Shown here piece by piece: positions 1-64,000 of a DNA stretch of 64,000 nt (positions are counted from its first letter, which is position 1; each line of letters begins with the position of its first letter). The stretch covers positions 1 to 64,000 of the forward strand of contig CAMBZJ010000016.1 in assembly GCA_945872365.1 (NCBI GenBank). The letters run 5' to 3'. A program made the position numbers and the translations under genes. The notes under the pieces are model-generated. The model was given only the letters and a program-made list of their open reading frames with translations, ran no database searches and was not told where the DNA came from. Origin of the DNA: Klebsiella pneumoniae (GTDB taxonomy: Bacteria; Desulfobacterota; Binatia; UBA12015).

Positions 1-11
1 AGCACGGTCGT

Positions 12-263
12 TCAGCGGACGGGCTCGGCGAAATGGCCGTTGGCGGCTTCGTCGACCGGGTGCGCGGCGGGAGCGGCTGCCCGCAGCGCCACTAGGCCCT
101 CGATCGCGCGACGGGCGAGTTTGCTCGGCTTCGCGTGGCCGTTTTCCCAGCGGTTCACCGTCGAAAAGGTGACTGCCACGGCATGGGCGAACTCCTCCTG
201 GGTGAGCCCCAGTCTCTTGCGCAGGCTGCGGATCTCGTCGCCGGACATCTCTTCCTTGAACAT
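12..263 (-). CDS. XRE-family helix-turn-helix transcriptional regulator (start trimmed to MFKEEMSGDEIRSLRKRLGLTQEEFAHAV...)
   Basis: HTH_3-like sequence LRKRLGLTQEEFAHAVAVTFSTVNRWENGHAKPS; the longer ORF N-terminus is low-complexity. Confidence 0.8.
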   Translation of the reverse strand: MFKEEMSGDEIRSLRKRLGLTQEEFAHAVAVTFSTVNRWENGHAKPSKLARRAIEGLVALRAAAPAAHPVDEAANGHFAEPVR

Positions 264-508
264 GGCTCCCTCTCTCCCCTCGGCACCCGGAAGGGCGCAT
301 CCTCGTCTGTGTTCCAGAAGGTTCATCGGCAGGACAGCGGGATCGGTATAGTCCCCTGCCGGGACCGCCCTGTCGGCCCCCGCACATCCCCCGCTGTGGC
401 GGATGCCGCCCGCGCCCCCGCCCGGCCGGGCCGCGGGCTGTCCCCGGCCCCATCCCCCGCCCCATCCCCCGCCTTGCCTGCTCACCGCGGTCGGCTACCG
501 TTTGCCGC

Positions 509-1630
509 ATGGCGACCGCCCGAGAAATTCTCGAAGCACTCCGGCAGGTGAAATACCCCGGTTTTTCGCGCGATATCGTCTCCTTCGGCGTCGTGCGCGA
601 CGTCGAGGTGGGGGGACTCGCGACCACGATCACGATCGCGCCACCCGCCGACGCACCGGACCTGGCCGAGAAGATCCGCGCCGAGGTGGAGCGGGTCGTG
701 GCCGCGCTTCCCGGTTGCGGCCCGGTGACGCTGCGCAGCGAGAGTGCGCCGCCGCCGGGACGCTCGGCCGGCCCGGCTCCGACCGCCACGGGCGGGGCAG
801 GCAACGGGCCGGCGACGGCGGCGGCCCGACCGCGCGGCCCCCAGCCGATCCCCGGCGTGCGCCACGCGATCGCCGTCGCGAGCGGCAAGGGCGGCGTGGG
901 GAAGTCCACCGTGGCCGCCAACCTCGCGATGGCGCTGCGCGAGCACGGCTCGGTGGGGCTCCTCGACGCCGACGTCTACGGCCCGAGCGCCACCATCATG
1001 TTCGGCGTCGAGGACGTGGAGCCGCACGTGACGGCCGAGCGACGCATCACCCCGATCGAGGTCGAAGGCATCCGCATGATCTCGATGGGATCCTTCATCG
1101 AGCGCGACAAGCCGGTCATCTGGCGCGGCCCGATGGTGACCAAGCTGGTGAGCGAGTTCCTGTACAACGTCGAGTGGGGAGAACTCGACTTCCTCGTGCT
1201 CGACCTGCCGCCCGGGACCGGCGACGTCCAGCTCACGCTCTCGCAGCAACTCGCGATGAGCGGCGGCGTCATCGTGACCACCCCGCAGGACGTTGCCCTC
1301 GCCGACGTGCGGCGCGGCGTGCGCATGTTCCGCCAGGTGAACGTCCCGGTCCTCGGGGTCGTCGAGAACATGAGCGGTTGGACTTGCGGCTCCTGCGGGC
1401 ATTCCGAAGACCTGTTCGGCCGACGCGGCGGCGAGGCCATGGCCGCGGAACTCGGCATACCGTTCCTCGGCGCGATCCCGATCGCGCGCGACCTGCGGGA
1501 GGCGGCCGACGCCGGCCGCCCGATCGTCGCCGCGAACCCGCAGCACCCGATGTCGACCGGGTTCCGCGAGATCGCCGCCGCCGTGGTGCGCGCGGCAGAA
1601 CTGCGCGACGACCTCCGCGTCACCTCCTGA
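509..1630 (+). CDS. apbC: Mrp/NBP35-family Fe-S cluster carrier P-loop ATPase with N-terminal DUF59/MIP18 domain
   Basis: Deviant Walker A VASGKGGVGKSTVAANLA, DLPPGTGD, CxxC (TCGSCG), N-terminal DUF59-like region. Confidence 0.95.
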   Translation: MATAREILEALRQVKYPGFSRDIVSFGVVRDVEVGGLATTITIAPPADAPDLAEKIRAEVERVVAALPGCGPVTLRSESAPPPGRSAGPAPTATGGAGNGPATAAARPRGPQPIPGVRHAIAVASGKGGVGKSTVAANLAMALREHGSVGLLDADVYGPSATIMFGVEDVEPHVTAERRITPIEVEGIRMISMGSFIERDKPVIWRGPMVTKLVSEFLYNVEWGELDFLVLDLPPGTGDVQLTLSQQLAMSGGVIVTTPQDVALADVRRGVRMFRQVNVPVLGVVENMSGWTCGSCGHSEDLFGRRGGEAMAAELGIPFLGAIPIARDLREAADAGRPIVAANPQHPMSTGFREIAAAVVRAAELRDDLRVTS

Positions 1631-1660
1631 GCGGCGGCCTAAGGCGCCCGGAACGACGAC

Positions 1661-1688
1661 GGGGCGCCCGGCCGTGGCCGGGCGCCCC
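1661..1688. terminator. GC-rich hairpin between convergent genes (candidate bidirectional terminator)
   Basis: GGGGCGCCCGGCC-GT-GGCCGGGCGCCCC perfect inverted repeat between the mrp and DUF1329 stop codons. Confidence 0.55.
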
Positions 1689-1727
1689 GCGAATTCGCCG
1701 CCGCCCTCGTCGACGGTCCGGGCGATC

Positions 1728-3014
1728 TCAGTCCGACAGCCGCGAAAGCGCCCGCAGAGAAAAGTAGTCCGGACTGAAAGCACGCTCGACGAACTGGCTC
1801 GAGTAGCGGCCGCCGAGCGCGGCACGGTCGGTCTTGTCGTTCACGCCCATCACCATGTTCGGGGTGGTCGCGCCGAAGGTACCGTCCTCGGTCTTCGACC
1901 AGTGGTAGCCGCACATGGCGGTGTAGAAGTACTCGCCCGCGCGGTTGTGCACGTTCTTCCAGTAGATCCGGTTCATGTCCTTGTCGACGTACATGATCAC
2001 CTTGCCGAAATTGTAGTAGGGGTCGGTCGACTCGCCCTCGAGGATCCACACCGGACGCGGAACGAACACCAGATTCTCGGTGATCTGCCAAGGCGCACCC
2101 TTCGAGCCGGGCGTCTCGTAACCGCCCTTCAGGTAGGGGATCGGCACATCGAAGCGCGTCGGGCTGCCGGTCGGCTTCATCGTGAAGGCGCTCGGTCCGA
2201 CGATCGGGGCCAGCACCTCGGACTCGCCGGTCAGCTTCCACTTGTAGTACTCGACCTTGCCCGCGTAGCAGTTCAGGTCGTCGGAGAAGATGTCGAGGCC
2301 CGCGACGGGATCAGACCTCGAGGCCGCGTTCACGCGCCGCGAGCGGCGGGTCTGCGGCACGTAGGCCCAGATGTTGTCCTGCGACGTCCAGTCGTTGATC
2401 TGCTGGCCGAGGATGTTTACGCCTTCGGCGTCGGCCGGCTCCATCGCGTGCGACAGCGTGGTGCCACGGAGGTTCTCCGGATTCTCCTTCGCCGGCTCGG
2501 TACGCCCCATGAAGGCGTTCGAGTGCAGCCACATCTTGATGCGGCGGAACTCGCCGTTGCGGTCGATGCCGTTGAGCGTGAACGTGGCGCCGATGCCCTC
2601 GCCGAGCTGGTTGGCGAGATAGAAGTTCCAGGCCACCTTGCAGCCGGCGAGCGGATCCTTCGGATCGATCTTCGGAAACGGCTTGCCGAAGACGTGGCCC
2701 GGCACCTTGCCGGTCGCCTTGTCCTTCAGGCCGCAGGTCGCGGGATCGAGGTCGTACTTGCCCTCGTTTGCCTCCGACGCGGCCCAGTACTTGGCCGTGA
2801 AGTTCTCCTTGAACTTCGCGTTGTCGACCGGGACGACCTTCATCTGGTAGTCGCCGGCCTTCACGCGCTTCAGGACAGGTTCGGGCAGCAGCTTCTCGGC
2901 TTTCTGCCAGTTCGACGAGTCGAGAACGTACTCCCCTTCGCCGTCGGCGGCGGCGATTCCGCTCGAGAGCAGAACGCACGCTGCGGCAAGGAGCCATCGG
3001 TGGGTCATTCGCAT
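1728..3014 (-). CDS. DUF1329-family outer-membrane/lipoprotein-sorting-like protein
   Basis: Signal peptide (MTHRWLLAAACVLLSSGIAAA) and a DUF1329-like body (KVEYYKWKL, YVDKDMNRIYWKN). Confidence 0.8.
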   Translation of the reverse strand: MRMTHRWLLAAACVLLSSGIAAADGEGEYVLDSSNWQKAEKLLPEPVLKRVKAGDYQMKVVPVDNAKFKENFTAKYWAASEANEGKYDLDPATCGLKDKATGKVPGHVFGKPFPKIDPKDPLAGCKVAWNFYLANQLGEGIGATFTLNGIDRNGEFRRIKMWLHSNAFMGRTEPAKENPENLRGTTLSHAMEPADAEGVNILGQQINDWTSQDNIWAYVPQTRRSRRVNAASRSDPVAGLDIFSDDLNCYAGKVEYYKWKLTGESEVLAPIVGPSAFTMKPTGSPTRFDVPIPYLKGGYETPGSKGAPWQITENLVFVPRPVWILEGESTDPYYNFGKVIMYVDKDMNRIYWKNVHNRAGEYFYTAMCGYHWSKTEDGTFGATTPNMVMGVNDKTDRAALGGRYSSQFVERAFSPDYFSLRALSRLSD

Positions 3015-3079
3015 CTGGAAATCCTCCTAAAGGGTGCCGGAACCGAAGGTCCGATTGAATCCCGATTCCGGGGCTGTCG

Positions 3080-3706
3080 TCAACGATCCGGCCCGGGCGA
3101 ACCGGAATTCTCCGGGGCCTCCGGGACCCGGCGCAGTTCGCCGAGGAGTTTGTCCCACTCCCAGAGCAGCACCGACCCGACCATCTCGATCTCCGGGCTC
3201 GCGCCTCGCCTGACGTAGAGGGCGGTAAGCGGCGGATTGCGGTCCCCGATCGCCACCCGCACCTCCGGGTCGAGTCCGAGAGTGAAGGTTCCACGCGGTT
3301 CGGCAAGGCCGAAAGCGGCAAGATCGGGATCGACGAACTGCGTCAATCGCCCGAGGCCCGCCAAGGTACCGAGGAAACCCTCGACGAGTTCGCCGTCCAC
3401 CGGTCTCGACGGCGATCCCGGGACGGAGAGGGTCCACACGCCCCCGAGGCGCTCGAAGCGGCCGGCCCGCCCCTCGCCGGAGACGTCGATCGAGCGGACC
3501 TCCGACGCCACGAAATCGACCAGCGGCGATTCGGGCTGCGAGGCGGGGCTGGCGAGCCGCCGGGAAACCGAAACCCAGGTGGCCGGTGCGAGCAGGGCGA
3601 CCAAGGCCGCGAGGAGAGCAAGCCGACGCCACGGCAGGGGTTCGTCCACCGGCGCGAGGGCCAACGGAGGCGGCGTCACCGACCGCTCCGCAGGCGGCGG
3701 CGCCAC
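3080..3706 (-). CDS. DUF4340-like membrane-anchored protein of a Gld-type ABC transporter cluster
   Basis: N-terminal TM, VxxFVASEVRSIDV / RxxGxWTL pattern; position directly after a GldG-like gene. Confidence 0.7.
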   Translation of the reverse strand: MAPPPAERSVTPPPLALAPVDEPLPWRRLALLAALVALLAPATWVSVSRRLASPASQPESPLVDFVASEVRSIDVSGEGRAGRFERLGGVWTLSVPGSPSRPVDGELVEGFLGTLAGLGRLTQFVDPDLAAFGLAEPRGTFTLGLDPEVRVAIGDRNPPLTALYVRRGASPEIEMVGSVLLWEWDKLLGELRRVPEAPENSGSPGPDR

Positions 3707-5139
3707 CCGAGATAGGCTCCGATCGCGAGCACGATCGCCGGGAAGAGCACGACGCCGGTCCAGAAGAGGATGCGGGCCTGAGCCGCCGTCAAGTACAGTT
3801 GCGAAAACGTGCCCCCCGGAGCCGACGCGCCGCGGGTCGCGATGAGCGCCTCGGTGCGGGCCGCGAGGTGGGCGAGGTTCACGAAGAAGTCGCGGTTGCC
3901 GAGCGAACCGAAGTAGAGGTTGGTCGCGAACTCCGCGTCGCCGACGACGAGGATCGACCCGTCCTCCCGCCCCGCGGGCGTGCTGCCCGCCGGCGTCGCT
4001 GCGGGCGACGGTCCCGCGGGCACCGCTCCCACCTGCAGCGCGGCGCCTGCGCCCGGGGCGGCGGTGGCGCGGCCGAGGCGTGCGACGGCCGCAACCGGGA
4101 CCGGCCCCCGGCGGTCGATGCCTTCGCGGAAGACCGGCGGATGCCCCTCGCCACTCACTCGCTCGACGTCGCTCCAGGTGTCGCTGCCGGTGAAGGCGAA
4201 CGGAGCCAGGCGGACGTCGGGTTCCTGCGGCGCCACCACCTCGACCGATTGCGCGAGCGGCAGGAGCGCGGGCGGTGCACCGGTGTAGGGCATCACCTCC
4301 TCGTTGAACAGGGCCACCTGTGGTGCAAAGGCGTCGGCGAAGAAGAGCCGATTGCGCTCGTCGACCACCAGGTCGTTGCCGCAGACGAGTCCGAAACGCG
4401 CGAGCAGAGCCGCCACGCGCGGCGGTACGCCGGCTTCGAGCAGGAACAGGCTGCCGCCGCCCGCACGCAGGTACGCGACCACCGCCGCGACCTCACCCTC
4501 GGTGAAGTCGCCGGTCGGGTTTGCGACGACCAGGAGCGAGGTTTCCCCCGGGATTCCCCCGCGCAGGTCCTGCGAACGCTCGACGCGGAAGTTCTCGGTT
4601 TCGAGCGCCTTGGCGGCGAGCGAGAGCCCGCTGCGCGGATCGGCGTCGCCCGGGTCGTGCTCTCCGTGGCCGACCGCGAACAGGACGACCCGCTCGCGCC
4701 CCTCGACGAGCCGGATCAACTGGGTCGTGAGGTCCGCCTCCTCGACCCGCACTCCCTTGAGTCGCCGCCCGTAGCCCTCGAGGATCGCGGTGTCGTAGTT
4801 GACGGCACCGAGCCGGTCGGCGAGCAGCGGACTGCGGTCGAGATCGTACATCTTGTAGCGGAAGTGCGGCGATTGGTCGCCGAAGCGGCGCAGCAACTCG
4901 CGGATCTGCCGCACCCGTCCCTGGTCCTGGCTGTTGTAGAAGACGGTGACGTCCACGTCCTCGGACAGCCGGGCGGCGACGCGCTGCGCCGGGTCCGACA
5001 GCGTGTGCTCCCGCGTCGGGGTGAGGTCGAAGTTCACGTTGTGCGCCCAGGCGAGCGCCAGCAGCAGCGCCGCGGCCAGCGCCGCGAGCCCGAGCTCCGC
5101 GGCGAGAGCCGCGACCTGCCGCAGCGTCGCGCGCGACAT
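3676..5139 (-). CDS. GldG-like ABC transporter auxiliary/substrate-domain protein (start trimmed to MSRATLRQVAAL...)
   Basis: N-terminal TM, LTPTREHTLSDPAQRV, long periplasmic domain, C-terminal TM; start overlaps the permease stop. Confidence 0.85.
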   Translation of the reverse strand: MSRATLRQVAALAAELGLAALAAALLLALAWAHNVNFDLTPTREHTLSDPAQRVAARLSEDVDVTVFYNSQDQGRVRQIRELLRRFGDQSPHFRYKMYDLDRSPLLADRLGAVNYDTAILEGYGRRLKGVRVEEADLTTQLIRLVEGRERVVLFAVGHGEHDPGDADPRSGLSLAAKALETENFRVERSQDLRGGIPGETSLLVVANPTGDFTEGEVAAVVAYLRAGGGSLFLLEAGVPPRVAALLARFGLVCGNDLVVDERNRLFFADAFAPQVALFNEEVMPYTGAPPALLPLAQSVEVVAPQEPDVRLAPFAFTGSDTWSDVERVSGEGHPPVFREGIDRRGPVPVAAVARLGRATAAPGAGAALQVGAVPAGPSPAATPAGSTPAGREDGSILVVGDAEFATNLYFGSLGNRDFFVNLAHLAARTEALIATRGASAPGGTFSQLYLTAAQARILFWTGVVLFPAIVLAIGAYLGWRRRLRSGR

Positions 5140-5882
5140 CAGTCGACGCCGCGCCAAGAGCGGGTCTGCAACGAGCGCAGGGCCGCAAAGAGGAAGAAGG
5201 CCGTGAACAGGAGGAAGTACGCCACGTGCACGGTCTGTATCGTGCCGACCGCGAAGTCGTAGTAGTGGTCGAAGAGCGAGAAGAGCAGCAGGACCCGGAT
5301 CAGCCGTTCGTTGCCCGCCGCTTCGTTCCAGGTCATGAACCAGAAGAAGACGAGCAGGCCGTAGGTGAGCATCGCGGCGACGACCTGGTTCTCGGTGAGC
5401 GTCGAGGCGGCGAGCCCGCAGGCGACGAAGGCCGTACCCAGCAGGAGGAGCCCCAGCAGGCCCGCTGCGGGCGGCCCGAGGTCGAACGGGTGGAAGATGC
5501 GGAAGACCGCGAGCGGCAGCATCGCGCACACGATCAGGACGAGCACGAAGACCCAGGCGGCGAGGAACTTGCCGAGCACGAGTTGCACGTCGCGCACCGG
5601 AAACGTCCAGAGGAGTTCCATCGTCCCTAGCTTCCGCTCCTCGGAGAAGAGCCGCATCGTCACCAGCGGGACGACGAGCAGGGTCGCGAGCCGGAAGTCG
5701 ATGAACACGAAGCGCCAGAGGCCGGTCGCGAGGACCTGTGCGCCGAAGGTCACGAAGAAGGCGACGTCGGTGTAGAAGAACCAGCCGGTGAGCACGAGGT
5801 AGACCGCGAGCAGGATCCAGGCGATCGGCGAGCCGAAGATCGCGGCCAACTCGCGCCGGGCGATGGCTCTAATCGCGCGCAT
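5139..5882 (-). CDS. ABC transporter permease, GldF-like (ABC-2 type)
   Basis: Six-TM ABC-2 pattern, ARRELAAIFGSPIAWILLAVY, LFSEERKLGTMELLWTFPV. Confidence 0.9.
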   Translation of the reverse strand: MRAIRAIARRELAAIFGSPIAWILLAVYLVLTGWFFYTDVAFFVTFGAQVLATGLWRFVFIDFRLATLLVVPLVTMRLFSEERKLGTMELLWTFPVRDVQLVLGKFLAAWVFVLVLIVCAMLPLAVFRIFHPFDLGPPAAGLLGLLLLGTAFVACGLAASTLTENQVVAAMLTYGLLVFFWFMTWNEAAGNERLIRVLLLFSLFDHYYDFAVGTIQTVHVAYFLLFTAFFLFAALRSLQTRSWRGVD

Positions 5883-6870
5883 GGATCTCCCCTCCGGGGG
5901 CCCCGTCCGGCGCGCCGCGGTCGCCCTTGCCGACGAGCGCGAGGAAGATCTCTTCGAGGCTCATCGGACGAGCGTGGATCTCGACCAGACCGAGTCCCGC
6001 GCCCACCACGGCCGCCGCGATCTCGCGCCGCGGGTCGACCGCCTGCGGCGAGCGCACCAGCCAGTCGATGCCATCGGGGCCGCGCTCCGCGACCACGGCC
6101 CCGGTGACGCCGGGCACGCCGAGCAGCGCCGCGCGCGCCGTCTCTTCGGCGCCCGCGACCCGGACGAAGGTCTCGCGGTGCTCGCGCAGCCGTCCCTCGA
6201 GCCGGTGCGGCTCGTCGACCGCCAGGATGCGACCGCGATTCATGACCATCACCCGCGAGCAGGTGCTCTCGACCTCGGACAGGATGTGGGTCGAAAGGAT
6301 GACGGTCCGCTCGGCACCGAGCCCGTGGACGAGTTGCCGGATTTCCGAGACCTGCTCCGGGTCGAGCCCGGAGGTGGGCTCGTCGAGGATGAGAACAGGT
6401 GGATCGCCGAGGAGCGCCTGTGCGATGCCCACGCGCTGGCGGTAGCCCTTGGAGAGATCGGCGATGCGACGGCGCGCGACCGGGCCGATCGCGGTCGCGT
6501 CCATTGCGCGTGCGACCGCAGAGCGCACCGCAGAGCGATCGACCCGCTTCATTTCAGCGACGAAGTCGAGGTAGCCCGAGACGTCCATGTCGCCGTAGAG
6601 AGCGGTGCGCTCGGGGAGGTAGCCGATCGCCTGGCGGGCCGCGAGCGGATCGCGCGCGACGTCGTGTCCGGCGACGAACGCCCGGCCCGACGAGGGCGGG
6701 AACACCCCCGTGAGCATGCGCATCGTGGTACTTTTCCCGGCCCCGTTGGGGCCGAGAAAACCCACCACCTCGCCACGGCCGACCTCGAAGGAGACATCGT
6801 CCACGGCTACAGTCGTGCCGAACTTCTTGCCGAGGCGTTCGACACGGATCGCCGGGACGGAGTCGTCCAT
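5869..6870 (-). CDS. ABC transporter ATP-binding protein, GldA-like
   Basis: Walker A GPNGAGKSTT, signature LSKGYRQRVGIAQAL, Walker B VLILDEPTSGLDP. Confidence 0.95.
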   Translation of the reverse strand: MDDSVPAIRVERLGKKFGTTVAVDDVSFEVGRGEVVGFLGPNGAGKSTTMRMLTGVFPPSSGRAFVAGHDVARDPLAARQAIGYLPERTALYGDMDVSGYLDFVAEMKRVDRSAVRSAVARAMDATAIGPVARRRIADLSKGYRQRVGIAQALLGDPPVLILDEPTSGLDPEQVSEIRQLVHGLGAERTVILSTHILSEVESTCSRVMVMNRGRILAVDEPHRLEGRLREHRETFVRVAGAEETARAALLGVPGVTGAVVAERGPDGIDWLVRSPQAVDPRREIAAAVVGAGLGLVEIHARPMSLEEIFLALVGKGDRGAPDGAPGGEIHARD

Positions 6871-6886
6871 CAGGGTGCGCCGCGCG

Positions 6887-9319
6887 TCAGTGCTTGGATG
6901 CCGTGGCCGCTCCGCCCACGTGCGGCGGCGGCGGCGACTTGCCTTCGGCGGCGAGGCGGGCGCGCGCCTCGTCGCGGACCTTCAGCAGGAACTTGGGCCG
7001 GATGATCTTCACGAGAGCCGGCACGACGATCAGGCCGCCGAAGGTGTTCAGGATCATGAGGAGCGCGAGTAGCACGCCCATCTGCGCCTGAAACTTGAGC
7101 GAGGAGAAGAACCAGAAGATCGTACCCGCAAACATGGTCGTCGCGGTGAAAATGATCGCCTTGCCGGTCGTCGCCGTCGCGTAGTCGACGGCATCGTCCA
7201 CGTCGCGGCCCTCGTGAAAGCAATCCATGATCCGGCTGAAGTGGTAAATGCCATAGTCGACCCCGACGCCGGCGCCCGCGGCCGCGACCGGCAACGAGTT
7301 CACGTTCAAGTCGATGCCGAAGATCACCATGACCGCCTCGCAGATGAACTGCGAGAAAATGACGGGGATCATCAGGATGAGAGTCCCCATCCACGTCCCG
7401 TAGGTCAGGTAGAGACAGAAAGCGACGACCGAGAAGACGAGGAGCAGATTCGTCCAGTAGCTGCTCTCCACTTTTTCGTTCACGGCCGCGAGGATGCCGA
7501 ACATGCCGCCGGCGAGGCGGAAGGAGAGGTTCTCGGACTCGTACTTCTTCGCGAGCGCCTTTGCCTTCTCGATCGCGTTATTGATGATCCGATTCGAGTG
7601 GCCGCGGAACAACGTGACCACCGTGCCGTACTGGTAGGAGGGGTCCACGAAGCGGTCAAGATCGCCCGCCTGTCCGCTCTGGGTGAAGGTGTAGAAGAGC
7701 TGGGCGATGTTCTTCGGGTTCTCCGGGATGTAGCCCCACTTGGGGTCGCCCTCGTGGTAGAGCTTCGCGAGCTGCTTCACGATGTTGACGATCGAGACCG
7801 AGAGGGCCGCGCCCTCCACCTGCTCCATCTCCTCGCCGAATTCCTCCATCGCCTGGAGCGGGGCCTCGGTCTTGATCTGGTCGGGCGCCTTCGTGTCGGC
7901 GATCGCGATCAGCTGGTTGGCACCAAGGAAGTGCGCGTTCAGGTAGTCGTAGGCCTTGTTGTAGGGGTGGTCGGCGAAGAGCAGCGCCGCGCCCGGCGTC
8001 ATGTCGCCCACCTTCAACTGGCGGCCGAGGATGAACGAGCCGACGCCGAGGAAGAGCGTGAGCAGCACGACCGCCCAGCGCCGCCAGCCTTCGCTGGCCC
8101 AGATCACCGCGTCGGTGAGCGAGTTGTAGATCTTGTCGGATAGCCGGACCTTCTCGTTCCCGGTCGGCCGCGGTGGCGGCTCGATGTAGGCGAGGATGAT
8201 CGGGTGCAACGTGACGACGCTGATGAAGATCGAGAGGATCCAGAAGGAGGCGAAGAGAGCCACCTTCTGGATGAGGGGAATCGGCGCGACCGCGACGAGC
8301 AGGATGCCGAGGCCGTCGGTGATGATCGACGCCATCGCCGGTGCAAAGAGGTTGCCGTACGAGGTCTTGATCGCCTCGTCCTTGTCCTGCAACCGGTAGA
8401 ATTCCTCGTGGTAGCGCTCCATCGACTGGACGGAGTGACTGAGGGCCCGGGCGGTCAGGAAGATCGGCACGACCAGCACGAGCGGGTCGAGGTTGAAGCC
8501 GAGCAGCGTTCCGAAGGCGAGCCCCCAGACCGTCGAGAGGAGACCCGAGAAGATCGGCACCCAGACGCCCGTCCAGGTGCGGAAGTAGAACCAGAGGAGC
8601 ACGCTCAGCGACACGAATGTGAGCACGAAGACGCGCAGTACCTGTGGCGCGTAACTCATGACCGACGAGAACAGGTACGGGAAGCCCGTGATCATGATCT
8701 CGTGGTTGGCGTCGTCCTCCTTCGCCTTGATGTCGGCAAGTCGCTGATTCAGGTAGTTGAAGTCGAGCTTTTCCTCCCAGAACCCGGCCGAGACGAGCGC
8801 CGCCGTGTCGTCCTCGGCGACGTACACGCCGTGGATGCCCTTGGTCGCGTAGACGGCGAACTTGACCCGGTCGGCGTCCTCCTGCGCCTGCGGGACGCCC
8901 GGGTAGAAGACCTCGCGGATCTGGATCGAACCGCGGAAGGTGTTGATGCTCTTCATCTTCGGCGAGGCGATCGACAGCACCTGGTAGGGCACCACACCCT
9001 TGGTCTGGATGATCTCGCGGGTGATACGGTCCACCTTCTGCAGCGTCTCGGGGTTGTAGACGTCCTTGTACTTGCCTTCGGGCTTTACGCGAACCATGAC
9101 CTGCAGCACGTTCGCCGAGCCGAACATGCGGCGGAACTCGTTGTAGATCTTGATGTAGGGATGCTGCTTCGGATAGAAATCGAAGAAGTCGGTGTTGAGC
9201 CGCATGTCCTTCAGCGAGTACGCGAAGAACAATGTGATGATCGCGATGCCGATCGCCACCGCTCGCTTGTACTTGAGCAGGAACGACAGGTAGGCGTCGA
9301 TGACTTTCTGCGGAATCAT
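6887..9319 (-). CDS. RND/MMPL-superfamily transporter (start trimmed to MIPQKVIDAYLSF...)
   Basis: About 810 aa, two sets of RND TM helices, large periplasmic loops, MMPL-type GVGVDYGIYHF. Confidence 0.9.
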   Translation of the reverse strand: MIPQKVIDAYLSFLLKYKRAVAIGIAIITLFFAYSLKDMRLNTDFFDFYPKQHPYIKIYNEFRRMFGSANVLQVMVRVKPEGKYKDVYNPETLQKVDRITREIIQTKGVVPYQVLSIASPKMKSINTFRGSIQIREVFYPGVPQAQEDADRVKFAVYATKGIHGVYVAEDDTAALVSAGFWEEKLDFNYLNQRLADIKAKEDDANHEIMITGFPYLFSSVMSYAPQVLRVFVLTFVSLSVLLWFYFRTWTGVWVPIFSGLLSTVWGLAFGTLLGFNLDPLVLVVPIFLTARALSHSVQSMERYHEEFYRLQDKDEAIKTSYGNLFAPAMASIITDGLGILLVAVAPIPLIQKVALFASFWILSIFISVVTLHPIILAYIEPPPRPTGNEKVRLSDKIYNSLTDAVIWASEGWRRWAVVLLTLFLGVGSFILGRQLKVGDMTPGAALLFADHPYNKAYDYLNAHFLGANQLIAIADTKAPDQIKTEAPLQAMEEFGEEMEQVEGAALSVSIVNIVKQLAKLYHEGDPKWGYIPENPKNIAQLFYTFTQSGQAGDLDRFVDPSYQYGTVVTLFRGHSNRIINNAIEKAKALAKKYESENLSFRLAGGMFGILAAVNEKVESSYWTNLLLVFSVVAFCLYLTYGTWMGTLILMIPVIFSQFICEAVMVIFGIDLNVNSLPVAAAGAGVGVDYGIYHFSRIMDCFHEGRDVDDAVDYATATTGKAIIFTATTMFAGTIFWFFSSLKFQAQMGVLLALLMILNTFGGLIVVPALVKIIRPKFLLKVRDEARARLAAEGKSPPPPHVGGAATASKH

Positions 9320-10377
9320 GGGTGTCCTTCCGAGTGTCCCGCGGTCTTCGTGCCCGGGTTCAGCAACACGGCGTCCTGTCCGTTGATCGCGTAGATCTTG
9401 CCCGACCCCCCGACGACGAGTCCGTGATCCCCGCGCAGGCCGATGCCGCGGAACCACTCGGACCAGACCTCTTTGGGCGTGGGGAAGTTCTTCCAGGTCT
9501 GGCCACCATCGTTGCTGGCGAGGATCATTCCCTGGTTGCCGGCGATCCAGGCGTTGCGGCCGGAGGCGGCGACTTCGTAGAGCGCCCTGTCCTGTACCGG
9601 CGCCGGAACCGGCTTCCAGGCGGCGCCGCCGTCCTCGGTCCTCAGGATCACGCTATCCATGCCGACCGCGATTCCATGCTGCGCGTCCGAGAAGCCGATG
9701 CCGAAGAGCGTCGTCTCCAAGCCGGACGACTGCTGCTTCCAGGTGGCGCCGCCGTCCTCGGTCTTGAGGATGGTGCCCCACTCGCCCGAGAGCCAGCCGT
9801 TGCGCTCGTCGGCGAAGGAAAGCCCGTAGAGCAGGGCGTCGTTGGACATGACGCCCTGGTCCTCGGCCGCGGCGGGGAGCTTGAAGTCCGCCGGAAGGGG
9901 AACCTCCGTCCAGGTGCTCCCGCCGTCGGCGGTGTGAACGATGATCCCGAAGTCGCCGACCGCGGTGCCGTTCTGCGGGGTGGTGAACACCACCTTGAAC
10001 AGGTTGCGCTTCGCGGGGGTCTGCTGAGCCTTCCAGGTGTTTCCGCCATCGGAGGTCGCGAAGATGGCCCCCGAGGTCGACGACACCCACGCGTGCTGGT
10101 CGTCCGGGCAGGAAATGCTGAACACCGGCCGCTTGCCGGCGACTTCCTGGGGTGTCCAGGTCTTGCCAGCGTCGGCAGTCCGATAGACGCGACCGAGGTC
10201 GCCGACCACCCAGCCCACCTGTGCACTCGGCGCGCAGGCACCGAAGAGGCCGAGCCGGATCTCGTGGACGGGAACGGCCTGCTCGGCCGAAGCGGTGCGC
10301 GACGACATGGCGCTCGCGAAGACGAGCACGGCCGTCAGGCGGGCGTACATGGCCCTCATGAAGAGGTGTCCTTTCAT
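9316..10377 (-). CDS. Secreted YCF48/BNR-repeat beta-propeller protein
   Basis: Signal peptide; repeated TxDGGxTW motifs (TADAGKTW, TSDGGNTW, TADGGSTW, TEDGGATW, SNDGGQTW). Confidence 0.88.
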   Translation of the reverse strand: MKGHLFMRAMYARLTAVLVFASAMSSRTASAEQAVPVHEIRLGLFGACAPSAQVGWVVGDLGRVYRTADAGKTWTPQEVAGKRPVFSISCPDDQHAWVSSTSGAIFATSDGGNTWKAQQTPAKRNLFKVVFTTPQNGTAVGDFGIIVHTADGGSTWTEVPLPADFKLPAAAEDQGVMSNDALLYGLSFADERNGWLSGEWGTILKTEDGGATWKQQSSGLETTLFGIGFSDAQHGIAVGMDSVILRTEDGGAAWKPVPAPVQDRALYEVAASGRNAWIAGNQGMILASNDGGQTWKNFPTPKEVWSEWFRGIGLRGDHGLVVGGSGKIYAINGQDAVLLNPGTKTAGHSEGHP

Positions 10378-10509
10378 TTTTGGATCGAGGCGAGGTGGTT
10401 CGGAGCTTCCGGGATCGGTCGAAGAACGACGAAGGCGGATGATGGCACCGCCGGCCCCGCCCGTCGAACGACGGAGCGGCCGGCGATGCCGCAATGCGTC
10501 AGCGGGGCA

Positions 10510-12360
10510 TCAGAGGACGTACTCGAACTGCATGCGGACGTTCGAGCGATCGCGGACGAGGCCCATCTGGTAGCGGTAGACCCCGCTGTTGATTGCCGAG
10601 TAGTCGACGATGAACCGGAAGGGGTCACGTACGAAGCGGATGTTCGGCTGGAACGTGAACATGCCCTGCCAGTCGTAGAACATGTTGAAGCCCGGGGTCA
10701 CCTGGAGGTTCACTTCGGTCATCGGGACCTTGGTGTTGTAAGTGGTGTTGATCGCCAGGGTCTGCAGGAACGAGTCCTGCACCAGCGGCACGACGCGCAC
10801 CGAGTTGTTCGGCTCGGGGATCGGGACGGCCAGGCGGCAACTCTGGCAGACCGAGCCGTTGCGGTCGAAGCCGAAGATGTGGCGATAGAAGAACTGGGTC
10901 GAGAGGAAGAACGTCTGGCTGGGATTGAGCCAGCGGACGTACTGGTTCGTGTCCCAGCCGAGCGCCATGTTGAAGGTATTGCGCCGCACGACGGTGTCGT
11001 AGGTGCCGTTGAGCACCGGGCTCAGGAACTCGGTCACGTACTGCCCGGTGAGGCCCTTGCCCGGGAACCCGGTCTCGGTCGGGCCGCGGAAGAGAGCCTC
11101 GTCCTTGAAGACCGCCGCCTCGGCCCGCAGCACGCTCTTGAGCGAGGGCAGCGCCGTGGTCATCGAGGCGCCGTTCACCCAGACCAGCGGTGCGGTCTGC
11201 TCGGCCGCGATGACCGACTGGAAGCCGGGTACGCCGGCGATCGCCAGCGAACTCGTGTAACCCGGATCAGTCGGCAAGGCGCCGCGAAAGCGCACCGCCG
11301 GGATGTCGAACATGGTCTGGTAGCTGGCGAGCGTGAAGGTGGTGTCCGCCGCGTTGAAGACCATGCGCGCGCCGCCGCGGAAGTTGTGCGCGGAGAGATC
11401 GGGGGCGTTGAGCAGCGCGAGGGTCTGTCCGGTGTACGGGCCGAGCGGATTCGCCCAAGGCGAGCCGGCGGGCGCACCCGGGACGAAGGCGACGGTGCGG
11501 TCGAAGGCCCAGTAGCCCTCGATGAACGCTTGGTCGAGGGGCCCCAGCGTGCCCAGGTTGTAGCTCACGCGCAGCATGTCGAGCGGGACGCGCCGCTCGT
11601 CGAGATCGAGGAAGAAGCCGCCGAAGCTATTGTCGACCGGGTTGATATTGTCGAGCAGGCGGAAGACGTCGGTCTCACCCCAGGCGAGGCTCTGGCGGCC
11701 GAAGCGCATGAAGAAGGGCCCCTGCTCCCAGTCGACGAACGCCTGAAAGAGGCGGTTGCGGTAGTCGCCCACGGCGCGCAGCCGGTTGCGCATGCGATCG
11801 ACGCGGTACTGGGACACCTGTCGGAGGGCTTCGCCGTTCAGGTTTCCGTTGGACGCGACGAAGATCTGGGTTTCGATCTCCTTGAGGCTCTGCCCCTGGT
11901 GGCTGTAAGGGCTGGGGCCCCAATTGTAGATGCTGTCGGCCTCGCCGCGGTAGGTCAGGTAGTAGCGGAACGAAGTCACGTCGGGCAGCGTCTTGCCCAT
12001 GGCGGTCGCGGCCATGTTCCACGGCGTGTACTTCAGGTACTGTTCCGTCCAGGGGAGCAGGTCGTGCTGCCACTTCATCTCGAGGAAGTAGCGGTTCTGG
12101 ATCACGTCGCCGGCGTGCGAGAAAGGGGAGGTGCCCCCGAAGACGCAGTTCTCCGCGTTCGGGGTCGCGTAGCACTCCGCCGGCTGGTTGGCCGGGCGGG
12201 TGGACTGCTTGTCCATCGTGCCGATGCGCAGGTTGCCGTACGCGCGCACGGTCAGGTTGATCGTGTCGGTGATCTTGAGGGCCTGCGCTTCGCGCGCGGC
12301 CAGGAGACCCGTCGCGGCAAGTGCGACGGCGAGCCATCGTCTGCTCGGCCTGTGTGCCAT
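10510..12360 (-). CDS. DUF1302-family outer-membrane protein (start trimmed to MAHRPSRRWLAVAL...)
   Basis: Signal peptide, FDRTVAF, VWNNPSQTFFLSTQFFYRHI-like beta-barrel strands, C-terminal aromatic strand. Confidence 0.82.
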   Translation of the reverse strand: MAHRPSRRWLAVALAATGLLAAREAQALKITDTINLTVRAYGNLRIGTMDKQSTRPANQPAECYATPNAENCVFGGTSPFSHAGDVIQNRYFLEMKWQHDLLPWTEQYLKYTPWNMAATAMGKTLPDVTSFRYYLTYRGEADSIYNWGPSPYSHQGQSLKEIETQIFVASNGNLNGEALRQVSQYRVDRMRNRLRAVGDYRNRLFQAFVDWEQGPFFMRFGRQSLAWGETDVFRLLDNINPVDNSFGGFFLDLDERRVPLDMLRVSYNLGTLGPLDQAFIEGYWAFDRTVAFVPGAPAGSPWANPLGPYTGQTLALLNAPDLSAHNFRGGARMVFNAADTTFTLASYQTMFDIPAVRFRGALPTDPGYTSSLAIAGVPGFQSVIAAEQTAPLVWVNGASMTTALPSLKSVLRAEAAVFKDEALFRGPTETGFPGKGLTGQYVTEFLSPVLNGTYDTVVRRNTFNMALGWDTNQYVRWLNPSQTFFLSTQFFYRHIFGFDRNGSVCQSCRLAVPIPEPNNSVRVVPLVQDSFLQTLAINTTYNTKVPMTEVNLQVTPGFNMFYDWQGMFTFQPNIRFVRDPFRFIVDYSAINSGVYRYQMGLVRDRSNVRMQFEYVL

Positions 12361-12654
12361 CGGATCCTCCCTCGGTCTGGGCTCCTCGCGAGCCTGAAGT
12401 TTGCCGCCCTTACCCGGTTCGTGCAGATGGTCGGCACCGCCCGGGCCACGCCTTCTGGACCGACTCTCCCTGCGTGTCAACCGCGCGCCACGGCACCGCC
12501 CTTCGCGCTGCGTCGAAAAGACTTTCGGCAGCCGATTCTCCGGCCCCTCGCGCCGCCTTACCGACGCACCGGCTTGGCCTGCACCCGCCGGTTGAGTCGT
12601 CCGCCCGGGTCTGCTTTCGTCGGCCGCGACCGGAGAAGCTGTCGGGAGGTGGGC

Positions 12655-14115
12655 ATGGGGTCGAATCGGTCCCTTTGCCGCAGGCTCCTGTTCCTGGTGG
12701 CGGTGGTCGGTTGGTGTTGCGGGGGGTTCGCCTCCCGGGCGAGTGGGAACGAGCCGCGGCTCGAATTTGAAGAGGTCCTCGAGGTGCCCAGGAGCATCGA
12801 GGCCCGGGTGCGCTTCTGGGTCGACGTCTTCACGCAGTGGAGCGTGGAGGACGCGATCGTCCAGGACCGGGATCACCCGTGGGTCGTATTCGCGGTCGTG
12901 CCCATCGCGAAACCCTCGCGCGAAGAACTCGGACGGGTGCGTCAGGAGTACACGGCGCTCGCCCGGCGGGTCGAACGCGCCCTCGAGCGGCCCGAGACCC
13001 CCGCCGCAAAGGCGCTCGTCGGCGAGGACGGGGAACTCTGGCGGCGACTTCGCCCCCCCGTGCTCCCGGCCGCCTTCGCGGAAGCCCGCGACCGCATCGA
13101 GGTGCGGCCGGGCCAGCGGGAGATCTTCCTCGACAGCCTGGCGCGCTCCAAGTCGTATGTGGCGGCCATGCGGCGGCTCATGCGCGACGCGGGCCTTCCC
13201 GAGGAGATCGCCTGGCTGCCGCACGTCGAATCGTCGTTCAACGCCGACGCGCGCTCCAACGTCGGCGCCGTCGGCATCTGGCAGCTCATGCCCGAGACTG
13301 CGCGGCGAACCTTGCGCGTGGACGGCGGCGTGGACGAGCGGCGCGATCCGGTGCGCTCAACCCTCGCCGCTGCCAGGTACTTCCGCGAAGCGCACGACGC
13401 GCTGGGCAACTGGCCGCTCGCGGTGACCTCCTACAACTACGGCGTGAACGGCATGCGCCGGGCGATCGAGGCGCTCGGAACCGCCGACCTGGGCGACGTG
13501 ATCGAGCGGCACGACAGCCCCGCCTTCGGATACTCGGCGAAGAACTTCTTCGCGCAGTTCCTCGCGGCCGTGCACATCTCGCAACACGAGTCCTTCTACT
13601 TCCCTCGGCGTACACGAGCCGGCGGAGGCGATCCCCCGCCCCTGCGACCCGCGCGGGTGACCGTGCTCTGCACGCTGCGGCCGGGTGCGACGACGCTGCT
13701 CGAGCCGCCCTCGCCTCCGACGCTCGCGGCCTTCGTTCCCGGCCTGCCGGGACCGGAAACCACCGCGTCGCCGTCTCCGGCGTTGGTGTTCGAAGCGGGC
13801 CCGGCAGACCGACGCCTCGTGCGTACAGGCTCCGCGCCGCCCGTCGTCCAGGCCACGCGGGGGGGCGGAGCCACGGCGCACGACGGTGCGGCCGGCGAAC
13901 CGCGTGGGCGCCCCGGCCGGATCGCGCCGCCCTCTCCCGATCCACCGGTCGCGACGGCGCGGGCCGCCCGGGAGTACGTCGTCCGCAAGGGCGACACGCT
14001 CTGGACGATCGCGCGCCAGCACGGCACGACGGTCGAGGCGATCCGCTTGGCGAATCGCGCCGTGCCGCAGTCGGCCCAGTTGCAGCTCGGGCAGCGACTG
14101 CTCATCACCGGCTGA
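12655..14115 (+). CDS. Lytic murein transglycosylase (MltD-like, SLT domain) with C-terminal LysM domain
   Basis: SLT motif LPHVESSFNADARSNVGAVGIWQLMPETA; LysM YVVRKGDTLWTIARQHGTTVEAIRLANR. Confidence 0.92.
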   Translation: MGSNRSLCRRLLFLVAVVGWCCGGFASRASGNEPRLEFEEVLEVPRSIEARVRFWVDVFTQWSVEDAIVQDRDHPWVVFAVVPIAKPSREELGRVRQEYTALARRVERALERPETPAAKALVGEDGELWRRLRPPVLPAAFAEARDRIEVRPGQREIFLDSLARSKSYVAAMRRLMRDAGLPEEIAWLPHVESSFNADARSNVGAVGIWQLMPETARRTLRVDGGVDERRDPVRSTLAAARYFREAHDALGNWPLAVTSYNYGVNGMRRAIEALGTADLGDVIERHDSPAFGYSAKNFFAQFLAAVHISQHESFYFPRRTRAGGGDPPPLRPARVTVLCTLRPGATTLLEPPSPPTLAAFVPGLPGPETTASPSPALVFEAGPADRRLVRTGSAPPVVQATRGGGATAHDGAAGEPRGRPGRIAPPSPDPPVATARAAREYVVRKGDTLWTIARQHGTTVEAIRLANRAVPQSAQLQLGQRLLITG

Positions 14116-14121
14116 GGGTCG

Positions 14122-14916
14122 GTGACCCGCGTGGCAACGGAGGATCTCGCGATGGCCGGTGCGGCGCGGGTCCTCGTCGGTGCGCGCCACGCGATCGCGC
14201 TCACCGGCGCGGGGCTCTCGGTCGAGAGCGGAATCCCTCCCTTCCGCGGCCCCGGCGGTCTGTGGACCAGGCACGGCGAGCCGCCGCTCGACGGGTGGCA
14301 GCGCTTCCTCGCCGATCCGAAGGCCTTCTGGGAGTCGCGACTGCGACCGAGCGGCCCGATGCTCGAACTCGCCCGCACCCTCGACGCGGCGCAGCCCAAC
14401 CCGGGCCATGCGGCGCTGGTCGAGCTGGAGGGACTGGGGATCATGCGCTGCGTCGTGACGCAGAATATCGACGACCTGCACCGCCGTGCCGGGCAGCGCT
14501 TCCTCGCCGAGATCCACGGCAACGCGCACCTGGTCCGCTGCATCGCGTGCTCGGCGCGATGGCCGCGCGAGGAGATCCCCGTCGAGGTGCTGCCCCCGAC
14601 GTGCGGACGCTGCGGTGGGCTGCTCAAGTCCGACACCGTGTCCTTCGGCGAGCCGATCCCGTCCGACGTGCTGCACCGCAGTCTCGACGAGGCGGCGCAC
14701 GCCGACTGCATCCTGGTCGCCGGCACCTCGGCGACCGTCCACCCGGCCGCCTCCCTGCCCCACTCCGTCCTCGAGCGCGGCGGCACGCTCATCGAGGTGA
14801 ATCCGCACGAGAGCGAACTCTCCGGCTTCGCGACCTTCACCCTGCGCGGTCCTGCCGGCGAGATCCTCCCGCGACTGGTGCAAGCGGTGCGGCGGCTGCG
14901 AGACCAGCCGGCCTGA
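14122..14916 (+). CDS. cobB: SIR2-family NAD-dependent protein deacylase
   Basis: GAGLSVESGIPPFRG, TQNIDDLHRRAG, four zinc Cys (CIACS, CGRCG). Confidence 0.93.
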   Translation: MTRVATEDLAMAGAARVLVGARHAIALTGAGLSVESGIPPFRGPGGLWTRHGEPPLDGWQRFLADPKAFWESRLRPSGPMLELARTLDAAQPNPGHAALVELEGLGIMRCVVTQNIDDLHRRAGQRFLAEIHGNAHLVRCIACSARWPREEIPVEVLPPTCGRCGGLLKSDTVSFGEPIPSDVLHRSLDEAAHADCILVAGTSATVHPAASLPHSVLERGGTLIEVNPHESELSGFATFTLRGPAGEILPRLVQAVRRLRDQPA

Positions 14917-15005
14917 GGGTCGACGACGGCCGCGAACGACCGCCGACGCACGCCACGACGGCACCACCGCGAGCGGCACCACGTTCGCGCCCGAGCGGGC
15001 GCGCC

Positions 15006-15911
15006 TCAGGTTTCCGTTGCGAAGAACGCCTCGATGCTGCCGCTCGTGACGTCGATCTCCAACGAACGCCGGTCGCGCGAGACTGCGAGCAGAATCCGGT
15101 CGCCGCTCGCGTGCCGCCAGATCGCCTCGAAGAGCGAGGCGCGATCGTGCACCGGTCGGCCGTCGATCGCATCGACGACGTCTCCGGGGGCGAGCCCTGC
15201 CCGAGCCGACGGGCTCTCCGGAATCACCCCGGCGATCACCAGATTCTCGCCGATCGGGTAGCAGGTGAGGCCGAGCCAGGCGCGGCGAGGGCCGGGCAAC
15301 GGAGGTGCTCCGACCGCGACCGCGTCGACGAGACCGACCGCGAGCGAGGTCGGAACCGCGAACGTGGCGCGGCCGATCTCGGCCAGGGATAGCGAGGCGA
15401 TACCCATCACCCGGCCCCGGACGTCGACGAGTGGGCCGCCGCCGAGTCCGGGCATCTCCGCGCTGGCGAGGATGCCGCGCTCGACGCGATATTCCCAGAA
15501 GGCCTCGAAGGGGCCGACCGCCGTGACCATGCCGCTGCGCACCTCTCGCCCGGCGCCGGTGCTGGCGACGACGAAGCAATCCTCGCCCGGCATCACATCC
15601 GGGTTCGGGCGCATCGGCAGCACGCGCGGCAGGGGCCCCTCGACCTCGACGACCGCGAGCCCGCTCGCATAGTCGATCGCGGCGACGCGCCCCTCGGCAG
15701 TCGAGCCGTCGGGCCAGGTCGCGCGGACGGCACGGGCCCCGATCGCGACATAATGCGCGGTGACGATCGCGCCGCTTCCGCCGAGCAGGACGCCGGTGCC
15801 CATCCGCTCCGCACCGAGGATCGGAGCCGACGGATGGCCGGGAGCGACATCCGAGACCAGGTGGGCGGTCGACGGGAGCACCCGCTGGAGGAGGTGAAGG
15901 GATGCGTTCAA
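15006..15911 (-). CDS. Trypsin-like/HtrA-like serine protease with C-terminal PDZ domain (start uncertain; non-ATG)
   Basis: PDZ-like SPSARAGLAPGDVVDAIDGRPV; upstream protease-like fold; catalytic Ser region atypical (EMPGLGGGPLVD). Confidence 0.65.
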   Translation of the reverse strand: MNASLHLLQRVLPSTAHLVSDVAPGHPSAPILGAERMGTGVLLGGSGAIVTAHYVAIGARAVRATWPDGSTAEGRVAAIDYASGLAVVEVEGPLPRVLPMRPNPDVMPGEDCFVVASTGAGREVRSGMVTAVGPFEAFWEYRVERGILASAEMPGLGGGPLVDVRGRVMGIASLSLAEIGRATFAVPTSLAVGLVDAVAVGAPPLPGPRRAWLGLTCYPIGENLVIAGVIPESPSARAGLAPGDVVDAIDGRPVHDRASLFEAIWRHASGDRILLAVSRDRRSLEIDVTSGSIEAFFATET

Positions 15912-15944
15912 CGGGCTAACCGTGTCGGCTGGGAAAGCGATCGC

Positions 15945-17375
15945 ATGTGGAACTCCAACCTCGACCCGGCGCAAGCGGAGCCGGCCCGGCTCTTCGAGCG
16001 GCTCGCCGGGGAACCCGGCGCCTTCTGGATCGACGCCGGCGACGGCACGGACGCGTTTCTCTCCGCCTGGCCCGACGCCCGATTGTCGATCGAGCGCGGG
16101 GGTCAGGTCAAGCTCGAAGACGGCGGCCGGCATCGAACCTTGGCCGACGACCCGCTCGCGGCACTGGAGCGCTTCGTCTCCGAGGGCACCTCGGCGGCAC
16201 CAGCCGGGCGCGCGCCGCGGGTCGTCGGCGCCCTCGCCTACGACCTCGGTCCGTCGATCGAGCCGCGCATGCGGCTCGCCCGTGGCGCGGGCGACGGCCT
16301 GCCGCTCGCCGTACTCGCCCGCTACCCGGCGGTGGCGGTCTGCCGGCGCGAGCGGCCTGACGCGGCCTGGTCGGTGCACGTCGAGGCCGATCGCCCCGAA
16401 GCGGCGGAGCGACTGGTCGCCGCACTGCGCGCGCCTGCATCCGCGCGCCCGGTCGCGCAGGCCGCTTCGGTGCTGACGGAGTCGCCGGACCGCGAGGAGT
16501 ACCTGCGTGCGGTGGCACGAGCGCAGGAACTCATCGCGCGGGGCGACCTCTACCAGGTGAACCTCGCGCAGCGCTTCGTCGTCGACGACGTCGCCGACCC
16601 GGCCCGGATCTTCCTGCGGTTGCGCGAGGTGCAGCCGATGGCGCGCGGATGCTTCCTCGACGCGGGCGGGTTCACCCTCCTCTCGAACTCGCCCGAGAGG
16701 TTCCTGCGCGTCCGTGACGACGGGATCGAGACCGAGCCGATCAAGGGCACGCGCCCCCGCGGAGCGTCGGCGCCCGAGGACGACGCCCAGCGGCACGACC
16801 TCACGTCCGACACGAAGGAGCGCGCCGAGCACGTCATGATCGTCGACCTCGAGCGCAACGACCTGGGCCGCGTCTGTCGCAGCGGCAGCGTCACCGTGCC
16901 CTCCCTCATGCGGGTCGAATCCTTCGCGACGCTGCACCACATGGTCTCGACGGTGCGGGGCCGCCTGCGACCGGAGGTCGGCCTCGCCGACCTGCTGCGC
17001 GCGACCTTTCCCGGCGGATCGGTGACCGGCGCGCCCAAGATCCGGGCGACGCAGGTGATCGCGGAACTCGAGGCCGGACCGCGCGGCTTCTACACCGGGG
17101 CGCTGCTGTGGTTTCGCGGCCCGCGCGACTTCGATTCGAACATTGCGATCCGCACCGCCGTCGTCCGCGACGGGCGACTCGTCCACAGCGTCGGTGCGGG
17201 TATCGTCGCCGACTCCGACGCCGAGCGCGAGGTCCGCGAGTGCCGCCTGAAGGCCGCTCCGCTTCTCCGTGCGGCGGGACTCTCCGACGATGCCGTCGCG
17301 GTACGAAGGTCGCCCGCGAACGCCGGCCTCGCCTCCCCGGTCGTCGAGGGGCACGGCACGGAGCCGTCGCGGTGA
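15945..17375 (+). CDS. pabB: Aminodeoxychorismate synthase component I (anthranilate synthase component I-like)
   Basis: PIKGTRPRG, HVMIVDLERNDLGRV, FPGGSVTGAPKIRA motifs. Confidence 0.93.
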   Translation: MWNSNLDPAQAEPARLFERLAGEPGAFWIDAGDGTDAFLSAWPDARLSIERGGQVKLEDGGRHRTLADDPLAALERFVSEGTSAAPAGRAPRVVGALAYDLGPSIEPRMRLARGAGDGLPLAVLARYPAVAVCRRERPDAAWSVHVEADRPEAAERLVAALRAPASARPVAQAASVLTESPDREEYLRAVARAQELIARGDLYQVNLAQRFVVDDVADPARIFLRLREVQPMARGCFLDAGGFTLLSNSPERFLRVRDDGIETEPIKGTRPRGASAPEDDAQRHDLTSDTKERAEHVMIVDLERNDLGRVCRSGSVTVPSLMRVESFATLHHMVSTVRGRLRPEVGLADLLRATFPGGSVTGAPKIRATQVIAELEAGPRGFYTGALLWFRGPRDFDSNIAIRTAVVRDGRLVHSVGAGIVADSDAEREVRECRLKAAPLLRAAGLSDDAVAVRRSPANAGLASPVVEGHGTEPSR

Positions 17376-18358
17376 GGCACGTGCGACCGCCGCGGCCGAA
17401 CGCCGGCTTCGCCTGGGTCGACGGTACCATCCTCCCCGCCGCGCGCGCGTCCGTCCCGGTCTTCGACCGAGGCTTCCTCTACGGCGAGGCGTTCTTCGAG
17501 ACGCTGCTCGTCCGCGATGGACGCCCGCTTCTGTGGCGACCTCACCTCAAGCGCCTGCATGCGAGCCTCGCGCACTTCGCGATCCCACGTCCCGAACACG
17601 ACCTCGGGAGCGCCGCGGCGGATCTGCTCGCGGCCTGCCGGCTTCGCGACGCGGCACTGCGCATCACGGTCACGCGCGGCACGGGCGAGGGACTCGCCGC
17701 GCCAGAGGGAACGCGCCCCACCGTCGTGATGACGCTGCGCCCCCTGCCGCCCGGACTCGACGAGAACCGCGTGCACGGCATCACCGCGGTGAGGCTCGCT
17801 TTCGGGCAGGGGCTCGCTCGGCCCGCCGCAGGCCACAAGAACGTCGACTACCTCGCGGCAATCGCCGGCCGGCGTGCGGCCGTGCGCGACGGCGCAAGCG
17901 ACGCGATCTTCGTCGAAGCCGATGGCCGGGTGAGCGAGGCGACGACGAGCAACCTCTTCATGGTCCGCCGAGGACGCCTGGCGACGCCTCCCGACGCGGC
18001 GGGCTGCCTCCCCGGCGTCACCCGCGACGTCGTGCTCGTCCTCGCCCGCCGCGCGGGTCTCGACGTGCGCGAGGCGCCGATCGCGGCGGCCGCACTCGAC
18101 CGCGCCGACGAGATCCTGCTCACCTCCTCCATCGCCGAGGTGGTTCCGGTCGTTGTCCTCGACGGACGACCGGTCGGAAGCGGGCGCCCGGGGCCGGTCG
18201 CCCTGCGATTACAGGAACTCTACCGGGCCTTCCTCGCTCGCTCGCTCGCCGCGACGACGCCGCGAGGGCGACGGCGCCCGTCCATACCCGGGCCGCATCC
18301 ACCCTCGCGGCGAGGGGCTTGGCGGTCGCAAGCCCGGCTGGCACGCGGCCGGCCATGA
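17372..18358 (+). CDS. pabC: Class IV aminotransferase / aminodeoxychorismate lyase (GTG start overlapping pabB stop)
   Basis: PLP-IV motifs: FDRGFLYGEAFFET, GHKNVDYL, EATTSNLFMV, LTSSIAEVVPV. Confidence 0.88.
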   Translation: MRHVRPPRPNAGFAWVDGTILPAARASVPVFDRGFLYGEAFFETLLVRDGRPLLWRPHLKRLHASLAHFAIPRPEHDLGSAAADLLAACRLRDAALRITVTRGTGEGLAAPEGTRPTVVMTLRPLPPGLDENRVHGITAVRLAFGQGLARPAAGHKNVDYLAAIAGRRAAVRDGASDAIFVEADGRVSEATTSNLFMVRRGRLATPPDAAGCLPGVTRDVVLVLARRAGLDVREAPIAAAALDRADEILLTSSIAEVVPVVVLDGRPVGSGRPGPVALRLQELYRAFLARSLAATTPRGRRRPSIPGPHPPSRRGAWRSQARLARGRP

Positions 18359-18370
18359 CGCGGATCCGAC

Positions 18371-18590
18371 AGATCCACGGCCAAGCCGATCGAGTTGCTC
18401 TTCGAAGAGATGGCCGGCACACCGGCCGGAGATGGTCCTCGGGCAGATGACCCTGAGCGCGCTCGGCATCGGCTGCATCATCGGCGCCGGCATCTTCGTG
18501 CGGACGCGGCTCGCAGCGAACCGGTTCGCGGGCCCCGGACTCGTCCTCTCGTTCGTCGTCGCCGGAATCGGCTGTGCCCTGCGTCGGGCC
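18371..18590 (+). pseudogene. Fragment of APC-superfamily amino-acid permease N-terminus with one frameshift, truncated 3'
   Basis: RSTAKPIELLFEEMAG (one frame) then MTLSALGIGCIIGAGIFVRTRLAANRFAGPGLVLSFVVAGIGCAL (second frame): first helices of a CAT/YhdG-type permease. Confidence 0.75.
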
Positions 18591-18594
18591 GTCC

Positions 18595-19097
18595 TCAGGT
18601 GCCGAGCAGGAACGGCAGCGCCGTCATGCCTGCGCCGATCAGGATGCTGAGCGTCGACATCGCGGCCTCCTCCGCCTTCTCGGAGAACGGCCGTTCCTCG
18701 TGGCCCGCCGACGGGGCCTTGCCGGTCTCGTGACCATGACGGTCGGGTTCGCCCGGATCCTCGAGCAGTTCGCCCGCACCCGCGGTGGTCGCGGAACGCT
18801 CCTGGCGGAGCGCCTCGACCTCGCTGCCCGCATCAAAGGGTTCGCCGCCGACCGGCTCCCCGTCGGCGGCGTCGCGGGGCTCGCGATTCGGGTCGGCCAG
18901 CCAACCGACGCTGGGTGCGTTCTCGTGCCAGACCTCGTTGGTCCACTTCGTGCCGAAGCCGTCGTCGAAGAACGGGTCCTCGAAGGGATCGTTGGCCGCG
19001 TCGTGCTTGGTGCCGCTGCAGGCCGCGAACAGGAAGAGCGCCATCGCGACCGCGATCGCGGCGGCCCGGCGGATCCGGCTCGTCGGATGGACCGGTG

Positions 19098-19101
<4 letters not shown>
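18595..19101 (-). CDS. Small hypothetical lipoprotein, overlapping the uvrA stop
   Basis: Signal/lipobox [11 protein letters not shown]-terminal hydrophobic [21 protein letters not shown]; 4-bp overlap with uvrA. Confidence 0.65.
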
Positions 19102-21980
<2,879 letters not shown>

Positions 21981-22188
21981 GAACCACTTCCGACTCTAGC
22001 GCGCCGCGCGACCGCGGGCCACGTCGGCGGTCGCGCCACGAGACGCGGGGCCCGAGCGCGGCGTCGAGGGCCGGCGGCCGGTCCGCCCCGGCCTGCCGGC
22101 GGGGGAGACCGAGGGCGGTGCCGCGGGTCGGGACCGCGGACCTCGCGCGCGCCGGCCCGACCAAGGCGCCCCCACCGTCCCCGGAATC

Positions 22189-22590
22189 TCAGCGACAATC
22201 AGCGGTGCAGTTGGCGGCCGTCTCGGGTCCATCACAGGTGCCGTCGCCGCAGCAGGAGGAAGTCTGTCCGGCGACGCACGGGGTGGGGTCGTCCCCGCCG
22301 GGGACGGGCTCTACTCCACCTGCGCCCCGCACGGCGGTCTCGCCATGCAGGCAACCGATGAACAGGTTCTCGCCGGCGCCAGCGACATGGTAGTGATACC
22401 CGCGGGTCGCGTCGCGATGGCCGCGACAGTCGTCGAGATCCGTCGGCGTCGTGCCGTCACCTTCCGACATCGCGTGCATCGCGTATCCGTCGATGGCGAA
22501 GCCGATCAGCGCCGCATGGCCGTCACCTTTCTCGATCTTTCGAGAGCAGCCCGTGGCTGCATGGTAGTGGTATCCCACGGCGAGGTTCAC
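22189..22590 (-). CDS. YHYH-domain protein, apparently N-terminally truncated, with Cys-rich tail
   Basis: Two GYHYH motifs (AVGYHYHAATGC, RGYHYHVAG), FAIDGY; tail CCGDGTCDGPETAANCTADC; no signal peptide in the ORF. Confidence 0.6.
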   Translation of the reverse strand: MNLAVGYHYHAATGCSRKIEKGDGHAALIGFAIDGYAMHAMSEGDGTTPTDLDDCRGHRDATRGYHYHVAGAGENLFIGCLHGETAVRGAGGVEPVPGGDDPTPCVAGQTSSCCGDGTCDGPETAANCTADCR

Positions 22591-22767
22591 GTGCCCGCCA
22601 AAGTGCTCCCGACTCCGCCGCCGACGTAGTCGAGTGTCCGGGGGAGTGCGGGTCGCACTCGCAACGGAAGACCCTCCCGGGGCCGGATTCGTTAGGGCGA
22701 TTCTGGGGCGGCCCGGGATGATTCACCCGGGCCTTGCACAACGGCCGCCCTGCGGGAAGATCCAAGG

Positions 22768-22995
22768 GTGCCCGACCGCGACGCCGACGATTCGGTCCCC
22801 GCTTCCCGTGCAACCGGGGCGCGGACGGGCCCCGACCCCGGGCTGTGCGGCTCCTGCACCCACGTGCGCGTCGTCGAGACTCGGCGCGGCAGCGAGTTCT
22901 GGATGTGCGGTCTCGCCGCGAGCGACCCGGGGTTTAGGCGCTATCCCGCTTTGCCGGTCCGGACATGCGCGGGGTGGCGGTCGTCGGAGCGCTGA
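22768..22995 (+). CDS. Small Cys-containing conserved-type hypothetical protein (75 aa)
   Basis: CGSCTHVRVVETRRGSEFWMCG...FRRYPALPVRTCAGW; plausible zinc-knuckle spacing. Confidence 0.55.
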   Translation: MPDRDADDSVPASRATGARTGPDPGLCGSCTHVRVVETRRGSEFWMCGLAASDPGFRRYPALPVRTCAGWRSSER

Positions 22996-23061
22996 CCACC
23001 GTCGGCGTGGTTATTCCTGCGGGCGCGACAGCCGTCGCCGCGCGCCCGCAGGCCCGACCGA

Positions 23062-24177
23062 TTACTGGAGCTTGTAGAGCTTGATCGCGTTACCGGCGAG
23101 GATCTTGTGCAATTCGTCGGCCGGCACGCCCTGCGCCATCTCGCGGATCTGCTTGCGCGAATAGGGCCACTCGGTGCCGTGGTGCGGGTAGTCGGTCGAC
23201 CACATGAGGTTGTCGACGCCGATCCGGTGCCGATTCTCGAGCGCGTAGGTGTCCTTCATGAAGGTCGAGTGCCAGTTGCGGCGGTAGTAGTCCGAGGGCT
23301 GCATCTTGAGATTGCAGTTCGCCCAGCGGCGGTTGCGCCAGTAGCGATCGTCGAGTTGCTCGAGGAAGTAGGGGATCCAGCCCGATCCGGCCTCGACGCC
23401 GACCATCTGCAGGCGCGGGAAGCGGTCGAACACCTCGGAGATGATCATCTGGCCCATGAACTTCGGCATGTCGAGCATGCCGGTGGTGGCGAGACCCGGG
23501 ATGTCGCCGCCCTGCTGCCCGGTCGCCTTGGGCGGAGGAGAGAAACGCTGCGTGAGGCGCACGTGGATGTGGATCGGGACGTCGAGATCCTGAGCCTTCG
23601 CCCAGAACGGATCGTCGGCGGTCGAGAGCTGATCGTTGCCGCTCGGCCAGCAGACGATCGCCGCTCCCTTGGCCCCCATCTTCACGACGCGCTCGAGCTC
23701 GGCGGCGGCCGCGGCCGCGCCGATCGCGGGGATGTAGGCGAGGCCGATGAGTCGATTGCGATCGGGCTTGCAGAACTCCTGGAAGATCCAGTTGTTGAGC
23801 GCCTGCAGTCCGGCGACCTGCGCCTCGTCGTCCTTCATCCGGTAAAAGTGGCCGAGCATGCGACCGCTGCTGAAGATGACCTCCGCGTCGACGCCGTCGC
23901 GGTCCTGCTCGAGCAGGCGCGGCTCTCCCTTGAAGTAGCCCTGGTGCATCGTGTCATAGGTGACGCCGGTCCACTTGAGCGAGTGCTCGTCCTTGCCGGC
24001 GGCTGCGTAGATCCCCAGCGGCGAGGGTTCCCCCGCACCGTAGTCCCACGCATCGCCGCCGTCACTGTCCTTGACGAGCGTGGGGGCGATGCCCTGCCAC
24101 TTCGCCGGGAGCCAGTCCGACCACAGGTTGGGCGGCTCGATGAAGTGCGCGTCAGCAGAGACCAATCGGTGTGCCAT
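23062..24177 (-). CDS. Amidohydrolase family 2 (COG2159-type) metal-dependent hydrolase
   Basis: SADAHFIEP, HIHVRLTQRF, STDYPHHGTEWPYS motifs. Confidence 0.88.
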   Translation of the reverse strand: MAHRLVSADAHFIEPPNLWSDWLPAKWQGIAPTLVKDSDGGDAWDYGAGEPSPLGIYAAAGKDEHSLKWTGVTYDTMHQGYFKGEPRLLEQDRDGVDAEVIFSSGRMLGHFYRMKDDEAQVAGLQALNNWIFQEFCKPDRNRLIGLAYIPAIGAAAAAAELERVVKMGAKGAAIVCWPSGNDQLSTADDPFWAKAQDLDVPIHIHVRLTQRFSPPPKATGQQGGDIPGLATTGMLDMPKFMGQMIISEVFDRFPRLQMVGVEAGSGWIPYFLEQLDDRYWRNRRWANCNLKMQPSDYYRRNWHSTFMKDTYALENRHRIGVDNLMWSTDYPHHGTEWPYSRKQIREMAQGVPADELHKILAGNAIKLYKLQ

Positions 24178-24204
24178 GATCCATCCCCTCCCGGGCAGGC
24201 GAAA

Positions 24205-24251
24205 AAGTCCGAACGAAGATTCGGAAGTCCAAACAGTACTTCGGCAAGTCC
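24205..24251. promoter_or_regulatory. Three AAGTCC/GGACTT direct repeats at 20-21 bp spacing upstream of the amidohydrolase gene
   Basis: AAGTCC at 24205, 24225 and 24246; also TCCGAA-N6-TTCGGA at 24208-24225. Confidence 0.45.
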
Positions 24252-24311
24252 TCATCGACTAACTACCCGGGATGTCGGCCGACGCAAGGGCCCCTCCCCG
24301 CCGCGGCCCGT

Positions 24312-25457
24312 TCAGGTCCCGGGCCGGGCGAAACCCAGGTCCTCGAGCACCTGCCGCTCGGCTGGACCGATCCCGGCCCCGGGGATCCGGAAGGACCCGA
24401 ACTCCCGGCGTTGCGGGTAGTTGCGGCGCAGTGCGTCGAAGGCTTGCCCCCGGCCCACGGCAGGGCCCGCGCAAGCCGCGCGCAGGGCCGCGTCGTCGCG
24501 TCGCAGCGGCACCGCGGCGGCCACCGCGGCGCGGATCGCCGCCCGGCCACTCCCCCCGACCCGGAGATCGGTCGGCCCTTCCTCGAGCGCGACCGTCGAC
24601 TCCTCGAAGGACTCGCCGAGGAAGTGCGCCAGCGCGCGGGCGATCATCCGCGTGCCCTCCACCTTGCCGTCGAGCGAGTAGCCGGCGACGTGCGGGGTAC
24701 CGAAGGCCACGCGCTCGACGAGCGCGGGATCCGGTTCGGGTTCGCCCTCCCAGACGTCGAGGACTGCGAGGGGCGGTGTTTCCGATGCGAGCGCGCGCAA
24801 CAGCGCCGGGCCGTCCACCACCGGACCGCGCGAGGAGTTGAGCAGCATCGCTCGCTCGACGAACCGGGCGAGTTCCGCCGAGCCGACCAGGTGATGCGTC
24901 GGATGCGGGCCGCCTCGCACCAGCGGCACGTGCAGCGTGATCGCGTCGGCCGCGTCGAGCAACTGCTCGAAGGGAACGAAACCCGTCACCCCCTCGGCCT
25001 GCGCCCGCGGCGGATCGCAGCACAGGACGCGGAGCCCGAGTGCGGGCGCGAGCCGGGCGACGAGCGATCCGACGTGGCCCACACCGACGACGCCGAGCGT
25101 GCGCCCTTCCCAGGAGAGACCGCGTTCGGCCTCCACCTCCAGCAGCGCCGCGATCACCCATTCCGCCACCGAACGCGCGTTGCAACCCGGTGCGCTCGCG
25201 AACGCGATGCCGCGGCGATCGAGGAAGTCGACGTCGACGTGGTCGATGCCGATCGTCGCCGTGCCGACGAAGCGCACCGGGCTGCCCGCGAGCAGGGCCT
25301 CGTCCACCCGCGTCACCGAGCGGACGACGAGCGCGTCGGCCCAGGCCACCGCGGCACCGTCGATCGCCCGACCGGGAGCCCGTCGCACCTCGCCGAAGCG
25401 CGCGAAGGCCGCCTCGGCCAGCGGGACCGCCTCGTCGACCAGAATGCGCAGCGCCAT
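24312..25457 (-). CDS. pdxB: 4-phosphoerythronate dehydrogenase
   Basis: TATIGIDHVD, PGCNARSVAEWV, HVPLVRGGPHPTHHLVG, LLNSSRGPVVD, DVWEGEP, HVAGYSLDGK. Confidence 0.9.
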   Translation of the reverse strand: MALRILVDEAVPLAEAAFARFGEVRRAPGRAIDGAAVAWADALVVRSVTRVDEALLAGSPVRFVGTATIGIDHVDVDFLDRRGIAFASAPGCNARSVAEWVIAALLEVEAERGLSWEGRTLGVVGVGHVGSLVARLAPALGLRVLCCDPPRAQAEGVTGFVPFEQLLDAADAITLHVPLVRGGPHPTHHLVGSAELARFVERAMLLNSSRGPVVDGPALLRALASETPPLAVLDVWEGEPEPDPALVERVAFGTPHVAGYSLDGKVEGTRMIARALAHFLGESFEESTVALEEGPTDLRVGGSGRAAIRAAVAAAVPLRRDDAALRAACAGPAVGRGQAFDALRRNYPQRREFGSFRIPGAGIGPAERQVLEDLGFARPGT

Positions 25458-25532
25458 GCGCGTGGCTTAGCCGGCAAGGTCGTGGCACCGCCACCACTGG
25501 CGTGAGCCGCCGCGCGATGGCACGGTGTCGGA

Positions 25533-26174
25533 ATGCTCTCCGCCACGCAGGATCCCGGCCGACTCTCCCCGGAGCTGCGCCGCGCGATGGGCGAGCGCCT
25601 CGCCGGTTTTGCGAGAGTCGCCTGCGCACCGGAGGGGCGCGCCCCGGCCGCGGTCGCGATCGCACTGCTCGACGACGAGCAAGGACGTGCCTGCTTCGTG
25701 CTCACCCGCAGGGCCTCGCGGCTCTCGAATCACGGCGGACAATGGGCCCTCCCAGGCGGGCGGCTCGACGACGGGGAGGATGCCGTCGCCGCGGCGCTGC
25801 GCGAGTTGCGCGAGGAGGTCGGCCTCGACGCCGAACCCCGCGACGTGATCGGCCTGCTCGACGACTACCCGACGCGTTCGGGCTTCGTCATCACGCCCGT
25901 CGTGGTCTGGGCCGGTGCGTCGGCGGACCTGCTTCCCGATCCGCGCGAGGTCGCGGCCGCCTACCGGATTCCCCTCGAGGAACTCGACCATCCCGAGATC
26001 CCCCGCCTGCGCAGGATCCCGGAGAGCGATCGGCCGGTGATCTCGATCCCGCTCGCCGGCCACGACGTACATGCACCGACCGCTGCGGTCGTCTACCAGT
26101 TCCGCGAGGTCGCACTCCATGGGCGCGAGACCCGCGTCGCCCACTTCGAGCAACCGGTCTTCGCCTGGCGCTGA
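25533..26174 (+). CDS. NUDIX hydrolase, CoA pyrophosphatase-like
   Basis: Nudix box GGRLDDGEDAVAAALRELREEVGL; CoAse-type upstream LTRRASRLSNHGGQWALPGG. Confidence 0.9.
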   Translation: MLSATQDPGRLSPELRRAMGERLAGFARVACAPEGRAPAAVAIALLDDEQGRACFVLTRRASRLSNHGGQWALPGGRLDDGEDAVAAALRELREEVGLDAEPRDVIGLLDDYPTRSGFVITPVVVWAGASADLLPDPREVAAAYRIPLEELDHPEIPRLRRIPESDRPVISIPLAGHDVHAPTAAVVYQFREVALHGRETRVAHFEQPVFAWR

Positions 26175-26186
26175 GGCCCGGGGCTC

Positions 26187-26563
26187 TCAGCTGCGCAGCG
26201 TGCGATCGAGAAACGCCGTCGCGCGACGCCACGCGAGTTCGGCACAGGCCGCGTCGTAGACCTCCGGTCGCCGCTCGTTCATGAAGGCGTGCTGCGCGTC
26301 GTAGCGGAACAGCTCGGCGGCGACGCCACCGGCCTTCATCGCCGCCTCGAGCGAATCCACCGCGGCCGGCGTGCACCAGTCGTCGCGGTGGGCGAAGTGG
26401 CCGCTGAAGGGTACGCGGATCTTCGCGGGGTCGGCGGCCGCGACCGGCCCCACCACTCCTGGATCATGACGAAGCCGGGGCTGCCCGCCCCGGCCGGCGG
26501 GACCGCGACGTAGGCCGGGCAGCCGCCGCCGTCGGGACGTAAGACCTCGATCATCTCACCCAT
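26187..26563 (-). pseudogene. Dienelactone hydrolase family gene with out-of-frame central deletion
   Basis: N-terminal MGEMIEVLRPDGGGCPAYVAVPPAGAGSPGFVMIQEWWG directly followed in another frame by AADPAKIRVPFSGHFAHRDDWCTPAAV...DAQHAFMNERRPEVYDA; nucleophile GFCMGG region absent. Confidence 0.85.
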
Positions 26564-26724
26564 GTGCGATTCCTCCTTCGCCGGGCAGGATGCCCGGAAG
26601 TGGCGACTCGGCACGACCCTTGAGAGCCGCGCCGAGTCGCCGCATCGAGTGTCGTGATTTTTTTCCCAGAGGCGCAACCCCAACGGTCGGGGCCTGTTTT
26701 ATCGCGACAGGAGGGTTCCTGACG

Positions 26725-27162
26725 ATGAAAAGATTCCTGGTCTCGCTCGCGGTTCTCGGCTCGGTGGCCCTGGCTGCTCCCGATCGGGCGCAGGCGTGGG
26801 TCGGGTTCTCGGTGAACGCCGGTGTTCCGGGTTACGGTTACGGCTACGGCTACCCGGGTGCCGTCGGGGTGGTGGTTCCGCCGGTCGCGGTGGTGCCCCC
26901 CGGCTACGGATGCGGCTATTACGGCTGCGCCGGCGCGGTCGTCGTCGCCCCCCCGGTGGTCATCGGCGGCGGTTGGGGCGGTGGCTACTACGGCCCGGGT
27001 TGGGGCGGTGGCTACTACGGCGGTTACCGGTCCGGCTGGGGCGGTGGCGGCTGGCGCGGCGGCGGCCCGCGTTACCAGGGTGCCGGCTGGCGCGGCGGCG
27101 GCCCCGGTTACCAAGGTGGCGGCTGGCGCGGCGGCGGTGGCTGGCGCGGCGGACGCCGCTGA
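26725..27162 (+). CDS. Secreted Gly/Tyr/Trp/Arg-rich repeat protein
   Basis: Signal peptide MKRFLVSLAVLGSVALAAPDRAQA; GYGYGYG, WGGGYYG and GWRGGGPxYQG repeats; followed by a perfect intrinsic terminator. Confidence 0.8.
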   Translation: MKRFLVSLAVLGSVALAAPDRAQAWVGFSVNAGVPGYGYGYGYPGAVGVVVPPVAVVPPGYGCGYYGCAGAVVVAPPVVIGGGWGGGYYGPGWGGGYYGGYRSGWGGGGWRGGGPRYQGAGWRGGGPGYQGGGWRGGGGWRGGRR

Positions 27163-27186
27163 CCCGATTCCCATTCCCCCTCGACG

Positions 27187-27223
27187 GAGCGCGTCCGGAT
27201 CCTTCCGGACGCGCTCTTTTTTT
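27187..27223 (+). terminator. Rho-independent terminator
   Basis: GAGCGCGTCCGGA-TCCT-TCCGGACGCGCTC (13-bp perfect stem) followed by TTTTTTT. Confidence 0.95.
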
Positions 27224-27240
27224 GCCCGCCTGCGAGCCGC

Positions 27241-28692
27241 TTAGTTGAGCGGACTCGCCGCGAGCCGGGTTTCGCCCATGAGATAGGTGTCGACACCGCG
27301 AGCCGCTTCGCGGCCCTCCCAGATCGCCCAGACCACGAGCGACTGGCCGCGGCGCATGTCGCCGCAGGAGAACACGCCGGGTACGCTCGTCGCGTAACTC
27401 GAACCCGCCTGGACGTTGCCGCGCGGGTCGAGTTCGAGGCCGAGGTCGGTGAGCAGCGGGCCCTTCTCCGGTCCGACGAAGCCGAGCGCGAGCAGCACGA
27501 GGTCGCAGTCGATCTCGAACTCGCTGCCAGGCGCCTCGACCATCCTCGGCGGCCCGCCGTTCTGCTTCTGCCACTCCAGGCGAACACCGTGCAGCTTTTT
27601 CACGTTGCCGTGCTCATCGCCCGAGAAATGCCTGGTGTTCACGCTCCAGTCGCGCACGACGCCCTCCTCGTGCGACGAGGATGTCCGCAGCGTCATCGGC
27701 CAGTAAGGCCAGGGGGCGACGTCCTCGGTGCGCGCGCTCGGCGGCATCGGCAGCAACTCGAACTGGTGGACCGAGAGCGCACCGTGCCGGTTCGAGGTTC
27801 CCAGGCAGTCCGAGCCGGTGTCGCCGCCGCCCAGGATCACCACCCGCTTGCCCGTCGCGAGGATCCGGTCGGGCACGGCGTCGCCCGCCACCGTCTTGTT
27901 CTGCATGGGCAGGAAGTCCATCGCGAAGTGGATGCCCGCGAGTTCGCGGCCGGGCACCGCGAGATCGCGCGGCGTCGTCGAGCCGCCGGCGAGGACTGTG
28001 GCGTCGAAGAGCCGGCGCAGGTCGGCCGCGGAGATGTCGGTTCCGACGTTGGTGCCGGGCCGGAACGTGACCCCCTCGGCCTCCATCTGCGCCATGCGGC
28101 GGTCGATCAGGTGCTTCTCCATCTTGAAGTCGGGGATCCCGTAGCGCAGCAGCCCGCCGATCCGGTCGGCGCGCTCGAAGAGGGTCACGTCATGGCCGGC
28201 GCGGGCGAGCTGCTGGGCGCAGGCGAGCCCCGCGGGGCCCGAGCCCACGACCGCGACCTTCTTGCCGGTCTTGCGCAAGGGCGGGCGCGGCACGACCCAG
28301 CCCTCCTTCCACGCATGCTCGATGATCTGCTTCTCGACCTGCTTGATCGTGACCGGGCTGTCGCTGATGCTCAGGACGCACGCCTCCTCGCAGGGTGCCG
28401 GGCAGATGCGGCCGGTGAACTCGGGGAAGTTATTCGTCGAGTGCAGGCGGTCGATCGCGTCCCGCCAGCGGTCGCGGTAGACGAGGTCGTTCCACTCCGG
28501 GATCAGGTTCCCGAGCGGGCAGCCCTGGTGGCAGAACGGAATGCCGCAGTCCATGCAGCGCGCGCCCTGGTCGCGCAATTCGGGCTCGGGCAGCTTTTCG
28601 TCGAACTCGCGCCAGTCCTTGAGCCTCTCCTCGACCGGCCGGCGCGACGGGAGATGGCGTTCGATCTCGAGGAATCCGGTGATCTTTCCCAT
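27241..28692 (-). CDS. gltD: Glutamate synthase small subunit
   Basis: [51 protein letters not shown]. Confidence 0.97.
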
Positions 28693-28709
28693 GTTCGGTT
28701 GCTCTCAGG

Positions 28710-33278
<4,569 letters not shown>

Positions 33279-33342
33279 GTCCTGCCTCGCTTGAGCCGCC
33301 CGTGGATCGGGTGACGGGTTCCTTCGCACGGCTAGCCGCCGT

Positions 33343-33912
33343 TCAGGTCTTCGATGCGGTCGCGAACCTCCTGTCGGAGGCCATTCGCGAGGAGCGCCGC
33401 CGCGGGGACTCCGTGCCCGCCGTCGCCGCGAGGAGTTCCTCCATCGGCACCTGCGTGCGCTCGCAGTGGGTCGAGAGCACGACCATCGTCTCGGTCCGCG
33501 CAACACCCGGAATGCCGCGGATGCGGCTGATGAGTTGCTCGAGCGTCGACGTGCTCTCCGTCTTCACCTTGAGCAGCAGGGTGTGCTGCCCGGTGACGTG
33601 GTGGCACTCGAGAACGCCCTCGAGAGAGGCGACGCGCTCCTCGAAATCGGCCAGGCCGCGCGGGTGATCGACCATCACGCCGATGAAGGCCGTCACGTCG
33701 AGTCCGAGGTGACGCGAGTCGAGCAGCGCATGGTAGCCGCGAATCACACCGACCTGCTCGAGTTTCTTGATCCGCTCGATGACCGAAGGCGCGGAAAGGC
33801 CCACCTGCTCGCCGATGCGGGCGAGCGAGATCTTGCAGTCCTGCTGCAGGGTCTGGAGGATCTGGAGATCGGTGAAATCCAGGTCCAGCCCGTCGCTGGT
33901 TCCTAATTTCAT
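33343..33912 (-). CDS. Lrp/AsnC-family transcriptional regulator
   Basis: [52 protein letters not shown] plus RAM domain. Confidence 0.93.
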
Positions 33913-34126
33913 AAGGTATGTCCGGGGAAACGCCTCACGGACTACGGTTTGGGTCGCTGAATGTCAACGGTTCATTCCGCAAGTTCGCGACATGGCGGAA
34001 GACAGCCCGCCGCGGGGGGCCTCGCTGCCCGGCCCCGGCGATCTTTCCGGGCTGACCGAAGCCCCGGGCCGGTGCTACGACCGGAGCCTCGACCGGCCCC
34101 CCCTTCCCGCCGGCGACGGAGGAGAC

Positions 34127-34516
34127 ATGCCCAAGACGATCGTGAACCCGCCGAACATGGCGCCGCCGACCGGCTATTCCTACGCCGTCAAGAAGACCGG
34201 GACGCCGGTCTTCGTCTCCGGGCAGGTCGCCCTCGACGAACGCGGCCAGGTCGTGGGCAAGGGGGATGCCGAAGCCCAGACCGAGCAGGTCTTCAAGAAC
34301 CTCACGACCGTGGTCGCGGCGTGCGGCGGCTCGATGAGCGACGTCGTGAAACTCAACGTCTACGTGACCGACCCCGCCCACCGACCGGCCGTCGCGGCGG
34401 CGCGGCTGCGCCACTTCACCGCGGGCGAGTACCCCGCGAGCACCTACGTCGTCGTCTCCGCCCTCGCCATCCCCGAGCTGCTGGTCGAGGTCGAGGCGGT
34501 GGCGATGATCGACTGA
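34127..34516 (+). CDS. ridA: RidA/YjgF family protein
   Basis: VFVSGQVALDERGQVVGKGDAEAQTEQVFKNL, VKLNVYVTD, LLVEVEAVAMI. Confidence 0.93.
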   Translation: MPKTIVNPPNMAPPTGYSYAVKKTGTPVFVSGQVALDERGQVVGKGDAEAQTEQVFKNLTTVVAACGGSMSDVVKLNVYVTDPAHRPAVAAARLRHFTAGEYPASTYVVVSALAIPELLVEVEAVAMID

Positions 34517-34539
34517 AGACGAAGCGAAAGGTGACGGCC

Positions 34540-36126
34540 ATGCACACTGCGACCCCGGAGACGAAGCGGCCTTGCCGGCCCGGCCTCGCGCGCACCTCGG
34601 CCCTGCTGCTCGCCGGCGCGCTCGCGATCCTGTCGAACGGCTGCGGCGAGACCTCGGGCAGCGCCACGGCCCCCGTCGCGACGCGTCTCGTCGCCCTGCA
34701 CGCGGAACCCGATCCGGTCGCCGGCGGGCGGGTCGTCGACGCGGAGGGCCGCGAAGTTCTGCTGCGCGGCGCCAACGTGAACGCCTACAACGACTACTGG
34801 AAGGGCATCGACTTCCCGACCGTGTTCCCGTTCACCGGCGCCGATGCCGATCGCATGTCGGAAATCGGCTGGAACGCGGTGCGCCTGCTCGTCGCCTGGT
34901 CGCGGGTCGAACCGGCACCGGGCGCGTACGACGAGGTCTATCTCGACGAGGTCGACGGGGCCGTGCGCGAACTCGCCGCCCGCGGGATCTACTCGGTGAT
35001 CGACCTGCACCAGGACGCCTGGAGCGCGACCCTCGCCGCCGCGCCCGGTGCGACCTGCCCCGCCGGTTCGCGCCCGGCCATCGGCTGGGACGGGGCCCCC
35101 GCGTGGGCGACGCTCGACGGCGGCGCCGCACGCTGCGCAGTCGCGGGAATCCGCGAGACGAGTCCCGCGGTCCGCGCCGCCTGGACAAACTTCTGGGCGG
35201 ATGCTCCCGGACCGGGCGGTGTCGGCGTCCGCACGCGCTACGCCCGCATGCTCGCCCACCTCGCCGCACGCTGGGCCGGCCGTCCCGAGGTCGCGGGCTT
35301 CGACCTGATGAACGAGCCCAACGCCTTCGGCGACACCGAGCAGCGCCAGATGTCGGCGATGTACGGCGAGGCGATCACGGCGATCCGCGCGGCCGAGGAC
35401 GCGGCCGGCAAGGGTCGCCACCTGGTGTTTTTCGAGCCCTCGGCGCTGTGGTCGTCCAATGGTCGCGGCGCGCCTCCCGACTTCCCGCACGACGCCGACG
35501 TCGTCTACGCGCCGCACCTCTACACCGGCGGTTTCACCGGCGGCCCGATCTCGGCCTCCGCCTTCGAGATCGCCGTCGAGGAGGCACGCGCGTTCGGCGG
35601 TGCGCCGATCTTCTCCGGCGAGTGGGGAGCGGGGCCGGAGCGGGCATCGGATCCCACCGACGGCTACTTTCTTTCGCACCAGGCGCTGCAGGACCGCTTC
35701 CACGCCGGGGCAACGATCTGGACTTGGCGCGAATCCTGCGGGGACCCGCACAAGTCGGGACCGATCCTCAATGGCGAGATTCCCGGGGTGTGGGGCGAGT
35801 TCGAGGTCGACTGCCGCACGAACGCGATCCTCGGCGAACGCACCGATCTGGTGGACGACCTGACGCGCGGCTACCTGCGCGCCGCGCCCGGGCGGATCGG
35901 ACAGGCGACCTACGACGACCGGACGGGCGAATTTGCCGCGAGCGGCGAGGCGGCCCCACGCGGTGCCGAACTGGTCGCCTTCTACCCGGCCGCCAAGCAC
36001 GGTGCCCCGGCGATCGAGGCGACCGGCCTCTCCGACGTGCGCACCGAGTCCGCACCCGGTGGCCAAGGCTTCCTCGTCGGACGCGCTTTGGGGGGTGTCT
36101 GGTCGATCGTGGCGCGTCCGCGCTGA
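34540..36126 (+). CDS. GH5-family lipoprotein, endoglycoceramidase-like glycoside hydrolase
   Basis: Lipobox ILSNGC; LLRGANVNAYNDYWKG, WNAVRLLVAWSRVEP, FDLMNEPNAFGD (acid/base), FSGEWGAG (nucleophile). Confidence 0.85.
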   Translation: MHTATPETKRPCRPGLARTSALLLAGALAILSNGCGETSGSATAPVATRLVALHAEPDPVAGGRVVDAEGREVLLRGANVNAYNDYWKGIDFPTVFPFTGADADRMSEIGWNAVRLLVAWSRVEPAPGAYDEVYLDEVDGAVRELAARGIYSVIDLHQDAWSATLAAAPGATCPAGSRPAIGWDGAPAWATLDGGAARCAVAGIRETSPAVRAAWTNFWADAPGPGGVGVRTRYARMLAHLAARWAGRPEVAGFDLMNEPNAFGDTEQRQMSAMYGEAITAIRAAEDAAGKGRHLVFFEPSALWSSNGRGAPPDFPHDADVVYAPHLYTGGFTGGPISASAFEIAVEEARAFGGAPIFSGEWGAGPERASDPTDGYFLSHQALQDRFHAGATIWTWRESCGDPHKSGPILNGEIPGVWGEFEVDCRTNAILGERTDLVDDLTRGYLRAAPGRIGQATYDDRTGEFAASGEAAPRGAELVAFYPAAKHGAPAIEATGLSDVRTESAPGGQGFLVGRALGGVWSIVARPR

Positions 36127-36139
36127 GACCGGGCCTCTC

Positions 36140-36649
36140 TCAGGCTTCCCCGAGCGAGGCGCTGCCCGCGAGGCGGCGCAGCCAATCCGCGGCGCCGGCG
36201 TTCCCTTCGGCCGGCGCCCAGAGGGCGCGTTCAGCCTCTGCCATCGGCAAATAGGGACCCGCTTTCGACTCGAAGAACACCGTCCCGGGGTCGAGCGCCC
36301 AGAGCGTGTGGAAAGTACCGTGCGGAACGTCGACCCCGAAGAGGTCGCCTCCCGCCGCGAGCGCCACCCGAGAGGTCTCGCGCCCTTCGTCGTCGAAGAC
36401 GACGACGATCAGGCGACCGCGCAGGACGACGATGGTCTCGTCCTTCGCCGCATCGAGGTGGCGATGCGGAGCGACGTACGATCCCGGTTCGATCGCGTTC
36501 ATCAGCCGGTGACACGGGTCGCCGTCGGCGAGGTGCAGGTTGAAGTTGCGCCGTCCACGCGGCGAGTTGCGCGCCTCGGCCGACACGCGGTCGAGCAACG
36601 CGGAATCGAGCACCCGGGGATCTCGCTCGCTGGCCATCGCCTGCACCAT
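36140..36649 (-). CDS. WbuC-like cupin-fold metalloprotein
   Basis: ARNSPRGRRNFNLHLADGDPCHRLMNAIEPGSYVAPHRHLDAAKDET, DVPHGTFHT. Confidence 0.85.
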   Translation of the reverse strand: MVQAMASERDPRVLDSALLDRVSAEARNSPRGRRNFNLHLADGDPCHRLMNAIEPGSYVAPHRHLDAAKDETIVVLRGRLIVVVFDDEGRETSRVALAAGGDLFGVDVPHGTFHTLWALDPGTVFFESKAGPYLPMAEAERALWAPAEGNAGAADWLRRLAGSASLGEA

Positions 36650-36728
36650 GGCGGGCCGGGCGTCGACCGGCAAGCCGGGACCGGGGCGAGTGCCCGATCG
36701 GTCGGAAGTCGGGAACCCGGCCGGGGCG

Positions 36729-37958
36729 TCAGCGCGCCGCGTCCGGCGCTTGCACCGGCGGGGCCGCGAGCGCGGGTGGAGCCGGGGCCGCCTTCGCGCC
36801 GCAGACCTCCGCGCCCGCCCCCCCGCAGAGGCGTCGCCGCAGTTCGGCGGCGACGAGCGCGTGTCCGGCCGGGTTCCAGTGCCGGTCGCCGGGAAGCCGA
36901 AGCGTGTCCCCTCCCCGTTCGGCGGCGCGCACGAGCGGTCCGATCTCGACGAAGTCGACGCCGAGGATGCCGGCCAGCCGCCGCAGTTCGGCGCTAGCCT
37001 CGGGTCGGTCGTCATCGATGTCCACGAGGACGAAGCGGGCCCCGTCGTCACGCACCTCGGCGGCGAAGCGTTCGACGAGAGCCCGCGTGAGCTGCCAGGC
37101 GCGGCCGGTCGTCCGCAGCTCGGCGCGGGCGCGCAGGTTGCGGACGCGTTGCCAGAGCCAGCGTGCGAGCACGCTGCGGTCGGCCAGCGGCGACGGGCCC
37201 TCGTCGGCCGCGGCGGGCGCGAGCGCGAACCGCTCCGGCGACTCGATCGGCCCGTTGGCGCGGCGGAGTTCCCCGTTCGCATCGAGTTCGAAGCGGGGCT
37301 TCGCATAGAAGCTGAAGTCGGTCGAGTTGCGGTCGGCGTGAAACCAGGCGAACGCGAGGACCACCACGTCGGGCCGGAAGCGACGGCCGTCGACCTCGTA
37401 GCGCAGCAGCATCTGGTCGGTGCCGTAGCCGTGCACTCCGAAGTTGAGGACCTCGACGCCGGGCAACCCTCGACCGAGCAGGGCGCTGAACGTCTGGTCG
37501 TCCTCCACCCCTTCGCCGAAGGTCTGCGAGTCGCCGAAGACGGCGATGCGCAGGACGCCCGGTGGATGCTCCGGCGGTACCGGCGCCGCGCCGCGCAGCC
37601 CCTGCTCGTTCGCGCGGACGGCGACGTTGTAGGAGCCGGGTTTGACGCTTCGTACGTCGGCCCGCGGGCGCAGGCGCCAGCCGAGTTCGGGGTCCGGCTC
37701 GTCGAATCCGTAGGGGTCGCCGCTGGCTGCGGCACGCCGCGCCCGCCACTGCAACTTCCGCTCGCCCGCCGCGTCGACGAAGGCGCGTGGCAGGCCCGCG
37801 ATGCCGTCGCGACCGAGCAGCAGGCGCAGGGCGAACTCGCCGCCGAGCACGACGAGCGCGAGCGAAGCCATGGCCAGCAGCGGTGCGGCGACGCGATCGA
37901 GCCGTCGCCGACTGGTGCGGCGACGCGAGGCCGGTCGTGCTCCGGGATCCCGGGTCAT
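36729..37958 (-). CDS. Membrane-anchored SGNH/GDSL hydrolase
   Basis: N-terminal TM, block I FGDSQTFGEGV, C-terminal DRHWNPAGH catalytic dyad. Confidence 0.85.
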   Translation of the reverse strand: MTRDPGARPASRRRTSRRRLDRVAAPLLAMASLALVVLGGEFALRLLLGRDGIAGLPRAFVDAAGERKLQWRARRAAASGDPYGFDEPDPELGWRLRPRADVRSVKPGSYNVAVRANEQGLRGAAPVPPEHPPGVLRIAVFGDSQTFGEGVEDDQTFSALLGRGLPGVEVLNFGVHGYGTDQMLLRYEVDGRRFRPDVVVLAFAWFHADRNSTDFSFYAKPRFELDANGELRRANGPIESPERFALAPAAADEGPSPLADRSVLARWLWQRVRNLRARAELRTTGRAWQLTRALVERFAAEVRDDGARFVLVDIDDDRPEASAELRRLAGILGVDFVEIGPLVRAAERGGDTLRLPGDRHWNPAGHALVAAELRRRLCGGAGAEVCGAKAAPAPPALAAPPVQAPDAAR

Positions 37959-37968
37959 GGCTCTTTCG

Positions 37969-39729
37969 TCAGCGGGCGAGTTCCGCCCGCCAGGCGTCTT
38001 CCAGGCCGGCGAGTTCGTCGAGCGCCGACGCGATTCGGCCGGTCGCCTGGTGCACGCGCTCCCTCGCCTCGACGGCCGCGTGCCCGAGTGCGCCGCGCGC
38101 GTTCTCGATCACGCCGGCGAGCAAGCCGCGCGCCCGGCGGGCCAGACCGCGTCGGACCACGAACCGCAGCGCGAAGAGATAGGCCGCGAGCAGCAGGGCC
38201 GCGCTCAGCAGGAAGTCGAAGCCGGCGTAGCGTTGCTCGAGAAAACCCTCGGCGACCTTCCAGAGGACCCATGCGCCGAGCGCGTAGACCGGCAGGTCGA
38301 GCAGCCAGCCGAATCTGCGCAGCAGGCCGTGCTCGGCGGCAGCCGGCAGGTCGCGTCCGACCAGTCGCGACCAGGCCTCCGCGACCGCACCGCCCGCAGC
38401 CGTGCGCCCCTGCTCCGCATCGGGCATCCCGAGTGCCTCGGGCGAGCGGGCCAGGCGACCCGCCCGCACCCGCGCCTGCGACAGGGAGTCGGCATGCCAG
38501 GAGGCGAACTCGCCCGGGGTCGGCAACAGCGTTCCGGCATCCCCGAGACGCTGCTCCCGCCACGAGCGCTGCACCTGCTCGGCGGCGAGCGCACCGGCGG
38601 CAGTGCCGGCGGCGGCCAGCGGGTTGCGGGTGGCGAGTACCGCGCTCGCACCGAGGCCGAGCGAGGCGAGGCCCCCGGTGCGGATCGCCCAGCCGCCCGG
38701 GCCGTCCCAGCGGCGCGAGGCCTCGGCCCAGAGCAACTCGCAGACGTCGGCGCGGCGCAGCGCGAGGCGCTCGCCGACCTCCTCGGCGCAGCGCTCGCCG
38801 AGGCGATCGAAGCCGTCGCTCGCATCCTGCGGCAGCGCCTCGAGGTCGGGAGCGGCCTCGCGGCGCACCTCGTCGAAGACCGTCCCGAGCCGTGTCGCCG
38901 TACCGAGGGCGTTCAGCCGCCGGACACCGCTGATGACGCCGTCTTGGACCAGGTGCTGGAGGGCCTGGCAGAACTCGGCCCAACCCTCGGAACGCGGCTG
39001 CGACTGGGCCGTGCGCGCGCTGATCGCCAGCACCGGCGCGTCGGGGGCGCGCCATCGGCCCGCGGCCATGCCGCGGATCTGTTCGAGGATCGCGTCGCGG
39101 GATTCCGGGGTGAGTTCGTCGCTGCGGTTCAGGACAAAGATCATGTGGCGACGACCCGCGAACGCGTCGAGGAAGGACACCGAGGCCTCCTCGAGGACCG
39201 ACTGGTGGTGCAGGACCACGACCAGCACGTCGCTGCGCTCGGCGAGCGCCGTCACGGTCGCCCGGTTGCGCTCGTCGATGCTGTTCATGTCGGGGGCGTC
39301 GACCAGCACCTGGGCGGTCCAGGGTCCACTCGATGCGTCGTAGCGGGCGACTGCCACGCCCGGAGCGTCGGGTCCGGTTCCGCCCACGCCCTCGACGAGT
39401 TCGCCGAGGTCGGCGTCCTCGGGGGCATAGACGACCGGCTCGCGCGTGGTCGGGCGGTTCACGCCCTCCTGCGCGATGCGCCTGCCTGCGAGCGCGTTCA
39501 GCAGCGTGGACTTGCCCGCTCCCGTCGAACCGACGAGCGTGATTACCGCGGCCCGGTGGACGCGCTCGACCTGCCGGTCGAGATCGAGAAGCAGGCGGTC
39601 GATCTCGGGGCGGCGCCGCTCGACGGCGCGCAGGACCGCGACCTCGCCCACGTTCTCGCGCAGCCGCGCGCGCAGTCCTTCCAGGGTCGCGCGCAGGCGG
39701 GTCGTACCGTCGTCCGAGAAGGCTTTCAC
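37969..39729 (-). CDS. Dynamin-family GTPase (GTPase B of a tandem pair)
   Basis: P-loop GSTGAGKSTLLNALAG, NRPTTREP (G2), DAPDMNSI (G3), LNRSD (G4); C-terminal hydrophobic segments. Confidence 0.85.
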   Translation of the reverse strand: MKAFSDDGTTRLRATLEGLRARLRENVGEVAVLRAVERRRPEIDRLLLDLDRQVERVHRAAVITLVGSTGAGKSTLLNALAGRRIAQEGVNRPTTREPVVYAPEDADLGELVEGVGGTGPDAPGVAVARYDASSGPWTAQVLVDAPDMNSIDERNRATVTALAERSDVLVVVLHHQSVLEEASVSFLDAFAGRRHMIFVLNRSDELTPESRDAILEQIRGMAAGRWRAPDAPVLAISARTAQSQPRSEGWAEFCQALQHLVQDGVISGVRRLNALGTATRLGTVFDEVRREAAPDLEALPQDASDGFDRLGERCAEEVGERLALRRADVCELLWAEASRRWDGPGGWAIRTGGLASLGLGASAVLATRNPLAAAGTAAGALAAEQVQRSWREQRLGDAGTLLPTPGEFASWHADSLSQARVRAGRLARSPEALGMPDAEQGRTAAGGAVAEAWSRLVGRDLPAAAEHGLLRRFGWLLDLPVYALGAWVLWKVAEGFLEQRYAGFDFLLSAALLLAAYLFALRFVVRRGLARRARGLLAGVIENARGALGHAAVEARERVHQATGRIASALDELAGLEDAWRAELAR

Positions 39730-39738
39730 CCGATCCCC

Positions 39739-41532
39739 TCAGGCGCGCAAGGCGACGCGCAGGTCCTGCAGTCCGGAGGCGATCCGACCGTCCTCCACGA
39801 GCCGCTCCCGGATCCGGGAGGCCGTCTCCGGGAGCGCCCCATCCACCAGCGTGTGGGCGAGTTGCCGGCCACGCACCTCGGTCCAGCGGCGGCGGGCTTC
39901 GGACATGATGCCCGAGCCCAGCACGTGTGCGTACTTCTCGAACAGCACCGTCCCCAGGAACCCGCCGCCGACGGCCGCGAGATCGGAGCCGAAGCCGCCG
40001 GTACTGACAATGACCGCCGCCGCGAGGGCGATCGGAACGAGGGTCGCGAGGTCGGCCGCGGCCTGGATGTCGATGTCGAAGCCGCGGTCCTCGATCGCCT
40101 TCTCGACCAGTTGCTCGCAGGCGCGCTGGAACTCGGCGACGTCGGAATCCCGCATCGAGAGCCCATCGAGCGCAGCGGCCTCGGCCGAGGCGCGGCGGCC
40201 GTCGTCGAGGTCTCGGTCGAGCGAGGCCGCCACGTCGGGCGAGGCCCCCTGGCGGGCGGGATGGCGCGCCTCCCGGCCGAGGTCGCGCGCCACCTCTTCC
40301 CAGAACGACGGCCAGGCCTTGCGGAGTTCGTCGCGTTCGATCGTTCCCAGCGTGGCAGCCGGCTGTTCCTGCTTGGGATGCGGCGCGCCACGGAGCACTG
40401 CCGGCACGCTCTCGATGCCGAGCCGGATCCGCCGCAGGGTCGTCCGCCAACTGCGGCTGAGCGGGTTGCTGCGCCGGTCGAGCACCGCGCGGAAAGCGTC
40501 GACGAAGGGCCGGGCCGGCATGGCTGCAGAGGCGATGCGCATCCCGGACTCGACGCCACGGGCCTCGGCCGCCTGCAGGACCGCACCGGCGCGCTGCGAG
40601 TCGCCGGCGAGCGCGCTGCCGGTGTCGCGCAGCGCGTCGTCGAGTCGCGCCATCGCCGCGTCGACGGCCTGCTTCTTCACGAAGGCGATCTCGTCGACGT
40701 CGAACAGCACCTCGCGCAGCGGGCGGCCGCCGTCGATCGCGACCGGCGCGAGCGGCGCCGTCCCCTTCTGGACCTCGAGACTGTGCGGCGCCCAGAAGGA
40801 TGCGATCGGGCTCGTCCCGACGTCGGCTGCGAGCTTCTCGGTATGGGCACGGGCGACGTCCGCGTCGCTGGCCTCGTTGTAGACCAGCATCCACGGACGA
40901 CCGTGCTGCAGCCAGCGCTCGAGGAACGTCACCACCGCCTTGTTCTGGTAGGAGTGCCGCGTGACCACCGCGACGACCAGGTCGGCGACGGTCAACAGGG
41001 ACTCGCTGGCCAGCCGGTTGTCCTCGAGGATGCTGTCGAAGTCGGGCGTGTCGATGAGCATGAGACCGCGCGGCAGGCCCGGCTCCTCCGCGTAGAGCAG
41101 GGTCGCCGGATCGACCGCCCGATCGAGCGGTGCCCCGCTCCCGGCCGCCCCGAGCGGCTCGAGCCGAAATCGGGCCAGCGTCGGCTCGGCGCGCAGCTCC
41201 GCGAGCAGTTCGGGGTGGAGCACCCCCACCAGCCGGCGAGTCGCCCCACCGGTCGGCAGGGACGGGCTCAACAGCCGGCCGGCGAGCGCGTTGAACAGCG
41301 CCGACTTACCGGCGTTGTTCGGTCCGACGATCCCGGCGACCAGGTAAGCGTCACCACCCGCGGAGCGCGGCAGGAGGTCCCGCTGCAGGACGTCGAGGGC
41401 CGCCGCGGCGGACGGCAGCCGGTCGCGCAGCGGCAGAACCGCGTCCCGGGCCGCCCGCAGCAGCTCGGATCGCTCCATCGGAGCCATCATCGGCGCGCAG
41501 GAAACCACAGCCCCGCCAGCTGCACAACGCAT
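39739..41532 (-). CDS. Dynamin-family GTPase (GTPase A of a tandem pair; true start may be an internal Met)
   Basis: P-loop GPNNAGKSALFNALAG, TGGATRR (G2), DTPDFDSI (G3); C-terminal hydrophobic hairpin LATLVPIALAAAVIVSTGGFGSDLAAVGGGFLGTVLF. Confidence 0.85.
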   Translation of the reverse strand: MRCAAGGAVVSCAPMMAPMERSELLRAARDAVLPLRDRLPSAAAALDVLQRDLLPRSAGGDAYLVAGIVGPNNAGKSALFNALAGRLLSPSLPTGGATRRLVGVLHPELLAELRAEPTLARFRLEPLGAAGSGAPLDRAVDPATLLYAEEPGLPRGLMLIDTPDFDSILEDNRLASESLLTVADLVVAVVTRHSYQNKAVVTFLERWLQHGRPWMLVYNEASDADVARAHTEKLAADVGTSPIASFWAPHSLEVQKGTAPLAPVAIDGGRPLREVLFDVDEIAFVKKQAVDAAMARLDDALRDTGSALAGDSQRAGAVLQAAEARGVESGMRIASAAMPARPFVDAFRAVLDRRSNPLSRSWRTTLRRIRLGIESVPAVLRGAPHPKQEQPAATLGTIERDELRKAWPSFWEEVARDLGREARHPARQGASPDVAASLDRDLDDGRRASAEAAALDGLSMRDSDVAEFQRACEQLVEKAIEDRGFDIDIQAAADLATLVPIALAAAVIVSTGGFGSDLAAVGGGFLGTVLFEKYAHVLGSGIMSEARRRWTEVRGRQLAHTLVDGALPETASRIRERLVEDGRIASGLQDLRVALRA

Positions 41533-41732
41533 CCGGTCACGGGACGGAAGAACGAACGCGTGCGCGCTCCGAAACGGAGTCGACGGCGCTCGCTCGCATC
41601 ACCCGGAAGGCGCGACGACGCTTACCGATGCAGCATTGGCCGCCCCCGCTCGGCGCACCACAAAGACGTTCACGACAATTTCGTGGGGAAAGCGCATGAT
41701 TTCGCTTCCATAATATTCCATTCGTGGTAAAA

Positions 41733-41750
41733 CGGCATTAGTGAATGCCG
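41733..41750. promoter_or_regulatory. Short perfect inverted repeat in the divergent intergenic region
   Basis: CGGCATT-AGTG-AATGCCG, in a locally AT-rich stretch. Confidence 0.35.
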
Positions 41751-41808
41751 GGGCCTTCGACGTGCGCGAAGGGTGCACGTACTCCCGGCGGCAAGGAGGA
41801 GGGGATTG

Positions 41809-42480
41809 ATGGCTGTGAGGAAGACGGCTGCCCGCAGGCGGGTGGTCAAGAGGGTGGTGGGGGCAGTTCCGGAAGTCACCGTGGCGAAGGTTCGCCGACC
41901 GGCGGGTCGTCGCCGGGTCGTGGCGGTGGCGAAGTTGGTCGCAAAGCGTGCGGTGCGCCGTACGGCGACGCGCAAGGCGGTCGCCCGCAAGATCGCGGTG
42001 AAGGCCGTGCGCGTGGCCGCGGTGAAGCGCGTCGTGCGCAAGGCGGTGGCGAAGCGTGTCGTGCGCAAGGCCGTCGTTCAGCGCGTCGTCCGCAAGGCAG
42101 CGACCCGCCGTGTGGTCCGCAAGGCGGTCGCCCGGCGCGTCGTGCGCCGCGCGGTCAAGCGCGCGGTCGTCCGCTCGGCGGTCAAGCGGACCGTCGTGCG
42201 GCGCGTGGTGCGCAAGGCGGTACGTCGCGCGGTCGTCCGCAAGGTCGTTCGTCGCGCGGTTGTCCGTCGCGCGGTGCGCCGTGCGGTCGTTCGTGGCGCG
42301 GTCAAGCGCGCCGTCGTCCGCCGCGTGGTGAAGCGCGCGGTCGTGCGCCGCGCGGTCAAACGCGCCGTCATCGGCGCGGTGGTGAAGCGCGCGGTCGCCC
42401 GCAGGGTCGTCCGCCGCAGGGCGCCGCTCCTGCAGAATCTCGGCGGTCTCGACTTCGGGCGGCCTCTCGGCCAGTTCTGA
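41809..42480 (+). CDS. Extremely basic Arg/Lys/Val/Ala period-4 repeat protein of unknown function
   Basis: Strong RBS (AAGGAGGAGGGG) before ATG; repeats such as RRVVRKAVARRVVRRAVKRAVVR; only one Glu and one Asp; non-repetitive C-terminus LLQNLGGLDFGRPLGQF. Confidence 0.75.
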   Translation: MAVRKTAARRRVVKRVVGAVPEVTVAKVRRPAGRRRVVAVAKLVAKRAVRRTATRKAVARKIAVKAVRVAAVKRVVRKAVAKRVVRKAVVQRVVRKAATRRVVRKAVARRVVRRAVKRAVVRSAVKRTVVRRVVRKAVRRAVVRKVVRRAVVRRAVRRAVVRGAVKRAVVRRVVKRAVVRRAVKRAVIGAVVKRAVARRVVRRRAPLLQNLGGLDFGRPLGQF

Positions 42481-42490
42481 TTCGGATCCG

Positions 42491-42527
42491 CGAAGCGCCC
42501 CGTCGACGGATTCGACGGGGCGCTTCG
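42491..42527 (+). terminator. Perfect 16-bp stem hairpin downstream of the basic repeat gene (no T-tract)
   Basis: CGAAGCGCCCCGTCGA-CGGAT-TCGACGGGGCGCTTCG. Confidence 0.6.
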
Positions 42528-42549
42528 CCACTTCGCTCGGTGCGGCGGT

Positions 42550-43713
42550 TCAGAGCCTCTCGATGATGGTTCCGGTGCCAAGCCCCCCGCCGCAGCACAT
42601 CGCGATCAGCCCGTAGCGACCGCCGGTCCGCTCCAGTTCGTGGAGCGCGGTCGTCAGCAGGCGGGCCCCGGTGCTCCCGGTCGGATGCCCGAGGGCGATC
42701 GCGCCGCCGTTGGGATTCACCCGCTCCGGGTTCGGGCGGAGATCCTTCTCCCAGGCGAGGACGACCGAGGCGAAGGCTTCGTTCACCTCGAAGGTGTCGA
42801 TCTGGTCGATCGAGAGCCCCGCCTGCGCGAGAACCTTCCGGCTGGCCGGGATCGGCCCCTTGAGCATCGTCACCGGGTCCACCCCGACGAGCGTCGTCGC
42901 TACGATGCGCGCACGCGGGCGTAGCCCGAGTGCCTTCGCCCGCTCCGGGGAAGCGAGCAGCACGGCCGAGGCGCCGTCGGAGACCTGGGAGGAGGTGCCC
43001 GCGGTGTGGATCCCGTCGGGGACGATCGGGGCGAGGGTGGCGAGTTTCTCGAGCGAGGTCTCGCGCAGCCCTTCGTCCCGCGCGACCGCGCGGCTCTCGC
43101 CGGTCGGCTTGCCTTCCGCGTCGAGCACGGGGGCCGCGACCGGCACGATCTCGCGGTCGAAGCGTTGCTCGTCCCAGGCGCGACGGGCGGACTGCTGGCT
43201 GCGCAACCCGAAGCGATCGGTGTCCTCGCGGCCGATGCCGTATTCCTTCGCGATCATCTCCGCGCCCTGGAACTGCGAGGTCGGCTCGAAGTGCGCGAGA
43301 TAGCCCGGCGAGAGCGGCGATCCAACCTTCATGTTCGTGCCGAGCGGCACCCGGGTCATCATCTCGATGCCGCAGGCCAGCACCACGTCCTCGATGCCCG
43401 CGCCGATCATCCCCGCCGCGAGCGAGGTCGCCTGTTGCGACGAGCCGCATTGGCTGTCGACCGTGGTCGCCGCGACCTGCATCGGGAAGCCCTGCCCCAA
43501 CCAGGCGACGCGCGCCAGATTGAAGGACTGCTCGCCGACCTGCGAGACGCAGCCGCCGATCACCTGCCCGACCGCACCGGGGTTGATTCCCGACCGCTCG
43601 AGGGCCGCGCGCTGCACGGCCCCGAGGAGGTCCGCGGGATGAAGCCCGGCCAGGCCGCCCTTGCGGCGTCCGATCGGACTGCGAACGGCCTCGACGATGA
43701 ACACTTCGCGCAT
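42550..43713 (-). CDS. Acetyl-CoA acetyltransferase (thiolase)
   Basis: REVFIVEAVRSPIGRRKGGLAG, DSQCGSSQQA, NEAFASV, GGAIALGHPTGSTGARL, CCGGGLGTGTI. Confidence 0.95.
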   Translation of the reverse strand: MREVFIVEAVRSPIGRRKGGLAGLHPADLLGAVQRAALERSGINPGAVGQVIGGCVSQVGEQSFNLARVAWLGQGFPMQVAATTVDSQCGSSQQATSLAAGMIGAGIEDVVLACGIEMMTRVPLGTNMKVGSPLSPGYLAHFEPTSQFQGAEMIAKEYGIGREDTDRFGLRSQQSARRAWDEQRFDREIVPVAAPVLDAEGKPTGESRAVARDEGLRETSLEKLATLAPIVPDGIHTAGTSSQVSDGASAVLLASPERAKALGLRPRARIVATTLVGVDPVTMLKGPIPASRKVLAQAGLSIDQIDTFEVNEAFASVVLAWEKDLRPNPERVNPNGGAIALGHPTGSTGARLLTTALHELERTGGRYGLIAMCCGGGLGTGTIIERL

Positions 43714-43861
43714 GATCGACTCCTCCCGCGCCGCCCGGCGGCGGGCTGATTGCGAAAGACCTCCCGCTAGCGGACCGGCCGCGGACACGCGAGCGGCGCG
43801 AGCCGCGCCAGGGATGCCCGACGACTCGCCACGACGGGAGGGCTGCGCTAGTCCTGCCGGC

Positions 43862-45040
43862 ATGGAGATCACCCTGAACGACGAGGACCGGGCGTTCCGC
43901 GACGAAGTGCGGGACTTCCTCGGGCGCGAGATCCCGCGGGATTGGCCCCACCCACCGGGCACCGGCTCCTTCGAAGTGACCGACGCCGAGTTTCCGCGCC
44001 TGCGCACGTGGCAGAAGAAGCTCTTCGACGCGCGCCTGATCGGCATCACCTGGCCGCGGGAGTACGGCGGCCGCGATGCCTCGCCCCACCATGACGCGCT
44101 CCTGCAGGACGAGATGGTGCGCGCCGGCGCCCCGCCGACGATCAACCTCCTCGGCATCAGCCTCTGCGGCCCGGCCCTGCTCCACTACGGCAGTCCGGCG
44201 CAGAAGGAGCGCTACCTGGCCAGGATGCTCTCCGGCGAGGAGGTTTGGTGCCAGGGATACTCGGAGCCCGGATCGGGGTCCGACCTCGCGAGCCTGCGCA
44301 CGAGCGCCGTGCTGCGCGGCGACGACTACGTGGTGAACGGGCAGAAGGTCTGGACCACCGACGGCAAGGTCGCCGACTGGATGTTCTGCCTCGTGCGCAC
44401 CGAGCCCGAAGCCCCCAAGCACAAGGGCATCGGATTCCTGCTCATCGACATGCGCACGCCCGGCGTCGACGTCCGGCCGCTGCGCCAGATCACCGGCGGA
44501 ACCGAGTTCTGCGAGGTCTTCTTCAACGACGTCGTCGTCCCGCGCTCGAACATGGTGGGCCACCCGACGCAGGGCTGGCTCATCGCCAACACCGTGCTCG
44601 GCTACGAGCGCGGGACCGGGGCGCTCGCGGCTGCGTCGGCCTTCGACGCCGACTTCGGCCGGTTGGCCGGCAGCCTGCGCGACGGCGGACGTGCCGCCGA
44701 CCCGCGCGTCCGCCAGCAGGCGGCGCAGCTCCGGATCGACCTGACGATCCTGCGGCTGCTCGGCCTGCGCGTGCTCACCGGGCTGCGCGAGGGCAAGGCG
44801 CCGGGTTCCGAGGCGAGCATGATCAAGCTCTTCAAGTCGGAGCTGGAACAGCGGCTCTACGGTCTCGCGGTCGACCTCCAGGGCCCCCGCGGCGCGGTCT
44901 GGGCCGGCGAGCACGCGGTCGATAACGGGCACTGGCACTGGCGCATGCTCTGGTCGCGGGCCGGCACCATCTATGCCGGGACGAGCGAGGTACAGCGCAA
45001 CATCATCGCCCAGCGGGTCCTGGGCCTGCCGCGGGGTTGA
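43862..45040 (+). CDS. Acyl-CoA dehydrogenase
   Basis: WCQGYSEPGSGSDLASL, VNGQKVWTT, YAGTSEVQRNIIAQRVLGLPR. Confidence 0.95.
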   Translation: MEITLNDEDRAFRDEVRDFLGREIPRDWPHPPGTGSFEVTDAEFPRLRTWQKKLFDARLIGITWPREYGGRDASPHHDALLQDEMVRAGAPPTINLLGISLCGPALLHYGSPAQKERYLARMLSGEEVWCQGYSEPGSGSDLASLRTSAVLRGDDYVVNGQKVWTTDGKVADWMFCLVRTEPEAPKHKGIGFLLIDMRTPGVDVRPLRQITGGTEFCEVFFNDVVVPRSNMVGHPTQGWLIANTVLGYERGTGALAAASAFDADFGRLAGSLRDGGRAADPRVRQQAAQLRIDLTILRLLGLRVLTGLREGKAPGSEASMIKLFKSELEQRLYGLAVDLQGPRGAVWAGEHAVDNGHWHWRMLWSRAGTIYAGTSEVQRNIIAQRVLGLPRG

Positions 45041-45072
45041 GCCGGCCGGCCGGCTCCGAGGAGACACGAATC

Positions 45073-45543
45073 ATGAAGGGAAACCCGAAGATCATCGAGA
45101 TGCTCAACCGCATCCTCACCGGCGAATTGACCGGCGTAAACCAGTACTTCATCCACTCCCGTATGTGCCGGAACTGGGGCTACCAGCGCCTCGCCAAGCA
45201 CTCCTGGGAGGAGTCGATCGGCGAGATGAAGCACGCCGACGAGTTGATCGAGCGCATCCTCTTCCTCGAAGGCGTTCCGAACATGCAGCGCTACAACAAG
45301 ATCCGTGTCGGTGAGACCGTCCCCGAGCAACTCTCGCTCGACCGCGATCTGGAGGTCGAGGCGGTAGCGCTGCTGAACGAAGCCGTCGAACTGGCGGTCG
45401 CGGTACACGACAACGGCTCGCGAGACCTGGTCGAGAAGATCCTGCGCTCCGAAGAGGAGCACCTCGACTGGCTCGAGTCGCAGCTGGAACTCATCCGCCA
45501 GATCGGCGAGCAGAACTACCTCGCCCAGCAGATCCGGGAGTGA
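45073..45543 (+). CDS. bfr: Bacterioferritin
   Basis: MKGNPKIIEMLNRILTGELTGVNQYFIHSRM, E.EMKHADELIERILFLEG, SEEEHLDWLESQLELI. Confidence 0.95.
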   Translation: MKGNPKIIEMLNRILTGELTGVNQYFIHSRMCRNWGYQRLAKHSWEESIGEMKHADELIERILFLEGVPNMQRYNKIRVGETVPEQLSLDRDLEVEAVALLNEAVELAVAVHDNGSRDLVEKILRSEEEHLDWLESQLELIRQIGEQNYLAQQIRE

Positions 45544-45586
45544 GCTCGCGGGGCGGGTCCGGCCATCGGACCCCGCCCCGCCCCTT

Positions 45587-46972
45587 TCAAGCCGGGTGCT
45601 CGACCTCCGCGCGGACCTCGTGGACGACCTTCTCCACGGCCGCACGGTGCGCGTCGCGCAAGGCCTCGCTCGACGCCTCGAAGCGCAGGACGAGCGCGGG
45701 CTGGGTGTTCGAGGCCCGCACCAGGCCCCAACCGTCGGCGAACTTGACCCGCACGCCGTCGACGTCGGAAAGCTCGTGGTCCTTTGCGAGCCGGTCGCGC
45801 ACCCTGCGCACGACCTCGAACTTGAACTCGTCGGGGCAATCCACCCGCAACTCCGGAGTATTGTGGGCGGTCGGGAGTCCTTCGAGCAGGTCCGCGACCC
45901 CGCCGGTGGTCCGGGACAGGATCTCGAGCAGCCGGCAGGTGGCGTAGATCGCGTCGTCGTAGCCGAGGAAGCGGTCCGCGAAGAACATGTGGCCGCTCAT
46001 CTCGCCACCGACCTCGGCACCGGTTTCCTTCATCTTCGCCTTGATGAGCGAGTGGCCGGCCTTCCACATGAGCGGCCGGCCGCCGTGGGCGGCGATGTCG
46101 TCGAAGAGCCGCTGCGAGCACTTCACCTCGCTGATGACGACCGCCCCCGGCTTCCGCGACAGGATCTCGCGCGCGAAGATCACCAGGAGTTCGTCGCCCC
46201 AGAGAATGCGGCCCCCGGGCGCGACCACGCCAACCCGGTCGCCGTCGCCGTCGTAGGCGATGCCGACGTCGGCGCGCTCCGACTCGACCATGCGCATCAG
46301 GTCCGCCAGATTCTCCGGAACGGTGGGATCCGGATGGTGATTCGGGAAGCGGCCGTCGGCGTCGCAGAATAGCTCGACCACCTCGCAGCCCAGGGCGCGC
46401 AGGATCGACGGTGCCACCGGGCCGCTCGCCCCGTTGCCGGCGTCGACGACGACCTTCAAGTGCCGCGGGAGCAGGCCGAACTGCCCGGTCACGTAGCTGG
46501 CGTATTCCGGCAGAATCGCGTGGTGGCGGGTCGTGCCGCGGCCGGTCGCAAAGGCGCCGCGTTCGACCTCGTCGCGCAGGCGCGTGATCGACTCGCCGTA
46601 GATCGAGTCGCGGCCGATGCACACCTTGAAGCCGTTGTACTCCGAGGCGTTGTGGCTCGCGGTCACCTGGATGCCCCCGTGGACCGGCAGGCGGAAGAGC
46701 GCGAAGTAGAGGATCGGCGTCGGCACCATGCCGATGTCGATCACGTCCACGCCACTCTCGTTCGCGCCCGCGGCGACCGCCTCCGCGTAGGGATCCGACG
46801 TGGCGCGGCAGTCGCGTCCGACGGCAAGCGCCGGTCTCTCCAAGTCGGGGTGGGCCTCGCGCAGGCGGGTCGCGACCGCGCGGCCGAGAGTGCGGGCGAA
46901 CCCGGCGTCCATGTCCTGCTCGGCGATGCCTCGCAAATCGTACTCGCGGAAGATCGCAGGGTTCATCTTCAT
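45587..46972 (-). CDS. Phosphomannomutase/phosphoglucomutase
   Basis: FREYDLRGIAEQDM, VTASHNASEYNGFKV (phosphoserine loop), DGDGDRVGVV, GEMSGHMFF. Confidence 0.95.
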   Translation of the reverse strand: MKMNPAIFREYDLRGIAEQDMDAGFARTLGRAVATRLREAHPDLERPALAVGRDCRATSDPYAEAVAAGANESGVDVIDIGMVPTPILYFALFRLPVHGGIQVTASHNASEYNGFKVCIGRDSIYGESITRLRDEVERGAFATGRGTTRHHAILPEYASYVTGQFGLLPRHLKVVVDAGNGASGPVAPSILRALGCEVVELFCDADGRFPNHHPDPTVPENLADLMRMVESERADVGIAYDGDGDRVGVVAPGGRILWGDELLVIFAREILSRKPGAVVISEVKCSQRLFDDIAAHGGRPLMWKAGHSLIKAKMKETGAEVGGEMSGHMFFADRFLGYDDAIYATCRLLEILSRTTGGVADLLEGLPTAHNTPELRVDCPDEFKFEVVRRVRDRLAKDHELSDVDGVRVKFADGWGLVRASNTQPALVLRFEASSEALRDAHRAAVEKVVHEVRAEVEHPA

Positions 46973-48072
46973 CGGTGGACTCCTCGTTGGGCGCGCCGGG
47001 TCGCGGGGATGTCCGCCCGGGCCGTGCGCCGGGCGCTGCGTCCGGCGAGGTCGACTGCCAGCGCGAGCGCCGATTCCATGCTGCGCGGGTCCGCCGCCCG
47101 CCGGCCCGCGAGGTCGAAGGCCGTGCCGTGGTCCGGAGAGGTCCGCACGAAGGGCAGGCCTAGCGTCACGTTCACGGCGTGGTGTACGTCCGCCTGCTTG
47201 ATCGGGATCAGTCCCTGGTCGTGGTACATCGCAACCACCGCGTCGCAGGCCGGGCCCATCGCCGAGAAGAGTGCGTCGGCCGGGACCGGGCCGAAGGCGT
47301 CGATCCCGGCCCGTCGGGCCCGGGCGATCGCCGGGGCGATGATGCGCGCCTCCTCGTCACCGTAGACGCCGCCGTCGCCGGCATGGGGGTTGAGCGCCGC
47401 GACCGCGATGCGCGGCCGGCCGATCGACCACCAGGCGGAGAGGTGGGCCGCCGTCACGCGGATCGTCTCGAGGATCCCCGCGGTGCGCAAGGCGCCGGGA
47501 ACGTCGCGCAGGGCGAGGTGCGTCGTCGCGAGAACCACCCGGAACCCGTCGAGCGCCATCATGAGACGCACGCCGCGGGAACGCGTCAGCGCGGCGAGGA
47601 TCTCGGTGTGCCCGGTGCTGGCCACGCCCGCCCGGTCGAACCATTCCTTGCTGATCGGCGCCGTGCAGATCGCCTCCACGACGCCGCTGCGGGCGAGCGC
47701 GGTCGCGGTGCGGATCGACTCGTAGGCGGAACGCGCGGCGGCCTCGCAGGGACGGCCGGGGCGGCGCTCGGAGGCCGCCAGCGGGCCGAGCGGCGCCGCC
47801 AGACCCGGGGCGACGACCCGGAGTTCGCCACATACCGGTTCCGAGAGTGCCGCCGCCGCCTCCGCGGCCGAGCAGGCGCGCAGGCGGACGCTTGCGCCCA
47901 ACCGCTCCGCCGCGACCTGCGCCGCACCGAGGTCGCCGACCAGCAGGAGGTTCGCCGCCGCTCCACGTTCGGACCGACGGAGCCCCCCGAGTGCCGCCGC
48001 CACCGCGACCTCGGGCCCGATGCCGCAGGGATCGCCGAGCGTGATCGCGACGGGGATGGAACGGGCACGCAT
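46969..48072 (-). CDS. pdxA: 4-hydroxythreonine-4-phosphate dehydrogenase
   Basis: ITLGDPCGIGPEV, TGHTEILA, ALNPHAGDGGVYGDEE, YHDQGLIPIK, TSPDHGTAFDLAG. Confidence 0.95.
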   Translation of the reverse strand: MRARSIPVAITLGDPCGIGPEVAVAAALGGLRRSERGAAANLLLVGDLGAAQVAAERLGASVRLRACSAAEAAAALSEPVCGELRVVAPGLAAPLGPLAASERRPGRPCEAAARSAYESIRTATALARSGVVEAICTAPISKEWFDRAGVASTGHTEILAALTRSRGVRLMMALDGFRVVLATTHLALRDVPGALRTAGILETIRVTAAHLSAWWSIGRPRIAVAALNPHAGDGGVYGDEEARIIAPAIARARRAGIDAFGPVPADALFSAMGPACDAVVAMYHDQGLIPIKQADVHHAVNVTLGLPFVRTSPDHGTAFDLAGRRAADPRSMESALALAVDLAGRSARRTARADIPATRRAQRGVHR

Positions 48073-48098
48073 GGAATGTCGGCGCCGAAGCGAAGCGG

Positions 48099-49109
48099 CT
48101 ACTTGATCACGACGTCGTGCGACTTGCGGAGATCCTGCTCGACCCAGCGGGTGTAACGATCCTCGAGGGCCTTCGCGTAAAGCTTCTCCTTGATCTGGTC
48201 GCGCACCTTCTCGATGTCGGCGGACTTCGCCACGGCGCGCTCCGACACCCGCAGAACGTGCAGTCCGCCCTCGCCACGCACCGGCGGACCGACCTCGCCT
48301 TCCTTGAGCTTGAACGCCGCCTCGTCGAGCACCGGGACCATCTGTCCGCGCTTCATGGTGCCGAGGTCGCCGCCGATCGCGCGACCCGGGCCGGCCGCCG
48401 CTTCGCGCGAGACGACTTCGAACTTTTCGCCGGCCTGCAGGCGCTCTTGGGCGCGCTTGGCCTCGGCGAGCAATTGTTCCGCCTCGGCCACGCTCATGCC
48501 CTCCCGGAACGGGAAGAGGATGTGCTGTACGTGGACCGACTCGGCGGTGGCGAATTCCTCGGGGTGATCGGCGAAGTACTTCTCGACCTCCTCGGGGGTG
48601 ACCGTGACCTGGCCCTTCACGCGGCGCGCGACGAGCGAGGAGCGCTGCAACTCGCGTGCGACCTGCTCCCGGTAGCGCTCGCGCGTCATTCCCTGGGCTT
48701 CGAGCGCCTGGTCGAGTTTCTCGTCGTCGAGGTTGTTCCTCTTCTTGATCTGCTCGACGTACATGTCGATCTCGTCGGCCGAGGGGCTGATGCCGAGACT
48801 CTGGGTCTCGGACTGCACGATCATGTCGTTGACGAGCGAGTCGAGCGCGCGGCGACGGTCGGTCTCGCCGATCTCGGCGGGATCCGCGGACCCGGCCGCG
48901 CGGAGGAAGGCATCGAGTTGGTGCGAGGTGATCGGCTGGCCGTCGACGGTCGCGACGACCCGGTCGACCGTGACCGCGCGCGCGCCCTGCGGCGCGGCGA
49001 GCGCCAACGCCAGAATCGCGAACGCGCCCGTGCTCTGCGGGCGCACCACCGCCCGCGCGCGACGAGCCACCGCGCCGCTCTGCACCGTCACCGACCGGGA
49101 TGCCGCCAT
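48099..49109 (-). CDS. surA: Periplasmic peptidyl-prolyl isomerase, SurA-like
   Basis: VDRVVATVDGQPITSHQLD N-domain; parvulin domain VQHILFPF...GGDLGTMKRGQMVP. Confidence 0.88.
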   Translation of the reverse strand: MAASRSVTVQSGAVARRARAVVRPQSTGAFAILALALAAPQGARAVTVDRVVATVDGQPITSHQLDAFLRAAGSADPAEIGETDRRRALDSLVNDMIVQSETQSLGISPSADEIDMYVEQIKKRNNLDDEKLDQALEAQGMTRERYREQVARELQRSSLVARRVKGQVTVTPEEVEKYFADHPEEFATAESVHVQHILFPFREGMSVAEAEQLLAEAKRAQERLQAGEKFEVVSREAAAGPGRAIGGDLGTMKRGQMVPVLDEAAFKLKEGEVGPPVRGEGGLHVLRVSERAVAKSADIEKVRDQIKEKLYAKALEDRYTRWVEQDLRKSHDVVIK

Positions 49110-49140
49110 GGGGCCGGAGTATACGCCGTCGGGCGACCGC

Positions 49141-49165
49141 ATGCCATGCCATGCCGTGCCGTGCC
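49141..49165. repeat. Five tandem copies of the pentamer RTGCC
   Basis: ATGCC ATGCC ATGCC GTGCC GTGCC between surA and the HAD gene. Confidence 0.8.
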
Positions 49166-49218
49166 GCCACCGGGAGCCGGGGCTACCGTTCCGGCCGCGG
49201 GTCTGGCATTCGTGACTC

Positions 49219-49890
49219 ATGCCCCTTGCCCGGCCCGCCTCCGCGGTCGTCTTCGACATGGACGGCGTCCTGCTCGACACCGAGCGCTTCTATACCGAGG
49301 TGACGCAGTCGATCGTGGGGCGCTGGGGACACACCTTCGACTGGTCGCTCAAGTCGAACATGGTCGGGAGGCCGGCGATCGAGTCGGCCCGCTACCTGGT
49401 CGGGGCGCTCGGGCTGCCCATCTCGCCGGAGGAGTACCTCGCGGAGCGCGAGGCGGCGCTCGAACGCCTCATGCCCGACGCCGGGCCCATGCCGGGCGCC
49501 CTCGAACTCACCCGGGCGATTGCGGCGGCGGGCGCGCCCCAGGCGGTCGCGACGAGCAGCGACGCGCGGTTCTTCGAGTTGAAGACGCAGCGCCACCGGG
49601 ACTGGTTCCGGACTTTCGCCGCGATCGTACTCGGCGACGACCCGCGGCTCGCGCGCGGCAAGCCGGCCCCCGACATCTTCCTCCTCGCGGCGCGCGACCT
49701 CGGCGTCGAGCCGCGCGACTGCGTCGTGGTCGAGGACGCGCCCGCCGGCGTGGAGGCCGCACGTGCCGCCGGAATGCAGGTCGTCGCGGTGCCGTATCCC
49801 GGCATGAATCCGGCGAAGCTCGCCGGTGCCGACCGGGTGTTGCCGACGCTCGCGGGCGTGACGCCGGCGGACCTCGGGCTGTGCCGCTGA
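49219..49890 (+). CDS. HAD-superfamily hydrolase (beta-phosphoglucomutase/phosphatase-like)
   Basis: [48 protein letters not shown]. Confidence 0.93.
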
Positions 49891-49963
49891 CGGTGTTCCC
49901 GTCCGCGGCCACCGGCCGGCCGGACGCCCGCGCACGGCGGACGTCCGGCCAGCGTGGAACCGC

Positions 49964-50380
49964 TCAGGCGAGCGCGAGGGTCGCGCTGCCCACGATCGAT
50001 TTCGTACCCGGCTTGGTTTCGCACTGGAGTTCGACGTCGACGAGCTTCTCGCCGCCCTCCTCCCGCTTGCCCGTCACCTTGCCGGTGCAGGTGACCTTCT
50101 CCCCCGGCCAGGTGATCGCGCGGAACTGCACGTCGAAGCGCTTGACCGACCCGGGACCGGCCCAGGCGACGACCACGTTCGAGAGAAGTCCCATCGAGAA
50201 CATCCCGTGCGCGAACACCGACGGCAGCCCGACCTTCGTCGCGAGCGTCTCGTCGTGGTGCATCGGGTTGTAGTCGCCCGAGGCACCCGCGTACTTCACG
50301 AGGTCGGTACGGGTGACGCTCTCGTGCTCCCACGTCGGCAGCGGGTCGCCGACCTTCACGTCCTGCCAAAGGGTCGCCAT
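49964..50380 (-). CDS. MaoC-like hot-dog dehydratase
   Basis: YAGASGDYNPMHHDETLATKVGLPSVFAHGMFSMG hydratase-2 motif. Confidence 0.92.
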   Translation of the reverse strand: MATLWQDVKVGDPLPTWEHESVTRTDLVKYAGASGDYNPMHHDETLATKVGLPSVFAHGMFSMGLLSNVVVAWAGPGSVKRFDVQFRAITWPGEKVTCTGKVTGKREEGGEKLVDVELQCETKPGTKSIVGSATLALA

Positions 50381-50382
50381 GG

Positions 50383-50838
50383 TCACTGGCCCTCCGAGGT
50401 GCGGATCAGGAGCGCACAGACGCGCTTGCCCTGCGGGTCGTAGAAGGCGTTCTCCATCGTGTAGATCGTGCGCACGCCGGACTTGCCCTCGCGGGTGCCG
50501 ATCGACTTCAGCTGGCCCTTCATGGTCAGCACGTCCCCGGCGAAGATCGGGCGGTCGTAGACGATCTCGGTGCCTTCGTGGAGCAGCTTGCGGACGTCCC
50601 ATTTCACCTGGGGCAGGGAGCCCGCGCCAGGCTCCGCGTCCTGACCGAGAGCGATCGGGAGGGTCGGCGGCGCGATCAGGCTCGGATAACCGCGCCGCTT
50701 TGCCTCGGCCTCGTCGAAGTAGGCCGGGTCGGTGAGCCCGACCGAACGGGCGAATTGCCGGATGCGTGAGCGATCGACGTGGATCGTCGCCGGCGGACCT
50801 TCCCTGCCGACCAGCGCCTGGTTGGGGTTCTCGGCCAT
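50383..50838 (-). CDS. MaoC N-terminal-domain (FAS1-like) dehydratase
   Basis: IHVDRSRIRQFARSVGLTDPAYFDEAEAKRRGYPSLIAPPTLPIAL; paired with the downstream MaoC gene. Confidence 0.9.
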   Translation of the reverse strand: MAENPNQALVGREGPPATIHVDRSRIRQFARSVGLTDPAYFDEAEAKRRGYPSLIAPPTLPIALGQDAEPGAGSLPQVKWDVRKLLHEGTEIVYDRPIFAGDVLTMKGQLKSIGTREGKSGVRTIYTMENAFYDPQGKRVCALLIRTSEGQ

Positions 50839-50968
50839 CGTTGCTTTCCACCTCCGCTTGACTGGGTTGCTCGGTCTTCCCGACGGGAGACCGCGGGACT
50901 GTCACCCGATCCCGCACCCGACGCAAGCGGCCGGGACTCTCCGCGTACCGCTGGAGCCCACCCGGCGG

Positions 50969-51433
50969 TCAGGCCAGGGCGCGCAGGGCCGCGATCGCGC
51001 CGTCGACGTGCGAGTCCATGCTGAGTTCGCTCGCGACGACCCGCCGGACGACTCCGCCGCGGTCGATCACGAAGGTGACGCGCTTCACCGGGAGGAACGG
51101 CAGCCAGCCACCCAGCCGGGTCACGCCGAAGGCCCCGGCGACGGCCCCGTCGGTGTCCGCGATGAGCGGAAAGTTCAGCCGGTGGTCGGCAACGAACTTC
51201 CGGTGCGAGTCGGCGGAGTCCATGCTCACGCCGACGAGCGACGCGCCGAGCCGGTCGATCTCGGCGCGGTGGTCGCGGAAGCCGCATGCCTCCTTCGTAC
51301 AACCGGGCGTGTTGTCCTTCGGGTAGAAATAGAGCACGAGCGCCCGCGTGCCGCGGAAGTCGGCGAGCGAGATTCGCTCGCCGTCCTGGGTCGTGCCCGA
51401 AAAGTCGGGAGCCGGCTGTCCTTCAGCGATCAT
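50969..51433 (-). CDS. bcp: Thioredoxin-dependent peroxiredoxin
   Basis: LVLYFYPKDNTPGCTKEACGFRD, VGVSMDSADSHRKF. Confidence 0.94.
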   Translation of the reverse strand: MIAEGQPAPDFSGTTQDGERISLADFRGTRALVLYFYPKDNTPGCTKEACGFRDHRAEIDRLGASLVGVSMDSADSHRKFVADHRLNFPLIADTDGAVAGAFGVTRLGGWLPFLPVKRVTFVIDRGGVVRRVVASELSMDSHVDGAIAALRALA

Positions 51434-52113
51434 GTCTCTCCTCCTCGCTCCTCCGCGGAACGCTTGCGGACCAGGGTGAGGCCGTCTGCGACCGGAATCA
51501 TGACGCACTCGACGCGCCGGTCGATCGGCAGGAAGTCGTTCAGTTCGCGCAGTGCACGGGTGTCCTCCGTCGTGTCCTCGGGATCGATGACCGCGCCGGA
51601 CCACAGGACGTTGTCGAAGAGCAGCAGCCCGTTCGGGCGCAACCGCGGCAGGATCTCCTCGTAATAGGAGCGATAACCCGTCTTGTCGGCGTCGATGAAG
51701 GCGAAGTCGATCCACTCACCCGCCGGCAACGCGCGCAAGGTCTCGATCGCGGGCGCCACGCGCAACTCGATCCGGTCCCCGAGTCCGGCGCGCGCGAAGT
51801 GGCGGCGAGCGATCTCGGACCACGGCTCGCTCACGTCGCAGCACAGCAGCCGCCCGCCCGGAGCGAGTCCACGCGCGATCGAGATGGCGCTGTAGCCGGT
51901 GAAGGTCCCGACCTCCACGGCGCTTCGCGCACCGATGGCGCGGGTGAGCAGGCCGAGCAGCGCACCCTGTTCGGGGGAGACCTGCATCGCCGCCGCGCGG
52001 CCGAGGCCCGCGGTCTCCTCGGCGAGTTCGGCGAGGGCCGGGTCGTGCTCGGTGCGGCGTTCGCAGAGGTAGGCGTAGAGCTCGGGCGTGATCGCCGTGA
52101 ACTTCGACCTCAT
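51430..52113 (-). CDS. O-methyltransferase, class I SAM-dependent (CCoAOMT-like)
   Basis: VEVGTFTGYSAISIARGL, FAFIDADKTGYRSYYEEILPRLRPNGLLLFDNVLWSG. Confidence 0.95.
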   Translation of the reverse strand: MRSKFTAITPELYAYLCERRTEHDPALAELAEETAGLGRAAAMQVSPEQGALLGLLTRAIGARSAVEVGTFTGYSAISIARGLAPGGRLLCCDVSEPWSEIARRHFARAGLGDRIELRVAPAIETLRALPAGEWIDFAFIDADKTGYRSYYEEILPRLRPNGLLLFDNVLWSGAVIDPEDTTEDTRALRELNDFLPIDRRVECVMIPVADGLTLVRKRSAEERGGET

Positions 52114-52192
52114 CGCCGGACCTTGGGCCGGGACGACGGACCTGTCAACGATCGGCGATCCGACCGGGCACGGTCGCCCCCGGCGCGGCCGG

Positions 52193-53542
52193 TCAGAGGA
52201 GCGTACCCGACAGGATCGCGTTCGCGACGGTGAAGTAGATCGTGATGCCGCTCACGTCGACGAGAGTGGCCACGAAGGGCGCCGAGGCGCTGGCCGGGTC
52301 GAAGCCGAGCCAGCGCAGCAGGAACGGGAGCATCGATCCGGCCATGGTGCCCCAGAGGACGACGCCGATCAGGCTCAACGAGACGGTGATCGCAATCAGC
52401 AAGTAGTGCTCGCCGTAGGCATTCATCATGCGCCCCCAGACGAGGATCCGCACGAAGCCGATCGCCGCGAGAATCAGGCCAAGGCTCAGCCCGGCCAGGA
52501 ATTCGCGGCGCACGACGCGCCACCAGTCGCGCAGGCGGAGTTCGCCGAGCGCCATCGCGCGGATCACGAGCGTCGTCGCCTGGGAGCCGGAATTGCCACC
52601 GCTCGAGATGATGAGGGGTACGAAGAGGGCGAGCACCACCGCACGGGCGATGTCTTCCTCGTAGGACTTCATGGCCGTCGCGGTGAGCATCTCGCCGATG
52701 AAGAGGGCGGCGAGCCAGACCGCGCGCTTGCGGATCATCGCTGGCAAGCCGATCTCGAGGTAGGGCGCGTCGAGGGCCTCGGTACCGCCGATCTTCTGGA
52801 TGTCCTCGGTCGCCTCCTCCTCGACGACGTCGACGATGTCGTCGACGGTGACGATGCCCTTCATCCGGCCATCGGAGTCGACGACCGGCATCGCCGTCAG
52901 GTCGTGCCGGGCGAAGAGCCGGCCCACGCTCTCCTGGTCCATGTCCGCCGGCACCGTGACGACGTCGATGCGCATGATGTCGCGCACCGGCTGCGTTCCG
53001 CGCGCGGCGAAGAGTTCGCGGAAGGACACGACTCCCAGGATGCGCTGCTCGGCGTCGAGGACGTAGGTGTAGTAGATGGTCTCGATGTCCTCGCGGGCCT
53101 GACGGCGCAGGTAGGTGATGGCCTCGTCGACGGTCATCTCCGGCCGTACCCGCGCGTAGCGCGGGCTCATGAGACCACCGGCCTTGTCCTCGGCGTACGC
53201 GAGCAGGGCCTGCACCTCGCGCATCGTCGGGGCGTCGAGGAGCGAGAGCAGCGGGTCGCGTTCCTCCTCCGCGGCCTCCTGCACGAGGTCGACGACGTCG
53301 TCGGGGGCGAGTTGTCGCAGCCAGGAGCGGCGCTCGAGGGGCGGCAGATCGAGCAGGAGTTCGGCCTGGTCGCGCGAACTCAAGGAGAAGAAGAAGTCCT
53401 CGGCGACCGGGCGCTCGAGCATCCGGAAGCCCTCCATCCGGGCGGACGGGTCGAGCAGCTGCCAGGCCTCGGCTAGTTCGTCGGGTGACAGTCGCTCGTC
53501 CGTCGGACGGTGATCGAGGGTCTCCTCCACCCGAGAGGGCAT
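52193..53542 (-). CDS. mgtE: Magnesium transporter
   Basis: MgtE N-domain, CBS pair, TM domain ISSGGNSGSQATTLVIRAMALGEL. Confidence 0.96.
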   Translation of the reverse strand: MPSRVEETLDHRPTDERLSPDELAEAWQLLDPSARMEGFRMLERPVAEDFFFSLSSRDQAELLLDLPPLERRSWLRQLAPDDVVDLVQEAAEEERDPLLSLLDAPTMREVQALLAYAEDKAGGLMSPRYARVRPEMTVDEAITYLRRQAREDIETIYYTYVLDAEQRILGVVSFRELFAARGTQPVRDIMRIDVVTVPADMDQESVGRLFARHDLTAMPVVDSDGRMKGIVTVDDIVDVVEEEATEDIQKIGGTEALDAPYLEIGLPAMIRKRAVWLAALFIGEMLTATAMKSYEEDIARAVVLALFVPLIISSGGNSGSQATTLVIRAMALGELRLRDWWRVVRREFLAGLSLGLILAAIGFVRILVWGRMMNAYGEHYLLIAITVSLSLIGVVLWGTMAGSMLPFLLRWLGFDPASASAPFVATLVDVSGITIYFTVANAILSGTLL

Positions 53543-53659
53543 GACATACGCGGCACGGCTGCGAAACCCGGATGCCCGGCGATCAGCATCGGCGGAGGCG
53601 GTCGGAGGCTTCGGGTGAACCCGCTGTCCGACCGGTCGCTCCGCCGCCGCGGACGCCGG

Positions 53660-54760
53660 TCAGCGCAACTCGCTCAGCACCCAGGCCGCGGTGTCCTCCG
53701 GCAGCTCGGGCACCAAGCGCAGGAACTCCTCGACGTCGTGGCCCACGACCTCCGCACCGAGATTCCTGCACAGGAACTCGTGGTAGTGCGCGGCGACGCG
53801 CTCCGAGAGCAGGCCGCAGCGCTTGAGCGTCGGGATCACGAAGCCTTGAACCGGTCCCATGCGCCGGCCCCGGGCCGGCTTGTCGCCGATCTCGGGCGAC
53901 TCGCGCTGCAGGCAGGCGAGCATCTCCATCGGGTCGATCCCCGCCTCCGTCCAGACCCGCAGGACCGCGGCGAAGAGAGTCTCGGGGCTGCGGTTGTCGA
54001 TGAGCGTCCGCGCCGCAGAGAGGGCGAAGTCCTCGAGGTCCCTGAGTTGCGCCTCGCCGAGCAGTGGCACGCAGCGATCCACGTACTGCACGCCATAGGC
54101 GTGATGCCGGGATTCGTCTCGGGCGACGTAGGTCAGGACGTCGCGCAGCAGCGGCTCCTGCGTGAGCGCGCGCATGTCGCGGAAGCTGTAGAGGGCCAGG
54201 CCCTCGACGACGATCTGCATGCCGACGAGCTTCTTCAGCCAGTCGTCGGTCTCCAGCGTCGCGTCGAGGACGCTCTTGAGGGCCGGGGCGATCGGCTGCA
54301 CCTCGTCGAGCTTCTGGATGTAGCGGGCGAAGACCTCGACGTGGCGTGCCTCGTCCATCGTCTGGGTCGCCGCATAGAACTTCGCGTCGGTGTGCGGCAC
54401 CGCGTTGACGAGTTGAGCGGCCACCATGAGGGCGCCCTGTTCGCCGTGCAGGAAGTTGCTCAGCCTGAACCCGGCCGTCCGCCGGGTGACGTTCCAGCGC
54501 AACTCGTCGTCGAGGCTCTTCCAGTAGGAGGTGCGCTCGATCGGGAGCGGCGAGCCGAGTGGCGTCGTCGCGAAGAGGTCGCGGTCGATCGGCCGGTCCC
54601 AGTCGATGTCGCGCTCCGCGACCCACTGGGCCTCGGTCGCCTTGTGGTAGAGGCTCCGCAGTTCCTCCACGTCGGGGTCATAGTTCCATTGGTAGACGAC
54701 CTTCATCGCCGTATCGAGGCCCGGCTCCTCGGTTCCCGTCGTCAGCTGGAATTCGCTCAT
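53660..54760 (-). CDS. Ferritin-like diiron-carboxylate protein (paralog A)
   Basis: LHGEQGAL, TMDEARHVEVFARYI, MQIVVEGLALYSF, ARDESRHHAYG: four-helix E/ExxH pattern. Confidence 0.8.
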   Translation of the reverse strand: MSEFQLTTGTEEPGLDTAMKVVYQWNYDPDVEELRSLYHKATEAQWVAERDIDWDRPIDRDLFATTPLGSPLPIERTSYWKSLDDELRWNVTRRTAGFRLSNFLHGEQGALMVAAQLVNAVPHTDAKFYAATQTMDEARHVEVFARYIQKLDEVQPIAPALKSVLDATLETDDWLKKLVGMQIVVEGLALYSFRDMRALTQEPLLRDVLTYVARDESRHHAYGVQYVDRCVPLLGEAQLRDLEDFALSAARTLIDNRSPETLFAAVLRVWTEAGIDPMEMLACLQRESPEIGDKPARGRRMGPVQGFVIPTLKRCGLLSERVAAHYHEFLCRNLGAEVVGHDVEEFLRLVPELPEDTAAWVLSELR

Positions 54761-55560
54761 CCTGGTACTCCGTCGTCGGTCGGCGGCTGGGCACGACGCC
54801 CGCCTCGGTTTCGCTCGGTTCCCAGCCGCGGCGCCGTCTTCGCCACGGCTCGCATCGGCTCGCCGAGCCGGTCGATCACCTGGTCGAGGGCCTCGAGCGC
54901 CACTGCGGACCGGCCCGCCTCGAGCGCCGCGAGGCAGAGGTCCATCCCCGGCACGAATCGCGCCGGGTCGCTGCCGAGTCGCTCGTTGGCCTCGCGAATC
55001 GGAGCGGACCGCAGGAAACTCTCCGTCCGTCGGGCGAGCATCTGCCACACGCGATTGCCGGTCATGTCGGACAGGAAGACGAGAATCTCGCGCAGCGCCG
55101 AGACCTGGGACGTCCGCCCGGCGCCGGCATCGGCGATCCGGTCCCGCAGCGCGCGGAGACCCTCGACGTCGGCCGGCTCGTGGCGCTGGATCGCGAGCCG
55201 TCCCATCTCGCGCAGCAACGGCATCATGAAGGCGTGCAGTTCTCCGAGCAGCGGCACATCGACCCGGTCGCCGTGCAGGATCATCGCCGGAAGGGCATCG
55301 AAGGAGGCGTCGACGAGCGGCAGGACGGTGGCACCGTCCCCCTGGCGGACGCGGACCAGGCCGAGGCCGGCGAGGACGCCGATCGCCTCACGGACCGAGG
55401 TGCGGTTCACCTGAAACTCGAGGGCGAGTTCGCGCTCCGGCGGCAACTTTTCGCCGGCCGCGAAGCGGCCGTCGAGGATCGCGTCGCGCAATTGCTCGGC
55501 GACGTCCTCGTGGAGGCGGCGCCTCTGGGGCGGCTGGAAGGCGAGGACACCGCGCGGCAT
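54757..55560 (-). CDS. FadR/GntR-family transcriptional regulator
   Basis: LHEDVAEQLRDAILDGRFAAGEKLPPERELALEFQVNRTSVREAIGVLAGLGLVRVRQGDG; helical FCD-type C-domain. Confidence 0.93.
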   Translation of the reverse strand: MPRGVLAFQPPQRRRLHEDVAEQLRDAILDGRFAAGEKLPPERELALEFQVNRTSVREAIGVLAGLGLVRVRQGDGATVLPLVDASFDALPAMILHGDRVDVPLLGELHAFMMPLLREMGRLAIQRHEPADVEGLRALRDRIADAGAGRTSQVSALREILVFLSDMTGNRVWQMLARRTESFLRSAPIREANERLGSDPARFVPGMDLCLAALEAGRSAVALEALDQVIDRLGEPMRAVAKTAPRLGTERNRGGRRAQPPTDDGVPG

Positions 55561-55576
55561 GGGTTGGCATATCGAC

Positions 55577-55587
55577 TGGTCCAACCA
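55577..55587. promoter_or_regulatory. Candidate GntR/FadR-type operator TGGT-N3-ACCA
   Basis: TGGTCCAACCA, 17 bp upstream of the regulator start codon. Confidence 0.5.
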
Positions 55588-55631
55588 ATTGTCAAGCGCG
55601 GGCCTAGTCTCGGGTGCCGGGGCGACGACTC

Positions 55632-56423
55632 TCAGCGCCGTCCGAGCCGCGTCAGCACGTCGCGGCCCACGTCGGGCCGGTCGGTCACGATGCCGTCGAC
55701 ACCGAGGCGCAGCAGGCGTTCCATCTCGGCCGGATCGTCGATCGTCCAGACGTGGACTTCGAGCCCGACGTCGTGCGCGGCGGCGACCGAATCCGCAGTC
55801 ACGAGCTGCTTCCCCCCCCAGGCGGGAGGAATCTGCAAGGCGACACCGGGCGGGCAATATTCGGCGAGCCGGCCGCTTTCGAACCGGTCAAAGAATTCCA
55901 GGACGTCGGCCACCGAGGAACTCGTCCGAGCGCCGGGTGCGGCGCGCCGGATGGCGGCCATGATCTCCGGAGACTCCGCGGCGAGCAGCACGCGCTCGCG
56001 GGCTGTCGCCCGGTCGAGGTCGCCAAGGACCGCCCCGACGATGTCCGGCTCGGCCTGCTTGATCTCGATGTTGAGTGGCGCGTCCGGAAGCGCGTCGAGC
56101 AGTTCGGCGAGCGTGGGAACTCGGATCCCCCGCCCGCGGAAGGGATGCACCCCTTCGGCGCTCGCGAAGCGGTAGCCCGCGTCGAGGCGGCGCAATTCGG
56201 CGAGCGTCGTGCGTCTGACCTCGCCCGTGCCGTCGGTGGTGCGGTCGAGCGTCGGATCGTGGAGGACCACGATCGCCCCGTCCGCCGTCGCGTGCACGTC
56301 GAGTTCCAGGTGATCGGCGCCGGCGGCGAGACCGCCCCGGAAAGCCTCGAGCGTGTTCTCGGGGGCGAGCGCCGAGCCGCCGCGATGGGCGAACAGGCGC
56401 GGGCGAGGTGCCATCCGTCCCAT
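55632..56423 (-). CDS. Glycerophosphodiester phosphodiesterase
   Basis: FAHRGGSALAPENTLEAFRGGLAAGADHLELDVHATADGAIVVLHDPTLDRTTDGTG, VHVWTIDDP. Confidence 0.95.
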   Translation of the reverse strand: MGRMAPRPRLFAHRGGSALAPENTLEAFRGGLAAGADHLELDVHATADGAIVVLHDPTLDRTTDGTGEVRRTTLAELRRLDAGYRFASAEGVHPFRGRGIRVPTLAELLDALPDAPLNIEIKQAEPDIVGAVLGDLDRATARERVLLAAESPEIMAAIRRAAPGARTSSSVADVLEFFDRFESGRLAEYCPPGVALQIPPAWGGKQLVTADSVAAAHDVGLEVHVWTIDDPAEMERLLRLGVDGIVTDRPDVGRDVLTRLGRR

Positions 56424-56476
56424 ATGATCCGGCCGGATAGCATGGCCCGAGTCGCGGGCGAACTCGCCCGAGGTTG

Positions 56477-56494
56477 ACATACGACTTCGTATGT
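56477..56494. promoter_or_regulatory. 18-bp palindrome copy 1, ACATACGACTTCGTATGT
   Basis: 8-bp perfect arms around central CT; divergent promoter region. Confidence 0.75.
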
Positions 56495-56510
56495 GGGAAG
56501 TGAGTTTTCC

Positions 56511-56528
56511 ACATACGAATTCGTATGT
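56511..56528. promoter_or_regulatory. 18-bp palindrome copy 2, ACATACGAATTCGTATGT
   Basis: Fully symmetric; 34 bp start-to-start from copy 1; directly before RBS AAGGAGG. Confidence 0.8.
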
Positions 56529-56549
56529 CCAAGGAGGATCAGCCCGATC

Positions 56550-57653
56550 ATGGACCATCGCATCGAAATGCCCCTGCCGCCCGGCGGACCCCTCGAGTTC
56601 GTGCCGGGGGGCGCGCCCACCGCGTTCAACTGGGAGTACCGGGACGACCGGGAGCACCTCGCCACCCTCTACGAAAAGTCGAAACTCCTGCAGTGGAACG
56701 CGACGACCGACATCGACTGGTCGATCGACGTGGATCTGGAGCGCAACCCGCCGGGCTTCACGCCCGAAATCTTCAACCTGCTGACGCGGCCGCCGAAGCC
56801 CTTCGACGACAAGATGCTGCTCGAGTTCAAGACGCATCGCACGGCCTGGATGCTCTCCCAGTTCATGCACGGAGAGCAGGGAGCGCTGGTCGCGACAGCG
56901 GCGCTCGCGAGCGCGGTGCCCGATCTCGACGCGAAGTTCTACGCCTCGCAGCAGGTCGCGGACGAGGCGCGTCACGTCGAGGTCTATCGCCGGTACCTCA
57001 CGACCAAGGTAGGGCTCGCCTACCCGGTGAACCCGCACCTCGACACCCTGCTGGGCCAGATCGTGAGCGACAACCGCTGGGACATGATCTACCTCGGCAT
57101 GCAGATCATGGTCGAAGGTCTCGCGCTCGCCGCCTTCGGCTTCATGAACATCATGGAGCCCGAGGAGAAGCTGATCAACCAGATCACGACCTACGTGATC
57201 CGCGACGAAGCGCGCCACGTCGGCTTCGGCGTGCTCGCCCTGGGCGACGTCTACCGGCAGATGACCGCCTCCGAGATGAGGGTGCGCGAGGAGTTCGTCG
57301 TCGAGGCGTCCTACCTGATGCGCGACCGGCTCCTCATGGAGGAGGTCTGGGAGCGCATCGGGCTCGACAAGAAGACCTGGGTGGAGTGGTCGCTGCAGAC
57401 GCCGTTCATGAACGGCTTCCGGCAGATCCTGTTCTCCAAGATCGTGCCGAACCTGCGCCGGCTCGGGTTGCTCACGCCCTACGTGCGCGAGCACCTCGAC
57501 AAGATCGGCGTGCTGCAGTTCGAGCACCTGCCCGACTCGACGCAGGACGAGGGCGTCGCGATCCCGCCCGCGCTTATGCAGTTCTTCGGACAGCTCATGG
57601 CGCAGGGCGTGCAGATCGAGGTGCCGGCGGCACCCAACGGCTCGAAGTCCTGA
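56550..57653 (+). CDS. Ferritin-like diiron-carboxylate protein (paralog B)
   Basis: FMHGEQGAL, VADEARHVEVYRRYL, MQIMVEGLALAAFG, IRDEARHVGFGVL; colinear with paralog A. Confidence 0.8.
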   Translation: MDHRIEMPLPPGGPLEFVPGGAPTAFNWEYRDDREHLATLYEKSKLLQWNATTDIDWSIDVDLERNPPGFTPEIFNLLTRPPKPFDDKMLLEFKTHRTAWMLSQFMHGEQGALVATAALASAVPDLDAKFYASQQVADEARHVEVYRRYLTTKVGLAYPVNPHLDTLLGQIVSDNRWDMIYLGMQIMVEGLALAAFGFMNIMEPEEKLINQITTYVIRDEARHVGFGVLALGDVYRQMTASEMRVREEFVVEASYLMRDRLLMEEVWERIGLDKKTWVEWSLQTPFMNGFRQILFSKIVPNLRRLGLLTPYVREHLDKIGVLQFEHLPDSTQDEGVAIPPALMQFFGQLMAQGVQIEVPAAPNGSKS

Positions 57654-57677
57654 AGCGACTTCCGGCGCGCCCGCGAC

Positions 57678-58895
57678 TCACCAGTCGTGGGCGCGCCACC
57701 ACCACGCGCCCCACAGGTTCACCGCGATGCTGAGCGCGACCAGCGCCGGCAGCGGCCACCGGCGCAGTCCCGGGCGGTCGTCGTTGCGCAGGGCGAGCGC
57801 GACGATCAGGAACGGCGTGAAGTCGAGCGTGTAGCGAGCGCCGAATTGCCGCCAACCGTCCCAGAAGTAGCAGAGGTAGAGGAAGAGGGTGACCGCGCAG
57901 GCGGCGAGCGCGAGTCGGCCGACCGTGCGTGCGTCGGGAGTCCGCTCGCTCCACCCGCGACGCAGCAGCAGGAGGACGGCCGGCGTGGTCGCGACCAGGC
58001 CGAGTCCGTGGTCGGTGAGCGTGAGCCACGGCGCTGTCGACTGGAGCCCGGGGAAGCGCAGGAAGTAGACGACCAGGTTCCGGGGGATGTAGCGCAGGCT
58101 GAACGAGCCGAACTCGGGACGCAGCAGCGCCTGGTTGGCGAGCAGGTAGCCGTTGTTGGTCCACTCGCCGAAGCGGGCATGGTTGTAGAAGCCGAGCAGG
58201 AGTGCCGTCGCTGCGAGCGGTGCGGCGAACTCGACCGCCGTGCGCAGCGAAGGCCGGCGGCGCAGGGCCAGCACGAGGAATACCGGCGCGCCGAGCAGCG
58301 CGGGCGAACGACTGGTCGCCGCCACGGCCGAGAACAGACCCAGCAACCAAGGGTTGGCGGCGCCGGCCGCCTCGAGCCAGGCCAGGGTCAGCCCGGTGAC
58401 CGCGCAGAGGTGGGCGAGCAGCCAGGTGTTGCCGTACTGGGCGGCGAAGAGATGGACCGTCCCGAAGGCGAAGAGCAGCGTGCAGAGGTTCGCTGTTCGA
58501 CGCCCCACGCCGAGGGCGCCGAGGGCGAGGCGCATGAAGGCGACGTTGAGCGCCGCGAGCCCAATCGAGACGACGGCGATGTTGACCTGGTCGCCCCAGA
58601 GCCATGCAAAGGGTAGGAGGAGAACGGCGGGAAAAGGATCGAAGTAGACGTAGGCCTTGCCTTCGGAGTAGGCGAACTCGGTGAGCCAAGACGGGGGCTT
58701 GGGGATGTAGAGCCGTCCCTCGAGAAACGCGATCGAGAGGTGCAGGTGATAGTTGAAGAACATGAACCGGCCGTTGTAGGCGAGCCAGTAGACGAACAGC
58801 GCGAGCAGTCCGAGCAGGAGCGCGTCGACACGGACATGGGCCGGGCGATTTTCACCCGCCAAGGGAGCCTCCCTCGCCGCGTTCGTGGAGCCCAC
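57678..58895 (-). CDS. Polytopic membrane protein, probable GT-C-like glycosyltransferase (start uncertain)
   Basis: Many TM helices; NYHLHLSIAFLEGRLYIPKPP, YVYFDPFPAVLLLPFAW. Confidence 0.65.
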   Translation of the reverse strand: MGSTNAAREAPLAGENRPAHVRVDALLLGLLALFVYWLAYNGRFMFFNYHLHLSIAFLEGRLYIPKPPSWLTEFAYSEGKAYVYFDPFPAVLLLPFAWLWGDQVNIAVVSIGLAALNVAFMRLALGALGVGRRTANLCTLLFAFGTVHLFAAQYGNTWLLAHLCAVTGLTLAWLEAAGAANPWLLGLFSAVAATSRSPALLGAPVFLVLALRRRPSLRTAVEFAAPLAATALLLGFYNHARFGEWTNNGYLLANQALLRPEFGSFSLRYIPRNLVVYFLRFPGLQSTAPWLTLTDHGLGLVATTPAVLLLLRRGWSERTPDARTVGRLALAACAVTLFLYLCYFWDGWRQFGARYTLDFTPFLIVALALRNDDRPGLRRWPLPALVALSIAVNLWGAWWWRAHDW

Positions 58896-58897
58896 GC

Positions 58898-59602
58898 ATG
58901 AGCAAGCGCCTTTCCAGCCTCTCGGCCTCCTTCCCCGCCCACAACGAGGAAGACAACGTCGGGCCGATGATCGAGGACCTGGTCACCGCACTACCCGACT
59001 TCGCCGAGCGCTTCGAGGTGATCGTCGTGGACGACGGTTCCCGTGACCGCACCTTCGAGCGCGCTTCGGCGATCGCCGCGCGCGATCAGCGGGTGCGCGT
59101 GATCCGCCACGAGGTGAATCGCGGATACGGGGCGGCGGTCTGGACCGGGCTCGCGTCGGGCACCATGGACTACGCGTTCTTCACCGATGGCGACCGCCAG
59201 TTCGACGTCCGCCAGGTCGGCGACCTGATCGCGCGGATCGACGGCGCCGACGTCGTCGTCGGCTGGCGGCTCGACCGCAAGGACAACGCGATCCGCATCG
59301 CAAATGCACACGCCTGGAACGGGCTGATCCGCAACCTGCTCAACGTCCCGGTGCGCGACGTCGACTGCGCGTTCAAGCTCTTCCGCCGCGAGGTGCTCGC
59401 CGGACTCGAGATCGAGGCCGGCGGTGCGATGTTCTCCTCCGAACTGCTCGCGCGCCTCGCGGCGCGTGGTGTGCGGATCGTCGAGGTGCCGGTGCGCCAT
59501 CTGCCGCGGGAGCATGGGAAGTCCTCGGGCGGTAACCCGCGCGTCATCGCGCGGGCCTTCTACGAACTCTTCAAGCTGTACCGCAAGCTCCAGCGTACCT
59601 GA
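58898..59602 (+). CDS. Glycosyltransferase family 2 (polyprenyl-phosphate mannosyl/glucosyl transferase-like)
   Basis: FPAHNEEDNVGPMIEDL, VIVVDDGSRDRT, FFTDGDRQFD. Confidence 0.93.
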   Translation: MSKRLSSLSASFPAHNEEDNVGPMIEDLVTALPDFAERFEVIVVDDGSRDRTFERASAIAARDQRVRVIRHEVNRGYGAAVWTGLASGTMDYAFFTDGDRQFDVRQVGDLIARIDGADVVVGWRLDRKDNAIRIANAHAWNGLIRNLLNVPVRDVDCAFKLFRREVLAGLEIEAGGAMFSSELLARLAARGVRIVEVPVRHLPREHGKSSGGNPRVIARAFYELFKLYRKLQRT

Positions 59603-59622
59603 TCCGTCGAGTCGGAGGCCTC

Positions 59623-60606
59623 TCAGCTCCCCTTCTGCAGTTCGGGATCGATGATCGCCTTGAAGGACTCGAGCGGCATGGCGCCGGCTAGACGTCGCCC
59701 GTTCACGAAGAAGGTCGGGGTCGAACTGACGCCGACCTCCTCGGCCTCGGCGAGCGAAGTGGCGATCGCTGCCTTGGTCTCGCCCTTGTCGAGGCAGTCC
59801 TTCACCTTGGCTCCGTCCGCACCCGACTCCTTGGCGACCTTGAGCAGCGCGTCGGTCGCGCCCTCGGCCTCGATCGAGGCGGCCTTCGCGAACACCGCCG
59901 AGTGGTACTTCCAGTAGGCATCGTTGCCGGAGAGCTTGTTGATGCAGAGGCCGATCAGCGAGGCGGTCTCCGCCCAGGGATGGATCTGCGTGAGCGGGAA
60001 CTGCTTGTAGACGAAGCGCACCTTGTCGCCGTAGGCCTTGAGGACCTCCTGCTCGATGATGACATGCGCCTTGGCGCAGTAGGGGCACTGGAAGTCCGAG
60101 TACTCGACGATCGTCACCTTGGCGTCCTTGGGGCCGCGCGACGGGTCCTCGGGGTGGATCTTGATCTTCTCGAGCACCGCCATGACCGGGTCGACCGTCA
60201 GGTCGATCGGTTCCGCCTTCATGAACCAGCGCCCATCCTGGGAGAGCAGGAACTTGAGTTCCTGCGACTGCTCGCCGCGGGACAACTTCAACGTGACGTC
60301 GTAAAGGCCCGGGACCTGCGAGGGTTTCATCTCGCCCACGTCCAGAGTGACGTCGGCGGGGATCTGTCCCTGGCCCTCGAAGTAGCGCTTCACCTGTTCG
60401 GCGACCTTGGCGCGGTCGGGCACGGCGGCCGGGGCGGCGGCGGGTGCGGCCGCCGCAGGGGCTGCATGGTCGGACGCGGCGGCGTGCGGCGCCTCCTTCG
60501 AAGCGCCCGAGGGAACCTCTCCGGGGGCGGCGCAGGCCGCAAAGCTCGTCGCGAGCAGGACCGGGAGGGCAAAACGGCGCGTGAGGCGCGCGGTGCGATC
60601 ATTCAT
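59623..60606 (-). CDS. DsbA-family thiol oxidoreductase (lipoprotein-like N-terminus, Ala/Pro linker)
   Basis: YSDFQCPYCAKAH, GVSSTPTFFVNGRRLAGAMP; lipobox SFAACAAP. Confidence 0.92.
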   Translation of the reverse strand: MNDRTARLTRRFALPVLLATSFAACAAPGEVPSGASKEAPHAAASDHAAPAAAAPAAAPAAVPDRAKVAEQVKRYFEGQGQIPADVTLDVGEMKPSQVPGLYDVTLKLSRGEQSQELKFLLSQDGRWFMKAEPIDLTVDPVMAVLEKIKIHPEDPSRGPKDAKVTIVEYSDFQCPYCAKAHVIIEQEVLKAYGDKVRFVYKQFPLTQIHPWAETASLIGLCINKLSGNDAYWKYHSAVFAKAASIEAEGATDALLKVAKESGADGAKVKDCLDKGETKAAIATSLAEAEEVGVSSTPTFFVNGRRLAGAMPLESFKAIIDPELQKGS

Positions 60607-60785
60607 TTGAGAGTCTCCTTCGGGCGCGCGGCTGCGCACCTCCCGTTCGGGCGGCGGACACGGCTCCGCAGGCGGCCGCGCAAGATCGGGCGAGGTGTAA
60701 GCCCAGCCCCCTGCCCTGTCAAACCTGCCGTCCCCGGGCGCGCGACCGAGGGGCTTGCGCCGGGGACGCCTGCACCAGGCCCCGC

Positions 60786-61381
60786 TCAGGCGAGTCCCGA
60801 CATCTCCTTCATGAGATCCTCCATGCTCTGCTTCGGCGGCGGGGCCGCGAAGAAGGCCTCGTCCATCGCCGCACCGAGCGCCTCCGGCTCCCAGACCGCG
60901 TGCTTGAAGTCCCCGACCTGTCGCACCGCCTGCCAGCCGCGGAACAGGTTGAAACGACCGTTGCCCGCGCGGAACACCTCGCCGTGGACGTGGCCGGCAC
61001 GAACACTCGCCAGCCAGACCACGAGCGGCGCGACATGGGCCGGTCCCGCCGCGTCCATCATCTTTGCCGGCACCTGCTCGACGGTCCCGCGGCCCATGGC
61101 CTCGGTGGTAAGCCGGGTGATCGCGCTCGGTGCGATCGCGTTCGCGGTCACACCGTAGCGCGCCATCTCCTTGTCGACGATGACCGTGAGCGCCGCGATG
61201 CCCGCCTTGGCGGCGCCGTAGTTCGTCTGGCCGACGTTGCAGAGGAGCCCGGAGTCCGAAGACGTATTGATGATGCGCCCCTGCAGGTCGTTGCCCTTCT
61301 TGTGCTCCTCGCGCCAGTAGACGCAGGCATGGCGCGAAAGGTTGAAGGTGTGACGATCGCAACCCTTCCTTCGAGCAACAT
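60786..61381 (-). pseudogene. Short-chain dehydrogenase/reductase with out-of-frame central deletion (C-terminal half reads as ORF 60786-61166)
   Basis: N-terminal MLLEGRVAIVT then, in another frame, TFNLSRHACVYWREEHKKGNDLQGRIINTSSDSGLLCNVGQTNYGAAKAGIAALTVIVDKEMARYGVTANAIAPSAITR; Rossmann TGxxxGxG segment absent. Confidence 0.85.
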
Positions 61382-61518
61382 GTTGTCCTCCCGGTTCCGT
61401 TTCCGCAGGGCCGGGCCGACCGACCGTGGAGCGGCACGACTAGCGCGCGGCGCGCGCGGCAGGCAAACGGAGACGCCCGGGTTGTGTGCCGGCTGCGTCG
61501 CGTGCAGAATGCGAAGTC

Positions 61519-62091
61519 ATGCCTCTCCTGCTGCTGCTCGGGCTGGTCGTCGCGGCGGTCCTCTGGGCGATCGCGACCTACAACGGACTCGTCTCGCTCA
61601 AGAACGGCGCCGACGGCGCCTGGCGGCAGATCGACGTCCAGCTCCGCCGCAGGCACGACCTGGTTCCGAACCTCGTCGAGACGGTCCGCGGCGCGATGGA
61701 CTTCGAGAAGAGCACCCTTGAATCGGTCATCGCGGCGCGCGCGCGCGCGGTCGACGCCCGGGGACCGGCCGAGTCCGCCACGGCCGAGCGCGAACTCACG
61801 AGTTCCCTCGGGCGCCTCTTTGCGGTCGTCGAGCACTACCCCGACCTGAAGTCGAACCAGAACATTCTCCAGCTCCAGGAGGAACTGACCAACACCGAGA
61901 ACCTCGTGTCGTTCGCCCGCCAGCGCTACAACGACGTCGCCCAGCGCCTCAACACCCGCCGCGAGGCCTTCCCCGGGAACCTGATCGCGGCGCGTTTCGG
62001 CTTCGCTGCGCGCGAGTACTTCGAGGCGAGTGCCGTCGACGCGGAACCGCCGCGGGTCTCGCTCGGTGCCCCGCCCGCGCCGCGCACCTGA
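61519..62091 (+). CDS. lemA: LemA family protein
   Basis: TM then YNGLVSLKNGADGAWRQIDVQLRRRHDLVPNLVETV, NILQLQEELTNTENLVSFARQRYNDV. Confidence 0.94.
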   Translation: MPLLLLLGLVVAAVLWAIATYNGLVSLKNGADGAWRQIDVQLRRRHDLVPNLVETVRGAMDFEKSTLESVIAARARAVDARGPAESATAERELTSSLGRLFAVVEHYPDLKSNQNILQLQEELTNTENLVSFARQRYNDVAQRLNTRREAFPGNLIAARFGFAAREYFEASAVDAEPPRVSLGAPPAPRT

Positions 62092-62113
62092 CGACTCGGG
62101 CGGCGAGGCGGCG

Positions 62114-63040
62114 ATGATCGACTTCGCGAGCGCCGCTGCGTCCAACCGCCGTCGCTCGGGGCTCCTGATCGCGCTGCTGGCGTTCATCGCCCTGGCGACC
62201 GGGCTCGCGCTCGACGCCTCCGGCCCGGGCCTGCCCCTGTTCACGCTCGGCATGCTCGGCGGGACCGTGGGCGGCACGCTGCTCGCCGACCGCTCGGGCG
62301 ACGCCATGGTCCTGGCGTCGCTCCGGGCCCGCCCGGTCGACGAGGCCATCCCGGAACAGGCGCAGTTCGCGAACCTGGTCGAGGAGATGGCCGTCTCGGC
62401 CGGCCTGCCCACGCCCCGCGTCATGCTGGTCGACGACCCCGCGCCCAATGCTCTCGCGACCGGACGCGACCCGGAGCACGCGACCATCGCGGCGACCACG
62501 GGGCTCCTCGCCACGCTCGACCGGGCGGAGACGCAGGGCGTCGTCGCACACGAGATGGCGCACGTCGGCAACCGCGACACGCGCATCGGCGTCGTGCTCG
62601 CCGTGCTGCTGGGCGCGATCGCACTCGTCGCCGACTTCGCCTGGCGGCTCGGGATGGACGACGACGGAAACGACCGAGACCGTTCCCTCGGGCCGATCTT
62701 CCTCCTCGCCGCCGCGCTGGCGCCGGTCGCCTCCCGTCTGGTCGCCTTCGCCATCTCGCGCCAGCGCGAGTACCTGGCCGACGCGACCGCGGTCGAACTC
62801 ACCCGCAATCCGCTCGCCCTCGCGAGCGCCCTCGAACGGATCTCCTCGCACCCGCGGCCCACCCGACGCGGCGTGCAGGGCACCGCCCACCTCTTCTTCG
62901 CGGCCCCCCGGACCACCTGGGGCGACCGCCGTCGCGGCTGGCTCGCCGATCTCTGGGCGACGCACCCCCCGGTCGCGGACCGGATCGCGCGCCTGCTCGC
63001 GATGGCCGGGGCCGGCGACGGTTCGCACGACCATGCCTGA
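62114..63040 (+). CDS. M48-family zinc metallopeptidase (HtpX-like)
   Basis: VVAHEMAHVGNRDTR (HExxH), RQREYLADATAVELTRNP. Confidence 0.94.
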   Translation: MIDFASAAASNRRRSGLLIALLAFIALATGLALDASGPGLPLFTLGMLGGTVGGTLLADRSGDAMVLASLRARPVDEAIPEQAQFANLVEEMAVSAGLPTPRVMLVDDPAPNALATGRDPEHATIAATTGLLATLDRAETQGVVAHEMAHVGNRDTRIGVVLAVLLGAIALVADFAWRLGMDDDGNDRDRSLGPIFLLAAALAPVASRLVAFAISRQREYLADATAVELTRNPLALASALERISSHPRPTRRGVQGTAHLFFAAPRTTWGDRRRGWLADLWATHPPVADRIARLLAMAGAGDGSHDHA

Positions 63041-63896
63041 ACCGCTCCTGTACCGCGTCCCGCATTCCCAGGTGGATGTCCTCGCCGAGTGGCGGATGTC
63101 GGGCCTGCTCGGACTGCTCGAACAGGCCGCGATCGAGGCCTCGACCGATGTCGGCCTCGGACCGGCCTGGTACGCGCGGTCGCGGCGGACGTGGATCGTG
63201 CGGCGCACGCGGGTCGAACGGCGACTCCCGGTGGGCGGCGGTGACCTGCTCGAGGTGCGGACCCGGGTGCTCGACTGGCGGCGCGCGCGCTCGCTGCGCC
63301 GCTACGAGGTCCGGCTGCACGCGCCCGGGCGCGACACGCGCATCGCGGCGCCACCCCTCGAACCCGATGGCAGCGCACCGCTGGTCGCCGTCGCCGTCAC
63401 CGACTGGGTGTTCTACGACACCGCGAGCCGGCGTCCGGCGAGCATCCCCGAAGAGGTGTGCCGGGCCTTCGCGGGTGACCATCCAGTCGAGAACATGGCA
63501 CGCGCGACGGCGCCCGCAGCACCGGGCGGAGCCGCGACGACCCGAACCCTCGTGCGCGTGCGGCCGTCGCACGTCGATCACCTCGGACATCCGAACAACG
63601 CCGTCTGGGCCGAGTTCCTCGAGGACGCCGCGCGCGACCTGCTCGGCGTGCGAACCGTCGCCGGCACACCGGCCGACGACGACGAAGGCGGCGCGACGCC
63701 GCGCCTGACCGCCCTCGACGTCGAGTACCTGGGCGACGCGGCGGTCGGCGACGAGGTCGAGATCGAAAGCGGGTCGACGGGCGATCTTGGGATCGCGCAG
63801 CAGGCCCGGCGAGGGAGCACGCGCCTGGTGCGGGCCGCCAGCCTCTGGGGCCGGGCGCGCCGCTCGACGATCCTCGGCGGCCCGCCCGGGACCTGA
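63033..63896 (+). CDS. Double hot-dog acyl-CoA thioesterase-like protein
   Basis: Two 4HBT-like halves: VDVLAEWRMSGLLGLLEQAAIEAS and VDHLGHPNNAVWAEFLEDAARDLL. Confidence 0.8.
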   Translation: MPEPLLYRVPHSQVDVLAEWRMSGLLGLLEQAAIEASTDVGLGPAWYARSRRTWIVRRTRVERRLPVGGGDLLEVRTRVLDWRRARSLRRYEVRLHAPGRDTRIAAPPLEPDGSAPLVAVAVTDWVFYDTASRRPASIPEEVCRAFAGDHPVENMARATAPAAPGGAATTRTLVRVRPSHVDHLGHPNNAVWAEFLEDAARDLLGVRTVAGTPADDDEGGATPRLTALDVEYLGDAAVGDEVEIESGSTGDLGIAQQARRGSTRLVRAASLWGRARRSTILGGPPGT

Positions 63897-63938
63897 GGTC
63901 GGGGCGGGGTGGACCGTCGGCCCGCCCCGCCCGCCGTC

Positions 63939-64000
63939 TCAGTGCGCGGTCGAGAAGCCCGCGTCGGGCAGGTCGAGGACGCTGCGGTCCTGCGACTGCA
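63939..64000 (-). CDS. C-terminal end of an unidentified gene running off the window (partial)
   Basis: Open frame ...SQDRSVLDLPDAGFSTAH-stop; too short to assign. Confidence 0.35.
   Translation of the reverse strand, partial: QSQDRSVLDLPDAGFSTAH

Follow-up and report, generated by a model that had tools for sequence, protein, structure and literature searches.

A conserved, genus-restricted bacterial gene predicted to encode an arginine- and valine-rich polycation with a nine-residue repeat

On the evidence of sequence conservation, the open reading frame (ORF) at positions 41809 to 42480 of the window (the whole 64,000-nucleotide stretch of DNA analyzed here) is a real, conserved, and genus-restricted bacterial gene. 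Its product carries a long array of basic clusters spaced on a nine-residue unit. We consider that this protein is probably a stand-alone polycation of the H1/Hc2 type, which would bind DNA and/or RNA non-specifically and act through charge neutralization and compaction. What is unusual is its Arg/Val composition; in general design it follows known bacterial H1-like polycations.

The gene, its signals, and its conservation

The locus comprises the following features.

37969 to 39729, minus strand: dynamin-like GTPase 2 (context; weak LeoA match, 1.8e-8)
39739 to 41532, minus strand: dynamin-like GTPase 1 (context; divergent from the repeat-protein gene)
41728 to 41733, plus strand: possible −10 element, TAAAAC (weak; alignment of three leaders)
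41749 to 41808, plus strand: conserved 5′ leader (near-invariant in the alignment of three species)
41793 to 41804, plus strand: ribosome-binding site (RBS) AAGGAGGAGGGG (same in three orthologues)
41809 to 42480, plus strand: gene for the Arg/Val/Ala/Lys nonad-repeat protein (translation, orthologues, dN/dS, ribosomal-like codon bias)
41809 to 41928, plus strand: N-terminal segment, residues 1 to 40 (orthologue alignment)
41929 to 42420, plus strand: repeat array, residues 41 to 204, with basic pairs spaced alternately by 4 and 5 (spectrum, spacing counts)
42421 to 42477, plus strand: non-repetitive tail, residues 205 to 223, APLLQNLGGLDFGRPLGQF (orthologue alignment)
42490 to 42528, no strand assigned: perfect 17-bp hairpin separating the repeat-protein gene from the thiolase gene that converges on it (folding z = −4.9)

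An earlier note on this DNA had described a 223–amino acid ORF behind an RBS, and translation agrees: the frame encodes 223 residues plus a stop, and AAGGAGGAGGGG ends 4 bases 5′ of the ATG. Across the three species, the leader is far better kept than the intergenic DNA further upstream. A promoter scan upstream of the gene returned no consensus site and no sigma-70–type −35 element; the possible −10 element reads TATAAC in both orthologues versus TAAAAC in the window. Downstream lies a convergent thiolase gene, for which the best NCBIfam model is steroid 3-ketoacyl-CoA thiolase. Both orthologues have 18-bp hairpins at the position matching that of the window hairpin, which is terminator-like but has no T run and is for that reason not called by the terminator scan.

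Syntenic orthologues occur in both of the other genus genomes (G001 and G002). They are 73 to 75% identical to the window protein, are 211 residues long each, and keep its frame, start, and RBS. The first 12 residues, MAVRKTAARRRV, are invariant in the three orthologues, with a single synonymous change in those 12 codons. Pairwise dN/dS values in the coding frame are 0.37, 0.38, and 0.23, and third codon positions carry most of the differences (9/14/41 and 35/44/86 by codon position). The conserved frame, start, and RBS, together with dN/dS, indicate that the ORF is not merely a frame that stays open by chance where the DNA is rich in GC. Note that the DNA here is 70% GC and that other frames are also open. 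We rejected minus frame 1 as a gene: its dN/dS is 0.29 to 0.40, but it has no conserved RBS or start. We take its low dN/dS as a mirror effect, because its third positions are common with those of the coding frame.

Outside the genus, a class-wide profile search of 152 genomes found no homologue of the repeat protein. Three weak class hits in other families (G040, G042, and G108) were rejected because on inspection all proved to be low-complexity frames read in antisense, two of them (L008 and L009) opposite RTX-type GGxGxD repeats; L010 is the third. In a draw of 398 genomes from the phylum, among whose listed genomes G001 and G002 are absent, there was no homologue outside the genus at E 1e-6. 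No relative was found among the phages, plasmids, and viral contigs searched, nor did other family members have a similar protein beside the orthologous thiolase within the flanks examined. The sole distant match in genome contigs is a low-complexity Bacteroidota protein, L004 (57% identity over a segment), with no intermediates between it and the genus in the 152 class genomes or the phylum draw.

An array with a nine-residue unit

The array had been read as having a period of four, which is wrong. Basic residues show autocorrelation peaks at lags of 9, 18, and 27, and the Fourier peak lies at 81 degrees, or 4.44 residues, with a moment of 0.273 (the maximum of 300 shuffles was 0.131). Spacings between basic clusters comprise 15 fours and 15 fives, which alternate more than in shuffled sequences (P about 0.002; range 0.001 to 0.005), so the unit of the array is nine residues, for example RRAV-KRAVV. 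The regular array covers about 165 residues rather than the 180 or so first proposed. The earlier note had asked whether homologues keep the period and the tail. They keep the array, with both orthologues peaking at 80.5 degrees and a period of 4.44 to 4.47 (not 4) across all three proteins, but only part of the tail.

The repeat units are old and are more alike in protein than in DNA. The underlying DNA repeats imperfectly, in 27-nt units with about 72% matches. Synonymous divergence exceeds nonsynonymous divergence between units (pS 0.43 to 0.60, pN 0.30 to 0.39) and between codons nine apart (pS 0.48 to 0.56, pN 0.30 to 0.32). Recent repeat slippage is ruled out by this excess of pS over pN. 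The earlier suggestion of a repeat-expanding scaffold thus finds no support, either between units or in the orthologue lengths (223/211/211). Homologues exist, they carry a synonymous bias, and their lengths do not change out of frame, so none of these three grounds on which the note would have given up the ORF, each of which could be run computationally, tells against it.

The spectrum also rules out reading the array as an amphipathic helix or a beta structure. The moment is 0.03 at 100 degrees and at most 0.04 at 160 to 180 degrees; in 18-residue windows it is 0.04 to 0.05 at 100 degrees versus 0.28 to 0.30 at 80 degrees. A non-repetitive tail, LLQNLGGLDFGRPLGQF, is present as described. 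Its proposed role as a recognition peptide has weak support: an L-x-NLG...GL...G pattern is common to the orthologues, but the ends differ.

Predicted properties and proposed function

Composition counts bear out a protein dominated by Val (65), Arg (59), Ala (41), and Lys (22), with a single Glu, a single Asp, and four Pro. Its pI is 12.0 and its net charge about +78. No significant match to it was found in Pfam, NCBIfam, PHROGs, PADLOC, or PDB sequences, and its sequence has neither a signal peptide nor a membrane segment. The AlphaFold2 models show a long helix but have low confidence (pLDDT 59 for the protein by itself, 64 with the three orthologues) and are too poor for structural comparison; they neither prove nor rule out disorder. 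Codon bias toward the genome's ribosomal-protein genes is +0.065 per codon for the repeat gene and +0.048 and +0.063 for the orthologues, compared with −0.011 to 0.086 for ribosomal and elongation-factor genes and −0.044 to −0.010 for seven other window genes, although the repeat gene's codons are themselves repeated and hence non-independent.

The reading as a compacting polycation is best supported because of the charge, the lack of a signal or membrane segment, the codon bias, and the occurrence of the nine-residue design in H1-like proteins. We infer nucleic acid binding, compaction, and abundance on these grounds. The protein would be cytosolic, given that its sequence has no signal peptide. 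Its array of about 165 residues would present one positive cluster per 4 to 5 residues, with basic pairs alternating with small hydrophobic pairs or triplets, and would neutralize the backbone phosphates of DNA, and probably those of RNA as well, whatever the sequence. The nucleoid would then be compacted through bridging and charge neutralization. The regularly placed Val and Ala residues would serve as spacers between the clusters, and they may permit helix formation upon binding or contacts between proteins.

The protein would probably act beside HU-family proteins, and it may stand in for the AAKK-tailed proteins found in relatives. HU-family genes are kept in all genomes sampled, and the window genome (G000) has four separate PF00216 genes, so a further DNA-compacting protein is not obviously required. 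The HC2 model (E up to 1) finds matches in each of the seven other family genomes sampled (G003 to G009), weak ones that fall mostly on tails of the AAKK type absent from the genus, but finds nothing in the three genomes of the genus itself. Some of the matches behind this contrast are weak (G008, with E 0.058, and L057). It is possible that the repeat protein of the genus replaced the AAKK-tailed polycations of its relatives, a correlation across one branch.

In the four HC2 matches inspected closely (L049, L052, L054, and L055), the matching region is a basic tail carried by a small zinc-finger–like protein (CVLC...C..H). This protein has the family-wide motif SRQxxWQRKHRAxGLCVxCSxPAYKGWRCxKHYExHKIxMRLRYIPxVRGRY, which has no Pfam match, and in relatives it carries H1-like AAKK/KKAAP tails. 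Two copies in the window genome (L079 731 to 1831, minus strand; L080 331 to 1341, plus strand) are without an AAKK array.

The Val-rich, Pro-poor composition differs from that of disordered H1 tails, which argues against the analogy with them. A bolder reading, which we regard as improbable, is that this array is no disordered tail and would fold on nucleic acid into a very long, DNA-coating helix with a groove-matched basic stripe. Such arrays would have arisen independently in several phyla and, in this genus, taken over from AAKK-tailed proteins. The stripe would turn once per ~19 residues (~28 angstroms), a figure that follows from turns of 3.6 and 4.45 residues.

Alternative functions

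Polycations bind polyphosphate (polyP) as well as DNA. The protein could therefore be an organizer of polyphosphate or storage granules resembling AlgP or PhaF, binding polyP and/or tethering granules to the nucleoid, which we think unlikely. There is precedent in AlgP, a +55 H1-like protein of KPAA repeats that sits on polyP granules and spaces them, and the C-terminal domain of PhaF is homologous (PMC9239181). However, no granule genes were seen at the locus. Nor is a granule-binding part seen, because the window protein is nearly all repeat, whereas in AlgP and PhaF the repeats are joined to a distinct N-terminal region.

Arginine-rich arrays bind RNA well, and the protein might be an RNA- or ribosome-associated polycation (a translation silencer or RNA chaperone) for which DNA binding is not primary. 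Chlamydial Hc2 sets an example, as it binds RNA more strongly than Hc1 does and represses translation (PMC2848022). No sequence feature of the window protein tells RNA binding from DNA binding, and the SWIB fusion of a lysine version of the array (see below) points to DNA. We judge this role to be quite unlikely.

Of the polycation functions that the earlier note had offered, compaction is the better supported, and membrane binding is weakened because amphipathic periodicity is absent both globally and in 18-residue windows. In its fullest form, the membrane proposal is that of a polycation that binds anionic membranes, or is membrane-active, and acts with the divergent dynamin-like GTPases. 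The tandem pair is indeed divergent from the repeat gene, lying on the minus strand with Dynamin_N matches of 7e-11 and 5.4e-7; GTPase 1 has no LeoA match. The repeat gene and the pair have a common intergenic region, and both the repeat protein and the dynamin are genus-only among sampled relatives: the promoter-proximal GTPase is present in every one of the three genomes of the genus but absent from the 18 other relatives searched. This co-restriction may, however, reflect one insertion event, and the repeat protein has no signal peptide or membrane segment. Genus restriction and a common intergenic region are insufficient for a functional link between the pair and the repeat protein, and none was found. 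The pair may have a defense or membrane role. We regard joint action at the membrane as very unlikely.

That the ORF is a product of repeat slippage or a chance GC-rich frame without protein function is scarcely credible, for although the array is of low complexity and other frames are open in this DNA, the orthologues have a conserved RBS and start and show purifying selection, and the excess of pS over pN marks the repeat units as old.

Comparison with known H1-like systems

The earlier note had set the protein apart from H1-type tails. In its choice of residues (Arg/Val, Pro-poor) it is indeed different, but its design is that of the H1/Hc2-like arrays of bacteria: basic residues (81 Arg and Lys) set at even intervals over most of the protein, with 1 Glu and 1 Asp. 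Chlamydial Hc2 is built on a similar rule, from pentamers in which two residues are basic and three are Ala, Val, Thr, or Pro; it condenses DNA and binds RNA (PMC2848022). Hc2 (HctB) and Bordetella BpH1, like the window protein, are nearly all repeat, with two basic and then small residues, and have a similar size (165 to 237 amino acids) and evenly spaced charge (PMC2848022). They differ in having a period of 5, 36–amino acid elements, a Lys/Ala-rich composition with Thr/Pro, and conserved flanking regions; the period of the window protein is 4.44, with spacings alternating between 4 and 5. The window protein (P0001) has no match to Pfam PF07382 (HC2), even at E 10, or to NCBIfam NF038052 or NF038053. 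For orthologue L003, the best family, insignificant, is HC2 (residues 39 to 195, 12.6 bits, E 0.14, cutoff 40). Judged by sequence models, the window protein is thus not a member of the Hc2 family.

The C-terminal domains of AlgP and PhaF are likewise long polycationic arrays, and they bind DNA. Unlike the window protein, they have a period of 4, one Lys per unit, and a Pro-rich composition, and they are attached to a distinct N-terminal region, which in AlgP is helical (PMC9239181); an N-terminal domain of this type is absent from the window protein. The mycobacterial HupB tail (PAKK/KAAK; PMC5676037) is also a basic H1-like array. However, it is a Lys/Ala/Pro tail on an HU domain (PF00216), which the window protein does not have.

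The same nine-residue spacing is found in Bacteroidota. L004 has the unit RRKVARKAV (period 4.59), and a search from it within its family gave matches in 9 of 119 other genomes. The majority of those inspected are small lysine-rich proteins with a period of 4.44 to 4.56. They form KKAA-KKAAP arrays (L083, L084, L086, L088 to L090, L093, and L095) or KKAV-KKAVV arrays (L085 and L092), a tally that leaves out L087, L091, and L094. The R/K peak of each of these arrays lies at 79 to 81 degrees, versus 81 in the window protein. All but L085 are stand-alone lysine arrays of the MATAKKAAKKAAPKK... type, 60 to 155 amino acids long, with basic pairs at a period of 4.44 to 4.53 residues; a Pfam and NCBIfam scan of two pure arrays (from L086 and L092) returned no family. 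In L085 (1494 to 1973, plus strand), the array is followed by a SWIB domain (9.4e-28), with weak matches to H1-like models. L085 is a natural link between a 4+5 array and a chromatin-type domain. A Waddlia SWIB protein occupies the whole genome by ChIP-seq (PMC6426960).

Like the window protein, the Bacteroidota proteins are small and array-based with 4+5 (nine-residue) spacing, and KKAVKKAVV is the lysine version of RRAVKRAVV. They differ in using Lys rather than Arg, in being mostly 60 to 100 amino acids long and in some cases Pro-rich, and in the SWIB domain of L085. Apart from L004, none aligns significantly with the window protein. The shared period could be a convergence of low-complexity polycations that reflects polycation chemistry alone. 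Should the window protein bind DNA, it would be an arginine/valine form of the H1-like design of bacteria, confined to a single genus and apparently kept there by selection. Such a protein would offer a clean natural test of array rules (4+5 versus 5 spacing, Arg versus Lys, Val/Ala versus Pro), and the recurrence of nine-residue spacing in unrelated bacteria suggests a common physical rule.
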